Assembly: GCF_017833415.1 (NCBI RefSeq)
Contig: NZ_JAFICC010000012.1
Location: forward strand, 1-64,000
Source: Flavobacterium sp. 1355
GTDB lineage: Bacteria; Bacteroidota; Bacteroidia; Flavobacteriales; Flavobacteriaceae
DNA length: 64,000 nt
Direction: 5' to 3'
The notes under the pieces are model-generated. The model was not told where the DNA came from and did no database searches. It saw nothing but the letters and a program-made list of their open reading frames with translations. Both the position numbers and the translations under genes were made by a program. This document shows positions 1-64,000 of this stretch, piece by piece; the stretch's first letter is position 1; each line of letters starts with the position of its first letter.

Positions 1-33
1 TCTCTCAATGAACTTTCCGTGTTTTGCGGGGTG

Positions 34-64
34 CAAATGTAACATCCGTTTTCTAATCTCACAA
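34..64 (-). promoter_or_regulatory. Leftward Bacteroidota-type promoter (P2 of presumed rRNA operon)
   Basis: Read on the minus strand, this is TTG, 20 nt, then TACATTTG, which matches the Bacteroidota sigma consensus TTG-N19-TAnnTTTG. It is followed by CACCCCGC and then GTTCATTGAGAGA, which resembles the leader just upstream of flavobacterial 16S rRNA genes. It lies about 120 bp downstream of a second copy. That the transcript is rRNA is inference, because the gene is outside the window. Confidence 0.6.
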
Positions 65-155
65 GCTTTTTTGAATCTTTTTTGAAAAAATTTTTTCAGT
101 CTTAATTCGTATTGCTTGTCAGTAAATCAGGGAACGTGTGTCGTTGTTGCGGGTG

Positions 156-185
156 CAAAAGTAGCACCTTTATTTACATTTACAA
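156..185 (-). promoter_or_regulatory. Leftward Bacteroidota-type promoter (P1 of presumed rRNA operon)
   Basis: On the minus strand this is TTG, exactly 19 nt, then TACTTTTG, a perfect match to TTG-N19-TAnnTTTG. GCACCCGC follows, the same initiation-region string seen after the promoter of the tRNA-Lys genes in this window. Tandem strong promoters pointing out of the left edge suggest a stable-RNA operon there. Confidence 0.65.
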
Positions 186-450
186 GGGTTTTTATTATAT
201 TTTTTTCATGTTTTTCCACGCTTTTTCTTAACTCACTGATAACAGATTCTTTACAATCAAACTTTTTTTGAGTCATTGTCAGTTTTTTCTTCATCAGGCT
301 GATATTTCTGTATTTTAAGTCTTTTTCGAAACGACGTTTTTGCGGAATTTATAGATTTTTGCAGGAATTTGATTCATTCTGCCATCAAGGTGCAAGGTTT
401 GCTTCTTCTTTTGGATTATGAATCTCAAAAGTTCTTTTGAAAACAAGTGT

Positions 451-537
451 CCTAGCCCCGATAGAAGTGGAAATCCTTTTGTGTCTCGTTTCTTTAACGA
501 GACACAAAAGATTGCAGCGGATAGCGGGAATAGCTCC
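451..537 (+). repeat. Dispersed hairpin repeat, copy 1
   Basis: An intergenic element bounded by GATAGAAGTGGAAA on the left and TTGCAGCGGATAGC on the right. Between them is a perfect 15-bp stem (476-490 with 496-510) closed by a 5-nt loop. The same two end motifs, in inverted orientation and around a different interior, occur at about 18953-19040. Nothing in it looks coding. Similar sequences are common between genes in Flavobacterium, as I recall; their function is unknown to me. Confidence 0.7.
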
Positions 538-718
538 TTATTAAAACTAAACTCCCTTTTTTAAAATTCAAATTCTAAACCAGAAAAGAGGCTTCGGCTT
601 CGCTCAGCTGACAATGGGTATTTAAATCTGAAATAGAATACCAACCTATTCTACTCTTATATATTATAGTAAAGTTTTCTACTTATTATATAATAAAAGA
701 ATCTTGTACATATATATA

Positions 719-749
719 TTGTATGTGTTTTAGTAATCACTTATATTTG
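719..749 (+). promoter_or_regulatory. thrS promoter
   Basis: TTG at 719-721, a 20-nt spacer, then TATATTTG at 742-749 fit the Bacteroidota housekeeping promoter. Initiation would fall near 756, leaving a leader of about 14 nt. That is too short for a T-box or ThrRS-operator-like structure, so no leader control of thrS is visible. Confidence 0.65.
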
Positions 750-769
750 CATTCACAAAATTATAAACA

Positions 770-2716
770 ATGATCAAGATTACTTTACCCGATGGGTCAA
801 TTAGAGAGTTCGCTTCGGGCGTAACTCCAATGGAGGTCGCTAAAAACATTAGCGAAGGTTTTGCAAGAAATGTTATTTCTGCATCTTTTAATGGTACAAC
901 TATTGAAACCGAAACTCCATTAACGACCGATGGTAATCTTATATTATATACTTGGAATGATGCTGAAGGTAAAAAGGCTTTCTGGCATTCGACTTCGCAC
1001 GTAATGGCTCAGGCTCTTGAGGAATTGTACCCAGGGATTAAATTAACTCTTGGACCTGCAATTGCTAACGGGTTTTATTATGACGTAGATTTTGAAGACC
1101 AGAAGATTTCTGAAGCTGATTTTAAAAAGATTGAAGATCGTGTTCTTGAGATTTCGAGAGGTAAACATGAATTTAAAATGCGTCCGGTTAGTAAAGCGGA
1201 AGCATTGGAAATGTATAAAGACAATGTTTACAAGACTGAATTGATTTCTAATCTTGAAGATGGGACTATTACTTTCTGCGACCACTCTACATTTACTGAT
1301 TTATGTCGTGGTGGGCATATCCCGAATACAGGGATCATCAAGGCTTTTAAAGTTATGAGTGTTGCGGGTGCTTACTGGAGAGGTGACGAGAAAAACAAAC
1401 AGTTGACTCGTGTTTACGGAACTTCTTTTCCTAAACAAAAAGACTTAACCGAATATCTTGAACTTCTGGAAGAAGCTAAACGTCGTGATCACCGCAAACT
1501 TGGCAAAGAGCTTGAATTGTTTGCTTTTTCTCAAAAAGTTGGACAAGGTTTGCCTTTATGGTTGCCTAAGGGAGCTGCGCTTAGAGATCGTTTAGAACAG
1601 TTTTTAAAGAAAGCTCAAAAGAAAGCCGGATACGAACAAGTTGTTACTCCTCATATTGGTCAAAAAGAACTTTATGTAACTTCTGGACATTATGCAAAAT
1701 ATGGCGCTGATAGTTTTCAGCCAATCAATACTCCTGCTGAAGGTGAAGAGTTTTTATTGAAACCTATGAACTGTCCTCACCATTGTGAGATTTACAATGT
1801 AAGACCTTGGTCGTATAAAGATTTACCAAAGCGTTATGCTGAATTTGGTACTGTATATAGATACGAGCAATCCGGGGAATTGCATGGTTTGACTCGTGTG
1901 AGAGGGTTTACTCAGGATGATGCACATATTTTCTGTACTCCGGAGCAGTTGGATGAAGAGTTTAAAAAAGTAATTGACCTTGTACTATATGTATTTGGTT
2001 CTTTAGGATTTGAAAACTTTACTGCTCAAATTTCGTTGAGGGATCAGGAAAACAGAGAAAAATATATCGGTTCTGACGAAAATTGGGAAAAAGCAGAGAA
2101 TGCAATTATCAATGCTGCGAAAGATAAAGGATTGAATACTGTAGTAGAATATGGCGAGGCTGCTTTTTATGGTCCAAAGCTTGACTTCATGGTTAAGGAT
2201 GCTTTGGGAAGGCAATGGCAATTAGGAACTATTCAAGTGGATTATAATCTGCCTGAGCGTTTTGAATTGACTTACAAAGGTGCTGATAACGAATTACACA
2301 GACCTGTAATGATTCATAGGGCTCCTTTTGGATCTATGGAGCGTTTTATAGCAATTTTACTGGAACATACAGCTGGAAATTTCCCACTTTGGTTAATGCC
2401 TGAGCAAGCTATAATATTGTCTTTGAGCGAGAAATACGAAATTTATGCTAAAAAAGTTTTAGATTTGCTAGAAAATCACGAAATTCGCGCCCTAATTGAT
2501 AACCGAAATGAGACTATCGGTAAAAAAATCAGGGATGCAGAAATGCAGAAAATACCATTTATGCTGATTGTAGGGGAGGAAGAAGAGAAAAATAATACTA
2601 TTTCAATTCGTCGTCACGGACAAGAAGGAAAAGGGAATATTACAGTTACAATTGACGAATTTGTCAGAATTGTAAACGAAGAAATAAATAAAACATTAAA
2701 AGTTTTTACAGTTTAA
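770..2716 (+). CDS. thrS: Threonine--tRNA ligase
   Basis: Cytoplasmic class II synthetase that charges tRNA-Thr. At 648 residues it has the usual full length. An N-terminal TGS domain (about 1-62) is followed by the tRNA-SAD editing domain with the H73-x3-H77 motif and a DLCRGGHIP segment. The catalytic core carries the zinc-binding [10 protein letters not shown] motif, and a C-terminal anticodon-binding domain starts near residue 545. The start codon sits 14 nt behind a predicted transcription start. It leads an operon with infC, rpmI and rplT, a common bacterial arrangement. The identification is secure. Confidence 0.98.
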
Positions 2717-2732
2717 CTTAAATTATAAAGTC

Positions 2733-3290
2733 ATAGCAATAAGAAGCAACAGAGGTTTTCAACCTCGCGTAGAAAAAAAAGATGCACACAGAATAAACAA
2801 CAATATTCGTGGTGTACAGGAAGTAAGACTAGTTGGTGAAAACATCGAGCCTGGTGTATTTAAACTAGCAGATGCATTACGTTTAGCTGATCAGTTCGAA
2901 TTGGATCTAGTTGAGATTTCGCCGAATGCTGAGCCGCCGGTTTGTAAAATCATGGATTACAAGAAATTTGTTTACGAACAAAAGAAACGTGATAAGGTGT
3001 TGAAAGCTAAATCGTCTCAGGTTGTAGTAAAAGAAATTAGATTTGGTCCACAAACCGACGAGCATGATTACGAGTTTAAAAGAAAGAATGCTGAAAAGTT
3101 CCTTAAAGAAGGTGCCAAACTAAAAGCTTTCGTTTTCTTTAAAGGCCGTTCTATCATCTATAAGGATCAAGGTCAGATTTTGTTATTACGTTTAGCTACA
3201 GATTTAGAAGAACATGGTAAAGTAGAAGCTATGCCAGTTTTAGAAGGTAAGAGAATGATTATGTTCATTGCTCCTAAGAAGAAAAAGTAA
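2733..3290 (+). CDS. infC: Translation initiation factor IF-3, probable ATA start
   Basis: IF-3 binds the 30S subunit, checks start-codon pairing and prevents premature subunit joining. Homology begins well upstream of the first ATG or TTG in frame: translating from ATA at 2733 gives [20 protein letters not shown], the usual flavobacterial N-terminus, then [13 protein letters not shown] of the IF3-N domain, a linker, and the IF3-C domain ending in APKKKK. The product is 185 residues, normal for the family. No ATG, GTG or TTG is available between the thrS stop (2714-2716) and 2733. A rare start codon is the classic device for IF-3 autoregulation, so this is probably regulatory. The exact initiator is inferred; the reading frame is certain. 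Confidence 0.93.
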
Positions 3291-3384
3291 TCAGTTTGCA
3301 GTTTCAGTAATCAGTCTTGGAAACCTGAAAGTTGTAACCTGAAACAAAATAAGTAAGTAAGAATAAATTAAAACACTAGGAAAA

Positions 3385-3582
3385 ATGCCTAAAATGAAAA
3401 CAAAATCTAGCGCCAAGAAACGTTTCAAAGTTACTGGTTCTGGAAAGATTAAAAGAAAGCATGCTTTTAAAAGTCACATCTTGACTAAAAAATCTAAAAA
3501 ACGTAAGTTAGCTTTGACACACTCAGCGCTAGTTCACTCTACAGATATGAAAAGCATTAAACAACAATTAAGAATTATCTAA
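3385..3582 (+). CDS. rpmI: 50S ribosomal protein L35
   Basis: A 65-residue, strongly basic protein starting [20 protein letters not shown], the characteristic L35 N-terminus. It joins the 50S subunit with L20, whose gene follows. The 94-nt gap from infC contains AT-rich imperfect repeats with TTTCAG and CCTGAAA words. Family and length are unambiguous. Confidence 0.98.
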
Positions 3583-3683
3583 TAATTCTTTAGGTTAAAA
3601 AATTATTTATATAACCTTGGAGTATGGCTTTTAAGTTCCTTTGATTCAATTCAGGACGCCTGCTACAAAAACACATTAAAATT
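3583..3683 (+). promoter_or_regulatory. rpmI-rplT spacer, candidate L20 leader
   Basis: This 101-nt spacer is long for two genes normally translated together. Its central part, about 3615-3665, is less AT-rich than its flanks and contains short complementary words, for example GGAGTATGGC and GCCTGC. L20 represses its own operon through leader RNA in other bacteria. Assigning that role here is inference without a folded structure. Confidence 0.25.
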
Positions 3684-4028
3684 ATGCCAAGATCGGTAAA
3701 TTCAGTTGCTAAAAGAGCAAGAAGAAAAAAAATAATGAAGCAAGCCAAAGGTTTCTTTGGCAGACGTAAAAACGTTTGGACAGTTGCTAAGAATGCAGTA
3801 GAGAAAGCAATGTGCTACGCTTACCGCGATAGAAAACAAAACAAAAGAAATTTCCGTGCATTATGGATTCAACGTATCAACGCTGGAGCTAGATTGGAAG
3901 GAATGTCTTATTCTCAATTCATGGGGAAAGTTAAAGCTAACGGAATCGAATTGAACCGTAAAGTTCTTGCAGATTTGGCTATGAACCACCCAGAAGCTTT
4001 CAAAGCTATTCTTAATAAAGTAAAATAA
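3684..4028 (+). CDS. rplT: 50S ribosomal protein L20
   Basis: A 114-residue basic protein beginning [20 protein letters not shown] and containing the RNA-binding stretch [13 protein letters not shown]20 is an early assembly protein of the 50S subunit and often an operon repressor. It is the last gene of the thrS-infC-rpmI-rplT operon and is followed by a clear intrinsic terminator. Secure call. Confidence 0.98.
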
Positions 4029-4070
4029 ACGTTTTATAAACTCAATTTAAGATTACTTACTTATCATAGA

Positions 4071-4100
4071 ACCCAGTCAAACGACTGGGTTTTTGTTTTG
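4071..4100 (+). terminator. Intrinsic terminator of the thrS-rplT operon
   Basis: ACCCAGTC at 4071-4078 pairs with GACTGGGT at 4083-4090 around a 4-nt loop and is followed by a T-rich tract. It lies 42 bp after the rplT stop. Confidence 0.9.
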
Positions 4101-4168
4101 TGATAGTTTGTAAAATCATGTTTAAGAAATTGAATATAAAAAGTACATTTGTATAGCTAGTAAATTAA

Positions 4169-4744
4169 ATGATGTATAAATCTCTTTTTGATCATATAGA
4201 AAAATTTGTAACGTTAGAATCTTCAGAAATTGATATACTCGAGTCATGTCTTTCTACATTTACAATAAAAAAGAAAGAACATGTCTTACAGGAAGGACAG
4301 GTTTGCAACACATTATATTTTATTATAAAAGGTTGTATGAGGCAATACATTATCAATTCTAAGGGAACAGAACAAACACTGCAATTTGGTATTGAAAATT
4401 GGTGGATAACCGATTATCTGAGTTATCATAATCATACTCCTTCTCATTTTTATATTCAGGCTGTAGAAAACTCAGAAGTTATTGCTATAGAAAAATCAAG
4501 TCTCGAGACTATCTTACTTCAAATCCCAAAACTGGAGCGATATTTTAGAATTGTTTCTCAAAAATCATTTGGAGCTGCACAAATGCGCATCAAGTTTTTA
4601 TTTACAATGTCTGCAGAAGAAAGGTTTCATCATATGAACAATCTGTTTCCTGAATTTGTACAGCGGGTACCACAATATATGCTTGCCTCCTATTTGGATT
4701 TTTCTGCTGAGTTTATGAGTAAAATCAGAGCCGGAAAAGTCTAG
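4169..4744 (+). CDS. Crp/Fnr-family transcriptional regulator
   Basis: A 191-residue cytoplasmic regulator. Residues about 20-120 form a cyclic-nucleotide-binding-like beta barrel, with the turn EGQVCNTLYFIIKGCMRQY. The C-terminal part, PQYMLASYLDFSAEFMSKIR, resembles the shortened winged helix of the Bacteroidota branch of the family. The usual cAMP-contact residues are not evident, so the ligand is unknown. Two ATG codons are adjacent (4169 and 4172) and either could start. The next gene, 79 bp on, encodes an AhpD-like protein, a frequent partnership suggesting it controls that gene. Confidence 0.85.
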   Translation: MMYKSLFDHIEKFVTLESSEIDILESCLSTFTIKKKEHVLQEGQVCNTLYFIIKGCMRQYIINSKGTEQTLQFGIENWWITDYLSYHNHTPSHFYIQAVENSEVIAIEKSSLETILLQIPKLERYFRIVSQKSFGAAQMRIKFLFTMSAEERFHHMNNLFPEFVQRVPQYMLASYLDFSAEFMSKIRAGKV

Positions 4745-4823
4745 GAGTATTTCTTGAAGCAGTTCAAGTTTTTTAAGGCAGATATACAAGAACTTTGTAT
4801 TAAACTTTAAAAATATAAATAAA

Positions 4824-5258
4824 ATGAAACCAAGAATTGTTATTCCGAAAGTAGCTCCTGAAGCGTATCAAGCCATGCTAAGTTTAGAAAAATACATTGC
4901 TACAACATCAATTACTCCTGTCCTTAAAGAGCTAATCAAAATCAGAGCATCACAAGTTAATGGTTGTGCTTATTGTATTAATATGCATACTGCAGATGCT
5001 CGAAAATTGGGTGTTACAGAACAACGCATCTATTTATTAAGTGCATGGCGTGAAGCTGATGTATATACAGAAGAAGAAAAAGCTGTTTTGGCATTAACAG
5101 AAGAAATTACTTTAATTAGTAATCATGTCTCTGAAGAAACCTATGAGAATGCAGCAAAATATTATGATGAAAAATCCCTTGCTGAAATTATAATGATGAT
5201 TATTACAATTAATGCGTGGAACAGAATTGGAATTGCTACAGGAATGAGAGCTGTATAA
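4824..5258 (+). CDS. Carboxymuconolactone decarboxylase / AhpD-like protein
   Basis: A 144-residue all-alpha protein of the CMD/AhpD superfamily. The redox motif NGCAYCINMHT supplies the CxxC cysteines and following histidine used by alkylhydroperoxidase AhpD for thiol-based peroxide reduction. No real decarboxylase function is implied. It lies directly behind the Crp-like regulator and is followed by an intrinsic terminator. Substrate and electron donor are unknown. Confidence 0.88.
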   Translation: MKPRIVIPKVAPEAYQAMLSLEKYIATTSITPVLKELIKIRASQVNGCAYCINMHTADARKLGVTEQRIYLLSAWREADVYTEEEKAVLALTEEITLISNHVSEETYENAAKYYDEKSLAEIIMMIITINAWNRIGIATGMRAV

Positions 5259-5291
5259 GCTTCCAGATCTTTTTATACAAACAAACCGTAG

Positions 5292-5320
5292 AAACCCTCC
5301 CAAAAGAGGGTTTTGCTTTT
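5292..5320 (+). terminator. Intrinsic terminator after the AhpD-like gene
   Basis: AACCCTC near 5293-5299 pairs with GAGGGTT at 5306-5312, followed by a T-rich run. It sits 34 bp after the stop codon. Confidence 0.85.
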
Positions 5321-5581
5321 GCAAGCAATTTTAAAAATAAAAGTCTTTGATTTAAATCCTATAAAAATACCGTATTTATACCCTGTTTTCAAGTTTTACT
5401 ATTCTTTACTTTTGGCTTGTGAGATATAAATGATATTTTAATTTTAAATATCATCCAGATTTTACAAATAAATAACCACATCGGACAGATAAAAAAGTTT
5501 CTAATTAATTTAGTATGTTACGAATTTCGTACACAAAAACTTTTTAAGAAGTCTATTTTAAAAACTAATTAACAAGACCAG

Positions 5582-5836
5582 ATGAAACCAAAATACGAAA
5601 TATCATTACAAAAGAACCACAATCGAAAATTCTCTTCAAGAATTAATACTACTCACAATAAAATTATAATAAAAACAATGTTACTTTGCCTTTTCCTATC
5701 TATAAGTTTTGTTTTCGTATCCGAGAAAACAGGCTGGCTAGAAGTAAATTGGAATGTTATTTTCATCCCTGCGCTTCTGGTTTTGCAAATAATAATTATT
5801 AGCACAGCATTGAAAAACAGATATAGAAAACTTTAA
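5582..5836 (+). CDS. Small two-helix membrane protein, unknown function
   Basis: An 84-residue protein I do not recognise. A basic N-terminal tail of about 30 residues is followed by a hydrophobic segment near 31-47, a short polar link and a second one near 60-76, then a basic end. Both termini are therefore predicted to be cytoplasmic. It lies in an AT-rich area with no operon partner. It could be a chance reading frame, but the composition is that of a real small membrane protein. Confidence 0.55.
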   Translation: MKPKYEISLQKNHNRKFSSRINTTHNKIIIKTMLLCLFLSISFVFVSEKTGWLEVNWNVIFIPALLVLQIIIISTALKNRYRKL

Positions 5837-5869
5837 AATAAGTTATTGAAATTTATTTTTTAGCATAGA

Positions 5870-5897
5870 TTGCCCAGTTTTGAAATGCATATATTTG
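5870..5897 (+). promoter_or_regulatory. Promoter of the secreted nuclease-fold gene
   Basis: TTG at 5870-5872, a 17-nt spacer and TATATTTG at 5890-5897 fit the Bacteroidota promoter consensus. Transcription would start about 10 nt before the ATG at 5914. Confidence 0.5.
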
Positions 5898-5913
5898 GCA
5901 ATTTAAATATTGC

Positions 5914-6717
5914 ATGAAAAATATTCTTAGTTTTTTTATTTTATTATTTACTGTCAATTCTTTTTGCCAGATTAGGATTCTATCATGGAATCTTGAAAAC
6001 TTCGGTAAATCCAAAACAGAATCTGATCTCAGTTTTACTGCCAATATTATTCAGGAATATGATATTATAGCTATTCAGGAAGTTGTTGCGGGCTATGGTG
6101 GGGCACAGTCCATAACAAAATTAGCCGGAATCTTAAATAAAAAGGGGACAAAATGGGATTATAGTATAAGTAATCCGACAAGCAGCAGCAGTTATAAAAG
6201 AGAACGTTATGCTTTTTTATGGAAAGTGAGCAAAGTTAGCCTACAAGGAAACACATGGCTAGAGAAAAAATACAATTTGGAGATTGATCGTGAACCTTAT
6301 TTTGCAACTTTTAAAATTGATAAGAAAACAATCACTTTGGTAAACTTTCATGCTATCACAAAAAGCAGGCAGCCTGAAACCGAGATAAAATATTTCAAGT
6401 TTTTACCTCAGGAATATTCTAATCTAAACTTAATTTTTGTCGGAGATTTTAATTGTCCACAATCGCATACTGTTTTTAATCCACTTAAAAAGATGGGATA
6501 CTTTCCTGTTTTTCAAAATCAGAAAACAACATTGAAACAAAAGTGCAAGGATGATAATTGCTTAGCATCTGAATTTGACAATATATTATATAAAACAACA
6601 ACTATAAACTATATTAATTCTGGTGTGGTTTCATTTTATAAAAAATTCAATTCTTTAAAAGAGGCAAGAAAAATTTCCGACCACATTCCTATTTGGTTTG
6701 AATTTTCGATTAAATAA
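5914..6717 (+). CDS. Secreted endonuclease/exonuclease/phosphatase-family protein
   Basis: A 267-residue protein with an N-terminal signal peptide (about 1-18, ending SFCQ). The rest is a DNase I-like fold: ILSWNLENFGK near the start, AIQEV with the metal-binding Glu, VNFHAIT, FVGDFNC with the Asp-x-Asn pair, and SDHIPIWF with the terminal Asp-His. All key catalytic residues of the superfamily are visible, so it is probably an active phosphodiesterase, perhaps an extracellular or periplasmic nuclease. Its stop codon directly abuts that of the convergent next gene. Confidence 0.85.
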   Translation: MKNILSFFILLFTVNSFCQIRILSWNLENFGKSKTESDLSFTANIIQEYDIIAIQEVVAGYGGAQSITKLAGILNKKGTKWDYSISNPTSSSSYKRERYAFLWKVSKVSLQGNTWLEKKYNLEIDREPYFATFKIDKKTITLVNFHAITKSRQPETEIKYFKFLPQEYSNLNLIFVGDFNCPQSHTVFNPLKKMGYFPVFQNQKTTLKQKCKDDNCLASEFDNILYKTTTINYINSGVVSFYKKFNSLKEARKISDHIPIWFEFSIK

Positions 6718-7977
6718 TTATGTTTTAAGTTTTTTCTTTTTGGCTGCGGGAAATAAAACATTATTAAGAATTAGTCTGTATCCCGGAGAATTAGGATGCA
6801 AATCCAAAACTGTTGGAGGATCTCCTACCTGATGTTGAAAATCTTCGGGATCATGTCCTCCAAAAAAAGTAAACATACCTTTTCCTTTTTCTCCATGAAT
6901 ATACCTTGATTCACCATTAAGTTCGCACACGCCCATTACTAAAATATTTGATTTTATCAGCGATGAATCAAATGATGTAGTTTGTCCCATAAAGCCTTTT
7001 ACTAATTGAGTATGATTTTGACACAGCATACTGGGAATCGGATCCCATTTTGCAGAAAATTCCATTAGAGAAAAATAATCTTTTTCCATTACTATTCTGC
7101 GTTTGGTGGTCATATCTATATCAGAAAACTCATATACATCCGGTTTTCTTTCTAATGTAAAATTTTTAAACGCAAATGAATTCGCAAAATTCAATTTTGA
7201 CTGGTAATTTGATTCACTAGGGTCTCCATCAAACATAGCCTCACAAATATCCACTCCATCTGCTGCAAGCGCTATGTCAAAACTATCAGTCGCTGAACAC
7301 ATGGCAAACATAAACCCGCCGCCAATAACAAAATCCCTGATTTTTTTTGCAACTGCGCCTTTTTCTTGTGAAACTTTAGAGTAACCTAATTTTGAGGCCA
7401 ATGCTTCTGCATCTTTTTTCTGGTCGATATACCAGGGTGTATTTTTATAAGCAGCATAAAATTTACCATACTGCCCTGTAAAATCTTCATGATGCAAGTG
7501 CAGCCAATCATACAGAAGCAATTGATCGCTGAGAACTTCTTCGTCGTAAATTGGTGTAAAAGGGATTTCAGCATAAGTGAGAACTAATGTTACTGCATCG
7601 TCCCAAGGCTGTTTCCCTTTTGGAGTATAAACAGCAATTTTTGGAGCTTTCTCAAGAATTACCGATTCCATATTTTGTGAAGGACTTGAGATTTCATTTA
7701 AAATTGAAGCTTCTTCACTATCAGAAATTATTTCAAAACTTACACCACGAATTTTACATTCTTTACGAATTTCCTCAGCATCCGGCAATAAAAATGAGCC
7801 TCCACGATAATTTAATAACCAGCTTGCCTTATAATCTTTGCTTAAACACCAATAGGTAATTCCGTATGCTTTAAGATGATTTTGCTGTGTAGTTTCGTCC
7901 ATTGGGATTAAAAGAAACGAAGCTTTGGCTGTGAAAGAAAACAGAAGTATGAAAATATATGCTAGCCCTTTATTCAT
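6718..7977 (-). CDS. Secreted protein commonly labelled asparagine synthetase B
   Basis: A 419-residue protein with an N-terminal signal peptide (ending near TAKAS). It belongs to a Bacteroidota family that databases often call asparagine synthetase B. I see neither the N-terminal catalytic Cys of an Ntn glutaminase nor an SGGxDS pyrophosphatase loop, and true AsnB is cytoplasmic, so the label is doubtful. Visible features are AVYTPKGKQPWDDAV, a KKIRDFVIGGGFMFAMC segment reminiscent of a class I glutamine-amidotransferase-like fold, and FFGGHDPEDFQHQVGD. It is convergent with the nuclease gene with no gap. The reaction is unknown. Confidence 0.6.
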   Translation of the reverse strand: MNKGLAYIFILLFSFTAKASFLLIPMDETTQQNHLKAYGITYWCLSKDYKASWLLNYRGGSFLLPDAEEIRKECKIRGVSFEIISDSEEASILNEISSPSQNMESVILEKAPKIAVYTPKGKQPWDDAVTLVLTYAEIPFTPIYDEEVLSDQLLLYDWLHLHHEDFTGQYGKFYAAYKNTPWYIDQKKDAEALASKLGYSKVSQEKGAVAKKIRDFVIGGGFMFAMCSATDSFDIALAADGVDICEAMFDGDPSESNYQSKLNFANSFAFKNFTLERKPDVYEFSDIDMTTKRRIVMEKDYFSLMEFSAKWDPIPSMLCQNHTQLVKGFMGQTTSFDSSLIKSNILVMGVCELNGESRYIHGEKGKGMFTFFGGHDPEDFQHQVGDPPTVLDLHPNSPGYRLILNNVLFPAAKKKKLKT

Positions 7978-8176
7978 TAGAAAATTATTTTAGTAAAGAT
8001 ATAAAGGAACCTCCAAAAAACACAATTGGCTGACTATTTTATTATTTAAAATCTATTATAAATTCATACCGAAAATATTTACAAAAAAACACGTATAAAC
8101 ACTTGGTATGTAAAAGTGGATTCTAATTAAATTTGTTAGTGAAATAACCAATTATATAATCAATGAAAATTTAACC

Positions 8177-8302
8177 ATGAAAACAAATGAAAGCAACAAT
8201 GAACCAAAGGGCTTAAAATTAGTACAAAAGATAGGAATCTGTTTACTTGTGTTAACTATAATTTTATATTACGTCTTATCAATACAGTTTTTAGCCAGCT
8301 AA
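8177..8302 (+). CDS. 41-residue single-pass membrane protein
   Basis: An ATG at 8177 opens a 41-codon frame ending at TAA 8300-8302. The product has a polar, Asn/Lys-rich N-terminus (MKTNESNNEPKG) and one hydrophobic segment of about 20 residues (IGICLLVLTIILYYVLSIQF). That polar-then-membrane layout is typical of genuine bacterial small membrane proteins. It stops 2 bp before the convergent response regulator gene ends. I do not recognise a family, and expression is unproven. Confidence 0.45.
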   Translation: MKTNESNNEPKGLKLVQKIGICLLVLTIILYYVLSIQFLAS

Positions 8303-8304
8303 AA

Positions 8305-8970
8305 TTAAAATGTCAGTACAGCTATATCATTTTGAATCGCATAAACTACTAATCCGGCAATATTTCTGGATTCGGTTTTAAGTAATAAATTATTACGATG
8401 ACCTTCTACTGTCCTAGGACTTAAAAAAAGTTGATCAGCAATTTCTGAAGTTGTTTTTTGCTGACAAATGAGTTGAAGAATTTCTATTTCGCGAGGGGAC
8501 AGAAAACCGGTTTCTAAGTTTCCTTTGTTATTTTTTAATGAAATAATGGTATCCTGAATAGTTTTTAAAACTGTCTGACTGTAATAAAATCCTTTTCGGG
8601 ATACTTCATTTATTGTATGAATTAAATCTTTTGGAGTTGTATTTTTTATTAAATAAGCAACGGCTCCTACCTGAATCATATTTGCTACAAATGATTTTGT
8701 ATCGTAACTTGTCAAGGCAATAATTTTAATGGCAGGATACGATTTTCTTATAATTTTGGTGGCTTCAACACCGTTTAAGATCGGCATCTTCAAATCCATA
8801 ACAATAATATCGGGCTTTATCGGATTATCATTGAGCTTCACAATAAGTTCTTCTCCATTTGATGCCTCAAAAATAATTTCGATATTCTCCTCCCGTTGTA
8901 ATAAAAAAGAGATTCCTTTCCGAAATAAAACTTCGTCATCGACTAAAGCAATTTTTATGGCGCCACTCAT
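8305..8970 (-). CDS. NarL/LuxR-type response regulator
   Basis: A 221-residue two-component regulator. The receiver domain (about 4-120) has the acidic pair D11/D12, phosphoacceptor D59 in VMDLKMP and the conserved K109. A LuxR-type helix-turn-helix occupies about 155-215 (LSPREIEILQLICQQKTTSE, then SPRTVEGHRNNL). It should bind DNA as a dimer once phosphorylated by the kinase encoded just upstream, 116 bp away on the same strand. Target genes are unknown. Confidence 0.93.
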   Translation of the reverse strand: MSGAIKIALVDDEVLFRKGISFLLQREENIEIIFEASNGEELIVKLNDNPIKPDIIVMDLKMPILNGVEATKIIRKSYPAIKIIALTSYDTKSFVANMIQVGAVAYLIKNTTPKDLIHTINEVSRKGFYYSQTVLKTIQDTIISLKNNKGNLETGFLSPREIEILQLICQQKTTSEIADQLFLSPRTVEGHRNNLLLKTESRNIAGLVVYAIQNDIAVLTF

Positions 8971-9086
8971 TTTATTTTGTGTATTTGGTTTTTGGATGTT
9001 TCGAATTTACAAAATATGCTTTACAAAACAGAAAAAACATTTTATTTTATTAATAATTTTATTTTCTTAATAAAATTATCTAAACG

Positions 9087-9878
9087 CTAAAAGGTGAACA
9101 TGACATCAATACCATGATTTATTTCTGAATTTATTTTTATTGTTCCGTCCAAAAATAAGATTCTGCTTTCAATATTTTTCATACCAAGTCCTTTTTGATT
9201 TTCAATACATTTAGCATCAAAACCAACTCCGTTATCTTCATAATTACAACAATTTACGCCATTCTGATTTTTAAAAGCAATCCAAATTTCACTTGCTTTT
9301 CCGTGTCTTAGAGAATTATTCATCAATTCCTGAAGAATTCTAAAAATATGTAAATGTCTATCAATTTCGTTTTCATGAAAATCAATCTCATTTTTATAAT
9401 ACACTTTTACAGCTTTAGAACTTTCAAATTCTTCACATATTTCTTCGATAGCTGCATTAAGCCCAAATTTCTCAAAAACTGGTGGCAATAAATTATGCGC
9501 TATTTTCCTTGAATTTTCTAAGGCTTTTGTAGTGAGATTAATAATGTTATCCGTTATTTCTGCTGTTTCGCTTTCTGTTAAGTTTGGCGAGTTTAACAAA
9601 TGACTGTTTAGTGATACTATATTCAGTTTAGAACTGATATCATCATGCAAATCCTGAGCAATTCGTTTTCGTTCTTCTTCCTGTGTGATTATTACGGCGT
9701 ATAATTGCTCTTTTTGGTATTGCAAGATCAAATCTTTCTTTTCGAGTTCTTTTTCTATAATTTTTTTTCTGGAAAAATAGAAAAAAACAACCAATACAAT
9801 AGCCATAACCACAAAAAAAAGAGAGGTATATAATATTATTATAACAATTTCTTTTTCAGGAACTGAATGTATGTTCAT
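9087..9878 (-). CDS. Sensor histidine kinase of the NarX/HisKA_3 type
   Basis: A 263-residue kinase with one membrane helix (about 11-36), a short coiled-coil linker, the dimerisation box EEERKRIAQDLHDD with phosphorylated H78, and an HATPase domain with NNSLRHGKA, DNGVGFD and GLGMKNIESR. There is virtually no extracytoplasmic or PAS domain, so it must sense through its membrane segment or a partner protein. It is transcribed together with the downstream response regulator and is separated from the next cluster by a terminator. Confidence 0.92.
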   Translation of the reverse strand: MNIHSVPEKEIVIIILYTSLFFVVMAIVLVVFFYFSRKKIIEKELEKKDLILQYQKEQLYAVIITQEEERKRIAQDLHDDISSKLNIVSLNSHLLNSPNLTESETAEITDNIINLTTKALENSRKIAHNLLPPVFEKFGLNAAIEEICEEFESSKAVKVYYKNEIDFHENEIDRHLHIFRILQELMNNSLRHGKASEIWIAFKNQNGVNCCNYEDNGVGFDAKCIENQKGLGMKNIESRILFLDGTIKINSEINHGIDVMFTF

Positions 9879-9966
9879 AAACTATGGTATTAATTAAGTT
9901 ATAGATTCAAATCAAATATATTGTTTTTCTATAAATCTAAGTATAATATTAAAAATTCTAAAAAGT

Positions 9967-10004
9967 AAAATCTCTATCAAAATTAATTTCGATAGAGATT
10001 TTTA
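9967..10004. terminator. Intrinsic terminator between the lipoprotein cluster and the two-component genes
   Basis: AAATCTCTATC pairs with GATAGAGATTT at about 9991-10001 around a 12-nt loop, with A-rich and T-rich flanks on both sides. It would end leftward transcription of the cluster at 10031-12647 before the kinase gene. Confidence 0.75.
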
Positions 10005-10030
10005 TTAAAAATACTTGCTTTTTTTAAATA

Positions 10031-10780
10031 TTAATATGGTGGAGATGGACGAGTTCCATCTAAAACATCATCTAAAACATTTTCACCGTCGTCTTTTGAC
10101 GTGGCTGATGTTTTTTTGATTGAATTATTTTTATCCAAACCAATCAAAATTGTTGTTACTTTTCCTTTAGGATTAAGTCCAAAAAATACGCCGATGTTTG
10201 CTGTATTTGCTTTATTAACCATAGTTTCGATAATAGAAGATTCTAAACTAAAATGACGAAAACGTAATCCATTATAAGAAGTTACTTCATCTAAACCTGT
10301 AACAGAATTCAGTTTTTCCTGCCAACCTAAAATTCCTGCATAAGCATCTTTTGGCAACAATAAATGTTCGGTTACTAAAGGTGTCCTTTTATTAGTCTTG
10401 CTAACTGATACCTCATTTAATTTACTAAGTTTAGCCGCGTAATTTGACTCTTTAAGTATTTTAGAATTAATCTTTCCAAGCTCTTTTCCTGATTTGTCAA
10501 CCCCAACTATACTAACCTGTATAGTGTTATTTTCGTAACCGAGAACAAAACGAACCTCTTTGATATTTGGTGTTTTCACTAATTTGGACATTTCATCATT
10601 TGCAAATAAATAAGCCGAAACTTGTTTTTGCGAATTTGCAAATTTTGAATCTAAATCAGCTGTCAACCAATTTTCTTTTTGGGCCGCAGATACTGCCCCA
10701 CTTTCTTCTTGCGAGTTATCTTTTTGGCATGAAATCATCGAAAACATCGCTGCAATAGCGCATAAAATAGTTTTTTTCAT
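10031..10780 (-). CDS. Lipoprotein with C-terminal DGTRPSPPY tail (paralogue A)
   Basis: A 249-residue predicted lipoprotein: the signal peptide ends at C18 (SMISCQKD). I recognise no named family. The body resembles the protein encoded at 10841-11602 along its whole length, including NWLTADLDSKFANSQKQV and ANIGVFFGLNPKGKVTTI. The last residues, LDGTRPSPPY, nearly match the end of the 117-residue protein at 12294 (YDGVRPSPPY), although the codons differ. It is the last gene of a leftward cluster and precedes a terminator. The acidic tail after Cys is weak, so surface display is uncertain. Function unknown. Confidence 0.8.
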   Translation of the reverse strand: MKKTILCAIAAMFSMISCQKDNSQEESGAVSAAQKENWLTADLDSKFANSQKQVSAYLFANDEMSKLVKTPNIKEVRFVLGYENNTIQVSIVGVDKSGKELGKINSKILKESNYAAKLSKLNEVSVSKTNKRTPLVTEHLLLPKDAYAGILGWQEKLNSVTGLDEVTSYNGLRFRHFSLESSIIETMVNKANTANIGVFFGLNPKGKVTTILIGLDKNNSIKKTSATSKDDGENVLDDVLDGTRPSPPY

Positions 10781-10840
10781 AGTGATTTATTGATTAAAGT
10801 TATATAAATATTTTAAAAGATGTAGACGGACAAAGAAAAT

Positions 10841-11602
10841 CTATTCATCTGTTTCAGGATCACCATTTGGCGGACATGGGCGCGTAGCGTCATAAACATC
10901 TGACGTTGCGGTTTTTGAAGCTAAAGATGTTTTTTTAATTGTATTACTTTTATCCAGGCTAATCAAAATTGTCGTAACCTTACCTACAGGGTTAAGCCCT
11001 AAAAACAAACCAATGTTTGCTGTACCAGACTTATCAACCATTGCTTTTACGATATCCGATTCTAAGCTAAAATAACGAAAACGTGATCCTTCATGAGAAG
11101 TGATTTCATCAAGATCAGAAACTGAACTTAGTTTTTTCTGCCAAGCCTCAATTCCTTTGAAAGCATCTTTTGGTGATAACAAATGCGCATTTAATAATGC
11201 TGTTCTTTTATTGGTTGTACTTACAGATACATCGTTAAGTTCGTCGAGTTTTTTACTGTAATTTGAGTCCTTTAAAATTGTTGAACTAACTGTGCCCAGT
11301 TTTTTTCCGGATTTATCCACACCAACAACGTCTATTTGAATTGTATTATCAGAATAACCAAGAACAAAGCGTACTTCGTTAATGTTTGGTGTTTTTACTA
11401 ATTTTGACATTTCATCATTGTCAAACAAATAAGCGGTAACCTGTTTTTGCGAGTTTGCAAATTTTGAATCTAAATCAGCTGTAAGCCAATTTTCTTTTTG
11501 TATCGCTGATACTGAGACGCTATCTTCCTGCGAGTTATCCTTTTGACATGAAAAGATCAAAAACATCGCCGATATTGTTGCGTATAAAATAGTTTTCTTC
11601 AT
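10841..11602 (-). CDS. Lipoprotein with C-terminal DATRPCPP tail (paralogue B)
   Basis: A 253-residue predicted lipoprotein, lipidated at C19 (IFSCQKD). It is a close paralogue of the protein at 10031-10780, and tandem duplication is the likely origin. Shared segments include NWLTADLDSKFANSQKQV near the N-terminus and TANIGLFLGLNPVGKVTTI near residue 200. The tail reads YDATRPCPP followed by NGDPETDE, so the motif is kept but followed by an acidic extension and has Cys instead of Ser. It sits 60 bp from paralogue A and 38 bp from the 7-TM gene. Function unknown. Confidence 0.8.
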   Translation of the reverse strand: MKKTILYATISAMFLIFSCQKDNSQEDSVSVSAIQKENWLTADLDSKFANSQKQVTAYLFDNDEMSKLVKTPNINEVRFVLGYSDNTIQIDVVGVDKSGKKLGTVSSTILKDSNYSKKLDELNDVSVSTTNKRTALLNAHLLSPKDAFKGIEAWQKKLSSVSDLDEITSHEGSRFRYFSLESDIVKAMVDKSGTANIGLFLGLNPVGKVTTILISLDKSNTIKKTSLASKTATSDVYDATRPCPPNGDPETDE

Positions 11603-11640
11603 AGTTGGTTTGGTTTTATCAATATTTAAAAGTGCTTTTT

Positions 11641-12270
11641 TTATTGCTTCTTATTTTCTAAAAAGATTCTTTTGCATTCATACAAATACAAGGACTGCTG
11701 TAAAATAACTAAAAGTGCATTGAGTTGCCATGAGATATATTTAAAATCATCGCTCAAATTCTTTGTCAAACTACCTACCAAATACAAAACAGCACTAGAT
11801 AACATGTACATAATAATAGCTATAGTTATAAAATAATACATTTTTTCAGTAGTTAGCTGATTATATAAATTCATTAAAGCATAACAAACTAATAAAAGTG
11901 AAGTAAGTGTGATTACAAACAAATTAAATTCAAACAATAAATGATAATCATAGGCACACTGACAAACAATTAAAAACAGCGCTAAATACATACTAAATTG
12001 TATATATTTTATTTGTTTCTTATTTGAAAAAAGCGATTTAAAAAACAGTCCTAACAAAATAAATTGTCCGAGAAAAAAGAAATTTACAAGTAATAAATTA
12101 TGAATACTTAGTCGATATAAAATTTCCATAGAAAATTGCATACAAAAACTAAAGACAATATATGACACAAAAAAAGCATTAGCTTTTTTCTTTTGAAAAA
12201 AGCTAATGCTGTAGAAAATGAGATTTAAGAATAAAATTGCATAAACTAAGTATATTAAAAAATTATCCAT
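11641..12270 (-). CDS. Seven-helix membrane protein of unknown function
   Basis: A 209-residue protein with about seven hydrophobic segments (near 4-24, 31-52, 58-80, 88-108, 114-138, 143-167 and 175-195) joined by short loops, and a short charged C-terminus. The layout resembles the stand-alone 7-TM sensor-like domains that precede histidine kinases in other Bacteroidota proteins, but no output domain is present. I choose ATG at 12270; a TTG at 12297 would overlap the previous gene by 4 bp and add nine residues (MIFKRIRIN). It lies between the tail-motif genes, suggesting a shared membrane role. Confidence 0.7.
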   Translation of the reverse strand: MDNFLIYLVYAILFLNLIFYSISFFQKKKANAFFVSYIVFSFCMQFSMEILYRLSIHNLLLVNFFFLGQFILLGLFFKSLFSNKKQIKYIQFSMYLALFLIVCQCAYDYHLLFEFNLFVITLTSLLLVCYALMNLYNQLTTEKMYYFITIAIIMYMLSSAVLYLVGSLTKNLSDDFKYISWQLNALLVILQQSLYLYECKRIFLENKKQ

Positions 12271-12293
12271 ATTTATACGTATTCTTTTAAAAA

Positions 12294-12647
12294 TCAATAA
12301 GGTGGACTAGGGCGTACTCCATCATAAACTATATCATCAGTCGCAGCCTCAGATCTTAGTAGTGTCGACGGTGCTCCGTAAACATCATTATATGTACCCG
12401 TTTCTTTATCATACCCTGCTCCAACAAAAAAAAGAGTCTTTTCTTTTTTGTCATTAATACCAATATAGGCACGAACGGCTTCGGTATTAAGTTGCAAAAC
12501 TGCTTCTAAACTTTCTCGTGGTATTAAAAAAGATTTTACTTTAGTCTTACTGTCTTCAACAGTATTTTCATCCTGATACCTTTTCTCCCATTCTTTAGCA
12601 GTCGCTAATGAAATTTGGAATGGTCCTGGAAATGTGTCTTCGCTCAT
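12294..12647 (-). CDS. Small protein with C-terminal DGVRPSPPY tail (paralogue C)
   Basis: A 117-residue protein with no signal peptide, so predicted cytoplasmic. Residues about 42-85 (FLIPRESLEAVLQLN, then AYIGINDKKEKTLFFVGAG) align by eye with the C-terminal third of the two lipoproteins downstream (FSLESSIIETMV, then IGVFFGLNPKGKVTTILIG). The extreme end, DIVYDGVRPSPPY, matches paralogue A. It appears to be the first gene of the cluster. I do not know the family; the shared fold and tail suggest the three act in one process. Confidence 0.7.
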   Translation of the reverse strand: MSEDTFPGPFQISLATAKEWEKRYQDENTVEDSKTKVKSFLIPRESLEAVLQLNTEAVRAYIGINDKKEKTLFFVGAGYDKETGTYNDVYGAPSTLLRSEAATDDIVYDGVRPSPPY

Positions 12648-12781
12648 AGTTTAATTTTTTTTTTTGAATTAGTTAATAGTATAAATTTTGTTAATGGTTT
12701 TGCTAAACTACCGAATTAATTTTACATAAAAGATATAATGCATAAAATTACTTATGAAATTTAAGTTATGATTTTAGATAA

Positions 12782-12821
12782 AAAAAAATCTTCATCAGCT
12801 TATGCTTATGAAGATTTTTTT
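12782..12821. terminator. Bidirectional intrinsic terminator after dnaB
   Basis: AAAATCTTCAT pairs with ATGAAGATTTT across a 12-nt loop (about 12796-12807), with A tracts to the left and T tracts to the right. It closes the leftward dnaB transcript. Confidence 0.85.
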
Positions 12822-12842
12822 GCTTATTCAGTTTTTATTTAA

Positions 12843-14387
12843 TTAAAATGGAACATCACTGTCATCATCGTCATCATTGAGATTACTGCCAAAAGCCTCA
12901 TTTGCTGACGGCAGGTTTTTGGTGATAAACGGATTGTCATCATGATTCATTTTTGATGGTAAGTCATCATAACCTCCGGTAAAATCTTCAAGATTATCAA
13001 ATTTACCTAAATGACCTACGAATTTTAGACGAATATTCTCCAAACTACCATTACGGTGTTTTGCTATAATAAATTCAGCCTGTCCTGCAGTTGGCGATTG
13101 TTCATCATCATCCCACTCTTCAATTTTATAATATTCAGGACGGTAAATAAACGAAACGATATCGGCATCCTGCTCAATAGCTCCAGATTCACGAAGGTCA
13201 GAAAGCAAAGGCCTTTTACTGGATCCACGCGTTTCAACGGCACGGGATAACTGCGAAAGTGCAATTACCGGAACGTTTAACTCTTTTGCTAAAGCTTTTA
13301 AGTTTCGGGAAATGGTAGAAATCTCCTGCTCACGGTTTCCTCCCCCTTTACCGTTACCCCCAGCTGTCATTAACTGCAAGTAGTCAATAATAATCAATTT
13401 AATTCCGTGTTGTGAAGCCAAACGACGGCATTTTGCACGTAAATCAAATATCGAAAGCGAAGGCGTATCATCAATAAACAAAGGAGCTTTTTCTAAATCT
13501 TTAACTTTAGTACTTAGCTGCTCCCATTCATGTTTTTCAAGTTTTCCTGTTCTTAATTTTTCTGATGACAATCCTGTTTCTGATGAAATAAGCCTCGTAA
13601 TTAACTGAACTGACGCCATCTCAAGTGAGAAAACTGCCACTGCATGTCCAAACTGAATAGCAACATTTCGTGCCATAGATAGTACAAAAGCCGTTTTACC
13701 CATACCAGGACGAGCTGCAATAATAATTAAATCCGAAGGCTGCCACCCAGAAGTTACCTGATCCAACTTCTCAAAACCAGTAGCAATTCCGCTTAATCCC
13801 TCTTTACCTGCAATTTCTTCAATACGCTTTTTTGCCTGAAGCACTAAACTCTGTGCAGTTTCAGAACTACGTTTAATATTTCCCTGCGTCACTTCATATA
13901 GTTTTGACTCAGCTTTATCCAGCAAGTCAAACACATCTGTAGTTTCATCATAAGATTCTTCAATTATTTCAGAAGAAATTCGAATCAAACTTCTTTGAAT
14001 AAATTTTTGAAGAATAATACGTGAGTGGAATTCGATATGCGCAGAAGAAGCAATTTTTTGCGTAAGCTGAATCAAATAAAAATCTCCTCCTGCTAATTCA
14101 AGCTTTCCATTTTTCTTTAACTGACTAGAAACTGTCAATAAATCAATTGGCTGTGTCTCAGTAAAAAGCTGCAGAATGGCTTCAAAAATATGCTTGTGTG
14201 CGTCTTTGTAAAAAGCATCTGGCTGTAAAATATCAATTACATCATCTACTCCTTTTTTATCAATCATCATCGCTCCAAGAACGGCCTCTTCCATATCTAT
14301 TACCTGTGGAGGTAATTTACCTTTTTCCAGGTTTATAATAGTGGTTTTATCGACTTTTATAGGGTTTACGTTTTTGAAATTTTCCAT
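12843..14387 (-). CDS. dnaB: Replicative DNA helicase DnaB
   Basis: A 514-residue hexameric helicase that unwinds DNA at the fork and recruits primase. It has the N-terminal DnaB domain (about 25-130), the linker, and the RecA-like C-terminal domain with Walker A ARPGMGKTA, Walker B IKLIIIDYLQLM and the DNA-contact loop region. No intein is inserted. The tail is acidic (DDDDDSDVPF), resembling SSB-type tails. Upstream, TACTTTCG lies only 4 nt from the ATG, so its mRNA could be almost leaderless. Confidence 0.97.
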   Translation of the reverse strand: MENFKNVNPIKVDKTTIINLEKGKLPPQVIDMEEAVLGAMMIDKKGVDDVIDILQPDAFYKDAHKHIFEAILQLFTETQPIDLLTVSSQLKKNGKLELAGGDFYLIQLTQKIASSAHIEFHSRIILQKFIQRSLIRISSEIIEESYDETTDVFDLLDKAESKLYEVTQGNIKRSSETAQSLVLQAKKRIEEIAGKEGLSGIATGFEKLDQVTSGWQPSDLIIIAARPGMGKTAFVLSMARNVAIQFGHAVAVFSLEMASVQLITRLISSETGLSSEKLRTGKLEKHEWEQLSTKVKDLEKAPLFIDDTPSLSIFDLRAKCRRLASQHGIKLIIIDYLQLMTAGGNGKGGGNREQEISTISRNLKALAKELNVPVIALSQLSRAVETRGSSKRPLLSDLRESGAIEQDADIVSFIYRPEYYKIEEWDDDEQSPTAGQAEFIIAKHRNGSLENIRLKFVGHLGKFDNLEDFTGGYDDLPSKMNHDDNPFITKNLPSANEAFGSNLNDDDDDSDVPF

Positions 14388-14480
14388 ATAGCGAAAGTAG
14401 CGAATTTTAAAAAAAATAAGCTATCTAGTTATAACTAATAATTGTTTATAAATATGACTTTTTTGTTCATAACCAAAAAA

Positions 14481-14510
14481 AAATCCGAAACGGTAAGGCT
14501 TCGGATTTTA
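14481..14510 (-). terminator. Intrinsic terminator after accA
   Basis: AAATCCGAA pairs with TTCGGATTT around an 11-nt loop, with an A run on the plus strand at 14475-14483 that reads as a U tract leftward. It lies just past the accA stop. Confidence 0.85.
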
Positions 14511-14527
14511 ATTCATTTTTTATGAAT

Positions 14528-15481
14528 TTATTCTTTATACTCACCCATATTGCTGTATTTGTCCATTCTTTGGGCAATTAAGTCAGCTGTTGATAAGTCT
14601 TTTAACTCATTATAACCTTTGGTAATATATTCGGCAACTGTTTTAAAAGTAGTTTCGCGGTCATAATGCGCCCCACCAAGTGGTTCCGGGATTACATCAT
14701 CAACTAATTTTTGTCTTTTCATGTCAGATGAAGTCAATTTAAGTGCATCAGCAGCACGTTCTTTGTACTCCCAGCTTTTCCATAAAATAGAAGAACATGA
14801 TTCTGGAGAAATTACAGAATACCATGTATTCTCTAACATATAAACTTTATCCCCAACACCTATTCCCAAAGCTCCACCAGAAGCACCTTCACCTACAATA
14901 ATAGTAATGATAGGCACTTTTAAACGAACCATTTCAAAAATATTTCTGGCAATAGCTTCTCCCTGTCCTCTTTCTTCAGCTTCTAGTCCCGGATATGCAC
15001 CTGGAGTGTCTACAAGAGTTAAAACCGGAATTCCGAATTTCTCTGCCATTTTCATCAAACGCAAAGCTTTACGATATCCTTCCGGGTTTGCCATACCAAA
15101 ATTTCGGTATTGACGTGTTTTAGTATTATAACCTTTTTGCTGGCCCACAATCATAAAAGATTGTCCGTTAACTTTTCCTAAACCACCAACCATTGCTTTA
15201 TCATCTTTAAAACCTCTGTCTCCGTGAAGTTCTAAGAATGTTTCACCGCAAATAGCTCTGATATAGTCTAAGGTATAAGGCCTGTTCGGGTGTCTTGACA
15301 ATTGTACTCGCTGCCAAGCCGTAAGGTTTTTATATATATCTTTTTTAGTTTGTTCTAATTTCTTGTTGATTTCCTTGCAAGTTGGGCTTACATCAACGTC
15401 AGATTCTTTTCCAATTATAACACACTTTTCTAACTGTTCTTCAAGTTCTTTTATTGGAAGCTCAAAATCTAAATATTCCAT
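14528..15481 (-). CDS. accA: Acetyl-CoA carboxylase carboxyltransferase subunit alpha
   Basis: A 317-residue subunit that, with AccD, transfers CO2 from carboxybiotin to acetyl-CoA to make malonyl-CoA for fatty acid synthesis. Typical features are the N-terminal helical region, [55 protein letters not shown] and [14 protein letters not shown]. Length is normal. The accD partner is not in the window. It follows the tgt-LptFG-DMT group on the same strand with its own promoter. Confidence 0.97.
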
Positions 15482-15513
15482 GGATTTTTGAATTTTGTTT
15501 GTAAATCGAACCG

Positions 15514-15543
15514 CAAATATAAAAATATTATATCATTGGCGAA
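15514..15543 (-). promoter_or_regulatory. accA promoter
   Basis: On the minus strand this is TTC, 19 nt, then TATATTTG followed by CGG. The -7 element is perfect and the -33 element differs by one base from TTG. Initiation near 15507 would give a leader of about 26 nt. Confidence 0.5.
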
Positions 15544-15593
15544 GTTAATTGTTATTTAAAGTATAAAAATGCAATTTAAAAATAAGGAAAATA

Positions 15594-16481
15594 TTACACT
15601 TTCTTCTTGTTTTGATAATGCTTGAAAACACCATTTAAAATAACTGTAATTACAATTATTACAGCTCCTATATAAAATTCTGTACTCATTTTTTCTTTTC
15701 CGCCAAGAATAAAATAAGCCAGAACAATTCCATAAACAGGCTCCAGATTAGTCGTTAACATAACCGTGTAAGGAGTCAGTCTCTGCATTACTTTTACAGA
15801 AGCAGTAAAAGCATATGCCGTACAAACTGAAGCTAAAACCAACAGTAAAACCCAATTATTGAGAGACATAGAAAAGAAATCAGCATTAAATTTTCCCTGA
15901 AATAAAAAATAAACAGAAATAAAGAAAACCCCGGCGGCGAACTCATAAAAAGTAATGACCGACGGCTCGTGATCTGCAATTAATTTTCCATTCATAAGTG
16001 TAAACAAAACTCCAAGTATAATAGAAGCTAATGCAAAATATACACCATTCAAATATTTAATTTCTACATTTAAAATTAATGCTAAACCACCGATTATTAT
16101 AAGCCCGAAAAAAACTTCATACCATAATATTTTTCGCCCGTAAAATATAGGTTCAAGTAAAGACGCAAAAAATGCACCAAGCGAAAAGATGGAAAGCGTA
16201 ATAGAAACATTAGAAATATGAATCGCCTTGAAAAAGAAAATCCAATGTAAGGCAATTAGCAAACCCACAAAAATAAGTTTAAAAAATTCTTTTACAGGAA
16301 CCTTAAAAGACTGCTTCTTAAAAACAATAAAACCTCCCAGAAAAATTCCGGCCAGAAGCATTCTGTACCATACCAGGTTTTCGGCATCAATAGTGATTAA
16401 GGCGCCTAAGATTGCTGTAAACCCCCAGATGAAAACAATTAAATGAAGGTTTAAATAACTTTTTAAATTATCGTTTCGCAT
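15594..16481 (-). CDS. EamA/DMT-superfamily transporter
   Basis: A 295-residue inner-membrane protein with about ten hydrophobic segments in two EamA repeats, the first starting LNLHLIVFIWGFTAILG and the second near IILGVLFTLMNG. The family exports metabolites or amino acids, and the substrate here cannot be told. I choose ATG at 16481 (MRNDNLKSYLN), which overlaps the upstream permease gene by 14 bp. A farther ATG at 16511 would add ten non-conserved residues. Co-transcription with the upstream permease is likely. Confidence 0.88.
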   Translation of the reverse strand: MRNDNLKSYLNLHLIVFIWGFTAILGALITIDAENLVWYRMLLAGIFLGGFIVFKKQSFKVPVKEFFKLIFVGLLIALHWIFFFKAIHISNVSITLSIFSLGAFFASLLEPIFYGRKILWYEVFFGLIIIGGLALILNVEIKYLNGVYFALASIILGVLFTLMNGKLIADHEPSVITFYEFAAGVFFISVYFLFQGKFNADFFSMSLNNWVLLLVLASVCTAYAFTASVKVMQRLTPYTVMLTTNLEPVYGIVLAYFILGGKEKMSTEFYIGAVIIVITVILNGVFKHYQNKKKV

Positions 16482-17556
16482 TTCGTAATAAGTAAACTGC
16501 CAGTATTCCAAAAACTATATTAGGAAACCAAACTGCCAGTAAAGGTGAGAAAGTAGATTTTTCGGCAAGTGTACCAAATATTTTATCAAAAAACACAAAA
16601 GAAAAAGCAATTGCAATTCCAATCGCCAGATTTGTTCCCATACCGCCACGACGCTTCATAGAAGAAACCGCAACAGCAATAATTGTAAGGATAAAAGCAG
16701 AAACAGGAACACTATACTTTTTATAAAGTACGACCAAATAAGTATTAATATTCCCAGATCCGCGTTTTCTTTCTTTCTCAATAAATTTATAAAGCTTTGG
16801 CAAACTTAATGTCTCAGCGATATAGACCACAGGAGTTAAGTCTTCCAATTCAAATTTAAAAGCAGTATTTTTTTCCGGAGCCTTTTCAATTACATCATTC
16901 AGTTCACCAACAGTTCTCTTAGTGTAGTCATACATAGTGTAGACTTTTTTCTTCGGGTCCCATTTAATACGGCTAGCCGTAATTTTATACTTCAATTTAT
17001 CTTTTTCAAAATGTTCTAACGAAAAATTAAAAGCTGTTTTAGATTCCTCATTAAAACTGTTAACAAAGATAAAATCATGGTCATTAATCTGTCTGTAGAC
17101 ATTTGTATTTTCACCACGCATCAATTGCTTTCCATTTCCTTTCAGATAGGTGTACCTAAAATTGTTAAACCCTTCACTTGCTGCCGGAACAATAAAAAAT
17201 CCCATTAATAATACAAAAACAGAAACTATAGAAGCACCAATAATATAAGGCCTTAAAAATCGCGTAAAGGAAATTCCCGAACTTAAAATCGCAATAATTT
17301 CAGTATTATTTGCCAATTTTGATGTAAACCAGATTACGGATAAAAATAAAAATATCGGAAACAATGAGTTCGCAAAATAAACCGTAAAATTGTAATAATA
17401 AATAGCGATTTGAGTAAACGGAATCTTGTTTTCAAGCATTTTGTTTACCTTCTCTGATACGTCAATTACAATTCCGATTGGAATAAATAACAAGATCATT
17501 ACCGAGAAAGTCGCCAAATATCTTTTTAAAATATATTTATCTATTATCGTTAACAT
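16468..17556 (-). CDS. LptF/LptG-family permease
   Basis: A 362-residue inner-membrane permease of the lipopolysaccharide export ABC complex LptB2FG. The N-terminal part starts MLTIIDKYILKRYLATF and has three membrane helices, a periplasmic beta-jellyroll occupies about 125-265, and three helices follow from about 275. It extracts LPS from the membrane outer leaflet and passes it to LptC/LptA. Whether it is F or G cannot be settled without its partner. Tgt is encoded upstream, an association widespread in Flavobacteriia. Confidence 0.9.
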   Translation of the reverse strand: MLTIIDKYILKRYLATFSVMILLFIPIGIVIDVSEKVNKMLENKIPFTQIAIYYYNFTVYFANSLFPIFLFLSVIWFTSKLANNTEIIAILSSGISFTRFLRPYIIGASIVSVFVLLMGFFIVPAASEGFNNFRYTYLKGNGKQLMRGENTNVYRQINDHDFIFVNSFNEESKTAFNFSLEHFEKDKLKYKITASRIKWDPKKKVYTMYDYTKRTVGELNDVIEKAPEKNTAFKFELEDLTPVVYIAETLSLPKLYKFIEKERKRGSGNINTYLVVLYKKYSVPVSAFILTIIAVAVSSMKRRGGMGTNLAIGIAIAFSFVFFDKIFGTLAEKSTFSPLLAVWFPNIVFGILAVYLLRNAKR

Positions 17557-17565
17557 AGATTTTTG

Positions 17566-17640
17566 CTTTTTTTGTTTCAGGTTTCAAGTTTCAGGTTCTA
17601 TGCGAACTTGAAACTTGAAACCAAAAAAACTTGAAACTCT
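17566..17640. repeat. Inverted TTTCAAGTTTCAGG intergenic repeat
   Basis: GTTTCAAGTTTCAGGTT at about 17578-17596 is mirrored by AACTTGAAACTTGAAAC further right, followed by another AACTTGAAACT. It forms an imperfect hairpin between tgt and the LptF/G gene. The same GAAAC/GTTTC words recur near 3300-3345, 18900-18920, 32747 and 32876. Confidence 0.55.
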
Positions 17641-17641
17641 T

Positions 17642-18772
17642 TTATAGTCTTTGGCTCATATTTTTAACCATCATTTCTTTCCATGGTCTGAAATCTCCTG
17701 CTAAGATATGTTTTCTTGCTTCACGAACCAACCACATATAAAAACCAAGGTTATGAATTGTAGCAATTTGTTTTCCTAAATATTCGTTGGCTGCAAATAA
17801 GTGACGCAAATAAGCTTTTGAATATTCTGTATCTACAAAAGTATGCCCCATTTCATCGATTGGAGAAAAATCAGCCTCCCATTTTTTATTTTTAATATTG
17901 ATTGTTCCGTTTGACGTAAACAGCATTCCATTTCTGGCATTACGTGTTGGCATTACACAATCAAACATATCAATTCCTAAAGCAATATTTTCCAAAATAT
18001 TAATCGGAGTTCCAACACCCATTAGATAACGGGGCTTATCCTCAGGCAGAATTTCACAAACCACTTCCGTCATTGCATACATTTCTTCAGCAGGCTCCCC
18101 TACTGACAATCCGCCAATTGCATTTCCTTGTTGGCCTGAGTTTGCAATATATTCTGCAGACTGGCGACGAAGATCTTTATAAGTACTTCCCTGAACAATC
18201 GGAAAAAATGTCTGTTCGTATCCGTATTTATAAGGAACTTTCTCCAAATGATTAATACAACGGTCCAGCCAGCGATGTGTCATATGCATTGAGCGTTGTG
18301 CGTATCTGTAATCGCAAGGATAAGGCGTACATTCATCAAAAGCCATGATAATATCAGCTCCAATTGTACGTTGAATTTCCATTACATTTTCAGGTGTAAA
18401 AAAGTGATAAGAACCATCAATATGCGATTTAAACTTCACTCCTTCTTCTTTAATTTTTCGATTGCTCGAAAGCGAATACACCTGATACCCGCCAGAATCC
18501 GTCAAAATATTACGATCCCAGTTCATAAATTTATGCAGTCCACCGGCCTTTTCAAGGATTTCTGTCTGCGGACGTAAATATAAATGGTAGGTATTTCCCA
18601 GAATGATATCCGGATTAATATCTTCTTTCAGCTCTCTTTGATGAACACCTTTTACTGATGCAACGGTACCAACAGGCATAAAAATAGGCGTTTCAATTAC
18701 GCCGTGATCTGTAGTAATACTTCCCGCTCTTGCTTTCGACTGCGGATCTTTTTGTAATAAATCAAACTTCAT
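17642..18772 (-). CDS. tgt: Queuine tRNA-ribosyltransferase
   Basis: A 376-residue TIM-barrel enzyme that exchanges guanine-34 for preQ1 in tRNAs with GUN anticodons. Visible motifs are FMPVGTVASVKGV, the catalytic Asp in LTDSGGYQVYSL, FDECTPYP, and the second catalytic Asp in GIDMFDCVMPTRNARNG. The usual zinc-binding CxCxxC cluster is absent from the C-terminal region, which reads HLFAANEYLGKQIATIHNLG. I use ATG 18772 (MKFDLLQKDPQSKARAG), because the longer frame to 18808 runs through a likely promoter and lacks homology. Confidence 0.95.
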   Translation of the reverse strand: MKFDLLQKDPQSKARAGSITTDHGVIETPIFMPVGTVASVKGVHQRELKEDINPDIILGNTYHLYLRPQTEILEKAGGLHKFMNWDRNILTDSGGYQVYSLSSNRKIKEEGVKFKSHIDGSYHFFTPENVMEIQRTIGADIIMAFDECTPYPCDYRYAQRSMHMTHRWLDRCINHLEKVPYKYGYEQTFFPIVQGSTYKDLRRQSAEYIANSGQQGNAIGGLSVGEPAEEMYAMTEVVCEILPEDKPRYLMGVGTPINILENIALGIDMFDCVMPTRNARNGMLFTSNGTINIKNKKWEADFSPIDEMGHTFVDTEYSKAYLRHLFAANEYLGKQIATIHNLGFYMWLVREARKHILAGDFRPWKEMMVKNMSQRL

Positions 18773-18805
18773 CTGTTTCTTTTTTCTCCCGATTGTTCGG
18801 GACGG

Positions 18806-18835
18806 CAAAGATAAGCTAATTTAAGGGAAATTTAA
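18806..18835 (-). promoter_or_regulatory. tgt promoter
   Basis: On the minus strand TATCTTTG (18806-18813) is a perfect -7 element, while the -33 region is T-rich without an exact TTG. The short hairpin CCCGA-TTGT-TCGGG (18788-18801) falls in the leader. Confidence 0.45.
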
Positions 18836-19187
18836 TTAATTAGGTAATTTGTCAATTAGAAAATTAGATAATACCTAAACAGTCCTAAAAGCGAACCTGT
18901 AACTTGAAACATGAAACAAAAACTTCTAACTTTTAACTTCTCACTTTCTTTTGGGCGTTCCCTACGGTCGGGCTATCCGCTGCAAGTCCTCGCACTTCCT
19001 TCGTCAGGCTGTGGGCTTTTCACTTCTATCCCTAACGCAAAGATGCGACGGCACTTCGATAAAATATAAATAGACTAATGTAAAAGTTACAATAACGACA
19101 GTAATAAAGTATAACATAACAACAATACTAATTTGCTAATTTTAGACTATATAATTAGGTAATAATATCAATTAAAATATAGAAATC
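18814..19187. other. Non-coding interval with dispersed repeats
   Basis: No gene is visible. It contains AT-rich imperfect repeats (AATTAGGTAATTTGTCAATT and relatives), GAAAC and TTCTAACTTTTAACTTC words near 18900-18945, then copy 2 of the dispersed hairpin element. The rest, from about 19045 to 19187, is plain AT-rich sequence that should hold the promoter of the next gene, though I find no good TAnnTTTG match. Confidence 0.6.
18953..19040 (-). repeat. Dispersed repeat, copy 2
   Basis: Read on the minus strand it begins GGGATAGAAGTGAAAA and continues to TTGCAGCGGATAGC, the same end motifs as the element at 451-537. The interior is different and GC-richer (GCCTGACGAAGGAAGTGC) and does not form the long perfect stem seen in copy 1. 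Confidence 0.65.
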
Positions 19188-19496
19188 ATGATAAATTCAG
19201 AAAATAAAAACACGACCACTGAAGAGCGAATTGAAAGAAATCTTGATAATTTGGATTATCCTGCAAACGAAGACATTTATAATCAGGAAGAAAAACTGGA
19301 GGATATAGATCCTGAAGGAATTTCAGGCGAAAGAATAGTCATTAACAACGACAATTATGATAATGAATGGAAACAAAACAGCGACAAACTAGGAAATGAT
19401 TTAGACATTCCAGGCGCTGAACTTGATGATGAGCTGGAAGATATTGGTTCCGAAGATGAAGAAAATAATTTTTACAGCGACGCAGATACAGAATAA
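19188..19496 (+). CDS. Small acidic hypothetical protein
   Basis: A 102-residue protein of unknown function, very rich in Asp, Glu and Asn with almost no hydrophobic core. It includes NLDNLDYPANEDIYNQEEKL and ends ELDDELEDIGSEDEENNFYS. It is probably soluble and disordered. It stands alone, with repeats on its left and an inverted repeat on its right. Similar short acidic proteins are frequent in flavobacteria; I cannot give a role. Confidence 0.65.
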   Translation: MINSENKNTTTEERIERNLDNLDYPANEDIYNQEEKLEDIDPEGISGERIVINNDNYDNEWKQNSDKLGNDLDIPGAELDDELEDIGSEDEENNFYSDADTE

Positions 19497-19521
19497 CCCT
19501 TTTTTGCCACAAATTTCATTT

Positions 19522-19578
19522 TTGCCCTGGATTAAGATTAATAAAGATTTAAATCAAATTAATTTTAATCCAGGGCAA
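19522..19578. terminator. Long inverted repeat, possible terminator
   Basis: TTGCCCTGGATTAA (19522-19535) and TTAATCCAGGGCAA (19565-19578) are perfect 14-nt complements separated by 29 AT-rich bases. It follows the acidic protein gene. There is no strong U tract, so it may be a dispersed repeat rather than a dedicated terminator. Confidence 0.5.
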
Positions 19579-19674
19579 CTTTCATTAAGTACTTATTAGG
19601 TTTATTTTTTTTTCTACATCAATAAAAAAAGAAGCATAATTTAACAATTACAGCAAACTAAAGCAAAAAATCAT

Positions 19675-19705
19675 TTGCCTTACCGCAAAATAAAATTTAC
19701 TTTTG
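19675..19705 (+). promoter_or_regulatory. Transketolase promoter
   Basis: TTG (19675-19677), 20 nt, then TACTTTTG (19698-19705) closely match the Bacteroidota consensus. The ATG follows 25 nt later. Confidence 0.65.
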
Positions 19706-19730
19706 CTTCAGTTTAACTTTTACAAATAAA

Positions 19731-20582
19731 ATGAAGCCTAACACACAACAATTAAGCGATTTAACTATCCAAGTAAGAAGAGATATTCTTCGTATGGTAC
19801 ATGCTGTCAACTCAGGTCACCCAGGTGGATCACTAGGTTGTACTGAATTTTTGGTAACATTATACCAAAATATAATGGACCGTAAAGAAGGTTTTGATAT
19901 GGACGGAATCGGAGAAGATATTTTTTTCCTTTCAAATGGTCATATTTCTCCAGTTTTTTATAGCGTACTAGCACGTAGCGGATATTTCCCAATTTCAGAA
20001 TTGGCAACTTTCAGATTATTAAATTCTCGTTTACAGGGACATCCTACAACTCACGAAGGTTTACCTGGTGTTCGTATAGCTTCTGGTTCATTAGGACAAG
20101 GTTTATCGGTTGCCCTTGGTGCTGCTCAGGCTAAAAAATTAAATGGAGACAAACATTTAGTTTTTACATTACACGGAGATGGTGAATTACAAGAAGGTCA
20201 AAACTGGGAAGCTATCATGTATGCTTCTGCAAAAAAAGTGGACAATATCATCGCAACAGTTGATGTTAATGGAAAACAAATTGACGGAACAACTGACGAA
20301 GTTTTGGCAATGGGAAGCCTGCGTGCAAAATTTGAAGCTTTTGACTGGGATGTTATAGAAATTGCCCAAGGAAATAATATCGATGCTATAATTGCAGGTC
20401 TGACTGACGCTAAATCGAGAACAGGAAAAGGAAAACCGGTTTGTATTTTATTACATACTGAAATGGGTAATGGTGTTGACTTTATGATGCATACACACGC
20501 TTGGCACGGAAAAGCGCCAAACAATGATCAGTTAACAGCTGCGTTGGCTCAAAATTATTCTGCAGATCAAATCGATTATTAA
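19731..20582 (+). CDS. Transketolase, N-terminal subunit
   Basis: A 283-residue thiamine-diphosphate-binding half of a split transketolase, which moves two-carbon ketol units in the pentose phosphate pathway. It shows GHPGGSLGCTEFLVTLY, GSLGQGLSVALGAA and the ThDP/metal motif beginning HGDGELQEGQNWEA. The C-terminal half is encoded 77 bp downstream. Split transketolases are a known arrangement, so this is not a frameshift: both genes have their own start and normal ends. Confidence 0.93.
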   Translation: MKPNTQQLSDLTIQVRRDILRMVHAVNSGHPGGSLGCTEFLVTLYQNIMDRKEGFDMDGIGEDIFFLSNGHISPVFYSVLARSGYFPISELATFRLLNSRLQGHPTTHEGLPGVRIASGSLGQGLSVALGAAQAKKLNGDKHLVFTLHGDGELQEGQNWEAIMYASAKKVDNIIATVDVNGKQIDGTTDEVLAMGSLRAKFEAFDWDVIEIAQGNNIDAIIAGLTDAKSRTGKGKPVCILLHTEMGNGVDFMMHTHAWHGKAPNNDQLTAALAQNYSADQIDY

Positions 20583-20659
20583 AAAGCGTTCAGTCTCAGT
20601 GAAAGTTTCACTTTAGAAACTTAACCACTTAGAAACTTAGCATCTCATAAAAGACAAAA

Positions 20660-21613
20660 ATGAAAAAATATACAAATACAGGAAGTAAAGATACTCGTTC
20701 AGGTTTTGGAGCGGGAATGACTGAACTAGGTCAAAAAAATGAAAATGTTGTTGCATTATGTGCAGATTTAATTGGATCATTAAAATTTGATGATTTTAAA
20801 AAAAATCATCCGGAACGCTTTTTTCAAATCGGAATCGCAGAAGCTAATATGATCGGTATTGCTGCAGGTTTAACAATTGGAGGAAAAATTCCTTTTACAG
20901 GAACTTTCGCTAACTTTTCTACAGGAAGAGTTTACGATCAAATTCGTCAATCTGTTGCTTACTCTGATAAAAACGTAAAAATCTGTGCTTCTCATGCTGG
21001 TTTAACACTTGGAGAAGACGGAGCAACACACCAGATCTTAGAAGATATTGGTTTAATGAAAATGTTACCAGGAATGACTGTAATCAATACTTGTGATTAC
21101 AATCAGACTAAAGCTGCTACTTTAGCATTAGCTGATCACCATGGCCCTGCTTATCTACGTTTCGGACGTCCGGTTGTGCCTAACTTCACTCCAGCAGACG
21201 AACCATTCGTAATCGGAAAAGCAATTTTATTAAACGAAGGAACTGACGTAACTATTGTTGCAACAGGACATTTAGTCTGGGAAGCTCTTATTGCTGCCGA
21301 AGCACTTGAAGCAAAAGGAATCTCTGCCGAGGTAATCAACATTCACACTATTAAACCACTTGACGAAGAAGCAATTCTTAAATCATTGGCAAAAACAAAA
21401 TGTGTTGTAACTGCAGAAGAGCATAACATTCTTGGAGGTCTTGGAGAAAGTGTTTCAAGAGTATTAGCTTTAAACACTCCGGCTCCACAAGAGTTTGTAG
21501 CTGTAAACGATAGCTTTGGTGAATCTGGAACTCCAGAGCAATTAATGGACAAATACAAACTAAACAATCAGGCAATTGTTGAAGCTGTAGAAAGAGTAAT
21601 CAAAAGAAAATAA
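20660..21613 (+). CDS. Transketolase, C-terminal subunit
   Basis: A 317-residue partner of the preceding gene, containing the pyrimidine-binding domain (about 5-170; FFQIGIAEANMIGIAAGL with the catalytic Glu) and the transketolase C-terminal domain (about 185-310; ATGHLVWEALIAAEAL). The two subunits should assemble into an active heterotetramer. A strong terminator follows. The gap from the N-terminal gene carries two copies of a TTAGAAACTTA word. Confidence 0.93.
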   Translation: MKKYTNTGSKDTRSGFGAGMTELGQKNENVVALCADLIGSLKFDDFKKNHPERFFQIGIAEANMIGIAAGLTIGGKIPFTGTFANFSTGRVYDQIRQSVAYSDKNVKICASHAGLTLGEDGATHQILEDIGLMKMLPGMTVINTCDYNQTKAATLALADHHGPAYLRFGRPVVPNFTPADEPFVIGKAILLNEGTDVTIVATGHLVWEALIAAEALEAKGISAEVINIHTIKPLDEEAILKSLAKTKCVVTAEEHNILGGLGESVSRVLALNTPAPQEFVAVNDSFGESGTPEQLMDKYKLNNQAIVEAVERVIKRK

Positions 21614-21632
21614 TTTCATTTTTCTTACTTAT

Positions 21633-21667
21633 AAAAAAACCTCGAAATTGAATTTCGAGGTTTTTTC
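21633..21667. terminator. Bidirectional terminator between transketolase and FKBP genes
   Basis: AAAAAACCTCGAAATT pairs with AATTTCGAGGTTTTTT with a minimal loop, flanked by A and T runs. It serves the convergent genes on both sides. Confidence 0.9.
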
Positions 21668-21672
21668 TTTTA

Positions 21673-22809
21673 TTAATAACCAGTACCGGAATGAATAGTT
21701 TTATCAAGATGTAATCTTAATCTGGAAGGATCTTCATAATCCTCTTTCGTTCCAGTTTTTGGATTTGTTGCAGATTCCGGCTTTGTAGGATCAACAAGTG
21801 GTCCTGTAAATTTCCTAGGGATACCACGCGTTTCTGTTTCGTCAACATTTGGAGTTTTTGGATTATCTGCAATTGGGTCAAACGGATAATATTTACTTAT
21901 TCCATAATTAATTCCGTTTACAATACCTACCTCTCCTGCTGGTTTTGTAATTTCATAAAAAGTTGTATATCCATCACCATCATCATCAACATCTATAAAA
22001 TCTGCTATTTTATCTCCATCTGTATCATCAAACAGGTTAGTCGGCGGGTTTGGATATTTTTCAGTATTTCTAAAATCATACAGGTAGCCGTCTTTATTTA
22101 GGTCTTCTTCAAAATCATAAACACCGTCAAAATCATGATCTAATCTTTGAAGATCATATAATTTAAAACTAAATACCAATGGAGAGTAAGCTGGAATATC
22201 ATCTTGTGCAGTACCATAATATCCTAGTCCTGATGGTAAAAACATTACTCCTGCACCATAATTATCATATGTGATTACACCACTATTACTTGTTGTAGAA
22301 GTTCCAGTCTTAAATTGAGGGAAAATTTCTGACCATCCTTCGATTACTGATGTAGCTAAATAAGGCTCTAAATTAAAAGTCCTTGCCACTCCATAAGATG
22401 TATCAAAATATTCAGTTGCATTTAATAAATTACCTGTATAAGAAGCAGAAATTTTATCATAATTACAAGGTGATTGTCCTGTTCCTTTTCTCAAAGTAAG
22501 ATAATATACTTTATAATTTACATCATCACTATACACATCTCTGGATTGTAAAGGATAATCAGTTTGATCCCATATAGATATTTGTGTTCCTCCTGCAGGG
22601 ATTTTAGCAATTGTAATATCAAAATTAGCAGTGACTTCTTTAATATAATTTGTTTTTAAATATTTGACAATCGAATCATTATCTGCTTTATACTGCTCTT
22701 TATAATCTCTTAGAGGAACTACCACAACATCATCATCGTCATCCTTATTACAAGAAACTATAGCAATACCTGCCAATAATAAAATAAAATAATATTTAAA
22801 TTTGTTCAT
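21673..22809 (-). CDS. FKBP-type peptidyl-prolyl isomerase lipoprotein with calcium-binding repeats
   Basis: A 378-residue lipoprotein. The signal peptide ends at C20 and is followed by NKDDDDD, which fits the K-(D/E)2 export signal that sends Bacteroidota lipoproteins to the cell surface. An FKBP-like domain lies at about 100-225 (SASYTGNLLNATEYFDTS, SPLVFSFKLYDL). After it come thrombospondin type 3-like Asp-rich turns (DHDFDGVYDFEEDLNKDG and DDTDGDKIADFIDVDDDGDG). It may fold proteins at the envelope. Several FKBP active-site aromatics are not evident, so catalysis is uncertain. Confidence 0.85.
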   Translation of the reverse strand: MNKFKYYFILLLAGIAIVSCNKDDDDDVVVVPLRDYKEQYKADNDSIVKYLKTNYIKEVTANFDITIAKIPAGGTQISIWDQTDYPLQSRDVYSDDVNYKVYYLTLRKGTGQSPCNYDKISASYTGNLLNATEYFDTSYGVARTFNLEPYLATSVIEGWSEIFPQFKTGTSTTSNSGVITYDNYGAGVMFLPSGLGYYGTAQDDIPAYSPLVFSFKLYDLQRLDHDFDGVYDFEEDLNKDGYLYDFRNTEKYPNPPTNLFDDTDGDKIADFIDVDDDGDGYTTFYEITKPAGEVGIVNGINYGISKYYPFDPIADNPKTPNVDETETRGIPRKFTGPLVDPTKPESATNPKTGTKEDYEDPSRLRLHLDKTIHSGTGY

Positions 22810-22888
22810 TATTCTTAATTTTTTAGGTGCGCAAGATACAATATTGATTTATTTTTGTAAAGATTTTAACTTCTATTTTAGAAAAATT

Positions 22889-23278
22889 ATGAGAATAGAT
22901 AAATACTTATGGTGCGTGCGTTATTATAAAACCAGAAACATGGTTACTGAGGCCTGCAAAAAGAACCATATTACCGTAAATGGGCAGGTTGCCAAACCAT
23001 CAAAAGAGGTTTTTCCAACTGACAAAATTACCTTTAGAAAAGATCAGATTACGCAAATTATAACCGTTTTGGATATTCCCGAAAGTCGCGTTGGAGCAAA
23101 ACTTGTCGATATTTATCGAAAAAACGAAACACCCGCAGAAGCTTATGCACATTTAGAACTATTAAAGTTATCTAAAGAACACTACCGTAAAAGCGGAACG
23201 GGAAGACCAACTAAAAAAGACCGAAGAGATATTGACGAGTACGGAAATGATATAATTGATGAAGATGAGACGGAATAA
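22889..23278 (+). CDS. S4-domain RNA-binding protein (HslR/Hsp15-like)
   Basis: A 129-residue protein with an N-terminal S4 fold, MRIDKYLWCVRYYKTRN, followed by NHITVNGQVAKPSKEV, as in Hsp15, which binds free 50S subunits carrying nascent chains. The C-terminus is charged, with YRKSGTGRPTKKDRRDIDE. I take ATG 22889 because the longer frame (from 22802) adds 29 residues with no homology that would overlap the divergent lipoprotein gene. Confidence 0.9.
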   Translation: MRIDKYLWCVRYYKTRNMVTEACKKNHITVNGQVAKPSKEVFPTDKITFRKDQITQIITVLDIPESRVGAKLVDIYRKNETPAEAYAHLELLKLSKEHYRKSGTGRPTKKDRRDIDEYGNDIIDEDETE

Positions 23279-23279
23279 A

Positions 23280-23376
23280 ATTCAAAAATTTCAAAAATTA
23301 AATTCCAAATTCCAAAAAGCTAAAATAAACCTCAACATTGGAATTTGGAATTTTTATATATTGGAATTTCAAAACC
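23280..23376. repeat. Inverted AAATTCCAAATTCC repeat
   Basis: AAATTCCAAATTCCAA near 23299-23314 is mirrored by TTGGAATTTGGAATTT near 23338-23353, giving a 16-bp stem, and TTGGAATTTC recurs at 23361. A related AAATTCCAAATT sequence stands at about 53609-53635. This is intergenic and non-coding. Confidence 0.6.
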
Positions 23377-23406
23377 TAAATTTGTACTTTAGCAAAAAAT
23401 AAAATC

Positions 23407-23907
23407 ATGAACAAAAATATCATCTTAACGAATCAGGAAATCGAACACAAAATAAAACGTATCGCATACCAAATTTACGAGACTTTTGTTGATGAAGAAG
23501 AAGTTGTGATTGCTGGTATTGCTACAAACGGTTCTGTTTTTGCTCAAAAAATCGCAGCTGCCCTAGAAAACATTTCAACACTTAAAGTATCTATATGCGA
23601 AGTCAGGGTTGACAAGCAAAATCCTCAATTACCTGTACAAACTTCTTTAACAAAAGAAGAATATTCAAATAAGGGATTAGTGCTTGTTGATGATGTATTA
23701 AACTCCGGTACCACATTAATATATGCAGTACGTCATTTCTTAGACGTTCCGCTTAAGAAATTCAAAACCGCAGTACTTGTAGACCGAAATCATAAAAAAT
23801 ACCCTGTAAAGGCCGATTTTAAAGGAATATCGCTTTCAACATCATTATTAGAGCATGTTCAGGTGATATTTGATGAAAATGGCGACAACTATGCTTTCTT
23901 AAGTTAG
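23407..23907 (+). CDS. PyrR-like phosphoribosyltransferase
   Basis: A 166-residue type I phosphoribosyltransferase. The PRPP-binding loop is LVLVDDVLNSGTTL and there is an upstream IAGIATNGSVFAQKIAA loop. It resembles PyrR uracil phosphoribosyltransferases, but a regulatory role in pyrimidine synthesis is not shown: no pyr genes or attenuator lie nearby. The substrate base is therefore uncertain. Its 3' end overlaps the convergent aroK gene by 4 bp. Confidence 0.85.
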   Translation: MNKNIILTNQEIEHKIKRIAYQIYETFVDEEEVVIAGIATNGSVFAQKIAAALENISTLKVSICEVRVDKQNPQLPVQTSLTKEEYSNKGLVLVDDVLNSGTTLIYAVRHFLDVPLKKFKTAVLVDRNHKKYPVKADFKGISLSTSLLEHVQVIFDENGDNYAFLS

Positions 23908-24422
23908 GCCAAAATTGCCAAAATATCCTGAACCGTATCTTCAACAGTTTTGTCATCAACCGAAACTTTGTACTTGGCGTTGTTATAATAAAAACTTCTG
24001 TCAAACAAATGTTTTGCAATAAACTCTTTCATTTCCTCTTCATTCATATTAGCAATAAGAGGCCGCTTGCTTTTATTATTAACCAGTCTGTTAAATAACG
24101 TTTCTATTGAAGCTTTTAAATAAATCGAAGTAACATCTTCTTTTTGCAATAATTCATGATTATTTGCATAACAAGGTGTTCCTCCACCCAAACCAATTAT
24201 ATTATTTTCTGGAGACTGAAGTAATTCTACAAAAATTTCGTGTTCTAATTTTCGAAAATAAACTTCTCCGTGTTGCTCAAAAATTTCATTTATCGACAAA
24301 TTTGCTTTTTTTTCGATGCATTTATCCAAATCAAGAAACGGAATATTTGTAATTTTTGACAAATTTTGGGCGATTGTTGACTTTCCGCAACCCATATAAC
24401 CTAATAAGACAATTTTTTTCAT
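23904..24422 (-). CDS. aroK: Shikimate kinase
   Basis: A 172-residue P-loop kinase that phosphorylates shikimate at the 3-OH in aromatic amino acid synthesis. It has Walker A G8-YMGCGKS, the shikimate-binding DLDKCIE segment, GLGGGTPC with the binding Gly-Gly-Gly, and a lid region KSKRPLIANM. Length is normal. Neighbours are not aromatic-pathway genes. Confidence 0.95.
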   Translation of the reverse strand: MKKIVLLGYMGCGKSTIAQNLSKITNIPFLDLDKCIEKKANLSINEIFEQHGEVYFRKLEHEIFVELLQSPENNIIGLGGGTPCYANNHELLQKEDVTSIYLKASIETLFNRLVNNKSKRPLIANMNEEEMKEFIAKHLFDRSFYYNNAKYKVSVDDKTVEDTVQDILAILA

Positions 24423-24493
24423 TTTAATAAAACCTTATAAACTAAGACGTTGAGAACTTTTCTCAAAAAAAGACAAATTTATAATAAAAATGC

Positions 24494-24525
24494 TTGGAAA
24501 CTTCGAAAATAACTCCTTATATTTG
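24494..24525 (+). promoter_or_regulatory. tRNA operon promoter
   Basis: TTG (24494-24496), 21 nt, then TATATTTG (24518-24525) followed by CACCCGC, the same initiation-region string as the leftward promoter at 156-185. The first tRNA begins 24 nt later. Confidence 0.65.
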
Positions 24526-24548
24526 CACCCGCATTCAAGAAATTAAAT

Positions 24549-24621
24549 GACTCGATAGCTCAGTCGGTAGAGCACATCACTTTTAATGATGGGGTCCTGG
24601 GTTCGAGCCCCAGTCGGGTCA
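24549..24621 (+). tRNA. tRNA-Lys (anticodon TTT), copy 1
   Basis: A 73-nt cloverleaf. The acceptor GACTCGA pairs with TCGGGTC (one G-U) and the discriminator is A. The anticodon stem CATCA/TGATG encloses loop CTTTTAA, with TTT in the middle. The T-arm contains GGTTCGAGCCC. CCA is not encoded. An identical copy follows after a 40-bp gap. Confidence 0.97.
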
Positions 24622-24661
24622 CAAATTTTGTGATAAACAAATTAAATTTCTTGATAGCAAT

Positions 24662-24734
24662 GACTCGATAGCTCAGTCGGTAGAGCACATCACTTTTAAT
24701 GATGGGGTCCTGGGTTCGAGCCCCAGTCGGGTCA
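24662..24734 (+). tRNA. tRNA-Lys (anticodon TTT), copy 2
   Basis: All 73 nt are identical to copy 1, indicating a recent duplication or gene conversion. It is followed by a hairpin with a T tract (24736-24768) that may end or punctuate the transcript before tRNA-Leu. Confidence 0.97.
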
Positions 24735-24735
24735 C

Positions 24736-24768
24736 AAAGGTCGAGTAATTTATTACTTGACCTTTTTT
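24736..24768 (+). terminator. Hairpin with T tract after the tRNA-Lys pair
   Basis: AAAGGTCGAGTAA pairs with TTACTTGACCTTT (one G-U) around a 4-nt loop and runs into TTTTTT. It lies between tRNA-Lys and tRNA-Leu, so tRNA-Leu may depend on read-through or on its own promoter. Confidence 0.75.
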
Positions 24769-24774
24769 ATTTTA

Positions 24775-24857
24775 GGCCATGTGGAGAAACGGTAGACTCG
24801 CCATCTTGAGGGGGTGGTGCTCGCAAGGGCGTGAGGGTTCAAATCCCTCCATGGTCA
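24775..24857 (+). tRNA. tRNA-Leu (anticodon GAG)
   Basis: An 83-nt class II tRNA with a long variable arm. The acceptor GGCCATG pairs with CATGGTC (one G-U) and the discriminator is A. Anticodon stem CCATC/GGTGG (one G-U) encloses loop TTGAGGG, with anticodon GAG. The variable arm is TGCTCGCAAGGGCG and the T-arm contains GGTTCAAATCC. CCA is not encoded. Confidence 0.95.
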
Positions 24858-24867
24858 CTATAAAAAT

Positions 24868-24903
24868 AAAAAGCCTGCAAAATTTAAATTTTGCAGGCTT
24901 TTT
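24868..24903. terminator. Strong terminator after tRNA-Leu
   Basis: AAAAAGCCTGCAAAATTT is followed directly by its complement AAATTTTGCAGGCTTTTT, forming a long stem with A and T flanks. It can act in both directions. Confidence 0.9.
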
Positions 24904-24966
24904 ATTTAAATTTTTTCAATTCCTCACAGACTTTTTTTCCAATAAAAAATCATAAAAATCTCAATT

Positions 24967-25158
24967 TTATTTTTCAGATTGTTTTTTAGAATTTTTAACC
25001 AGATAGTAAACAGAGAACACAAAAACAACTAAATAAACAATCGCCAGTGCTGGCTTCTCAAACTTTAAATTTTCAAAGTCAAATTGCTTATACAATGTTA
25101 TACCTAAAATGATAGCTATAACCCAAAAAACAAATAATAGTGGTTTTTTACTTTCCAT
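24967..25158 (-). CDS. Small membrane protein, unknown function
   Basis: A 63-residue protein with two hydrophobic segments (about 6-23 and 38-54) separated by a polar stretch (KQFDFENLKFEKP) and a Lys-rich C-terminus. It is predicted to be an inner-membrane hairpin with both ends inside. I recognise no family. It is isolated, with non-coding sequence on both sides. Confidence 0.6.
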   Translation of the reverse strand: MESKKPLLFVFWVIAIILGITLYKQFDFENLKFEKPALAIVYLVVFVFSVYYLVKNSKKQSEK

Positions 25159-25418
25159 AGTTCTAATGTTTTATAGGTGAATCAATATTATTACAATTTC
25201 AAAAGGCAAAATATCGTTCGGGGCATACAACGAATATATGAAATTATTATACTAAAAGTTTATTTGCCTTAGAATTTCAATCCATAGAATACTTTGGGGC
25301 TTCACCATTTTTTTTAAAAATCTTCTAACCAAAATTTCATAAAAGAATTTCTCTCACAAATAAATCTTTCATAAATTCGTCTGGAAATTAATTAACCCTA
25401 CTAATCCCAAATTAGTTT

Positions 25419-25919
25419 ATGAAAAACCTACTACTAGTATCATTTTTAATGATTACCTGCCTTACATGGGCACAATCTGCAACAGCTTATTTTGACAAAG
25501 CGATGAAAAAGGCTGAAGCCGGAAATACAAAAGGTGCCATTCTTGATTACACAAAAGCGATTAAAATGAATTCTCATTTTGTAGAAGCGTATCAAAACAG
25601 AGGCGTAGCAAAATACAAACTCAACGATCTACAAGGAGCTCTTGCTGATTTTACTAAAGCAATCGAATTAGACACAATGAATTCAGATGCATTTACAGGA
25701 AGAGCAAATGTTAACTACAAATTAATGAATTACGATGCCGCCATCGAAGATTGCTCCTATTGTCTTATGATGAATCCCAAAGATTACATAGCCCTAAACT
25801 TAAGAGGCCTTTGCTACAACAAAATAGGAGACAAAAAGAAATCCTGCAAAGACTTCACACAAGCTATAGAATTAGGAAGCCAAAGCGCTATAAAAAACAG
25901 GGCAACTTTCTGTAAATAA
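25419..25919 (+). CDS. Exported TPR protein
   Basis: A 166-residue protein with an N-terminal signal peptide (about 1-18, ending TWAQ). The remainder is about four tetratricopeptide repeats, with recurring units such as GAILDYTKAIKMNSHFVEAY, then GALADFTKAIELDT. It is probably a periplasmic adaptor for protein-protein interaction, and the partner is unknown. It stands alone before a clear terminator. Confidence 0.85.
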   Translation: MKNLLLVSFLMITCLTWAQSATAYFDKAMKKAEAGNTKGAILDYTKAIKMNSHFVEAYQNRGVAKYKLNDLQGALADFTKAIELDTMNSDAFTGRANVNYKLMNYDAAIEDCSYCLMMNPKDYIALNLRGLCYNKIGDKKKSCKDFTQAIELGSQSAIKNRATFCK

Positions 25920-25942
25920 AAAGCATACTCAAAATTAAAAGT

Positions 25943-25983
25943 AAGCAATCTGCAAAATCTAGATCTTGCAGATTGCTTTTTTC
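25943..25983 (+). terminator. Terminator after the TPR gene
   Basis: AAGCAATCTGCAA (25943-25955) pairs with TTGCAGATTGCTT (25966-25978) and is followed by a T tract. Confidence 0.9.
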
Positions 25984-26048
25984 GTTAATGACAATACAAA
26001 ATCCTATATCAAAGATATTGCTACATTTGCTCTTTAAAACATATTTTA

Positions 26049-27008
26049 ATGGTACTTCTTAAAAATCTAAATAATAAAGCAAAAACAGATGAAAATTCAG
26101 GCTTTGGAACAAATGCAAACAGCTATGGTGGACGTTTTGTAAACAAGAACGGGACTGCCAATATTGAAAAAAGAGGAATGAATTTGTTGCAGCGCATTAG
26201 CTGGTATCATACTATGATCGAAATGCCAAACTGGAAATTCATGCTCATTTTATTTTCTTTTTATATCATAATCAACTTCATTTTTGCCATTATTTATTAT
26301 GCTATCGGAATTGAACATCTTGATGGAATAAATGCGTCAGGCAGCTTTTTGACACAATTTGGACAGGCATATTTCTTTAGTGCACAAACTTTTACCACTG
26401 TAGGTTATGGACATATTAGCCCGACAGGTTTTCTAACAAGTGCTCTTTCTGCTGCAGAAGCATTAATTGGACTATTATCTTTTGCCATTGCAACAGGTTT
26501 ATTTTTTGGAAGATTTAGCAAACCAACCGCTTTCCTGAAATTTTCGCATAATGCTTTGATTTCGCCTTACAAGGGAAACAAAGGATTGATGATACGTCTC
26601 GTACCTTTTAAAAACACCAATTTTACAGATGCAACAGCAAAAATAACACTCGGAATGAATGTTGAAGAAGAAGGCCGGCAAACTATAAAATTCTATAATT
26701 TAGAATTAGAGTTAAGCAGGATAAATGCCCTCACACTTAGCTGGACATTAGTACATCCCATCACAGAAAATAGTCCGTTATATAATTTTACCGAAGAGGA
26801 CTTTAAAAAAATACATGGTGAAATTTTAGTTTTCATTACCACTTTTGACGATATGTTTAGCAACACTGTCGTTGCCAGGACATCTTATACTTTTAGCGAG
26901 ATAATTTATGGCGCAAAATTCCGTGCCATGTACAACAGAAGTAAAGATAATACTAAAACTATCTTACATCTGGATAAATTAAATCAGTATGATACTACAA
27001 ACTTTTAA
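26049..27008 (+). CDS. Inward-rectifier (Kir-like) potassium channel
   Basis: A 319-residue tetrameric K+ channel of the KirBac type. An N-terminal cytoplasmic stretch with a slide helix (about 45-60) leads to outer helix 63-86, a pore loop with selectivity filter T116-TVGYG-H122, and inner helix 130-153. A cytoplasmic immunoglobulin-like domain fills the rest (about 165-300). It should pass K+ and adjust membrane potential. A TACATTTG element at 26022-26029 may be its promoter. Confidence 0.93.
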   Translation: MVLLKNLNNKAKTDENSGFGTNANSYGGRFVNKNGTANIEKRGMNLLQRISWYHTMIEMPNWKFMLILFSFYIIINFIFAIIYYAIGIEHLDGINASGSFLTQFGQAYFFSAQTFTTVGYGHISPTGFLTSALSAAEALIGLLSFAIATGLFFGRFSKPTAFLKFSHNALISPYKGNKGLMIRLVPFKNTNFTDATAKITLGMNVEEEGRQTIKFYNLELELSRINALTLSWTLVHPITENSPLYNFTEEDFKKIHGEILVFITTFDDMFSNTVVARTSYTFSEIIYGAKFRAMYNRSKDNTKTILHLDKLNQYDTTNF

Positions 27009-27083
27009 TATTCAATCATTTTGATACGGTTTTAGATTTAATGTGATATTTTGTTCTATTTTTGTTTACCAAATTTTAGAAGA

Positions 27084-27983
27084 ATGATAAACAATATCAA
27101 GACTGTTTTCAGCATTAAAGACTTAGAAAACTTATCTGGAATAAAAGCACATACCATACGTATCTGGGAAAAGAGATACAACGTTCTTGAACCGATGAGA
27201 ACAGATACCAACATCAGACTTTATAATTTACAAAACCTTCAGAAACTTTTAAACATAACCCTATTACACGAATACGGCTATAAAATTTCTAAAATTGCTA
27301 CTTTTCCGGATGAAAAGATTCCTGAACTAGTGCGGGAAATTATTTCTAAAAAGAATGCACAGAATTACGCTATAACTTCATTCAAAATGGCGATGATGAA
27401 TTTTGACCAGGAAATATTCTTTAACACCTTTGACTGGCTGATTTCAGAAAAAACATTCAAGGAAGTTTTTAGGGAACATTTTCTTCCACTCCTGAAGGAA
27501 TTGGGACTATTATGGCAATCGGAAACCATAACTCCTGCAAATGAACATTTTATGAGTCATTTGATAAAACAGAAAATTTTAATTTATACCGAAAGCCTTC
27601 AAATTCAGAAACCAACAAAAACCGATAAAATATTTGTTCTCTCATTGCCATTAAACGAAATTCATCAAATCGGATTACTATATCTTCAATATGAGATTTT
27701 ATCCAAAGGATACAAAACTATCTATCTTGGAGAAAGTATGCCGATAGAAAACCTTCATGATCTAACTAAACATTTTGAAAATATCGTTTTTGTTTCCTTT
27801 ATGACTGTACAACCGGATCGTGGAGTGATCAACCAATATGTAAAATCAATGGGCCAGAAATTACTTCTAAAGAATAATGAAATCTGGCTAATGGGCAAAA
27901 TGGTAGAATATATTGAACTTAAAAACTTACCCGAACGAATACATATTTTTAGTTCCATGGATGAAACTATAGAAAGAATATAA
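27084..27983 (+). CDS. CarH/LitR-type MerR regulator with B12-binding domain
   Basis: A 299-residue regulator. The N-terminal MerR helix-turn-helix (about 8-75) has FSIKDLENLSGIKAHTIRIW and RYNVLEP. A four-helix bundle (about 90-170) carries W144-x9-E154-H155, the signature that caps adenosylcobalamin in CarH. A Rossmann-type B12 domain follows with E192-x-H194-x-x-G197, whose His would be the lower axial ligand. CarH represses carotenogenesis as a dark tetramer and falls apart when light breaks the Co-C bond. The gene lies just upstream of crtI on the same strand. I use ATG 27084, not an upstream TTG at 27051. Confidence 0.88.
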   Translation: MINNIKTVFSIKDLENLSGIKAHTIRIWEKRYNVLEPMRTDTNIRLYNLQNLQKLLNITLLHEYGYKISKIATFPDEKIPELVREIISKKNAQNYAITSFKMAMMNFDQEIFFNTFDWLISEKTFKEVFREHFLPLLKELGLLWQSETITPANEHFMSHLIKQKILIYTESLQIQKPTKTDKIFVLSLPLNEIHQIGLLYLQYEILSKGYKTIYLGESMPIENLHDLTKHFENIVFVSFMTVQPDRGVINQYVKSMGQKLLLKNNEIWLMGKMVEYIELKNLPERIHIFSSMDETIERI

Positions 27984-27986
27984 AAT

Positions 27987-28020
27987 TTTGTTTAAAGTTT
28001 TTGTATATTTGTTAAACAAA
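27987..28020 (+). promoter_or_regulatory. crtI promoter with overlapping inverted-repeat operator
   Basis: TTTGTTTAA (27987-27995) and TTAAACAAA (28012-28020) are perfect inverted repeats flanking TATATTTG (28004-28011), a perfect -7 element. MerR-family proteins bind palindromes at promoters, so this is the prime candidate site for the regulator encoded immediately upstream. The right half-site runs into the crtI start codon (28020), so the mRNA would be nearly leaderless. No well-spaced TTG -33 is seen. Confidence 0.5.
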
Positions 28021-29507
28021 TGACAAAAACTATCATCATAATAGGTTCCGGCTTTTCTGCATTAGCCGCTTCATGTTACCTTGCCCAACAAGGAAACGAT
28101 GTGACTATTTATGAAAAAAACGAAACAATTGGCGGCAGAGCCAGACAATTTAAAAAAGACGGTTTTACCTTCGACATGGGGCCAAGCTGGTATTGGATGC
28201 CTGATGTCTTTGAGCGCTTTTTTTCTGATTTCAATAAAAAAGCTGCTGACTATTATGAACTGATTAAGCTAAATCCTGCCTATCGGGTTTATTTTGGAAT
28301 TGATGATTTCATAAACATCTGCGACAATTTAGAAGAAATAACAACTACTTTTGAAAGTATAGAAACCGGAAGCGGCAAACAACTCAGGGCTTTTATAAAA
28401 CAAGCAAAAAGCAATTACGACATTGCTATAAAAGATTTGGTTTACCGTCCTGGCGTTTCTCCTTTAGAATTAGTTACGCCTCAAAGCATATTAAAACTAA
28501 ATCAGTTTTTCAGTACCGTAAGCCGTGATATCAGAAAGAATTTTAAAAACGAAAGATTAATTCAGATTCTCGAGTTTCCCGTTTTATTTCTTGGAGCAAA
28601 ACCTTCCAAAACGCCTTCATTTTATAATTTCATGAATTATGCCGATTTTGGTTTAGGAACCTGGCATCCAAAGACCGGAATGTTTGATGTTGTACGTGGA
28701 ATAGAAAAACTGGCGACCGAACTTGGAGTAACCATAAAAACCAATGCATCAATAGAAAAAATAGTTGTAGAAAATAAAACTGCAACCGGAGTTATTATAA
28801 ACGGGCAATTTGTTGCTGCTGATATTGTGTTAAGCGGCGCCGACTATCAGCATACAGAAACATTACTGGATATAAAATATCGTGCTTACTCTGAAAAATA
28901 TTGGGAAAGCCGTGTTTTTGCACCTTCTTCACTTTTGTTTTTTGTAGGTTTTAATAAAAAAATAGCGAACATAACCCATCATGCCTTATTTTTTGATGTT
29001 GATTTTAACCAGCATGCCAAAGATATTTATGATGATCCCAAATGGCCTGATGAACCATTATTTTATGCCAATTTTCCATCTAAGACAGATCCTACCGCAG
29101 CGCCAGACGGAATGGAAAGTGCTTTTTTTCTTATCCCACTGGCACCGGGAATCGAAGATAATGAAACACTTAGAGAAGATTATTTTGAAAAAATAATCAC
29201 TCGTTTTGAGGAACTTACACAACAAAAGATTAAAAATAATATTATATTTAAGAAGTCCTTTTGTAAAAATGATTTTGTTGCAGATTATAATGCATACAAG
29301 GGAAATGCATACGGAATGGCAAATACGTTACTGCAGACTGCTTTTTTAAGGCCAAAACTAAAAAGCCCAAAAGTTCGTAATTTATATTTTACAGGACAAT
29401 TAACTGTTCCCGGACCGGGTGTTCCTCCTGCCTTAATTTCAGGAAAATTGACCGCTGAGTTAATTCACAAATCAATTAGATCGCAAAAAAATGAAATCAC
29501 TATTTGA
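28020..29507 (+). CDS. crtI: Phytoene desaturase
   Basis: A 495-residue FAD-dependent CrtI-type desaturase that converts phytoene stepwise to lycopene at the membrane. The N-terminal dinucleotide fold is IIGSGFSALAASCYLAQQG with NETIGGRARQF, followed by GFTFDMGPSWYWMPDVFE. The C-terminal FAD motif is NLYFTGQLTVPGPGVPPAL, the usual carotenoid-desaturase signature. It starts 37 bp after the regulator gene and overlaps crtB by 17 bp, so the two are translationally linked. Confidence 0.96.
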   Translation: MTKTIIIIGSGFSALAASCYLAQQGNDVTIYEKNETIGGRARQFKKDGFTFDMGPSWYWMPDVFERFFSDFNKKAADYYELIKLNPAYRVYFGIDDFINICDNLEEITTTFESIETGSGKQLRAFIKQAKSNYDIAIKDLVYRPGVSPLELVTPQSILKLNQFFSTVSRDIRKNFKNERLIQILEFPVLFLGAKPSKTPSFYNFMNYADFGLGTWHPKTGMFDVVRGIEKLATELGVTIKTNASIEKIVVENKTATGVIINGQFVAADIVLSGADYQHTETLLDIKYRAYSEKYWESRVFAPSSLLFFVGFNKKIANITHHALFFDVDFNQHAKDIYDDPKWPDEPLFYANFPSKTDPTAAPDGMESAFFLIPLAPGIEDNETLREDYFEKIITRFEELTQQKIKNNIIFKKSFCKNDFVADYNAYKGNAYGMANTLLQTAFLRPKLKSPKVRNLYFTGQLTVPGPGVPPALISGKLTAELIHKSIRSQKNEITI

Positions 29508-30330
29508 CACCGTTTCTTTTAAATGTAGCAAGTTGGTTACCAAGAACTACAGCACTTCTTTTTCGCTTGCCGTACATATGCTGGCACCAAGTATTCGTGA
29601 AGCCATTTACAGCATTTATGGTTTTGTACGTTTTGCTGACGAAATTGTTGATTCGTTTCATGATTATGATAAAGAACAGCTTATCAACGATTTCGAAAAA
29701 GAATATTACAAAGCAATAGAAATGGGAATCAGCCTTAACCCTATTCTCAATTCTTTTCAGCATACAGTAAAGCAATACAATATTACAGATGATCTTATTC
29801 AGGCATTTCTCAAAAGCATGAAACTCGATCTTATAAAATCAAATTACAATACACAAACCGAGTACGAAGATTACATTTACGGTTCTGCAGATGTTGTTGG
29901 CCTGATGTGTCTTAAAGTTTTTGTTTCGGGGAAAGAAAAAAAATACGATCAGCTAAAAAGTGAAGCCATGCGACTAGGGTCAGCTTTTCAGAAAGTAAAT
30001 TTTCTTAGGGATTTAAAAGATGACAATCTTGTTCTTAACCGAAATTATTTTCCGGGAATCAACTTAAATTCTTTTGATGAAAATGCCAAAAACACGATTA
30101 TTGCCGAAATCGAAGAAGACTTCAGAATTGCCTATCAAGGAATTATAAAACTTCCTATTGAAGCTAAATTTGGCGTATATACTGCTTTTGTATACTACAA
30201 AAAACTATTAAAAAAGCTAAAAAATACGCCATATCACCAAATTGGAAGTTCCAGAATCAGAGTTTCCAACTATACTAAAGCAGGACTTTTAGCACAATCT
30301 TTTGTAACATACAAACTCAAGCTTGTCTGA
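29491..30330 (+). CDS. crtB: Phytoene synthase
   Basis: A 279-residue trans-isoprenyl diphosphate synthase that condenses two GGPP to phytoene. The first Asp-rich motif appears as RFADEIVDSF and the second as NFLRDLKDDNLVLNRNYFPG, both binding Mg-diphosphate. It overlaps crtI by 17 bp, as is common for crtIB pairs, and precedes crtZ. Squalene synthase is excluded by the motif spacing and context. Confidence 0.95.
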   Translation: MKSLFDTVSFKCSKLVTKNYSTSFSLAVHMLAPSIREAIYSIYGFVRFADEIVDSFHDYDKEQLINDFEKEYYKAIEMGISLNPILNSFQHTVKQYNITDDLIQAFLKSMKLDLIKSNYNTQTEYEDYIYGSADVVGLMCLKVFVSGKEKKYDQLKSEAMRLGSAFQKVNFLRDLKDDNLVLNRNYFPGINLNSFDENAKNTIIAEIEEDFRIAYQGIIKLPIEAKFGVYTAFVYYKKLLKKLKNTPYHQIGSSRIRVSNYTKAGLLAQSFVTYKLKLV

Positions 30331-30401
30331 TATTAAGTTACTCTTTCGTTAAAGTTATTTTTATAATTATTTAATTGACAACTTTATACATAACACACAA
30401 A

Positions 30402-30842
30402 ATGATTTCTTTTTTAATATTTATAAGTGTATTTCTGTTTATGGAATGTGTAACCTGGCTTACGCACAAATACATAATGCACGGATTGATGTGGTATTTT
30501 CACGCAGATCATCATCAGCCAAAATACGAGCACACTTTTGAGCGCAACGACATTTTCTTTGTCATTTTTGCAATTCCGAGTATTCTTCTTTTTTATTTTG
30601 GAGTTCAGGGTGGGTTTAATTATTTGTTTTTTATAGCCTGTGGGGTTACTTTATACGGCATCTGCTATTTTTTAATTCACGATGTTTTAATCCATCAACG
30701 CTTTAAATGGTTCAAAAACACCAAAAACAAATACCTCATCGGATTAAGAAAAGCGCATAAAATGCATCACAAACATTTGGGGAAAGAACATGGAGAGTGT
30801 TTCGGAATGCTGTTTGTTCCTTTCAAATATTATAAAATGTAA
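30402..30842 (+). CDS. crtZ: Beta-carotene hydroxylase
   Basis: A 146-residue membrane di-iron hydroxylase that adds 3-OH groups to beta-ionone rings, making zeaxanthin. Histidine clusters are in HKYIMHGLMWYFHADHH, HDVLIHQRF and HKMHHKHLGKEHGE, matching the fatty-acid-hydroxylase superfamily pattern, with hydrophobic segments between. I use ATG 30402 (MISFLIFISVF); an upstream TTG at 30375 is unlikely. It implies a cyclised carotenoid, yet no lycopene cyclase is found in the window. Confidence 0.94.
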   Translation: MISFLIFISVFLFMECVTWLTHKYIMHGLMWYFHADHHQPKYEHTFERNDIFFVIFAIPSILLFYFGVQGGFNYLFFIACGVTLYGICYFLIHDVLIHQRFKWFKNTKNKYLIGLRKAHKMHHKHLGKEHGECFGMLFVPFKYYKM

Positions 30843-30850
30843 ATTCATTT

Positions 30851-31312
30851 ATGAAAGTATATAAAATAGAAACCATTCAATATATCAATGCTTCGATCGA
30901 AGAATGCTGGGATTTTTTCTCAAGCCCAAAAAATCTTCAAACCATTACGCCCGACGATATGAGTTTTGAAATCCATGATTTTGATGGTAAACGCATGTAT
31001 CCCGGACAAATTATCACATATACTTTGAAACCTCTTTTTGGAATCAAAATCAATTGGGTAACGATTATTACTGTTTCTAAAGAAAATGACTATTTTATAG
31101 ACGAACAGCGTTTTGGCCCTTATTCTTTTTGGCATCACAAGCACTTTTTTGAACCAACTGAAACGGGTACAAAAATGATTGATATTGTGCATTATGCATT
31201 ACCTTTTGGTTTTTTGGGCCGAATTGCAAATCACATTATGGTCAAAAACAAACTGAAAGATATTTTTGAATATCGGAAAAACAAAATAGAAGAATTATTC
31301 AATTTAAAATAA
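30851..31312 (+). CDS. SRPBCC-family protein
   Basis: A 153-residue soluble protein with the START/Bet v1-like helix-grip fold (INASIEECWDFFSSPKNLQT, FGPYSFWHHKHFF). It begins 8 bp after crtZ, so it is surely co-transcribed. Homologues are often encoded beside carotenoid and photolyase genes. The fold binds hydrophobic ligands, so handling of a carotenoid or another lipid is a reasonable inference. No catalytic residue can be assigned. Confidence 0.88.
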   Translation: MKVYKIETIQYINASIEECWDFFSSPKNLQTITPDDMSFEIHDFDGKRMYPGQIITYTLKPLFGIKINWVTIITVSKENDYFIDEQRFGPYSFWHHKHFFEPTETGTKMIDIVHYALPFGFLGRIANHIMVKNKLKDIFEYRKNKIEELFNLK

Positions 31313-31436
31313 TTTTTGCCCCAGATTTCTTCGATTTTTTGTTCACGCAGATTTTTTATTACAATTTAAAATCTGTTAGATCCGCAAAATCTGCGTGACA
31401 AAAAATCTATAAATCCTTTAATCTGTGGCAAATAAA
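31313..31436. repeat. Nested inverted repeats upstream of the photolyase gene
   Basis: The outer arms are TTTGCCCCAGATT (31315-31327) and AATCTGTGGCAAA (31420-31432), with 12 of 13 bases paired. Nested inside, TCACGCAGATTTT (31343-31355) pairs with AAAATCTGCGTGA (31386-31398). The words resemble the arms at 19522-19578 and look like a dispersed intergenic element. Confidence 0.65.
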
Positions 31437-31444
31437 AGAATTTC

Positions 31445-32740
31445 ATGACAAAACAAAAGGCTAATTTTTTCTGGTTCAGACGCGATTTGCGTTTAGACGA
31501 CAACATCGGATTATTTCATGCTTTACAATCTGATTTTCTTGTAATTCCTCTATTTATTTTTGATGAAGATATTCTGGAAAATCTTCCAAAAAACGATCCT
31601 CGCGTCAATTTCATATATGATAGCTTACAGGAAATAAACAAGCAGCTTTTAGAAATTAACTCTTCTGTTTTAATAAAAAAAGGAAAATCTTTTGAAATCT
31701 GGAAATCACTTTTAACTGAATTTGACATACAAGAAGTTTTTTTTAATAAAGATTACGAGCCATTTGCCATAAAGCGGGATCTTGCTATTTTTTCTTTATT
31801 ACAAGAAAACAACATTAAGGTTTCTTCATTTAAAGATCATGTTATTTTTGAAGAAAAAGAAATCGTTAAATCAGACGGACTTCCTTATACGGTTTACACT
31901 CCTTATAAAAATAAATGGCTTGAGAAATATCATCTTTCCGGGCAAGCTGCAGAATACGATACTAAACCTTTATGGGCTAATTTTTATAAAAACCATTTTC
32001 AATTTCCCGAATTGTTAGAAATTGGTTTTGACAGAAGTGCTATAAAAGTGGTTCCTCATAATTTATCTCAAATTTCAAATTATAAGGAAATACGTGATTT
32101 CCCAGCCTTAGACGGCACTTCTTATCTTTCTCCGCATTTGCGATTTGGAACTGTAAGTATTAGAAAATTGGTCAATTGGGCCAACAGAAAAAATCAGACA
32201 TTTTTAAGTGAATTAATCTGGCGTGAATTTTTTATTCAGATTCTGTTTAGTTTTCCGAAAGTTGTTCATCAGAATTTCAAATCCAATTATGACGGAATTC
32301 AATGGCGCAACAATGAAGCAGATTTTGAACGCTGGTGTTCCGGAACAACAGGATATCCAATGGTAGATGCAGGGATGCGCCAGCTAAATGAAACAGGATA
32401 TATGCACAATCGCGTGCGCATGGTTGTCGCGAGTTTTTTATGCAAACATTTGCTTATAAACTGGCAATGGGGAGAAGCCTATTTTGCAGAGAAATTATTA
32501 GATTTTGAACTGGCTTCCAACGTTGGAAACTGGCAGTGGGCCGCAGGAACGGGTTGCGACGCTGCACCGTATTTCAGGGTTTTTAATCCGGATATTCAAC
32601 AAAAGAAATTTGACAAAGATGGAATTTATATTCGCAAATGGATTCCTGAGTTTGATCTGGGTTATAATGAACCTATGGTAGATCATGCTTTTGCAAGAGA
32701 TCGCGCGATTACAACTTATAAAGCAGGAATTTTGAAATAG
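31445..32740 (+). CDS. Deoxyribodipyrimidine photolyase
   Basis: A 431-residue cryptochrome/photolyase protein. The N-terminal antenna domain begins ANFFWFRRDLRLDDN. The FAD-binding domain contains GYPMVDAGMRQLNETGYMHN, RMVVASFLCKHLLINW and NVGNWQWAAGTGCDAAPYF. The substrate-contact residues of CPD photolyases appear to be kept, so light-driven repair of cyclobutane dimers is likely. Its position behind the carotenoid genes fits a light-stress block, possibly under the same regulator. Confidence 0.93.
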   Translation: MTKQKANFFWFRRDLRLDDNIGLFHALQSDFLVIPLFIFDEDILENLPKNDPRVNFIYDSLQEINKQLLEINSSVLIKKGKSFEIWKSLLTEFDIQEVFFNKDYEPFAIKRDLAIFSLLQENNIKVSSFKDHVIFEEKEIVKSDGLPYTVYTPYKNKWLEKYHLSGQAAEYDTKPLWANFYKNHFQFPELLEIGFDRSAIKVVPHNLSQISNYKEIRDFPALDGTSYLSPHLRFGTVSIRKLVNWANRKNQTFLSELIWREFFIQILFSFPKVVHQNFKSNYDGIQWRNNEADFERWCSGTTGYPMVDAGMRQLNETGYMHNRVRMVVASFLCKHLLINWQWGEAYFAEKLLDFELASNVGNWQWAAGTGCDAAPYFRVFNPDIQQKKFDKDGIYIRKWIPEFDLGYNEPMVDHAFARDRAITTYKAGILK

Positions 32741-32746
32741 TTTTTT

Positions 32747-32884
32747 GTTTCAGGTTCACAAAGTATGTCATCCTGAGGAACGAAGGATCACACTCGGAAC
32801 TCTACAAAGATGATGAATTTCTGTGCGGAACTTCTATTGTGATCCTTCGTTCCTCAGGATGACATACTTTGTGTAACCTGAAAC
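32747..32884. repeat. 46-bp inverted repeat with 45-nt loop
   Basis: The left arm (32747-32792) and right arm (32838-32884) are complementary over 46 bp with a single extra base. The core word TCATCCTGAGGAACGAAGGA is a sequence I know to be scattered through Bacteroidota genomes. The outer ends carry GTTTCAGGTT. It sits between the convergent photolyase and AarF genes and could terminate both. Confidence 0.85.
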
Positions 32885-32897
32885 CTGAAACAAAAAT

Positions 32898-34202
32898 CTA
32901 ATATTTCAAATAATTATTAACGATAATTTTAGTCTTCAAATCAAACATTAAATTATAAAGACCAAAGAAAGTTCGGTTCATATAAATTAAGTGCTTAGAA
33001 CCGCGATTTCCGTTCATTTTTCTAAGATTTGTATCATTTGAGAAACGTTCTCCTAATTTTGCAATGCTGTCAAAGAACGTCACATCTGCAAAATCGAAAG
33101 TTTCTTCTTTGAAAGGTTTTGTAAACAAATACAGCAAATCATGAAACATGTCGGTAAAATATTCAATTTCTGAAGGTGAATCATCCGGGCGAAGAATTTC
33201 CAGCTGAAACAGTTTCTCATTAAAAAGCTTTGGATCTGTAATGACATTTTTGTTGATTAATTCAAAATAAGGAACATAAAAATCCTCAGGAATTTGTTTC
33301 ATGCAGCCAAAATCAAGTGCAATCAATTGATTTTTATCATTTATCAAAAAATTACCGGGATGCGGATCGGCGTGAACTTTTCTTAAGACATGAATCTGGT
33401 ACATATAAAAATCCCAAAGGGCCTGACCTATTTTGTCCGCAACTTCCTGATTATTATTGATTGCCGTAAACTCAGAAAGATGAATTCCTGTCATCCAATC
33501 CATTGTGATGATTTTCTCTGAAGAGAATTCAGGGTAATAGTTCGGAAAAAGTATATTTTCGATTTTACTGCACGCCTCTACAACTTCCCTGCTTTGTTTT
33601 AACTCCAGCAAATAATTGGTCTCTTCGATAAGTTTATCTTCAACTTCTTTAAAGTATTTATCAGAATCTTTTCCCTGAAGGTTAAACATTCTTATTGCAA
33701 TTGGTTTTACCAAAGCCAGATCTGACGAAATACTATTGGCAACTCCCGGATACTGAATTTTTACGGCCAGTTTTTTATTGTCTTTTACAGCCAGATGAAC
33801 CTGACCAATACTGGCGGCATTTACAGAATTGGCATTAAACTCATCAAAAATTTCATAAGGTGTTTTACCAAAATTTGTTTTAAACGTTTTTAAAACCAGC
33901 GGAGCTGAAAGCGGCGGTACAGAAAATTGAGACAAAGAAAATTTTTCTACATACGCCTGTGGCAGGAAATTCTTGTCCATGCTTAGCATTTGTGCTACTT
34001 TGAGTGCGCTTCCCTTCAGGCTTTTTAAACCGTCATAAATATCTTCGGCATTGTTTTCATTCAGTTTGTCGCGGGTCAAATCCGGGTTAACAATTTTTTC
34101 GGCATAATGCTTAACATAATTCACTCCTATTTTTGCTCCGGTCTGAACCAGTTTTCCGGCTCTTTCTATTTTTGATGTTGGTATATAATCGATTGTTTTC
34201 AT
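32898..34202 (-). CDS. ABC1/AarF-family atypical kinase
   Basis: A 434-residue UbiB/ADCK-like protein. It has LKGSALKVAQMLSMD (the family's KxGQ-type extension), SIGQVHLA, HADPHPGNFLIN with catalytic residues, and LDFGCM with the metal-binding Asp. In other bacteria this family supports quinone synthesis or lipid homeostasis. Its start codon overlaps the stop of the TetR-like gene by one base, so the two form an operon. A similar pair occurs in related bacteria; substrate unknown. Confidence 0.9.
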   Translation of the reverse strand: MKTIDYIPTSKIERAGKLVQTGAKIGVNYVKHYAEKIVNPDLTRDKLNENNAEDIYDGLKSLKGSALKVAQMLSMDKNFLPQAYVEKFSLSQFSVPPLSAPLVLKTFKTNFGKTPYEIFDEFNANSVNAASIGQVHLAVKDNKKLAVKIQYPGVANSISSDLALVKPIAIRMFNLQGKDSDKYFKEVEDKLIEETNYLLELKQSREVVEACSKIENILFPNYYPEFSSEKIITMDWMTGIHLSEFTAINNNQEVADKIGQALWDFYMYQIHVLRKVHADPHPGNFLINDKNQLIALDFGCMKQIPEDFYVPYFELINKNVITDPKLFNEKLFQLEILRPDDSPSEIEYFTDMFHDLLYLFTKPFKEETFDFADVTFFDSIAKLGERFSNDTNLRKMNGNRGSKHLIYMNRTFFGLYNLMFDLKTKIIVNNYLKY

Positions 34203-34861
34203 TATTTACTGTAAATTTTTTCCTTAAAGAGAAACTTTCCTAAATCTATAAGATGGTTCAGTGGCGCTACGTTCATTAATTCAAATGAAGCATGAACTGA
34301 TTTTTCGATAAAAATATCTGTTTTTTCAAACGCAGGAGAAGAATCATCTGCCCAGAATTTTATCGTCATCATCAATTGCAGCCAGGCCGTTTCCTGAATA
34401 GTTTTTTCCTGATATTTTTGCAATTTTTCCTGTTCTAGTCTGTAATCATCAGTCAGGATTTCAGAAACATATTCTTTGAAGCTTTCACGCAGTAAACTTA
34501 ATTGCGTCAAATTTCGAATTGGATTCTGGTGTGATTTCAGGCTTTGCAAAACATAACTTCTGTTGGCAGTTAAAACTTCAAAAAAAGTAAAATAAAAACT
34601 CAGCATTTTATTCTTCATGGTATATTCGGGATAGTCTGTGTTTTTGTGCAGCAAATCGACCGTATTTGCAAAAAACATTCTGAAAATTTCTTTCTCCAGA
34701 CCTTCGAGCGTTCCAAAAAAGTTATAAAATTCAGCTTCGGTAAAATCTTTTCCTTTTACAAAATGAAAAACAGAAACAGGTTTTTTTTGCGTTTCCAAAA
34801 CCTCATCCATGTACAATGAAACGATATACTCTTTGGTAATTATATTTTTTTTTACTGCCAT
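34202..34861 (-). CDS. TetR-like regulator
   Basis: A 219-residue all-helical protein. The N-terminal 60 residues resemble a TetR helix-turn-helix (DFTEAEFYNFFGTLEGLEKE, with the recognition helix around AEFYNFFGT), though divergent. The remainder is a ligand-binding/dimer domain with a TetR C-terminal feel. It is divergent from the epimerase gene (97 bp) and coupled to the AarF kinase gene, so it may regulate both. Confidence 0.75.
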   Translation of the reverse strand: MAVKKNIITKEYIVSLYMDEVLETQKKPVSVFHFVKGKDFTEAEFYNFFGTLEGLEKEIFRMFFANTVDLLHKNTDYPEYTMKNKMLSFYFTFFEVLTANRSYVLQSLKSHQNPIRNLTQLSLLRESFKEYVSEILTDDYRLEQEKLQKYQEKTIQETAWLQLMMTIKFWADDSSPAFEKTDIFIEKSVHASFELMNVAPLNHLIDLGKFLFKEKIYSK

Positions 34862-34958
34862 CTTATTGAAATTTAAAATTTGCCTTAAAGGTAAGCAATG
34901 TTTAAGTATCTTTATTAAGCGTTAAACATAACACGATGTTAAATAAATTATAAAACAA

Positions 34959-35870
34959 ATGGCTGAAAATGTACTAATTACTGGCGGCACAGGATTTATT
35001 GGCAAATGCTTAACAGAAGTATTAATTGCGAATGGTTTTTCTGTATCTGTTTTGAGCCGGAGAGAAAGAAAAAACACTGAATTTATTACGTATTACAAAT
35101 GGAATTTAAAACAGAATTATATTGATGAAAATGCAATTTTAAATGCTGATTATATCATTCATCTTGCGGGCGAAGGAATTGTAGAAAAGCGATGGACAAA
35201 TAATCGAAAAAAAGCAATTTTAGAAAGCCGTACAAAACCAATTGAGCTCATTTATTCTATTCTGCAAAAAAATAACGAAACACTAAAAGCATTCGTTTCC
35301 TCTTCGGCAGTTGGAATTTATGGTGCTGTTACCAGTCAAAAAATCTGTACCGAATTTACGCTTCCTGCCAATGACTTTTTAGGAATTACCTGCCAGATTT
35401 GGGAAGACACTGTCGACAAAATCGGGTCGTTAGGAATCAGGACTGTAAAAATCAGGACCGGAATTGTTTTAGGAAAAGATGAAGGCTTCCTGAAAAAAGT
35501 AGCTCCGAGTTTTAAAGCTGGCTTTGGCTCAGTTTTAGGATCAGGAAAACAATATTTGCCCTGGATTCATATTAAGGATCTGGCTAATATTTATTTAAAA
35601 TCAATAACAGACACCCAAATGCATGGCCCTTATAATGCAGCTGTTACAGATAATACCACAAATTTGACTTTCTCCAGAATACTGGCCAATTTATATGGCT
35701 ATTCAATTTGGCTTCCAAAAATTCCTAAATTCATCCTTAAAGTTGTTTTGGGCGAAATGAGTGTCGCCGTTCTGAAAGGGCAAAGGGTTTCTTCTGAAAA
35801 AATAAAAAAAGAAGGTTTTGAGTTTCAATTTACAGATATCGAAACAGCACTTTCTGACTGCATAAAGTAA
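34959..35870 (+). CDS. TIGR01777-type NAD-dependent epimerase (SDR39U1 family)
   Basis: A 303-residue atypical short-chain dehydrogenase. The NAD(P)-binding motif GGTGFIGKCL is near residue 8, HLAGEGIVEKRWTNNRK follows, and SSAVGIYG holds the catalytic-region Ser and Tyr. The C-terminal DUF1731 piece (PKFILKVVLGEMSVAVLKGQ) is typical. The substrate is unknown for the family. In plants and cyanobacteria the homologues affect cell division, but that cannot be transferred here. Confidence 0.9.
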   Translation: MAENVLITGGTGFIGKCLTEVLIANGFSVSVLSRRERKNTEFITYYKWNLKQNYIDENAILNADYIIHLAGEGIVEKRWTNNRKKAILESRTKPIELIYSILQKNNETLKAFVSSSAVGIYGAVTSQKICTEFTLPANDFLGITCQIWEDTVDKIGSLGIRTVKIRTGIVLGKDEGFLKKVAPSFKAGFGSVLGSGKQYLPWIHIKDLANIYLKSITDTQMHGPYNAAVTDNTTNLTFSRILANLYGYSIWLPKIPKFILKVVLGEMSVAVLKGQRVSSEKIKKEGFEFQFTDIETALSDCIK

Positions 35871-35874
35871 ATCC

Positions 35875-36414
35875 CTATTTCATTATCCCGCTTAAATCTG
35901 TCTGGACTGTTTTTGAAATTTTATTGGCTACCATATAAGGAATTTCGATATTAAAATCAGATACTGATAACGGAAAATTAGACAGAATTTGTATTCCTTC
36001 AGGCACTTTTTTAATCTGCGCTTTTACAGAAATGACTTTGTATTTTCCATGAAGGTAAAGTTTTCCCTTTACATCATATTCTTTTTCAACTTCATTAATA
36101 TCTTTCAAATCAAACTTTTCAATTTTTCCTTTAAAAACTGCTTTTGGATAGCGGTTGCTTTCAATATAATTATCATTAAAATGTTCCTGCATTAAGTCCA
36201 TTTTAAAACGAAAATCTTTGATTACAGCACTACAGATAAGCATACTGGTTTCAGGTTCTAGAATAATAGTTCCGAGTTTATTTACTGCTTTTACTTCTTC
36301 AAAAAAAGGAACAGAGGCTTCAAAATTTATAATTGCCGAAGTGGTTTTAAATTTATCCTGAGCCAGTATAGAAAATGCAGTAAAGAGTAAAATAAATAAA
36401 GTAGTTCTTTTCAT
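35875..36414 (-). CDS. YceI-family secreted protein
   Basis: A 179-residue protein with a cleavable signal (ending SILAQ). The lipocalin-like YceI barrel includes FKTTSAIINFEASV, a FNDNYIESNRYPKAVFKG motif and DVKGKLYLHGKYK. YceI proteins bind isoprenoid-like ligands such as polyprenols in the periplasm. The ligand here is unknown. It converges with the epimerase gene 4 bp away. Confidence 0.85.
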   Translation of the reverse strand: MKRTTLFILLFTAFSILAQDKFKTTSAIINFEASVPFFEEVKAVNKLGTIILEPETSMLICSAVIKDFRFKMDLMQEHFNDNYIESNRYPKAVFKGKIEKFDLKDINEVEKEYDVKGKLYLHGKYKVISVKAQIKKVPEGIQILSNFPLSVSDFNIEIPYMVANKISKTVQTDLSGIMK

Positions 36415-36500
36415 AATCGTCAGTAATTAAACAATTATGTCATTTGATTATTTTATTTAAGAGAAGAAAAACTAAATTTAACCAGGTCTGAAAAAAAAAT

Positions 36501-36571
36501 CAAATGGCAATACTCCGTGAAAGTTTTAAGCAAATGCCTAATACTTAAAATTACGAAATTATTGCCATTTG
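36501..36571. repeat. Perfect 11-bp inverted repeat in an intergenic gap
   Basis: CAAATGGCAAT (36501-36511) and ATTGCCATTTG (36561-36571) are separated by 49 nt. They lie in the 238-bp gap between the YceI and VOC genes. The interior has no gene. Function unknown. Confidence 0.5.
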
Positions 36572-36652
36572 GGTTGCGGTTTTACTGCTAAATATTTGTG
36601 AAAATTTTCAAATATCAAATACCAAATTTTGATTTGAAATCTGATGCTGCAG

Positions 36653-37045
36653 TTATTTCATTTCGGTACAGATTTCGATCAAAAAACCATTCAGGTCACG
36701 AATATAGGACACTATTTGTCCCCATGGTTTCTGAGTTGGTTCTTTTACCAAAACTGCCCCAAAAGAAGTTGCTTTTTGTACTGTTTCTGTAACATCTTCT
36801 GTAATAAAACCAATTTCTATTGCAAAAGGCTTATCTTCTAAAGTACTTTCTATAAAACCATCTTTTAGATTTTGAGCGGCTAGTTTCTTTGATGCAAAAG
36901 AAAGCGTTGTTTCTCCTGTAACTAATTCAGCATAATCATTTTCGGGTGTTATGAATTTTCTTGAGAATCCGAATGCATTTTCATAAAATGAAATTGATTC
37001 TTCGACATTCTCTACATATAATATTGTATATCCGAATTTTACCAT
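36653..37045 (-). CDS. VOC-family (glyoxalase/bleomycin-resistance-like) protein
   Basis: A 130-residue protein with two beta-alpha-beta-beta-beta modules: GYTILYVENVEESISFYENA opens the first and a second begins near EIGFITEDVTETV. The fold holds a divalent metal in dioxygenases, glyoxalases and resistance proteins. Candidate metal ligands are less clear here, apart from the C-terminal Glu in GFLIEICTE. Function cannot be specified. Confidence 0.85.
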   Translation of the reverse strand: MVKFGYTILYVENVEESISFYENAFGFSRKFITPENDYAELVTGETTLSFASKKLAAQNLKDGFIESTLEDKPFAIEIGFITEDVTETVQKATSFGAVLVKEPTQKPWGQIVSYIRDLNGFLIEICTEMK

Positions 37046-37104
37046 TTTTAAAATTTTAAAATATTATAAATAATTTTAAACTAAAGATACTATTTAGAGA
37101 AGGA

Positions 37105-37653
37105 TTATCCTATTTCCAGCAGCACATTATATTTATCCAGACTTGCCAGATCTTCAATAGAATTTACAGTGGTAATTTTAGCATGTTCTTCTATTTCTTT
37201 TTTAGCTTCTATCTGTTTAATACATTTTCTAAAACGGCGCACCTCATCAAGGCTCGAGAGTATAAGTCCCGGAACCTGTACACTCTTCCCTTCTTTATCT
37301 TTGGCAACCATCGTAAAATACGAGGAATTACAATGTTTTATTGCTCCGGTCTGAATGTTTTCTGCCTCAACGCGAATGCCAACAATCATAGAACTTCTCC
37401 CCACATAATTTACAGAGGCCTTCATGGTTACTAATTCTCCAACTTCTATTGGCTTTAAGAAATTTACTGTATCAACTGAAGCGGTAACACAATAATTTCC
37501 GGAAAACTTTGAAGCGCAGGCAAAAGCTATCTGATCTAATAAAAGCAGGATATATCCTCCATGAATTTTTCCACTAAAATTAGTGTGTGAAGGCAGCATT
37601 AGCTCAGAAATACTTACTTTGGATGAAGAAACGGGTTTAAAATCGGCAGTCAT
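37105..37653 (-). CDS. Acyl-CoA thioesterase, hotdog fold
   Basis: A 182-residue YciA/Acot-like protein. The hotdog helix and catalytic-site segment is NFSGKIHGGYILLLLDQIAF with the active Asp, followed by VDTVNFLKPIEVGELV. The C-terminal ~40 residues extend beyond the domain. It should hydrolyse acyl-CoA thioesters; chain-length preference is unknown. It lies 28 bp from the rmuC gene, both leftward. Confidence 0.9.
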   Translation of the reverse strand: MTADFKPVSSSKVSISELMLPSHTNFSGKIHGGYILLLLDQIAFACASKFSGNYCVTASVDTVNFLKPIEVGELVTMKASVNYVGRSSMIVGIRVEAENIQTGAIKHCNSSYFTMVAKDKEGKSVQVPGLILSSLDEVRRFRKCIKQIEAKKEIEEHAKITTVNSIEDLASLDKYNVLLEIG

Positions 37654-37681
37654 GTTTTTGTTTTTGGGGTTTGTTTTTATT

Positions 37682-39055
37682 TTAATCTAATACTTGATTT
37701 TCCTCAGAGTTTGAAGCTCTGGCCAGAATATTTTCGGGAAGTGCTTTTTTTGCCTTTGCTCCCATTTTTTTTAATTTTTCAACGCTCGAAATTAAATTTC
37801 CGCGACCATCCACCAATTTACTCATAGCGTTTTCATATTCGGTTTTTGAGTCTTTAATTTTATTGCCAATCCTTACTAAATCGATCACAAAACCTTCAAA
37901 TTTATCATACAGTGCACCCGCCTGTCTGGCAATTTCAAATGCATTTTCCTGTTGTTTTTGGTTGGCCCACATACTGTCGATCGTTCGCAGAGTTGCTAAT
38001 AAGGTACTTGGTGTTACAATTACAATGTTTCTGTCGAATGCTCTGTTGTATAATGTAGAATCTTCATTTAGTGCAATGGCAAAAGCAGGTTCTATCGGAA
38101 TAAAAAGCAATACAAAATCAGGGCTTTCTATTTGGTACAGATCATGGTAATTTTTATTTCCAAGCTGTTCTACATGCCTTTTTATAGAGTTAACATGTTC
38201 TTTTAATAAATCAATCTTTAAAATATCTGATTCTTCGTTGATCCATTTCTCATAAGCTACCAGAGATACTTTAGAATCAACAATCATTTTTTTCCCATCC
38301 GGCAGATTGATTACTACGTCCGGAAAAACCCTTGCTCCTTCTGAGTTGGTAAAACTTTGCTGTACTTCATATTCGCGTCCTTTTTCGAGGCCGGATTTTT
38401 CAAGAACACGTTCCAACACCAGCTCACCCCAATTGCCCTGCATTTTGCTGTCGCCTTTCAACGCTTTGGTTAAGTTTAATGTTTCCTTGCTCATTTGCGC
38501 ATTCATTTCGCTCAAACCAACAATCTGTTGGCGCAAAGCTGCATGATAATCGATGCTTTCTTTGTGGGTCTGCTCTACTTTTTGTTCAAAACCATGAATT
38601 TTATCCTGCAGGGGCAAAAGGATATTTTTCATGTTTTCGCTGTTTTGTTCTGTAAATTTTGCCGATTTTTCTTCGAGAATCTTATTGGCTAAGTTTTCAA
38701 ATTCTTTGGTGAATTTTTCCTGTAATTCGGTGATTTCGTTTTTTTGTTCCTTATGTCGTTCCCATAAATTTTCAAAATCTACTTCTTTTTTAGAAAGCTG
38801 AATAGCCAGACTGTCTTTTTCTGTCCTGATATTTTCTTTATCCGTATTATTTAGCTGAAGCTGTTTTTCAAAAATAGTTCTTTCCTTGTCAAACTGCTCT
38901 TTCTGCAATTCAAATTGATTTGCCATTGCTGTCAGTCTTTCGTTCAGGCTCACTTTTTCGGCCTGTGACTTAGCAGAATACAAAAGCTTTCCTAAATAGA
39001 TCCCCAGGAATAATGCTACTATAAAAACCAATAAAAACGGAAGAAAATCAAACAT
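37682..39055 (-). CDS. rmuC: DNA recombination protein RmuC
   Basis: A 457-residue membrane-anchored nuclease-like protein. It has one N-terminal helix (about 4-22), a long coiled coil (about 25-170), and the RmuC domain (about 180-420) with MQGNWGELVLERVLEKSGL, MIVDSKVSLVAYE and LLFIPIEPAFAIAL. RmuC limits inversion of short inverted repeats in E. coli, which is notable given the many inverted repeats in this genome. The acidic and Lys residues of the PD-(D/E)xK-like core are present. Confidence 0.93.
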   Translation of the reverse strand: MFDFLPFLLVFIVALFLGIYLGKLLYSAKSQAEKVSLNERLTAMANQFELQKEQFDKERTIFEKQLQLNNTDKENIRTEKDSLAIQLSKKEVDFENLWERHKEQKNEITELQEKFTKEFENLANKILEEKSAKFTEQNSENMKNILLPLQDKIHGFEQKVEQTHKESIDYHAALRQQIVGLSEMNAQMSKETLNLTKALKGDSKMQGNWGELVLERVLEKSGLEKGREYEVQQSFTNSEGARVFPDVVINLPDGKKMIVDSKVSLVAYEKWINEESDILKIDLLKEHVNSIKRHVEQLGNKNYHDLYQIESPDFVLLFIPIEPAFAIALNEDSTLYNRAFDRNIVIVTPSTLLATLRTIDSMWANQKQQENAFEIARQAGALYDKFEGFVIDLVRIGNKIKDSKTEYENAMSKLVDGRGNLISSVEKLKKMGAKAKKALPENILARASNSEENQVLD

Positions 39056-39239
39056 AACTAAGTTTATTTTTAAGTAAAAGTACGCAATAATACGTAGTTC
39101 GAAATTTTAAAATTCAAATATCACTAATTTCCAAATTCACTAAGATTTTGAAACATTTTTTTAATATATAAATATTCGTCTTACGCAACCATTCAAAAAG
39201 AACAACATCTTGTAAATATAAACTAATAAAAAAAATATC

Positions 39240-40121
39240 ATGAAAAAATTAATACTAGGCTTATTTATAGCTTTTGGAATTAGCGCTTGCTCCCTGAACA
39301 ATGATGATCTTAATGTTGATTGTGGATCTAATGTAGATGTAGCTTTTACTGGTTTTCCGCTTTTGTGTAATTATAGTGTAAAAACATTACCAAATAATCC
39401 TGTTGCAATACAAATTAAATCGGAACAGGAACTACTTGCCGATTTTACAAAACATGCCAATACATGTCCAAATCCGAGTGACCCTACAATCGATTTTACC
39501 AAGTACCACCTGGTAGGAATATTTGCTGGAGCAAAACCTACCAGCGGATATGCGATAAAAATAACTTCTATAGTAGAAAACGGTTGCGAAATGGTTATTA
39601 ACTTTTTTGAAAAAGCACCTCAGACCGGAGAAGCTATAACCTCAACTCCTACGTATCCTACAGATTTTATTTTGATTCCTAAAACAGCTAAAAGATTGTT
39701 TTTTAACAGAGTTCAGGCAAGTCCTGACAACATCGTGATCGGTAGTTTTGCAAGTCAGTGTACGGGAGCTGATTGTCAGAAATTCTTCCAGCTGAATGAT
39801 TATAATATTTTGAAATTTCAAAATGTGGTAGCAGGAAGTTACGATTTTGGCCAATACAAATATACTGCAAAAACCAAAATTGGTGAATATACTTTATTTT
39901 CAAAAAGTATCACTGCTGAAATTGCTGCACTAAAAGGACAAACTAAAACATACGGTAATCCGAATACATCTGAGCAGGGTGGTGTTTATTTTGAATTACA
40001 CCAGGGTTCAAGTGTTACCAAAATCTATATTGATAATGCAGATACTGCAGATCAGACTTCTGAAATAAAAGCATTCAAAAAAGCAATTAAGGATAAAATT
40101 ACTGCTTTAAATAACAACTAA
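39240..40121 (+). CDS. Lipoprotein with PrcB-like domain
   Basis: A 293-residue predicted lipoprotein lipidated at C17 (ISACSLNNDD). A PrcB C-terminal-like domain occupies about 55-160, with VGIFAGAKPTSGYAIKI and TYPTDFILIPK. The remaining part (about 165-290) is an unassigned beta-rich region ending in a short charged helix. PrcB domains occur in protease-associated and envelope proteins, and a specific role cannot be given. It is transcribed alone, ahead of a sigma factor gene. Confidence 0.75.
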   Translation: MKKLILGLFIAFGISACSLNNDDLNVDCGSNVDVAFTGFPLLCNYSVKTLPNNPVAIQIKSEQELLADFTKHANTCPNPSDPTIDFTKYHLVGIFAGAKPTSGYAIKITSIVENGCEMVINFFEKAPQTGEAITSTPTYPTDFILIPKTAKRLFFNRVQASPDNIVIGSFASQCTGADCQKFFQLNDYNILKFQNVVAGSYDFGQYKYTAKTKIGEYTLFSKSITAEIAALKGQTKTYGNPNTSEQGGVYFELHQGSSVTKIYIDNADTADQTSEIKAFKKAIKDKITALNNN

Positions 40122-40277
40122 CAACATCTCTGATTTGGATTCATGACATACTTCATGCATTCGGAAGATATTGATAATCAAAATTTAAACAGTTAATGTC
40201 TGATTCTAAACTATTCACAAAAAATAGTTTTATGAGTTAAAAAAACTAATTTTGCCAAAACAAATCTAACCACTTTT

Positions 40278-40829
40278 TTGAAAGACGATTTAGAAATATA
40301 TATTAAGCAATGTATGCAAAATGAAAGAGCAGGACAACTCAAAATTTATGAGTTGTTCTCTCCCATTTTGTATGGTATCTGTTTGAAATATATGAAAAAC
40401 GAAGATGATGCCAAAGATGTTTTTCAGGAGGCCTTTGTGATAGTTTTTCAGAAAATAAGCCAATACAAATTTGAAGGTAGTTTTGAAGGCTGGCTAAAAC
40501 GTATTTTCATTAATAAGCTTATTGAAACTCTTAATAAAAAGAAAAAGGAAAATTTCTTTTTGGATGTCTTTGATCCTGATACTGATTTTGTAGAAGAAGA
40601 GGAATTGGATATCGCCCCGATTCAGCAGGAAAAATTATTAGAGTTTATTCGTGATCTTCCCGATCAGTACCGGACTGTTTTTAACCTGTATGTTTTTGAA
40701 AAAATGAAACACAAAGAAATAGCCGAATTACTAAAAATCTCTGAGGGAACATCAAAATCAAATTTAAACCGAGCAAAGCGAATTTTGCAAAAAAGAATTT
40801 TGAGCATAAAAAATTTTAAAACAGCATGA
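40278..40829 (+). CDS. ECF-type RNA polymerase sigma factor
   Basis: A 183-residue sigma-70 family protein with region 2 (LYGICLKYMKNEDDAKDVFQ) and region 4 (LPDQYRTVFNLYVFEKMKHK, then EIAELLKISEGTSKSNL). The start is TTG at 40278; the next ATG would trim 12 residues at the edge of region 2. The downstream gene overlaps by 4 bp and encodes an anti-sigma-like membrane protein, which suggests direct control of its activity. Confidence 0.9.
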   Translation: MKDDLEIYIKQCMQNERAGQLKIYELFSPILYGICLKYMKNEDDAKDVFQEAFVIVFQKISQYKFEGSFEGWLKRIFINKLIETLNKKKKENFFLDVFDPDTDFVEEEELDIAPIQQEKLLEFIRDLPDQYRTVFNLYVFEKMKHKEIAELLKISEGTSKSNLNRAKRILQKRILSIKNFKTA

Positions 40830-42661
40830 AAAAGCAAAACATAGAAAATATTTTTTCATCAATGGAAAACTTTTCCAATGTTCCGCCACCGGAATTGTGG
40901 GATAAGATTGAGGAAAAATTAAACAAACCTAAAAAGAAAAAGAGAGCAATTCTTTGGTGGTCGGCTGCTGCATGCTTATTATTAGGACTTATGCTGCCTT
41001 CTGTTCTGTATTTTAATTCAGTATCATCTGATATTAAAAATAATGCCCCTTTAGAAAACAACAGTGTTGTTCTTGATGAAAATAAAATAGATATAAACCA
41101 AACCAGAACTATTCCCGGGGATGAAAATAAAAGCATTAATCAAAAATCAAACAATCAAAATAAACCTTTAGAAAAAAACCCGGTTACGACTAATACTGAA
41201 AAAATTAATCAAAGACAGGAAAATGCTGTTGCTGATGCTTCAAACATAATTGAAACAAAAGTTTCGGCAAAAAAATCAAGTGTTGGAAATAAAAATACAA
41301 ATGAAACTTTGGCTGAAAAATCATCAATTTCAGAAAAAGAAAATTCATTTAATACTTCATCAAAAGAAGGAAATGCAAATGATGCTGTGGCTGAGAAAAC
41401 ATCACCTACAGGAAATCATAATGCATTCGATTCATCATCAAAAAACCAACTGTTAAATTCTAAAAAAGAAAATATAAATCAGGCTGCAACTGAGAAAATA
41501 TTAATTTCAGGAAATCATAATGGGTTCAACTCATCATCAAAAAATCAAATTGCAGATGTTGAGAAAAAGAATGCGAATAAAATCCTGGCAGAAAAAACAT
41601 TTAGTTCAGGAAAACAAAATCCATTTAATTCAACTTCGAAAAATCAGGTAGCAAATTCTCTTTTTGAGTCAAAACCGAATACAAAGAGCAATAAAACCAA
41701 TACTAATTTAGCCTTAAACTCTTTGTCTCAGATTGTAAGCACTGAATTAAATAATAAAGCAAAGAAAGATACAGGTATTAAAACGAACGAAAACGAGTCT
41801 GTAAACGCTGAAAAAACCATTGCTGATAATCTGCAAAAAAATTCGAAATTTATTGATGTACTCAGCAAACAGGATTCTGTACAACTGGCAGAACTTCAAA
41901 ATTTAGAAAAAGGAATCACGAATCCTGAGGATAAAAAAGAAAAAGAAACCAAACCTAAATCTGAAAGTGAAAAATGGGCAGTTCAGGTTTTTGCCGGAGT
42001 TGCTAATTCTGATAATTATAAAAATGACAAAACCTTAGGCCACGTAAACGATTCTAAACAGAGTACTACATACGGTGTAAAAACGAAATACAAAATCAAT
42101 AACAAATGGGCTGTGGGTTCGGGGTTAAAGATTAATGAATTAGGTCAAAGTATTGCTAATGTTTCGTATATGGATGTGAGTGAAAAAAATAGTGCTTTTT
42201 TTAGTCCGTCAGCGTATTTTGTCAAAAATGTAGCAGCACCTCAGATCGCCAATAACAGAAGCTATGTGTTTGTTTCTAACACTACAAAAGATGCTTTGGT
42301 AAGTGAGAATGTTCAAACCGGTAATCTGGATCAAAGTTTGCGTTACATCGAAATGCCGTTGGAAGTTTCTTATGCAGTTTTTAACAAAAACAGAACGAAT
42401 ATAAGTCTGAACACAGGAGGTTTTGTAGGGAAACTGATTTCTAATAATGTAGCTTTGGACGGTACCTCTATAGGAAAAAATCTTGATGCCAATGATTTTG
42501 TTTACGGGTCTGTTTTGAGCAGCACGGTACAATACCGCATTTACAAAAAGACAAATGTTTTTGTTGAGCCTGCTATGAATTATTATATAAATCCTTTAAA
42601 CAACCAATCTTTTAATCAGCTTCAATGGGGATTGAATTTTGGATTAAATGTTTCGTTTTAA
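40826..42661 (+). CDS. Anti-sigma-like protein joined to an outer-membrane beta-barrel domain
   Basis: A 611-residue protein translationally coupled to the sigma factor. Residues 1-45 are cytoplasmic and resemble the start of an anti-sigma factor (FSNVPPPELWDKIEEKL). One membrane helix follows (about 47-67). About 300 residues of Asn/Lys/Ser-rich linker come next, with 33-residue repeats. The C-terminal ~225 residues look like an outer-membrane barrel (WAVQVFAGVANSDNYK, and a final LNFGLNVSF ending in Phe). The layout could connect the outer membrane to the cytoplasmic sigma factor. The domain assignments are inference. Confidence 0.7.
   Translation: MKKQNIENIFSSMENFSNVPPPELWDKIEEKLNKPKKKKRAILWWSAAACLLLGLMLPSVLYFNSVSSDIKNNAPLENNSVVLDENKIDINQTRTIPGDENKSINQKSNNQNKPLEKNPVTTNTEKINQRQENAVADASNIIETKVSAKKSSVGNKNTNETLAEKSSISEKENSFNTSSKEGNANDAVAEKTSPTGNHNAFDSSSKNQLLNSKKENINQAATEKILISGNHNGFNSSSKNQIADVEKKNANKILAEKTFSSGKQNPFNSTSKNQVANSLFESKPNTKSNKTNTNLALNSLSQIVSTELNNKAKKDTGIKTNENESVNAEKTIADNLQKNSKFIDVLSKQDSVQLAELQNLEKGITNPEDKKEKETKPKSESEKWAVQVFAGVANSDNYKNDKTLGHVNDSKQSTTYGVKTKYKINNKWAVGSGLKINELGQSIANVSYMDVSEKNSAFFSPSAYFVKNVAAPQIANNRSYVFVSNTTKDALVSENVQTGNLDQSLRYIEMPLEVSYAVFNKNRTNISLNTGGFVGKLISNNVALDGTSIGKNLDANDFVYGSVLSSTVQYRIYKKTNVFVEPAMNYYINPLNNQSFNQLQWGLNFGLNVSF
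41312..41655 (+). repeat. Tandem 99-bp (33-residue) repeats inside the linker
   Basis: Units begin at 41312, 41390, 41489 and 41588 with codons for A/T-E-K. They carry a shared core like SGNHNGFNSSSKNQ. The middle two are exactly 99 bp; the first is 78 bp and the last is partial. They lengthen the periplasmic linker of the anti-sigma-like protein, so copy number could vary between strains. Confidence 0.75.
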
Positions 42662-42711
42662 TCTTTTATTTGTTGTAATTTTCCAAAAAAACAACAGAAT
42701 AATTTTATTAA

Positions 42712-43242
42712 ATGAGCATTCAAAACAACTGGAATATCAATTCAATTCCAAAAGATTTAATTACAGCCAAAGAATTGGTGTATGACTTACTGAATTTTAA
42801 TTTTACAAAACCAGAACCGGAATTAGAAAGTGCAGAATATAGTGCTTATCGTTTTCAACTGAACAATAAGCATATTTGTTTTCGCGAAGCTAAAATAACA
42901 CCCACCAAAACAGGTCAGTTTGTAACTTTATGGAAACGTAATTCGTCGTCCAAAACTATTGAACCTTTTGATGCTTCTGACAAAATTGATTTCGTCATTG
43001 TAAACGTTCGAAAAAAGGATGTTTTTGGACAGTTTATTTTTCCGCAATCTGTTTTGTTTGAAAAAGGTGTTTTTTCTACTCCAAAAAAAGAAGGAATAAG
43101 AGCAACAAGAGTTTATCCGCCGTGGGATGAAACCACAAGTAAACAAGCTCAAAAAACCCAAAGCTGGCAATTGAATTATTTTTTTGAGATTAACGACTCT
43201 TTGGATTTGAGCAAAGTCAGAAAAATATTTGAACTACATTAA
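42712..43242 (+). CDS. MepB-family protein
   Basis: A 176-residue soluble protein of the MepB family, named from the staphylococcal mepRAB operon, where its own role is unknown. Typical segments are SAEYSAYRFQLNNKHICFR, ITPTKTGQFVTLWKR and FGQFIFPQSVL. No mepA-like exporter is nearby. It ends with a terminator. Confidence 0.85.
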   Translation: MSIQNNWNINSIPKDLITAKELVYDLLNFNFTKPEPELESAEYSAYRFQLNNKHICFREAKITPTKTGQFVTLWKRNSSSKTIEPFDASDKIDFVIVNVRKKDVFGQFIFPQSVLFEKGVFSTPKKEGIRATRVYPPWDETTSKQAQKTQSWQLNYFFEINDSLDLSKVRKIFELH

Positions 43243-43253
43243 ATTTTTTATAT

Positions 43254-43292
43254 AAAAAAGCACAGGGAGCTTATTGCTGCCTGTGCTTTTTT
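43254..43292. terminator. Bidirectional terminator between convergent genes
   Basis: AAAAAAGCACAGG pairs with CCTGTGCTTTTTT across about 13 nt, with A and T flanks. It serves the mepB-like gene and the leftward T9SS gene. Confidence 0.9.
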
Positions 43293-43304
43293 AAAGAAAT
43301 CATT

Positions 43305-46300
43305 TTATTTTTTAATGATTTTACTGCTGTAAATAACTTTATTGTTTTCAGTTAAAGTGTAAATATAAACTCCGGTTTTAAGGCTGCTTATCTGAATTAT
43401 TGAGTTGCTTCTGTCTTGTGTATTTTTTATATCAATCGGATGTAGAACTAACCGTCCTGACATATCATAAAGTCTCAATTTCAGGCTTTTGTCCTGATTT
43501 GTTTTCACCGCTACATTTACTACATCCAAAGCCGGATTTGGGTATGCTTGTATAAAGTATCCGTTTATTGTTTCAAAATCATCTGTTGACAAATTATCCG
43601 CTTTTAATTCAAAACGGGCAATTACGGGTCCGTGATCTGAAGTTGTTGTTGTGTAGCCTGGAATATCTGCTCTCGGATCGTAAACCGCAATAGAATTAGG
43701 AATATAATCATCTGTAAGTTCATTTGAAATAACAATATGATCCAGGAATCCGCCTGAACTTAAAAAGCTGTAAGCGCCAGCCTGGCTAATGCCCAGAGTA
43801 ATTGGATTATAGCGGTCTGTATCTTCTACAATTTTTTGGTAAGAAGAGAGCTGTCCGGCAATAACCGATTCTTTGACATCATCATTAAAGTCGCCCAGGA
43901 TCATAAAATTTGAATTTGGGTAATGAACGTCTAAACTATCCTTCAATAGCTCGGCATCATATTTACGCATATTATATCTGGAGATATCACTTCCGCTATT
44001 GGCACGTGCATGAAGATCAATCAGGTTAATCTCTTTTTTGATTCCACCGATATTTGTTTCTATTTTAACCAAATAAGGCAAACGTCCTGATGAGAAAAAG
44101 CTTGCTCCATTGCCTCCGGGATAATTTGGTAAAGTTGCTGTCCCGGCACGAACATCATCATACAATTTCTTAAACATGACACGGGTACTTTTTACCGTTG
44201 TTGTTTGTGTATTATAAAGCACAACCAGTTTTTGAGGCGGAAAATTAGGATCCGGTTCTTCAAACGAATATGACCAGGATGTTGAAGTTGTTTTATCAAA
44301 TGTTTTTCCATTAATATTTATTTTCTGAATTAGAAGATCAATAGATGGATCGTCTGAAACTTCCTGAACCACATAAACATCGGCATTTAGTTTATTCATT
44401 ACTTTGGCAACATTATCAATTTGCAAGGCATCGTCTGTTGGCCCAAACTCAGCTCCGTCTGTTCCTTTTACATCTGATCCAAAAAACTCCAGATTATAAC
44501 TTACAACATCAAAAGTATCTGCTTTTGGTAATGAAGATCCGGTAAATGTTCCTATTTGCTTGTTTAATCCAGTTCCTGTTACGGTTAAGGAACCAGAGAT
44601 TGTTAAAGCTTTTACAGAAGGTACAAATCTGGCATAAAGCACTTTTCCTGCCAATGCATCTGCGGCACTGACAACAACAACCGACTGAAATGATACATTA
44701 TCCAAAGAGATCTGATAATCTGCAGGCGCTGTAATGGCTATATCTCCATAACCGGCAGCTTTAAAATTAAAAGACTGACTTACTGATGTTGTATTAGGGT
44801 TTACATCTCCAAAATCCAGAAAAGGATTTGAAGCCACATAACCCATTTCATTTGTAATGGCAATATCATCTATTGACCATTCTGATGCATTATTTGTTCC
44901 GCCTACTGTTGTTTCATAAACCCATGCCAAATAGGTTTGATCCGTTTTATATGCGCTTAAATCTATATATTGCGACTTTGCATACGTTCCGGTTGTAACA
45001 GGAAAATCACCATTTATTTCTGTCCATGTTGCTGTTTCCGGATTGCTTTTACCGTCATAATTTACAGAGACCATTAATTTTAAACCTGGACCTGTATAAA
45101 ATTTACGTGAATAAAAAGACAGTAAAGGAAACTGGTTAAAATTGTTCAACCTCAATCTTGGCGATATCAGCCAGTCTTTGCTTGCTCCCGTATCAGAATA
45201 ACCATTCATCAGCACGGCACCTGTTCCTGTATTTACATTTCGGGCAACACTTGTATATCCCCATTTATTTGTAGTTCCGGAAACATTGTATTGAGTCCAG
45301 CCGCTGTTTGTCAAAACATTTGGATCGTTAAAACCTTGTATGTACGGATTTATCCCTGTTCCGCTAAGAATCACAATTTTACTCGTTGCGCCAGTTGATT
45401 CGTGTGTTATTTGTCCTGAAAATATCGCTGCTGCATTTGGAGTAAACTTTACATAGATTGTTGGTTTTGCGTTTGCAGCAAAATCAGACATCAGGAAAGT
45501 CAAAGAAGATGCAAAGGAAATATTGTCTTTGGAAATTGTGAAATTACTTGAAGCCGTAACTATAACATCGCTGGTAAGATTATCTCCCTGAATCTGATAA
45601 CTTAAAACTTCTGAATCAAAATTTGTTTCGGAAAATCCTAAATCAACTAAAGCAGTTGATGTCATTAGAGAAGGAATCGCAACATCTGAGGTTGTAACAT
45701 CAACTTTATTAATTACGGTCTGAATATTTCCGTATAAGTCTTCAGAAACAGAAAAAACAGAATATGCAGTATTAATTACCAAACCGGTAAAACTTTTTAC
45801 ATATATCTGAGAAGGATCTGTAATATCCAGAAATCCTGCCTGCAAAGCTGCGTTTCCGTTTGCATCGAGACCAGATTTTACCTGAGCTGCTGAAGGTGTG
45901 GCACTTCCTGACGCCAATAATACATAATAGGTTTTGCCTGCCTCATTCAGTTTATCAGAAAAGTCAAAAGCTTCGGATAAAATATTATCTGCTTTTGGAT
46001 AACCGGCTTCACTAACCGGTGCTATTATATCGCTTCTGATGTCAATATTGTCAATGGCAAAAGAAGGACGTGAACCGCCTCCTGAGTTTTGTTTAGAAAT
46101 CCATCTGATCTGAACAACAGGCTGATTATTACATTCAGCAGGCAAAGTTACTTTTATTGTTTTAGGATTTTGAGGATCTGTAACTGCTCCTGTCTGCTGT
46201 ATTGTATTGTTTGTATAAGCTGTTGCAGGTATTGATGTAAATGCTGTTGCAGTACCAACGCGATATTGTAAAATCATCTCATTGATACGTTCAGACGTTG

Positions 46301-46730
46301 TGGCTCCCGAAACTAATCCATAAGGATTACGAATCGTAATAGCATCATATTGAACCTGAATAGCAGTTTGTCCTGTAGTGGAAAAAGCAAAACCAATAGC
46401 CAAATCAAGCGAGCCTGTATTTAAGAAACCTATTTTACCATTATAGTTGTGAACGTTACCACTGGTAGTGGCTGCTGTACTACTGGCCACCAAAGGTCTG
46501 TCGGCAACCATAGTTGCACTTGTGTTATAAGCAGATCCGGGTGCTGTAGAAGCAGTCCATCCCTGAAATCCTGCGGGATATATAGTAGCAGTATAATCAA
46601 GTCCATCAAAATTTTGTGCATAAGGCAAACTTTGTACAGCCGGCATTGTCTGTGCACTACTACTTATCGAAAAGAAATAAAAAAAACTTAAAAAAGCCAT
46701 TAAATGGCGTAGAGAGTAAATGTTTTTCAT
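43305..46730 (-). CDS. Large T9SS-exported protein with nuclease-fold domain
   Basis: A 1141-residue secreted protein. A signal peptide (about 1-26) is followed by several beta-sandwich modules. A choice-of-anchor/MAM-like module lies near 465-630 (KDWLISPRLRLNN, WSIDDIAITNE). An endonuclease/exonuclease/phosphatase domain covers about 740-1050 (VVSYNLEFFGSDV, VVQEVSDDPS, ILGDFNDD, SDHGPVIARFEL). The last ~75 residues are a type A T9SS sorting domain (AYPNPALDVVNVAV, GVYIYTLTENNKV). It should reach the cell surface or medium and may degrade DNA or another phosphodiester. Isolated gene. Confidence 0.88.
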   Translation of the reverse strand: MKNIYSLRHLMAFLSFFYFFSISSSAQTMPAVQSLPYAQNFDGLDYTATIYPAGFQGWTASTAPGSAYNTSATMVADRPLVASSTAATTSGNVHNYNGKIGFLNTGSLDLAIGFAFSTTGQTAIQVQYDAITIRNPYGLVSGATTSERINEMILQYRVGTATAFTSIPATAYTNNTIQQTGAVTDPQNPKTIKVTLPAECNNQPVVQIRWISKQNSGGGSRPSFAIDNIDIRSDIIAPVSEAGYPKADNILSEAFDFSDKLNEAGKTYYVLLASGSATPSAAQVKSGLDANGNAALQAGFLDITDPSQIYVKSFTGLVINTAYSVFSVSEDLYGNIQTVINKVDVTTSDVAIPSLMTSTALVDLGFSETNFDSEVLSYQIQGDNLTSDVIVTASSNFTISKDNISFASSLTFLMSDFAANAKPTIYVKFTPNAAAIFSGQITHESTGATSKIVILSGTGINPYIQGFNDPNVLTNSGWTQYNVSGTTNKWGYTSVARNVNTGTGAVLMNGYSDTGASKDWLISPRLRLNNFNQFPLLSFYSRKFYTGPGLKLMVSVNYDGKSNPETATWTEINGDFPVTTGTYAKSQYIDLSAYKTDQTYLAWVYETTVGGTNNASEWSIDDIAITNEMGYVASNPFLDFGDVNPNTTSVSQSFNFKAAGYGDIAITAPADYQISLDNVSFQSVVVVSAADALAGKVLYARFVPSVKALTISGSLTVTGTGLNKQIGTFTGSSLPKADTFDVVSYNLEFFGSDVKGTDGAEFGPTDDALQIDNVAKVMNKLNADVYVVQEVSDDPSIDLLIQKININGKTFDKTTSTSWSYSFEEPDPNFPPQKLVVLYNTQTTTVKSTRVMFKKLYDDVRAGTATLPNYPGGNGASFFSSGRLPYLVKIETNIGGIKKEINLIDLHARANSGSDISRYNMRKYDAELLKDSLDVHYPNSNFMILGDFNDDVKESVIAGQLSSYQKIVEDTDRYNPITLGISQAGAYSFLSSGGFLDHIVISNELTDDYIPNSIAVYDPRADIPGYTTTTSDHGPVIARFELKADNLSTDDFETINGYFIQAYPNPALDVVNVAVKTNQDKSLKLRLYDMSGRLVLHPIDIKNTQDRSNSIIQISSLKTGVYIYTLTENNKVIYSSKIIKK

Positions 46731-47071
46731 AAGTTAAAAAATAGAGTTTTTAGAAACTAAATTTATGACCTTTAAAGTTAAGGCAGTATTATGAAATTAT
46801 AAATTAATTCTTTCATATTTTATTTTGCACAGCTTATAAAAACAAAAAATTCTCACATAATATTTAAAACCTCAACAAATATAGTATTTCTAGAAGGTTT
46901 TTAAGTCTTGTCAACTTTCATAATTATGAAGAAAAAACTTATTTAATATAACTAATAAAAAAGACCGACTGAATCCAGACGGTCTTAAAATCTTATTTTT
47001 TTAATTTTTTTACACTGCACTATCAATGTTATTTTCATTACTGTGGCCGGCTAAAAATTTTGTATTGTAAA
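46731..47071. other. Intergenic gap with one hairpin
   Basis: This 341-bp AT-rich interval separates two leftward genes. AAGACCG (46961-46967) pairs with CGGTCTT (46980-46986) and a T-rich run follows near 46990, so it may terminate a transcript. The remainder should contain the promoter of the T9SS gene, but I find no convincing TAnnTTTG. No gene is seen. Confidence 0.5.
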
Positions 47072-47446
47072 TCAATCTTCCTCATCTAATTTCATATTAC
47101 CGCGGTCTTTATGGTTGTCAGGGTGTGAGTTTGGATAACGGTTTGCGGTTATATCAGAATTCCTGTCTTTATTTTCTACCGTTTTTTCTGCTTCTTCTTC
47201 TGTCACAACACCGCGGTTGCCACTTGCACTATTTTTTCCTTTTTGATCTGATACTTCCGTTATTTTCTCATTTTCGTTTCTTGCTCTGTCCACAACCTCT
47301 TTGTTTCCTTCCTGGTCTGTCACCACTTCTTTTTTGAGTTTCAAATCATCCGGATTTTTATCGTGCGAAACATTTTTCCCTTTAGATTCATCTATATTTT
47401 TTTGTACCCCATTTATCTTTTTAGAGCCTAAATCATTAGTTTCCAT
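47072..47446 (-). CDS. Highly charged hypothetical protein
   Basis: A 124-residue hydrophilic protein rich in Lys, Glu, Asp and Asn. It has no signal, no hydrophobic core, and repeated words such as VTDQEGNKEVVDRARNENEK and VTEEEAEKTVENKDRN. It looks intrinsically disordered, like stress-related or hydrophilin-type proteins. Its sequence bears no clear match that I know. It is a single gene divergent from the pseudouridine synthase. Confidence 0.6.
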   Translation of the reverse strand: METNDLGSKKINGVQKNIDESKGKNVSHDKNPDDLKLKKEVVTDQEGNKEVVDRARNENEKITEVSDQKGKNSASGNRGVVTEEEAEKTVENKDRNSDITANRYPNSHPDNHKDRGNMKLDEED

Positions 47447-47518
47447 AGTAGTATTTTTTTAAATTTCTATTATAATATTACGAATTTTCAGACCAAAAAC
47501 TAAACCATTTAACATAGC

Positions 47519-47547
47519 TTTTGGATAATAAAACAAAACTATCTTTG
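47519..47547 (+). promoter_or_regulatory. Promoter of the pseudouridine synthase gene
   Basis: TATCTTTG at 47540-47547 is a perfect -7 element, with TTTTG at 47519-47523 about 16-18 nt upstream. The transcript would start near 47554, which rules out the TTG at 47521 as start codon and supports ATG 47563. Confidence 0.5.
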
Positions 47548-47562
47548 CACAAAATAATTGGC

Positions 47563-48135
47563 ATGCAACATCACTTTATTCTTTTTAAACCTTATGGCTA
47601 TTTAAGCCAGTTTATTTATGAATTAAAAAGAAAGAAAAAACTTTTGGGAGAATTACATGATTTCCCCAAAGGCACTATGGCTATTGGACGTCTGGACGAA
47701 GATTCTGAAGGTCTGCTTCTGCTTACTACAGACGGGAAAGTGAGCGAACAGATAAGAAGCAAAAAAGTTGATAAGGAATATTATGTACAGGTCGACGGAG
47801 TAATTACGCCTGAGGCTATCGAACAACTGCAAAAAGGGGTTGAAATTGGTTTTGATGGCGGAAAATACAAAACCAAACCCTGCAAAGCATTTATTGTTAC
47901 TGAAATTCCTGATTTTGGGCCAAGGGCAAAAAAAATAAGAGATGAACGTCACGGACCAACTTCGTGGACTTCTATAACGGTAAATGAAGGCAAATTTCGC
48001 CAAGTGCGAAAAATGACAGCCGCAGTTGGCTTTCCGACCCTGAGACTGGTTCGTGTTCGGATAGGAAATGTATATTTGCAAAATCTAAAAGCGGGAGAAG
48101 TTCTTGAAGTACCCGATTTTAAATTGGATAATTAG
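47563..48135 (+). CDS. Ribosomal large-subunit pseudouridine synthase (RluE-like)
   Basis: A 190-residue RsuA/RluE-type synthase without an S4 domain. It starts MQHHFILFKPYGYLSQF, has the catalytic Asp in MAIGRLDEDSEGLLLLTTDG, and continues with KEYYVQVDG and GKFRQVRKMTAAVGFPTLRL. It should isomerise a uridine in 23S rRNA, probably the RluE position by similarity, though the exact target is inferred. Confidence 0.9.
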   Translation: MQHHFILFKPYGYLSQFIYELKRKKKLLGELHDFPKGTMAIGRLDEDSEGLLLLTTDGKVSEQIRSKKVDKEYYVQVDGVITPEAIEQLQKGVEIGFDGGKYKTKPCKAFIVTEIPDFGPRAKKIRDERHGPTSWTSITVNEGKFRQVRKMTAAVGFPTLRLVRVRIGNVYLQNLKAGEVLEVPDFKLDN

Positions 48136-48183
48136 TTAATGTGACAATTTGATAATTTGATAATTTTTTAAATTCGCTGACCC

Positions 48184-48259
48184 TAACTTAACTCTTAACT
48201 CTTAACCCTTAACCCTTAACCCTTAACTCCTAACTCCTAACTCCTAACTCCTAACTCCT
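48184..48259. repeat. Heptamer repeat array, telomere-like
   Basis: About ten tandem 7-mers of the forms CTTAACC, CCTTAAC and CTAACTC run up to 5 bp before TATAAAAATG of trmL. There are no spacers, so it is not a CRISPR. A longer, partly inverted version lies at 52955-53080. Confidence 0.8.
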
Positions 48260-48265
48260 ATAAAA

Positions 48266-48721
48266 ATGCTGAACGTTGTTCTTGTAGAACCGGAAATACC
48301 AAATAATACCGGAAATATCGGGCGCTTATGCGTGGGTACCGAAAGCCGATTACATTTAATCCATCCTTTTGGATTTGTAATTAATGACAAAAACCTTAAA
48401 CGTTCCGGATTGGACTATTGGGTTCATCTCGATGTTACTGAATATCAGAATATCGAGGAATGGATAAAACAAATTCCAGATCAATCTCGTGTGTTTTTAA
48501 TGAGTTCCCATGCTGAAAAATCTTATCTGGAAACTGATTTCCAAGATGGTGACTGGCTGGTTTTTGGCAAAGAAAGCGTTGGTTTGAGCAAAGAAGTACT
48601 CGGACGTTTTGAAAACCATTTAACAATTCCGATGTCAAAGCTTATCAGAAGTTTTAATATTGCCAATTCAGTTGCTTTTGTTGTTGGTGAAGCTAAGAGG
48701 CAAATTGCATTGAAGATTTAA
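48266..48721 (+). CDS. trmL: tRNA (cytidine/uridine(34)-2'-O)-methyltransferase
   Basis: A 151-residue SPOUT (trefoil-knot) methyltransferase that methylates the wobble ribose of tRNA-Leu isoacceptors using SAM. Signature segments are EPEIPNNTGNIGRLC, HLIHPFGFVI, WLVFGKESVGLSKEVL and IPMSKLIRSFNIANSVAF. The length is typical of TrmL. Upstream the heptamer array occupies the promoter region. Confidence 0.95.
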   Translation: MLNVVLVEPEIPNNTGNIGRLCVGTESRLHLIHPFGFVINDKNLKRSGLDYWVHLDVTEYQNIEEWIKQIPDQSRVFLMSSHAEKSYLETDFQDGDWLVFGKESVGLSKEVLGRFENHLTIPMSKLIRSFNIANSVAFVVGEAKRQIALKI

Positions 48722-48730
48722 ATTACTTCC

Positions 48731-48815
48731 TGCAAGGTTTCAAAAACCTTGTAGGTATTGTGCCGCCTTCTTGATAACTTACTATTTAAACCTACAAGGT
48801 TTTTGAAACCTTGCA
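48731..48815. repeat. Perfect 26-bp inverted repeat
   Basis: The left arm 48731-48756 and right arm 48790-48815 are exact complements over 26 bp. Each arm is itself nearly palindromic (AAGGTTTCAAAAACCTT), so alternative small hairpins are possible. It stands between trmL and the next rightward gene. Confidence 0.8.
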
Positions 48816-48851
48816 TGACAAGAGTTTCTTATAAAATAAATATAGCTTAAA

Positions 48852-49445
48852 ATGATTCAAAGCGTACTATTCAATTCCGAATTAATATTGTTGGATTTCT
48901 TTTCTGCATATGGCTTAACTACGATATTGTTTTTAATTCTTTCCCTATTTATAAAAAAGAACTTTCTAAAAAAAGTTGATGTCCATTCAAATCATTTTAT
49001 TTCGTTTATAGGTATTGTTTATCTGATTGTCTGGATTATTGCTACAATTGTTGAATTATATTTTCGGGAAGAAGAAAGCAGAAATTATCTTCTGAATAGA
49101 ATGTTTGGAAAATATTGGTTCGGATTTTGGCTTCAGCCACTAATATGGTTTTCTATTACTCAACTTCTGCGATTTAAAACGATTCAAAAAAATATTCTCT
49201 TTCGATTAATATTTAGTTTTTTGCTTATCATATCAATTGAAAAGATGGTAATCATTTTTACATCTTTTCATAGAGATTATTTACCAAGTTCCTGGACAAT
49301 GTATAATGATTCAGGCATTTACCCTTCAAATATATTTCTCGTATTATTAATGAAGATTTCTATTTACTTGCTTTCTGTTAGAATCTATTTCGCAATTAGT
49401 CAAAAAATAAAAGAGTTAAAAGCAAGAAAAGCTAATTTACAATAA
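48852..49445 (+). CDS. Integral membrane protein, unknown function
   Basis: A 197-residue protein with four or five hydrophobic segments (about 10-37, 50-74, 90-112, 118-138 and 160-182). An acidic/basic loop, FREEESRNYLLNRMFGKYW, follows the second. No family is recognised. Its last 14 bp overlap the convergent btuD-like gene. Confidence 0.65.
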   Translation: MIQSVLFNSELILLDFFSAYGLTTILFLILSLFIKKNFLKKVDVHSNHFISFIGIVYLIVWIIATIVELYFREEESRNYLLNRMFGKYWFGFWLQPLIWFSITQLLRFKTIQKNILFRLIFSFLLIISIEKMVIIFTSFHRDYLPSSWTMYNDSGIYPSNIFLVLLMKISIYLLSVRIYFAISQKIKELKARKANLQ

Positions 49446-50208
49446 ACTTCCCTTTTTCGGCATCAAAAATAATATGTTCGTCTTTGAATAAATTGGCAAA
49501 ACTGCCTTTTGAAATTAAATTACATGGCTCGTCCTGAATTACACTTTCAGGTGTCATAATAATCATTTCGTCACTGAGCTGAATTGCCAGATCTATATCG
49601 TGCGTAGAAAACAAAATACATTTTTGGGTTTCCTGAGTCAGCTTTTTTAATAATTTGAAAAGTGAAACTTTATGCAGCAAATCAAGATGAGTTGTGGGTT
49701 CATCAAGGATAATTAGTGGCGTATCCTGTGCCAAAGCGCGTGAAATTAATACTTTTTGTAATTGTCCGTCGCTTATTTCAAAATGTTTTTTTCGGGCTAA
49801 ATGAGTAATTTGAGTAAGTTCCAACGCTTCATTTACTTTTATGATATCTTCTGGATTTAAAGTTCCGATCCAGTTCGTATAAGGCTGACGGCCTAAAGCA
49901 ACCAGCTCAAAAACAGTAAGGTTGCTCGGTGGAAGCTTTTCGGTCAGCACCAAAGCTAAATTTTGGGCCAAATCCAATGGTTTAAAAGTCGTAATATCTT
50001 TATCGTTCAGCAATACATTTCCTGACAATGGTTTTTGAATTCCTGTAATCGTTCTCAGCAAAGTCGATTTTCCGATTCCGTTTGCACCTATTAAGGAAAC
50101 AAGTTTTCCTGCAGCCAAATTCAGATTCAGGTTTTCAGCAATAGTTGCAGTGTCTTTCTTGGACTTATAGCCAATACTTAAATTTGAGGTGGTCAGGATA
50201 TTTTTCAT
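49432..50208 (-). CDS. btuD: Corrinoid ABC importer, ATP-binding protein
   Basis: A 258-residue ATPase of the iron-siderophore/B12 class. Walker A is SLIGANGIGKSTLLRTI, the signature ISDGQLQKVLISRALAQDTP replaces the usual LSGGQ, Walker B is LIILDEPTTHLDLLHK, and the switch His is in FSTHDID. It powers the permease encoded upstream. B12 rather than iron specificity is inferred from the surrounding cob and btu genes. Confidence 0.87.
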   Translation of the reverse strand: MKNILTTSNLSIGYKSKKDTATIAENLNLNLAAGKLVSLIGANGIGKSTLLRTITGIQKPLSGNVLLNDKDITTFKPLDLAQNLALVLTEKLPPSNLTVFELVALGRQPYTNWIGTLNPEDIIKVNEALELTQITHLARKKHFEISDGQLQKVLISRALAQDTPLIILDEPTTHLDLLHKVSLFKLLKKLTQETQKCILFSTHDIDLAIQLSDEMIIMTPESVIQDEPCNLISKGSFANLFKDEHIIFDAEKGKFIVN

Positions 50209-50257
50209 ATTAAAGTTGCCAGGAGAATGATGTTTAAGCTTCTGAGTTTTTTTATAA

Positions 50258-51286
50258 TTACTGAAAATTTCTTTTTTTCATTAACAGCCATACCACAACC
50301 GGAGCCCCAATAATTGATGTAATTGCATTAATTGGCAGTGTGGTATCTAATCCCGGTAATTGTGAAGCGATATCGCAAAACAGCATAATTATTGCACCGT
50401 AAAAAAAAGTACTCCAATATAAAATTGCATGATTACTGGTCTGGAAAGTCAATTTTGCAATATGAGGGACCGCTAAACCAATAAAAGCAATCGGGCCGGC
50501 AAAAGCCGTAATGCTTCCTGCCAGAATACTTGTGGCGAAAATAATAAGGAGTTGCGCCTTTTTATAATTTAAACCCATACTTTTAGCATAATTTTCTCCC
50601 AAAAGCAATGCATTTAAAGGTTTTACACTACTGATGCTTAAAAACAAACCAATACCCACACAACCTGCCAGGACAAAAATGGATGTCCAGGGAAGGTTCC
50701 CAAGATTTCCTAACGACCAAAAAGTAAATCTCTGTAACTGTTCTGCTGAACTAAAATAGGTCAGAACCCCAACAATAGCACTTGTAAAACTACCAAACAT
50801 AAGTCCGACAATCAAAATTGCCATTGTATTTCTTAACCGTTGTGCCACTAATAAAACCAATAGTAAAACAGAAATACTTCCTAAAGTAGAGGCCAATACA
50901 ATTCCATAAGCTGATAATACTATTTCATTTAAAAATGACGGCAGCAAACCGGCGCCCAAAATTACAACCGCCACAGCCAAAATAGCACCTGAACTCAAAC
51001 CCAAAACATCAGGTCCGGCTAAAGGGTTTCTAAATAAGGTCTGCATCAGCAAACCGCTTATCGATAATCCGACTCCGACTAAAACTGCTGTAATGGCTTT
51101 TGGCAGTCGATAATTTATAATAATATATTCCCATGTCGATTTACTGGCATTTCCTCCGGTCAGGCTTGTACAAACTTCCTTAAACGGAATTGTCACCGAA
51201 CCTAAACTAATATCCAGAAAAAACATTAATAAAAGAACTAAGCCGAGTAATGAAAACAGAATTATATTTCGTTTTTTATTTATCAA
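50258..51286 (-). CDS. btuC: Corrinoid ABC importer, permease
   Basis: A 342-residue FecCD/BtuC-type permease with about ten membrane helices. Conserved pieces are YRLPKAITAVLVGVGLSISG, LFRNPLAGPDVLGLSSGAIL and AGPIAFIGLAVPHIAKL, the last forming the coupling helix that meets BtuD. It lies between the ATPase and binding-protein genes. As with btuD, the substrate assignment rests on context. Confidence 0.88.
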   Translation of the reverse strand: MINKKRNIILFSLLGLVLLLMFFLDISLGSVTIPFKEVCTSLTGGNASKSTWEYIIINYRLPKAITAVLVGVGLSISGLLMQTLFRNPLAGPDVLGLSSGAILAVAVVILGAGLLPSFLNEIVLSAYGIVLASTLGSISVLLLVLLVAQRLRNTMAILIVGLMFGSFTSAIVGVLTYFSSAEQLQRFTFWSLGNLGNLPWTSIFVLAGCVGIGLFLSISSVKPLNALLLGENYAKSMGLNYKKAQLLIIFATSILAGSITAFAGPIAFIGLAVPHIAKLTFQTSNHAILYWSTFFYGAIIMLFCDIASQLPGLDTTLPINAITSIIGAPVVVWLLMKKRNFQ

Positions 51287-51292
51287 GTATTC

Positions 51293-52435
51293 TTAATTTA
51301 ATTTAGATGCAAAAGTAAACTCATAACTTGGTAACAGATCAGGGTGAAAAATTTTGATGAAATCCTTCAAAACCAAATCCGGACGGCTTGGAGCAAGTTC
51401 GTAATAAACTATTCCTCCCGTTGCGCCAATCTTTCCTTCAAAAGTGTATACGTTTTTGGATTTGAAGGCATCAAACTGAGTATAATGAGGATTACTTTTC
51501 CCAAATTCATCCAGTGATTTAAAAGAACCAGCAGCAATCCAGAAATCGGCAGATTTTGCTTTTACCAATACTTTTTCAAAAGACAAACCTTCACTTCCTG
51601 TTCCTTTTAGATCTGACCATAAATAATTTGCTTTGGCATCCTTCATAAATTCAGCCACCCAGCTGTTTCCTTTTGCAACATACCAAACATCTTCGTACAT
51701 AGAACCATACAAAACTGTTGCCGTTGCAGGTTTGTCTGCAATAAGTTTCTGGGTTTGCTTATAACTGTCTACAATCTTATCAAACAAATTCTTTGCTTTT
51801 TCTTCTTTACCAAATAAAGCACCATATAACTTTATCCATTCTGCTTTTCCAAGTGGAGATTGTTCCATCCAGTCGGCTTGTATAAAAACATTTAGGCCGC
51901 TTTTCTTCAAATTATCCAGCATCGGATTGTTATTGTCAACGCCAAAAGTTACAATAAGGTCAGGAGATAATTCTATAAGCTGTTCGATGTTTAATTTTTC
52001 GTTCTGTCCTACATTTTTTACAGCACCTTTATCAATCAAAGCTCTTGTTTTTTCAGAAGAAACATAATCTGTATGAGGAAATCCAACAAGCTTATCTTCT
52101 ACTTCTAACATTTCCAGAAAAGGAATGTTTGTTGTCGAAGTTACCACAACAGATTCCAGCGGAACATTTATACTGGCATAACTTAGCAAACTATCCGGAA
52201 CTTTGGCATTTTTTTCTTTTAATACATACGTATAACTTTTATTGGCATCTGGCCACGGATTAGAAACCGTCACCACCGAATAGCCTTCATGTTTTACTAT
52301 AGAAAGTCCTGAAGCATACTCTATACTGTTTTTTGCAATCTCAGGTTTTTGCGTTTCTGCCTGTTCATTTTTTTTACATCCGACAAGAACAAAAAATGGC
52401 AGGATAAAAATAAACTTAGATAATAAATGTCTCAT
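51293..52435 (-). CDS. btuF: Corrinoid ABC importer, substrate-binding lipoprotein
   Basis: A 380-residue class III binding protein, lipidated at C20 (VLVGCKKNE) and so likely on the periplasmic face of the inner membrane. Two lobes are bridged by a long helix. Markers are LEVEDKLVGFPHTDYVSS, LNIEQLIELSPDLIVTFG and NVYTFEGKIGATGGIVYYEL. It is larger than E. coli BtuF because of an extra N-terminal beta region (about 30-95). Adjacent cob genes favour corrinoids; ferric siderophores are the alternative. Confidence 0.85.
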   Translation of the reverse strand: MRHLLSKFIFILPFFVLVGCKKNEQAETQKPEIAKNSIEYASGLSIVKHEGYSVVTVSNPWPDANKSYTYVLKEKNAKVPDSLLSYASINVPLESVVVTSTTNIPFLEMLEVEDKLVGFPHTDYVSSEKTRALIDKGAVKNVGQNEKLNIEQLIELSPDLIVTFGVDNNNPMLDNLKKSGLNVFIQADWMEQSPLGKAEWIKLYGALFGKEEKAKNLFDKIVDSYKQTQKLIADKPATATVLYGSMYEDVWYVAKGNSWVAEFMKDAKANYLWSDLKGTGSEGLSFEKVLVKAKSADFWIAAGSFKSLDEFGKSNPHYTQFDAFKSKNVYTFEGKIGATGGIVYYELAPSRPDLVLKDFIKIFHPDLLPSYEFTFASKLN

Positions 52436-52573
52436 AAGTAGGTTATATTGTTTTTAAGGTATGGTATTTGCCGTTTCAAAATTACGTTTTCAGTAAAAAC
52501 AAAGGTAAACCAATTTGCACTTTTTTTGTCTACCTTTATTCTTACAAACTTAAACAAATATTATCTTTATCTC

Positions 52574-52936
52574 ATGAATACCACAAAAACAAAAGTTTGC
52601 TCCGGCTGCGAATCTTCTTTTAGTTGCGGAGATATTTCTGCTGAAGAGAAATGTTGGTGTAATGATTTCCCTCCTATTTTTAATCTTTCTGATGGTGGTG
52701 ACTGTCTTTGTCCGGTTTGTTTTAAAGAAGCTTGTGAAGACAAAATCGATGCTTATGTAGAAACCTTAACTCCCGAAAAAGCAATCAACAATAAAGCTGC
52801 AACATTGCCAAAAACAGAAAAGCTAATTGAAGGAATCGATTATTATATAGAAAATGAAAAATATGTATTTAAATCCTGGTTCCATCTAAAAAGAGGAAGC
52901 TGTTGCGAAAATGGATGCAGACATTGTCCTTATTAA
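52574..52936 (+). CDS. Cysteine-rich CWC / DUF5522 protein
   Basis: A 120-residue protein with 13 cysteines. The N-terminal half (about 8-58) has the CxxC, EEKCWCND and CLCPVCFKEAC pattern of the cysteine-rich CWC family. The C-terminal ~40 residues (GIDYYIENEKYVFKSWFHLK, then GSCCENGCRHCPY) match DUF5522. The two families are thus fused here. Zinc or Fe-S binding is likely from the Cys pattern; function is unknown. It is divergent from btuF and precedes cobU. ATG 52574 is used; an upstream extension is AT-rich and non-homologous. Confidence 0.85.
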   Translation: MNTTKTKVCSGCESSFSCGDISAEEKCWCNDFPPIFNLSDGGDCLCPVCFKEACEDKIDAYVETLTPEKAINNKAATLPKTEKLIEGIDYYIENEKYVFKSWFHLKRGSCCENGCRHCPY

Positions 52937-52954
52937 AAAGTTATAAAGTTAAAA

Positions 52955-53080
52955 GTTAGGAGTTAAGGGTTAGAAGTAGAAATGCTTGATAATATTCACT
53001 ATTAACTGCTAACCCTTAACTCCTAACTCCTAACTCTTAACCCTTAACTCCTAACCCTTAACCCCTAACCCCTAACCCAC
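52955..53080. repeat. Heptamer repeat array with inverted arm upstream of cobU
   Basis: GTTAGGAGTTAAGGGTTAG (52955-52973) is an exact complement of the segment at 53009-53027, giving a 19-bp stem with a 35-nt loop. From there, CTAACTC/CTTAACC/CCTAACC heptamers continue to within 8 bp of the cobU start. It is the same unit family as 48184-48259. Confidence 0.8.
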
Positions 53081-53087
53081 CAAAAAA

Positions 53088-53597
53088 ATGATTTACTTAA
53101 TTACTGGCGGCGAACGATCCGGAAAAAGCAGCTATGCCCAAAATTTGGCCTTATCGCTTTCAAATTCACCAATATATGTAGCAACAGCCAGAAAATGGGA
53201 TTCCGATTTTCAAAACAGAATTGACCGACATCAGCAGGAACGCGATGAACGCTGGACCAATATAGAAAAAGAGAAACAGCTTAGTGAAATTGATTTTACA
53301 GGAAAAACTGCTTTAGTAGACTGTGTGACACTTTGGCTAACAAACTTTTTTGTTGATACTAAAAATGACGTTTCATTGTCTTTGGAAGAAGCAAAAACCG
53401 AATTTGAAAAAATAGCCGTTCAGGAAAATACAAATTTGATAATTGTTACCAACGAAATCGGAATGGGTGTTCATGCTGAAACTCATATCGGCAGAAAATT
53501 TACCGAACTGCAAGGCTGGATGAACCAGTTTTTAGCTTCAAAAGCAGATCAGGTTGTGTTGATGGTTTCGGGAATTCCAGTTAAGATAAAGGGTTAA
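53088..53597 (+). CDS. cobU: Adenosylcobinamide kinase / guanylyltransferase
   Basis: A 169-residue bifunctional enzyme that phosphorylates adenosylcobinamide and attaches GMP, activating it for nucleotide-loop assembly. The P-loop is GGERSGKSSYAQ (near 6-17), then VDCVTLWLTNFF and TNEIGMGVHAET, with RHQQERDERW containing the guanylylated His. Length is slightly short of the E. coli protein but complete. It is the first of the cob genes, 106 bp upstream of the fusion gene. Confidence 0.93.
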   Translation: MIYLITGGERSGKSSYAQNLALSLSNSPIYVATARKWDSDFQNRIDRHQQERDERWTNIEKEKQLSEIDFTGKTALVDCVTLWLTNFFVDTKNDVSLSLEEAKTEFEKIAVQENTNLIIVTNEIGMGVHAETHIGRKFTELQGWMNQFLASKADQVVLMVSGIPVKIKG

Positions 53598-53703
53598 AAT
53601 ATAAAACAAATTCCAAATTTTAAAATTCCAAATTCCATGATTTGATAGTTTTGGATTTATTTTTGAAATTTCATATTGAATTTAAATATCGTAATTTTAT
53701 CAG

Positions 53704-55380
53704 ATGAGCCATTTAGATGATATTTTAAAATCGCGTCGCGATACGCGCCACTTTACAACCGAAGAAGTTCCTGATGAAGTAATCCAAAAAGCTTTGCAGG
53801 CAGGGCATTGGGCACCTTCTGTTGGTTTGACGGACGCTACAAAATATTTCATCATTAAATCTCCTGAAGTAAAAGCTGCCATTAAAAATTTGTTTCTGGA
53901 TTATAATGAAAAAGCTGCGGCCCTGACTGATAATCCTGAACAGCAGGAACATTATAGATCATTGAAACTTGAAGCGATTGAGGAAGCTCCAATCGGACTT
54001 ATTATAGCGTATGACAGATCGGTCCTGAACCAGTTTACGATTGGGACCGTAGGAAGCAATGAAGCGGTTAAATTCAGTTCGGTTTGTGCAGCACAAAACA
54101 TTTGGCTTTCACTAACTGAACAAGGTTATGGAATGGGCTGGGTTTCTATTTTGAATTATTATCAATTCAAAAAAATAATTGACCTGCCCGAAAACATTGA
54201 GCCGCTGGGTTATTTCTGTATCGGGAAACCGGCTACTAATTATAACAATCAGCCAATGTTACAGCAATTAAACTGGAAACAGAAATCGGAAACTCCGGAT
54301 TGCAGGGAAATAAAAAATATAATAAAAAGTGAAATTTCAAACCTTTCATTAAATCCCGCAATTCAGCCTGAGGAAAAAGATTTCAGGCAGTTTTTACAGG
54401 AAAAAATCGATTCTAAAACCAAACCGATTGGTGCTTTGGGTATTTTAGAAACTTTGGCTTTACAGATGGGAACTGTTTTTGAAACCGTAGACCCAAAAAT
54501 AAAAAATCCCAATATCGTTGTTTTTGCTGCTGATCACGGTATTGCGAATCATGGTGTTAGTGCATATCCGCAGGATGTTACCCGACAAATGGTTGGCAAT
54601 TTTCTCGATGGCGGCGCTGCAATAAACGTTTTTTGCAATCAAAATAATATTGCGCTGTCTATTGTAGATGCTGGTATAAATTATGATTTTCCGACAAATG
54701 CCAAATTAATAAATGCCAAAATCGCCAAAGGGACCCAATCTTTTCTTTATGCACCGGCAATGAGTGACACCGAACTGCAATTGTGCTTTAGTAAAGGAAA
54801 AGAAATTGTTGATGATATTGCCAAAAACAATTGCAACTGTATTGGTTTTGGCGAAATGGGAATCGGAAATACCTCAACAGCTTCTGTTTTAATGAGCGTC
54901 CTCACTAATTCGCCAATTGAAGAATGTGTTGGAAAAGGAACTGGTGTTGAAAATGAAAAGTTAATCCAAAAACAAATTTTACTTCAAGAAGCAATTCAAA
55001 ATTATTCCGGTCAGGCCGAATTAATGCAGCAGCTTGCTTATTTTGGAGGTTTCGAAATTATACAAATGGCAGGTGGCATGCTGGCAGCTTATGATCATAA
55101 AATGCTCATTCTGGTTGATGGATTTATTTGCAGTATTGCTTTTTTGATTGCTTCAAAAATTAATCCCAATATAAAACAAAATGCTGTTTTTTGCCATGTC
55201 TCGGCAGAAAAAGCGCACCAAAAATTATTAGATTATTTAGAGGTAAAACCTATTTTAAATTTAGATTTGCGCCTGGGAGAAGGAAGCGGCTGTGCAGTAG
55301 CTTTTCCAATTTTAAAATCAGCAGAAGCTTTTTTGAATGAAATGGCTACTTTTGAAAATGCCGGAGTGAGCAAAAAGTAA
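53704..55380 (+). CDS. bluB-cobT: BluB-CobT fusion: DMB synthase plus DMB phosphoribosyltransferase
   Basis: A 558-residue fusion. Residues about 1-205 are BluB, a flavin-destroying nitroreductase-fold enzyme that makes 5,6-dimethylbenzimidazole from FMNH2 and O2 (LKSRRDTRHFTTEEVPDE, HWAPSVGL, QNIWLSLTEQGYGMGWVSI). The usual MQPW after APSVG reads TDAT. Residues about 225-555 are CobT, which turns DMB into alpha-ribazole phosphate (FAADHGIANHGVSAYPQ, GFGEMGIGNTSTA, LRLGEGSGCAVAFP with the catalytic Glu). Fusing both would channel DMB. There is no stop or frameshift between domains. Confidence 0.92.
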   Translation: MSHLDDILKSRRDTRHFTTEEVPDEVIQKALQAGHWAPSVGLTDATKYFIIKSPEVKAAIKNLFLDYNEKAAALTDNPEQQEHYRSLKLEAIEEAPIGLIIAYDRSVLNQFTIGTVGSNEAVKFSSVCAAQNIWLSLTEQGYGMGWVSILNYYQFKKIIDLPENIEPLGYFCIGKPATNYNNQPMLQQLNWKQKSETPDCREIKNIIKSEISNLSLNPAIQPEEKDFRQFLQEKIDSKTKPIGALGILETLALQMGTVFETVDPKIKNPNIVVFAADHGIANHGVSAYPQDVTRQMVGNFLDGGAAINVFCNQNNIALSIVDAGINYDFPTNAKLINAKIAKGTQSFLYAPAMSDTELQLCFSKGKEIVDDIAKNNCNCIGFGEMGIGNTSTASVLMSVLTNSPIEECVGKGTGVENEKLIQKQILLQEAIQNYSGQAELMQQLAYFGGFEIIQMAGGMLAAYDHKMLILVDGFICSIAFLIASKINPNIKQNAVFCHVSAEKAHQKLLDYLEVKPILNLDLRLGEGSGCAVAFPILKSAEAFLNEMATFENAGVSKK

Positions 55381-55390
55381 TCTTTAGTAT

Positions 55391-55825
55391 ATGCCGTTTA
55401 TTAAAATTTATATTCATTTTGTATGGAGTACCAAAAATAGGTTTCCATATTTGGATTCTATTGAATTGAGAGAAAAAGTCTGGAAACATATTAGTGAGAA
55501 TGCAAAAGAAAAAGGGATTTTTATTGATTTTATAAATGGATATACAGATCATTGCCATTGCCTGGTATCCTTAGGAGTAGATCAAAATATTCAAAAAATC
55601 ATGCAATTAATCAAGGGAGAATCTTCGTATTGGATTAATAAAAACAAATTAACTAAGACAAAATTTGAATGGCAAGATGATTATTTTGCCATATCTGTTT
55701 CAGAATCTGTTGTGAACAAAGTGAGAGATTATATTAAAAATCAGGAATCGCATCACAAAAAGAAAACATTTCAGGAAGAGTATGATGAAATTATTAGCAA
55801 ATTTGGGTTTCAAAAAACAACTTAG
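55391..55825 (+). mobile_element. REP-associated tyrosine transposase (IS200/IS605-like Y1)
   Basis: A 144-residue Y1 HUH transposase. The metal-binding motif is H54-C-H56 in GYTDHCHCLVSLG, and the catalytic Tyr is probably Y114 in VRDYIKNQESHHKKK. It starts 10 bp after the BluB-CobT stop, in the same direction, and is followed by palindromes typical of RAYT-linked REPs. No TnpB or IS605-style right end is visible, so it looks like a domesticated single-copy RAYT. It sits inside the cob gene group. Confidence 0.88.
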
Positions 55826-55829
55826 AATT

Positions 55830-56049
55830 TTGGCTAAAGCCCTTTCTGCTAATAGCTATGTAACCTCCAGATAAATCTGGAGGCAATTAAATAAAAATTA
55901 GCTATTAATACATTTTCACTTATGTAATTATGTAATCTCAAGATAAATCAGATTTAAACAAACATAGCATATATCAATATTAAAAAATGAATTGCCAACA
56001 TCTTTAGATGTTGGTAAAAGAATACTCACCCACAACAGGCTTTAGCCAA
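55830..56049. repeat. REP-like palindromes after the transposase
   Basis: Outer arms TTGGCTAAAGCC (55830-55841) and GGCTTTAGCCAA (56038-56049) are perfect complements. Inside are CCTCCAGA-TAAA-TCTGGAGG (55864-55883) and CCAACATC-TTTA-GATGTTGG (55995-56014). The region ends 18 bp before cobS. These are probable substrates of the adjacent transposase. Confidence 0.75.
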
Positions 56050-56067
56050 ATAACTCGCAATACTTAA

Positions 56068-56865
56068 ATGAAAAAAGAACTACATATATTTTTTACTGCC
56101 TTAATGTTTTATACCCGTATTCCATGTCCTAAAAACATTACACATCATCCTGACTATTTAAACAAAGCCACTCGGTATTTTCCTTTAATTGGCTGGATTG
56201 TCGGAAGTATTTCTTTTTTAGCATATTTCCTTTTTTCTTTTTTCCTTTCTGTAGAAATCGCTGTTATTTTGGCAATAATTGCTTCGATCCTTATAACCGG
56301 AGCTTTTCACGAAGATGGTTTTGCAGATGTTTGCGATGGATTTGGTGGAGGCTGGACTAAAGAAAAAATCCTGATGATTATGAAAGACAGTGCCATTGGC
56401 GCCTATGGAGCAATTGGTTTGGTTTTGCTTTTTTTATTAAAATTCAAATTGCTTTCTGAGGCTGTTTTATATTATCAAACAAATTACGCTCTTTCATCTT
56501 TCCTGATATTTTTGTTGTTTGTATCGGCCCATGCTTTGAGCCGTTTGACTGCAATCAGTATTATTTTTACACATGAATATTCACGTGATGATGCTACCAG
56601 TAAAAGCAAACCGATAGCCAAAAGTAATACCTGGAAAGAAATTATCGGTGCTTTTATTTTTGGATTAATTCCGCTGTTGGCGCTCTCCTATTTTAAATAT
56701 CAAATCCTTTTGGTTTTGATTCCGGTTTTCCTGACGCGATATTTTTTAGCACGCTATTTTCAAAAATGGATTGACGGTTATACAGGTGACTGCCTTGGTG
56801 CAACACAGCAGGTTTGTGAAGTAGTTTATTATCTAAGTCTTTTTTTAGTATGGAAATTTATTTAG
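56068..56865 (+). CDS. cobS: Adenosylcobinamide-GDP ribazoletransferase (cobalamin synthase)
   Basis: A 265-residue inner-membrane enzyme joining adenosylcobinamide-GDP to alpha-ribazole (phosphate), the last bond in cobalamin assembly. The active-site motif is HEDGFADVCDGFGGGWT with Mg-binding Asp residues, followed by MKDSAIGAYGAIGL. About seven hydrophobic segments follow. Overlap with cobC by 16 bp indicates one transcript. Confidence 0.95.
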   Translation: MKKELHIFFTALMFYTRIPCPKNITHHPDYLNKATRYFPLIGWIVGSISFLAYFLFSFFLSVEIAVILAIIASILITGAFHEDGFADVCDGFGGGWTKEKILMIMKDSAIGAYGAIGLVLLFLLKFKLLSEAVLYYQTNYALSSFLIFLLFVSAHALSRLTAISIIFTHEYSRDDATSKSKPIAKSNTWKEIIGAFIFGLIPLLALSYFKYQILLVLIPVFLTRYFLARYFQKWIDGYTGDCLGATQQVCEVVYYLSLFLVWKFI

Positions 56866-57386
56866 TACGCCATACCGAAACCCTCTGTGAAAAAGGAATT
56901 TGCTACGGACAAACTGATGTTGCGTTAGCAGAACCTTTTGAACTCATTTTTGAAAATATCATCGCTCAGCTGCCCAACGAAGCCGCCATTTTTACAAGTC
57001 CGTTACAACGGTGCGCTATTTTAGCGAAACACATTCAAAGCAAAATAAAAACTATTTCTTATCAGGAAGATCCGAGGTTAATGGAAATGAACTTTGGCGA
57101 CTGGGAAATGAAAAACTGGAACGACATTCCGCCAGACCAACTTAATCCCTGGATGGAGGATTTTGTAAATGTGCAGGTTTCAAACGGAGAATCTTTTACA
57201 GAACTTCATCAAAGAACCAACGCTTTCTTATCAGAACAAATTGCAAAAAAAACAGATCAGCCCATTATTATTGTTGCTCATGCCGGTATTCTAAGAAGTT
57301 TTCTTTGTCATCAATCTTCATTGCCGTTAAAAGATGCCTTTCAGAATAAAATTGACTTTGGTCAGGTAATCAAAATCTTACTTTAA
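56850..57386 (+). CDS. cobC: Alpha-ribazole phosphatase
   Basis: A 178-residue histidine phosphatase that removes the 5'-phosphate from alpha-ribazole phosphate or adenosylcobalamin phosphate. It has catalytic LVRHTETLCEKGICYGQTD (H8), the Arg in SPLQRCAILA, the acid in DPRLMEMNFGDWEMK, and the second His in VAHAGILRSFL. The start overlaps cobS, so coupling is likely. Other histidine phosphatases are excluded mainly by context. Confidence 0.92.
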   Translation: MEIYLVRHTETLCEKGICYGQTDVALAEPFELIFENIIAQLPNEAAIFTSPLQRCAILAKHIQSKIKTISYQEDPRLMEMNFGDWEMKNWNDIPPDQLNPWMEDFVNVQVSNGESFTELHQRTNAFLSEQIAKKTDQPIIIVAHAGILRSFLCHQSSLPLKDAFQNKIDFGQVIKILL

Positions 57387-57428
57387 CCATTATTTTGTTT
57401 AGAATTCTACATAAAAAGTAAAACAAAT

Positions 57429-57460
57429 TTGAAAATTCAGTATTTTAAATTCTATATTTG
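57429..57460 (+). promoter_or_regulatory. btuB promoter
   Basis: TTG (57429-57431), 21 nt, then TATATTTG (57453-57460). Initiation near 57467 would put the whole cobalamin riboswitch in the leader RNA. Confidence 0.6.
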
Positions 57461-57469
57461 CCAAAATTT

Positions 57470-57660
57470 TAAGGTTGTGTTATAATTTTTATAACACATT
57501 AAAAGGGAATCAAGTCAAATCTTGAGCTGTACCCGCAACTGTAAGCTTAGTTCTAAAGAATGCTTGTTGTTAACTACAAAACCACTGCTCGCCAAGGCGG
57601 GTGGGAAGGTAAACAACAAGACGCAAGCCAGGAGACCTGCCTTTGTAACTAATATCGAGC
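57470..57660 (+). promoter_or_regulatory. Cobalamin riboswitch
   Basis: The leader of btuB contains the conserved cobalamin aptamer elements in order: AGCTGTACCCGCAACTGTAA (57525-57544), CCACTG (57582-57587), GGGAAGGT (57603-57610) and the B12 box GCAAGCCAGGAGACCTGCC (57623-57641). A hairpin TGTGTTAT/ATAACACA lies at its 5' end (57476-57498). It should lower btuB-btuG expression when adenosylcobalamin or a related corrinoid is plentiful. No terminator hairpin with a U tract follows, so control is more likely at translation. Confidence 0.95.
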
Positions 57661-57684
57661 TCTCGGGAAAAAGAGTGAAGAATT

Positions 57685-59538
57685 ATGACTTTAAAAAAAC
57701 GTTTTGCTTTTTGCCTGCTTTTGTTGTGCCAGATTACTTTGGCGCAGAACGATTCTATTACAAAACTTAAAGAGGTTGTAGTTTCTGACAGCAATCTTGA
57801 AAAGTATTCTAATACGCAATCTGTCCTAAGACTTAATGATTCGATTATCAATAAAAATGAAGCTTTACTAACTGATTTATTGAATTATAATTCTACTATT
57901 TATTTTAAAGAATATGGCCGTGGGATGCTATCCTCTGTTTCATTTAGAGGAACAACCGCTTCACAGACGGCAGTAATATGGAATGGGATAAATATCAATT
58001 CTCAAATGAACGGAAGTACTGATTTTAATACAATTTCGGCTTCTGACTATAATTCTGTTAGTGTCAAAGCGGGCGGTGGAAGTGTAATTTACGGAAGCGG
58101 TGCTATTGGAGGAACTGTGCATTTAAATAATGATTTAGGGTTTTATAAGCGATTTGAAAACATTCTGAAATTAGATTACGGAAGTTTTAATACAACTGGA
58201 ATCAACTATAAAACAAATATTTCGAACGAAAAATGGAGTGCTCAAATTGGATTTTCCAGAAATAGTTCTACGAATGATTATAAATATCTAAACCGATATA
58301 CATGGAGAGGCGAACAGCGCTGGAACCAAAATGGTGAATATGATGTTATAACAATGAGCAGTAGTCTGGCTTATAAATTAGATTCAAAAAACAGCATAAA
58401 ACTTTACAGCCAAACCTCAAATACAGATCGTAATACGTCATTAATTACAGAATCTGAAACCAAAAGTAAATATATAAATGGTTTCAACAGGAATTTGCTG
58501 GAATATGATGGAGATTTCGGAAAGTTAAAAACCAATCTTAAAACGGCTTATATCTTTGAAAATTACCAATATTTTGCCGATAATTCAAAAGAAGATTACA
58601 GTTATGGAAAAACCGAAAGCCTGATTACAAAGCTAGATTTGAGCTATACACTTTTCAAATCTACACAAGTTAATGGTATTATAGATTATAACAGAACTAA
58701 AGGCTACGGAACAAGCTTTGGAGATCACGTTCGTGAAATTAGCTCTGCTTCTTTACTGGTAAAGCAAGATATAGCAACCGATTGGAAAAATGAATTCGGC
58801 ATAAGAAAGGAGTTTACGGATAATTACGAATCGCCTGTTTTATTTTCTTTGGGATCTTCTTATCAGTTTAGTAAATTGTATAATTTGAAATTGAATTTTT
58901 CAAGAAATTTCAGAATTCCAACTTATAACGATTTGTATTGGGATCAGGGTGGCAATCCAGATTTAAAACCTGAAAGTTCTTATCAGGCTGAAATTGGAAA
59001 CGTTTTTACTTTTAAAAACATTTCGCTTACGCAGACCTTCTATTATATCAAAATAAAAGATTTATTACAATGGGTTCCTGGTCAAAATGGTATTTGGACT
59101 CCGAAAAACACCAGTAAGGTAAACAGTTATGGAGCTGAAACTTTACTAAGCTGGAAAAAACATTTTGGCAAAAACTATTTCAGTGCAAATGCCACTTATG
59201 CCTACACGGCATCCAAAGATGAAGAAACCAAAAATCAGCTTTTCTTTGTCCCTTATAACAAAGTAACAGGTTCAGTTTCTTATTCCAGAAGTAAAATATC
59301 AGCATATTATCAATTTCTGTATAATGGTTTTGTCTATACAAGAGCAGACAATAATCCTGATGAGATCATAGAAGCTTATACAGTTTCTAATGTGGGAATC
59401 GATTATGATTTCAAATTTTTGGACTCCTTTAAACTTGGCTTTCAGGTCTTAAATATTTTTAATAAAGATTATGAAAGTTACGAAGACAGACCTATGCCGG
59501 GTCGCAATTTTAATATGTATTTAACCTTAAAATTTTAA
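57685..59538 (+). CDS. btuB: TonB-dependent cobalamin receptor BtuB
   Basis: A 617-residue outer-membrane receptor. A signal peptide (to about 20, ending TLAQ) is followed by a probable TonB box near LKEVVVSDS, a plug domain (about 45-145, with SSVSFRGTTASQTAVIWNGI and VYGSGAIGGTVHLNND-like text), and a 22-strand barrel ending with NMYLTLKF. The riboswitch upstream and the btuG-like gene 4 bp downstream identify corrinoids as the ligand. Confidence 0.93.
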   Translation: MTLKKRFAFCLLLLCQITLAQNDSITKLKEVVVSDSNLEKYSNTQSVLRLNDSIINKNEALLTDLLNYNSTIYFKEYGRGMLSSVSFRGTTASQTAVIWNGININSQMNGSTDFNTISASDYNSVSVKAGGGSVIYGSGAIGGTVHLNNDLGFYKRFENILKLDYGSFNTTGINYKTNISNEKWSAQIGFSRNSSTNDYKYLNRYTWRGEQRWNQNGEYDVITMSSSLAYKLDSKNSIKLYSQTSNTDRNTSLITESETKSKYINGFNRNLLEYDGDFGKLKTNLKTAYIFENYQYFADNSKEDYSYGKTESLITKLDLSYTLFKSTQVNGIIDYNRTKGYGTSFGDHVREISSASLLVKQDIATDWKNEFGIRKEFTDNYESPVLFSLGSSYQFSKLYNLKLNFSRNFRIPTYNDLYWDQGGNPDLKPESSYQAEIGNVFTFKNISLTQTFYYIKIKDLLQWVPGQNGIWTPKNTSKVNSYGAETLLSWKKHFGKNYFSANATYAYTASKDEETKNQLFFVPYNKVTGSVSYSRSKISAYYQFLYNGFVYTRADNNPDEIIEAYTVSNVGIDYDFKFLDSFKLGFQVLNIFNKDYESYEDRPMPGRNFNMYLTLKF

Positions 59539-59542
59539 TATT

Positions 59543-60580
59543 ATGAAATTTAGCAAACTGCTTTTAGCAGCATTTAGCCTTTCTTTATTTGTTTCTTGTT
59601 CGAGTGATGATGACAATACAACTAAAGGAGCATATGAAAATGGTTTTTTTATTTTGAATGAAGGAAGTGCCGGACAAGGTACTGTTTCTTTTTCAACTAA
59701 TGATTTTACTTCTTTTACCAAGGATGCTTACACAGCTGCAAATGGAGGCGACTTACTTGGAAAGTATGCTCAAAACATCTTTTTTGACAATGAGAAAGCT
59801 TACATTATTTCAGGTGGCTCAAACGTAATTAATGTGGTTGACAGATATACTTTTAAATTAATTGCAAAGGTTGATTCAGGATTGGCTAATCCAAGATATG
59901 GTGTAGTAAAAGATGGAAAAGCTTATGTTACAAATGCAAACACTTATTATTCAGACACAAATCCAAATGGGAACACAGATGATTATGTTGCTGTTATTAA
60001 CCTGAATACTTATAAAGTGGAATCTAAAATAGAATTGAATGCTACAGGGAACAGAATTACTTTAAAAGATGAAAAACTTTACATTACTGAGCCTTACAAT
60101 AGTGATAAATTATTAGTAGTAAACATCACTGCCAAAGCACTTGAAACTCCAGTAACTATTGGTTTTTCTTCTGATACTATGGAAGAGGAAAATGGCATTT
60201 TATACATTTTGAGAGCGCCTTATGGTGACAGAAGTGAAATTGTTAAAGTAAAATTATCAGATAAAACAACCTCTACAATAACATTTCCTGAAAGTCTGGA
60301 TGGTGCAGGATTTTTAGACATTTATAATAGTAAAATTTACTATACTGCCGGAAATTCAGTTTATGCAATAAGTACAGCTGCTACGGCTGCATCAGAAACT
60401 GCAATCTTAACTTCAAACGTTGGTTATTTATATGGATTTGCAGTAAACAACAATCAAATATATATAGCTGATGGTGGTAATTTTAAAGCAGACAGTAAAG
60501 CTTATGTGTATAGCTTAACAGGAAGCCTGATAAAGGAATTAGCTGTTGGAGTTGGGCCAAACGGATTCTACTTTAACTAA
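59543..60580 (+). CDS. btuG: BtuG-like surface lipoprotein, YncE-type beta-propeller
   Basis: A 345-residue lipoprotein lipidated at C19 and followed by SSDDDN, acidic residues that favour export to the cell surface. The body is a beta-propeller of about seven blades with recurring units such as NVINVVDRYTFKLIAKVDSG and VAVINLNTYKVESKIEL (DUF5074/YncE type). In Bacteroides, BtuG is a propeller encoded next to BtuB that captures B12 with very high affinity. Position, size and fold match, though binding is not shown for this protein. Confidence 0.85.
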   Translation: MKFSKLLLAAFSLSLFVSCSSDDDNTTKGAYENGFFILNEGSAGQGTVSFSTNDFTSFTKDAYTAANGGDLLGKYAQNIFFDNEKAYIISGGSNVINVVDRYTFKLIAKVDSGLANPRYGVVKDGKAYVTNANTYYSDTNPNGNTDDYVAVINLNTYKVESKIELNATGNRITLKDEKLYITEPYNSDKLLVVNITAKALETPVTIGFSSDTMEEENGILYILRAPYGDRSEIVKVKLSDKTTSTITFPESLDGAGFLDIYNSKIYYTAGNSVYAISTAATAASETAILTSNVGYLYGFAVNNNQIYIADGGNFKADSKAYVYSLTGSLIKELAVGVGPNGFYFN

Positions 60581-60660
60581 TAAATGCCTAAGAAAATAAT
60601 TATTTAATTATTTTTTAGATTAATCAATTTACACTTTATTTTTTTATTTTTTTTGGAAAA

Positions 60661-60690
60661 AAAAGGCTTTCAGTGATGAAAGCCTTTTTG
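60661..60690. terminator. Terminator after btuG
   Basis: AAAAGGCTTTCA (60661-60672) pairs with TGAAAGCCTTTT (60677-60688) around a 4-nt loop, with A and T flanks. It also serves the convergent S41 protease gene. Confidence 0.9.
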
Positions 60691-60697
60691 TTTATTC

Positions 60698-62173
60698 TTA
60701 ATTTAATGCTTTTAAAAACCCTTCCGGTGCTTTGTCAACATACATTTGGTTTCGTATTCCGTTTATTGCTTTTGCATCTATGAAGGTTTTTAATGTTTTT
60801 CCTCTGTCCTGTTGTATTCTTTTAGCTGCAGCACCTGTAATTTTTGAAATAGCAGTATTCAACAACGGCTCTGAAGGATCTCCTAAAACTCCAAGATTTG
60901 TTATGTATTCCAATTGCTCATAAGTTGGCTTAAGGCCATCTGTATATTCGCCAAAACCGGCAGAATTAACAATCTTAAGAACCAGAGGCTGCATGGCATA
61001 TTTATGATTTGGATTTACTTTGTTTTTTGTAAATGATTCAGAATCATATAAAGTTACTGAACCAACATTTTTCCCCACTGTATAATCACCAATCTGAACC
61101 ACTGTAATATAAGGAGCCAGTCCGTTAATAATTAATTCACTTGCAGATGCAGTACCATCTGATGTAAGGATATAAACTTTACTAAGATTCAGGCTGTTTA
61201 ATTTTGTCCCGTTAATATTATCTACAAACCTGTTATTTAAAGATTCCGGATCGTTAGTTTCGTAGGCTGCATTAATTTTAGCATTCCATTTTTCTTTAGC
61301 AAAAATCTGATCTTTAAACTGGCCTGTAATCATACTTGCCAAACGTGTTGCTGTCTTTACCGATCCGCCTCCATTGTATCTCAAATCCAAAACAAAATCG
61401 GTAATTCCCTGCGCTGCTAATTGTCCAAAAGCATCATTTAACTGCGTATCGTAATTGGCATAAAAACCATTATACATCATATACCCAATTTTGTGACTTC
61501 CGGAAACTATCACTTTGTTTATTAAGATAGGATTTTCATCCAAAGTTGTTTTTACCAACGAAAGTGATTTTCCATTAGATTCTACTGTAGACCCGTTGAA
61601 TTGTGCCAGATTTAAAGTATAGCTTTCAGGTTCTAAAAGTAATTGTCTGTAATTTGATATCGTCAATTGTGTTCCGTTGACTCCTGTAAATAGATCTCCA
61701 CGTTTTATATCTTTTGTAGAAGCATCAGAATTCGGAATAATATATCGAACATATCCAACCAGGTCTGTTGAACTTCCCGGCTTATAACTTAGTCTAAAAT
61801 CAACTCCGTCATTTTTAGAAGTTCCCTGTAGTTCCTGTTCCAAAACTGTATAGTCATCAACAATCCAGCTAAAACGATCAATTGCTTCTCCTTTAGGAAA
61901 TTTGCTTGCTGGTTTATTTAAAAGATTTTCAAATAAATTTTTCGGATCAGAATATCCTCTTAAAAAAGAATTTAGGGCATCCTGATTATTAAAACGGTCG
62001 TCTGCTAAATTAGGAACATCTTCCTGCCAAAGATAATACTGATTCAGCCCTTTCCAGATAAAATCATTTACCTGTAAGTCTGCCGGAGACTCAACATCAT
62101 CCTGATCCTCACAAGATTGAAAGGAAAAAGCAAGTAGAATTAATAATAGTAAACTTCTTAATATTGTTTTCAT
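60698..62173 (-). CDS. S41-family (C-terminal processing) protease lipoprotein
   Basis: A 491-residue lipoprotein lipidated at C21 (QSCEDQDD), with acidic residues suggesting outer-membrane location. It has an N-terminal helical region, a PDZ-like domain (about 110-195), and the S41 core with DFVLDLRYNGGGSV and the nucleophile in TSDGTASASELIINGL (central Ser). The expected general-base Lys is harder to assign: the GKNVGS segment about 30 residues after the Ser is the best candidate. It probably cleaves unfolded or tagged envelope proteins. Confidence 0.88.
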   Translation of the reverse strand: MKTILRSLLLLILLAFSFQSCEDQDDVESPADLQVNDFIWKGLNQYYLWQEDVPNLADDRFNNQDALNSFLRGYSDPKNLFENLLNKPASKFPKGEAIDRFSWIVDDYTVLEQELQGTSKNDGVDFRLSYKPGSSTDLVGYVRYIIPNSDASTKDIKRGDLFTGVNGTQLTISNYRQLLLEPESYTLNLAQFNGSTVESNGKSLSLVKTTLDENPILINKVIVSGSHKIGYMMYNGFYANYDTQLNDAFGQLAAQGITDFVLDLRYNGGGSVKTATRLASMITGQFKDQIFAKEKWNAKINAAYETNDPESLNNRFVDNINGTKLNSLNLSKVYILTSDGTASASELIINGLAPYITVVQIGDYTVGKNVGSVTLYDSESFTKNKVNPNHKYAMQPLVLKIVNSAGFGEYTDGLKPTYEQLEYITNLGVLGDPSEPLLNTAISKITGAAAKRIQQDRGKTLKTFIDAKAINGIRNQMYVDKAPEGFLKALN

Positions 62174-62417
62174 AAAATAGATATTATAAAAGTATTAACG
62201 TAAAAATACTACCTTTAGTTTTAACAATTATAAGTTTATTAGAATTATTTTAAATAAATTTTACAACTTGCCTGTAACAAAAATAATTGTGTCTCGTCTT
62301 GCTTATATAAACTAATTTATAATGTTTGATTAACACGATAAAGTTTTTATAAAAAATACTAAATCGCCATACATTATAAATAGTTTATAAACCAACCAAA
62401 AACCAAAAAAACCACAC

Positions 62418-62927
62418 ATGAATCAAATTGTGTTTATAGAATTAATTAATCCTTTTAAAGACAAAGTTTTTCGTCTGGCAAAAAGATTGCTTACCAGTAC
62501 AGAAGAGGCCGAGGATGCAACTCAGGAAGTGATGGTTAAATTATGGAATAAAAAAGAAAATTTAGAATCTTATACCAGCGTTGAGGCACTGGCGATGACA
62601 ATGACCAAAAATTATTGCCTCGATCAGTTAAAATCTAAAAGAGCAGGAAATCTACAAATTGTACATAACAATTTTACAGACAGGCATCCACAATTGGATA
62701 AAAAACTGGAAGATGCAGATAGTCTGGAATGGGTAGAAAAAATAATTGGCGAGTTGCCAGAACAATTACAAATATTAATTCAGTTACGCGATGTTGAACA
62801 ATATGAATTTGATGAGATTGCGAAAATTGTCAACATGAATGAAACCGCTATCCGGGTAGCGCTTTCGAGAGCGAGAAAAAAAATTAGAGAATCAATGCTT
62901 AATACACACCGTTATGGAATTAAATAG
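62418..62927 (+). CDS. ECF-type RNA polymerase sigma factor
   Basis: A 169-residue sigma factor with region 2 (KRLLTSTEEAEDATQEVMVK and LWNKKENLESY) and region 4 (LPEQLQILIQLRDVEQYEFD, then EIAKIVNMNETAIRVALS). Its end overlaps the next gene by 14 bp, the usual sigma/anti-sigma coupling. The downstream DUF4252 genes suggest it controls its own locus. The target promoters are unknown. Confidence 0.92.
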   Translation: MNQIVFIELINPFKDKVFRLAKRLLTSTEEAEDATQEVMVKLWNKKENLESYTSVEALAMTMTKNYCLDQLKSKRAGNLQIVHNNFTDRHPQLDKKLEDADSLEWVEKIIGELPEQLQILIQLRDVEQYEFDEIAKIVNMNETAIRVALSRARKKIRESMLNTHRYGIK

Positions 62928-63372
62928 AATAGAAAATATAATAGAAAAATACTTTCAGGGAGAAACCACTATTGCAGAAGAAAAAGAATTAAAAGCATAT
63001 TTTTCTTCGCCGGATGTTGCGCAGCATTTGGAGCAGTATAAACCAATGTTTGGTTATTTCTCTCAGGTAAAAGAACAAAAATCGACGCAGGAGATACCAC
63101 TACAATCTAAGAAACGTAATGTGGCGTGGTTATCAATTGCAGCTTCTGTTGTTGTTTTACTGGGAATTGGAACCTTTATGTATGTGAGCGAAAAAAATGC
63201 ACCTCCGGTTGTAGCGCAATCAGAATTAGGAACCTATGACAATCCTGAAGAAGCTCTCGCAGCAACGCAAAAAGCTTTGGCTATGTTGTCAAACAATGTG
63301 AATGTAGGTATAGAAAGTGTACAATACATTCAGGAATACGAACAATCAAAAAACAAAATCTTCAAACAATAA
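62914..63372 (+). CDS. Probable membrane-anchored anti-sigma factor
   Basis: A 152-residue protein with a cytoplasmic N-terminus (about 1-68: IIEKYFQGETTIAEEKELKA, as in Bacteroidota anti-sigma proteins), one membrane helix (about 70-89), and a short extracytoplasmic tail. It is translationally coupled to the sigma factor gene and is best read as its antagonist. There is no zinc-finger HxxxCxxC motif. Confidence 0.8.
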   Translation: MELNRIENIIEKYFQGETTIAEEKELKAYFSSPDVAQHLEQYKPMFGYFSQVKEQKSTQEIPLQSKKRNVAWLSIAASVVVLLGIGTFMYVSEKNAPPVVAQSELGTYDNPEEALAATQKALAMLSNNVNVGIESVQYIQEYEQSKNKIFKQ

Positions 63373-63387
63373 TTAAAATTCAATACA

Positions 63388-63915
63388 ATGAAAAATTTCA
63401 TCATAACAATAGTTTTCGCATTTGTAAGTACTGCTTTTTATGCACAAGGTGCTTTTGACAAATATGACGGTCAAGACGATGTAACCTCAGTAATCGTAAA
63501 CAAAAAAATGTTCGATTTAATGAGTAAGGTAAAAGTTGATGCTTCTGATAAGGAAATGCAGCAATATATTAACCTGATCAAAAAATTAGACTACCTAAAA
63601 GTCTTTACCACAAAAAACCCAAAGATTGAAGCTGATATGAAAGCTTCTGCTGACAAATATGTCAAATCTTCAGGATTAGAAGAATTAATGCGGGTAAGCG
63701 ACAGTGGCAGAAACGTAAGAATCTCTGTAAAATCTGGTGCTACAGACTCTCAGGTAAAAGAATTACTGATGTTTATTGACGGAGCTAAAAACAACGAAAG
63801 TGTTTTATTGTCATTAACGGGGAATTTTGATATCAATGAAATCTCTGTCCTGACAGACAAAATGCAGCTTCCTGGCGGTTCTGACTTAAAAAAAGCTTCT
63901 AAAAGCAAAAAATAA
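63388..63915 (+). CDS. DUF4252-domain exported protein
   Basis: A 175-residue protein with a signal peptide (about 1-19, ending FYAQ). The DUF4252 body includes FDKYDGQDDVTSVIVNKKMF and an internal region rich in Lys and Asp. DUF4252 proteins are encoded behind sigma/anti-sigma pairs in many Bacteroidota, and their function is unknown. It follows the anti-sigma gene by 15 bp and precedes another exported gene. Confidence 0.88.
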   Translation: MKNFIITIVFAFVSTAFYAQGAFDKYDGQDDVTSVIVNKKMFDLMSKVKVDASDKEMQQYINLIKKLDYLKVFTTKNPKIEADMKASADKYVKSSGLEELMRVSDSGRNVRISVKSGATDSQVKELLMFIDGAKNNESVLLSLTGNFDINEISVLTDKMQLPGGSDLKKASKSKK

Positions 63916-63916
63916 G

Positions 63917-64000
63917 ATGAAAATCAGCGTCTTTACCTCAGCCATATTAGCTTTATTAACTTTAATAAGTTGTGAATCTAAACCTTCTCTGCAAAAATAT
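63917..64000 (+). CDS. Start of a further lipoprotein gene, cut by the window edge
   Basis: An ATG at 63917, 1 bp after the previous stop codon, opens a frame of 28 codons up to the edge. It begins MKISVFTSAILALLTLISCE, a lipoprotein signal with Cys at residue 19. By position it is probably a second DUF4252 protein, but too little is visible to be sure. Confidence 0.7.
   Translation, partial: MKISVFTSAILALLTLISCESKPSLQKY

Follow-up and report, generated by a model that had tools for sequence, protein, structure and literature searches.

The DNA analysed here, a stretch of 64,000 nucleotides from Flavobacterium sp. 1355 (the window), carries a group of genes suggestive of a type of bacterial sensing system that is not yet described. 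The conserved set consists of a small tailed protein, called SM below, a seven-helix membrane protein (7TM), optional lipoproteins, a sensorless HisKA_3 kinase and a LuxR-type regulator (Table 1); the unit is larger than first noted, since it includes the kinase and the regulator. We give a probability of about 0.5 to the reading that these genes form a split, multi-gene sensor, in which the tail of the SM-type protein serves for docking on the 7TM protein, and the latter gates the kinase.

Table 1. Features of the locus, in positions of the window.
Feature	Position	Strand	Remarks
SM, signal-less accessory protein, 117 aa	12294..12647	-	One domain, linker and tail
Tail YDGVRPSPPY of SM	12297..12326	-	Terminal
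7TM protein, about 209 aa from ATG	11641..12270	-	ORF also open from TTG 12297; seven helices in low-confidence model
Lipoprotein 2, 253 aa	10841..11602	-	N-terminus ..MFLIFSC; two SM-like regions, near-terminal tail
Motif YDATRPCPP of lipoprotein 2	10868..10894	-	Followed by NGDPETDE before the stop
Lipoprotein 1, 249 aa	10031..10780	-	Lipoprotein-type N-terminus ..SMISC; two SM-like regions, terminal tail
Tail LDGTRPSPPY of lipoprotein 1	10034..10063	-	Terminal
Histidine kinase, HisKA_3 and HATPase_c	9087..9878	-	N-terminal TM segment; no recognised sensor domain
Response regulator	8305..8970	-	LuxR-type (GerE) output domain
Block TTCGGTAGTTTAGC upstream of SM	12702..12715	-	Well conserved in an alignment of 38 upstream regions

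The first-pass annotation had described two lipoproteins and a signal-less protein of 117 residues, all three related and ending in similar tails whose codons differ between the genes, with a 7TM protein encoded among them. All the open reading frames are there, the codons do differ, and two of the ends are as described; the residues NGDPETDE that follow the motif of lipoprotein 2 mean that only two of the three tails are terminal. The relationship also holds: each lipoprotein contains two weak SM-like regions (domain E-values 8.8e-6 and 1.2e-5 in lipoprotein 1, 3.3e-5 and 4.2e-7 in lipoprotein 2; 25-sequence set, filters off). Upstream of SM there is no space for a signal peptide, the open frame being 118 amino acids long, and the conserved block found there is possibly a promoter or operator of the gene set. 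For the 7TM protein, alignment makes the ATG at 12270 a likelier start than the TTG.

The kinase and the regulator are a two-component system of the HisKA_3 and NarL/LuxR type, with both kinds of domain present: the kinase scores 38.7 bits for HisKA_3 (cut-off 24) and 36.7 for HATPase_c (cut-off 26.4), the regulator 83.4 for its receiver domain (cut-off 30.2) and 55.5 for GerE (cut-off 23.5). Searches of Pfam and NCBIfam found no sensor domain in the kinase. SM has only chance-level matches in Pfam, NCBIfam and PDB, and in PADLOC, where the window protein alone was searched; a role in defence was considered and dropped, as the window proteins have no relevant PADLOC match.

The neighbourhood of SM is strongly conserved. 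Counting as 7TM any protein with at least five TM segments and at least 150 amino acids, and with a profile built partly from the counted loci themselves, we find the 7TM gene directly 3' of SM at 78 of 81 SM-type matches in 79 Flavobacterium loci, and at 45 of 46 matches in 43 other loci; among the latter, the 39 distinct loci from other genera account for 40 of 41 matches. The kinase profile is found downstream of SM for 79 of the 81 Flavobacterium matches and 42 of the 46 others, and the regulator for 81/81 and 40/46. The lipoproteins are optional: from none to five copies per locus, with 14 of 80 fetched loci having them and 66 lacking them. The SM family is present in 49 of 395 sampled Bacteroidota genomes, and 50 out of 247 sampled genomes contain related 7TM proteins. 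The listed open-frame lengths suggest no fusion of SM to the 7TM protein or to the kinase; two candidate 7TM-kinase fusions (L172 and L174) were rejected, the kinase ORF showing no 7TM, and an apparent SM relative in Eubacteriales (L009), matching over 41 residues, is taken as spurious.

The core of the tail, YDxx(x)PxP, is kept in 77 of the 80 SM ORFs of the fetched Flavobacterium loci (L008 and L065 counting as one locus), the three exceptions being one truncated ORF and two near-misses, and YDxxxPxP is kept in 23/23 fetched lipoproteins. Outside the main Flavobacterium set, a regular expression finds CP in all but six of 42 SM ORFs and CPxxC in 34, five having neither CP nor an export signal; all these SM counts are biased in favour of the tail, which was part of the profile that found the ORFs. 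Neither outcome that would have refuted the earlier account, homologues commonly without the tail or a neighbourhood that is not conserved, is seen for SM. The tail is not always C-terminal: 25 of the 80 Flavobacterium ORFs end in RP[SC]PP[YF] and the others run on, for example as PCPPYGDPxSP or PCPxxCDxxSPLN. The form YDFTxPCPxxC looks ancestral, RPSPPY being its apparent shortened derivative. A metal or redox site, as CPxxC might suggest, was rejected: many Flavobacterium have lost the cysteines and can therefore do without a strict metal site.

That selection keeps the peptide, as the annotation had proposed, is borne out by substitution patterns: over 26 sequences, pN/pS is 0.21 for the tail, 0.27 for the domain and 0.88 for the linker, and the tail codons of SM are under purifying selection. 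Searched as a codon pattern alone, such ends have three matches in the genome, versus four for a reversed control pattern; since the pattern is not rare, its significance rests on conservation and not on the pattern itself. Within one locus, the tails of SM and of the lipoproteins often differ in detail (L084-L086 are examples), and in locus L211 the end AYDLGGLKP is common to a lipoprotein and a protein without signal.

A fresh set of 29 loci was picked by the 7TM protein, and four tail patterns, fixed before these loci were scored, were compared between the 28 ORFs directly upstream and 76 control ORFs. Pattern A is found in 12 of the upstream ORFs and 8 of the controls, pattern B in 12 and 2, pattern C in 9 and none, and pattern D in 13 and 1. 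When six orthologues of training loci are removed, A, B and C each retain 6/22 and D retains 10/22. Even the best pattern fails in 15 of the 28 upstream ORFs; 2 of 32 7TM matches have no upstream ORF, and in another set 6 of 20 loci have a 7TM gene without recognisable tailed neighbour. Tailed proteins similar to SM often precede such 7TM proteins elsewhere in Bacteroidota, and the association with a 7TM gene, which the first-pass annotation had put forward, is seen both in gene order and when loci are selected through the 7TM protein.

The two proteins also diverge together. Over 70 loci, Mantel-type tests, which are lenient with related sequences, give a partial r of 0.33 between the SM domain and the 7TM protein, reached in 0/2000 permutations, and of 0.13 between the SM domain and the kinase (15/2000); the divergence shared by SM and the 7TM protein goes beyond that of the regulator, the kinase and a neighbour gene. 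Between the tail and the 7TM protein, after accounting for the domain, it is weak (partial r 0.08, 59/2000).

The reading that we prefer can be spelled out as follows. The 7TM protein would control the kinase, acting as its missing sensor, and the SM-type protein would be its partner, docking through a C-terminal tail of the type YDxxxPxPP. The folded domain of SM may govern the timing or the manner of tail presentation, and the optional lipoproteins may be counterparts anchored in the envelope, which either compete at the same receptor or feed it. The tail had earlier been proposed as a recognition or sorting signal: recognition by the 7TM protein seems to fit better, and sorting is unlikely because the same tail type is found on proteins with and without export signals.

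By the positive-inside rule the 7TM protein is predicted N-out/C-in, although positions 114 and 177, both positively charged, fall on the predicted outside. Its most conserved polar residues lie mostly at the predicted periplasmic ends, which hold columns 58 (N 92%), 116 (N 88%), 184 (N 84%), 181 (W 85%) and 167 (N 75%; the window protein has Ser), and this favours docking from the periplasm. However, a simple rule finds no export signal in any of the 80 Flavobacterium SM ORFs, so that periplasmic docking misfits unless SM exits by another route. Elsewhere the same rule finds none in 33 of 42 SM ORFs, and a signal anchor or lipobox in the other nine; many 7TM-neighbour proteins with equal gene position and tail type also bear signal anchors or lipoboxes. 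The main puzzle, judging from the sequences, is that SM often appears to lack an export signal while many relatives appear to be exported. For lipoproteins, PMC5080379 gives a surface export signal, C-X-K-(D/E)2-X after the lipid Cys in Capnocytophaga and SDDFE in F. johnsoniae; the window lipoproteins read C-Q-K-D-N, in which K is followed by a single acidic residue where the Capnocytophaga signal has a pair.

In a rival reading SM stays in the cytoplasm, as its lack of export signal suggests. Its tail would then bind the cytoplasmic face of the 7TM protein or the kinase, and the lipoproteins would differ in role, their tail being kept by descent. Conserved residues at the cytoplasmic ends of the 7TM protein (for example at positions 134-139 and 199-203) and the optional character of the lipoproteins fit this possibility, to which we give a minor chance; the exported proteins with the same position and the same tail type, and the tail core intact in every fetched lipoprotein, argue against it. 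A somewhat smaller chance goes to the tail as precursor of a released peptide signal, freed by a protease from SM or the lipoproteins and sensed by neighbouring cells via the 7TM protein, as in agr. The fast-evolving linker does separate tail from domain, exported carriers exist, and a small protein, a polytopic protein of about 210 residues, a kinase and a regulator do recall agr. But no protease gene recurs in the set, as judged by eye, most SM carriers lack an export signal, tail evolution within the genus is slow, whereas pheromones are strain-specific, and the 7TM protein lacks the conserved Cys/His pair that AgrB needs: among 122 aligned proteins there is no conserved Cys column, and His exceeds 60% in a single column, position 134 (62%), where the window protein has Asn.

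The tail could also be unrelated to the 7TM protein, as a stability or quality-control signal (for example a C-terminal protease tag) or as part of the domain fold. It is indeed Pro-rich and near-terminal, and its co-divergence with the 7TM protein beyond that of the domain is weak; yet tail grammar is far commoner upstream of the 7TM than in control ORFs, and the unconserved linker speaks against a structural strand, which makes this quite improbable. Least credible is an ordinary paralogous family whose shared tail stems from tandem duplication, without common partner: lipoproteins and SM are homologous, and the lipoproteins vary in copy number between loci, but SM linkers have diverged to near neutrality while the tails have not, and in other genera, too, related tails are found next to the 7TM.

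If docking by the tail is correct, an unnamed protein family would gain a partner and a likely sensor, along with a short motif that lends itself to testing; the matter bears on the way in which sensorless HisKA_3 kinases receive their signal, and on whether bacterial 7TM proteins read protein tails. A bolder extension would be a phylum-wide receptor class with GPCR-like logic, in which the 7TM protein recognises the proline-rich C-terminus of a protein ligand encoded directly upstream and passes the signal on to a separate kinase. In our opinion this is unlikely; if true, and with signal-less ligands that get out through lysis or an unknown export pathway, such receptors would sense kin or damage.

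The gene set is not described in the accessible text of PMC7807042, PMC9239133, PMC5080379 and PMC9950754. The literature searched and the family searches yielded no described system with this gene layout, in agreement with the first-pass annotation. Three known systems are comparable. Fused 7TMR-DISM proteins have the order sensor part, 7TM, kinase; the gene order here matches, and their 7TM module (PF07695) is likewise tied to kinase-type outputs, whereas the present set has one gene each for accessory domain, 7TM and kinase, and the DISMED domain in front of the 7TM was not found. In sequence, the resemblance appears weak: 4 of 38 7TM proteins match 7TMR-DISM_7TM at E <= 0.1 (best E 2.7e-5), and the window protein, at 13.4 bits (E 0.08), stays below the curated cut-off of 29. 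LiaFSR-type three-component systems combine a sensorless kinase with a membrane accessory protein. The present set also has a kinase without recognised sensor domain, a LuxR-type regulator and an accessory membrane protein, and its kinase matches the NCBIfam LiaS model (E 4.7e-26; 91.8 bits, below the cut-off of 450), but its accessory part combines a 7TM protein with a tailed one that is soluble or lipid-anchored, and no LiaF-like protein is seen. Quorum sensing of the agr type shares the small protein, polytopic protein, kinase and regulator, and differs in its kinase and regulator classes, here HisKA_3 and LuxR, and in the AgrB-like protease residues, not seen in the 122 aligned 7TM proteins.

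Structure models, for which the rows available were the window, L007 and L008, are too poor for use (mean pLDDT 41 for SM with three rows, 53.5 for the 7TM protein with two). The 7TM open frames span 197-304 amino acids, 205 and up apart from the minimum, and start at or near the first helix. A second SM-7TM pair occurs in locus L161 and, with a partial SM, in L112; in L105, L157 and L170 the 7TM gene is repeated without additional SM.

The genes for SM, the small signal-less protein, and for 7TM, the seven-helix membrane protein encoded next to it, belong to an operon-like set with SM-related lipoproteins, a kinase and a regulator (see table); its layout makes it a novel variant within multi-component two-component signalling. 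Searches of the literature for this gene set found no description. SM is preceded by a gene at 12843-14387, minus strand, which we take to be dnaB; the block TTCGGTAGTTTAGC before SM, well conserved in an alignment of 38 upstream regions, may be the promoter of the set.

Genes of the set in the window, from SM downstream
Feature	Coordinates	Strand	Remarks
SM	12294-12647	minus	117 aa, no signal peptide, C-terminus YDGVRPSPPY
7TM protein	11641-12270, counted from likely ATG	minus	
Lipoprotein 2	10841-11602	minus	YDATRPCPP then NGDPETDE
Lipoprotein 1	10031-10780	minus	C-terminus LDGTRPSPPY
HisKA_3 kinase	9087-9878	minus	
LuxR-type regulator	8305-8970	minus	

The first-pass annotation had all three proline-rich tails ending their proteins: this holds for SM and lipoprotein 1, and fails for lipoprotein 2, whose tail is followed by NGDPETDE. 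Each lipoprotein contains two weak SM-like regions. The gene at 6718-7977 encodes a protein of 419 aa whose N-terminus is signal-like; where the fetched Flavobacterium loci include it, identity is 76-94%, and Pfam gave no meaningful match. The same genome carries a second module (G000:C25:13386-14006, locus L196): an SM-like protein ending NYGNIGRPPSLIY, a 7TM, a HisKA_3 kinase and a LuxR-type regulator.

The set is conserved. A single-sequence search finds an SM match (E <= 0.01) in 120 of 299 Flavobacterium genomes, and 80 loci were fetched from 80 of these, picked non-randomly across the full score range. The recurring order is SM, 7TM, zero to five lipoproteins, kinase, regulator, with 23 lipoprotein copies in 14 of the 80 loci. 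Leaving out L099, whose SM is broken, a script counted 81 SM-type hits in 79 loci: the 7TM is next in 78 cases, the kinase is found in 79 and the regulator in 81. The exceptions are L059, where a lipoprotein fragment was scored as SM, L067, whose 7TM is broken, L103, where a lipoprotein separates SM from 7TM, and L086, where five lipoproteins move the kinase outside the scan range. These five, all tail-bearing, stand in tandem within one gene set, with differing tail endings. L112 has a second SM-7TM pair, its SM partial, and L105 repeats the 7TM gene without an extra SM.

Across Bacteroidota, profile A4, built on 22 SM proteins, matches 49 of 395 genomes and 25 of 170 genera; an earlier, Flavobacterium-heavy profile matched 36 of the 395. 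Another 45 regions were fetched, which come from genera other than Flavobacterium or are second copies within it. L153 (no SM hit) and L179 (set aside for length) excepted, 43 loci yield 46 SM-type hits, with the 7TM next in 45, the kinase profile in 42 and the regulator in 40; with one region that overlaps another and three loci from Flavobacterium taken out, 41 hits in 39 loci remain (7TM 40, kinase 37, regulator 35). Judged by eye, a larger kinase of a different type comes next in L157, L172 and L176; the 7TM of L188 starts about 312 nt further on, and in L183 the kinase was not found. L161 has two SM-7TM pairs, while L157 and L170 repeat the 7TM gene, extra SM being absent. The SM of L179, 250 aa long, holds two domain copies per chain, the first without an intact tail. 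In L165 (4941-5327), L181 and L184, SM has an aromatic-rich end (e.g. ITWWNPLTWF) instead of the Cys-Pro tail, and 7TM, kinase and regulator are still downstream. No match above chance level to SM was found among Pfam and NCBIfam models or PDB sequences, nor for the window's SM in PADLOC.

Among the 80 SM ORFs from Flavobacterium (L008 and L065 being the same locus, and one ORF the partial L112 copy), 77 contain the core YDxx(x)PxP. By tail type, 25 of the 80 end in RP[SC]PP[YF], 22 contain PCPP and lack a second Cys, 16 contain CPxxC, 11 contain P[SN]PP and 6 are of other types. The 42 other SM ORFs, among which L158 and L195 overlap, have CPxxC in 34 cases, CP alone in 2 and neither in 6, counts that are not independent, the search profile having contained the tail. 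Because of these tail-type counts, the window-type tail appears to derive from YDFTxPCPxxCDxxSPL by shortening. The tail is under selection: among 26 sequences whose end is of the window type, pN/pS comes to 0.21 in the tail (0.13 in RPxPP), 0.27 in the domain and 0.88 in the linker.

At E <= 1e-5, 50 of 247 genomes have a match to the 7TM profile A5 (38 rows). Among 20 extra loci fetched with it, a same-strand upstream ORF bears a plausible tail, by eye, in 14, and a kinase is present in 15. New tail grammars appear (NYGNIGRPP, YDLGGLKP, NHGQICP, FDIGNLWP), and L211 repeats what is seen in the window, with AYDLGGLKP ending one lipoprotein and one signal-less protein alike. Four tail patterns were written on these loci while 29 fresh ones were still unseen; in training they recovered 9-13 of 16 positives and 1-15 of 284 controls. 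The fresh loci gave 32 7TM hits, with an upstream ORF ahead in 28, none in 2 and another 7TM in 2; a kinase accompanies 25. Comparing the 28 upstream ORFs with 76 control ORFs, pattern A matches 12 versus 8 (p 5e-4), B 12 versus 2 (p 1e-6), C 9 versus 0 (p 3e-6) and D 13 versus 1 (p 4e-8). Six of the 28 (L222, L223, L238-L240, L242), judged by tail and genus, are orthologous or closely related to training loci; once these are set aside, A, B and C each match 6 of 22, and D 10 of 22. A looser criterion, picked post hoc, of PP or CP within the last 35 residues gives 24 of 28 versus 5 of 76. In profile comparisons with SM, the lipoproteins reach 99% probability, 11 accessories including the NYGNIGRPP type align across the domain at 94%, two L222/L223-type proteins reach 79%, and a mixed group of four aligns in the tail only, at 4%. 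The fresh-locus patterns and these comparisons thus indicate that the tail grammar accompanies proteins encoded ahead of 7TM, even when their domain has greatly diverged.

SM and 7TM also diverge together. In 70 Flavobacterium loci with all five genes (L067, L099, L105 and L112 removed in advance), partial distance correlations, controlled for the regulator and the neighbouring gene 6718-7977, are 0.55 for SM domain-7TM, 0.37 for SM domain-kinase and 0.46 for 7TM-kinase. Under permutation tests that are lenient toward related sequences, the first is 0.33 after adding kinase and tail as controls (0/2000), and the second 0.13 with 7TM and tail controlled as well (15/2000); the tail-7TM correlation beyond the domain is weak (0.08, 59/2000).

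A simple hydrophobicity rule detects an export signal in none of the 80 Flavobacterium SM ORFs and in 9 of the 42 others; by eye, the SM of L174 has a further one, starting from an internal Met. Several proteins neighbouring 7TM are lipoproteins or bear an anchor, and exported and signal-less proteins share the same gene position and tail type. The signal-less members either work from inside or leave by some other route. In the window lipoproteins the sequence reads C-Q-K-D-N, which resembles the surface lipoprotein signal C-X-K-(D/E)2-X published in PMC5080379 but has a single acidic residue following K where that signal has two.

The predicted topology of 7TM is N-out, C-in, because in 122 aligned proteins positive charges concentrate chiefly in loops 1-2, 3-4 and 5-6 and the C-terminus, columns 114 and 177 excepted. 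The predicted periplasmic ends hold N58 (92%), N116 (88%), W181 (85%), N184 (84%) and position 167 (N in 75%, but Ser in the window protein); some cytoplasmic positions are likewise conserved. Searched with the 7TM profile, PDB yielded nothing at E <= 0.1, and 7TMR-DISM is a weak relative. Judged by their families, kinase and regulator work as a two-component system, whose missing sensor may be supplied by 7TM; the tail would dock on 7TM, and the lipoproteins might compete or amplify. In L197 and L198, a 7TM relative without a nearby kinase, broken in L198, lies downstream of a 110-aa gene that presumably resembles gldC.
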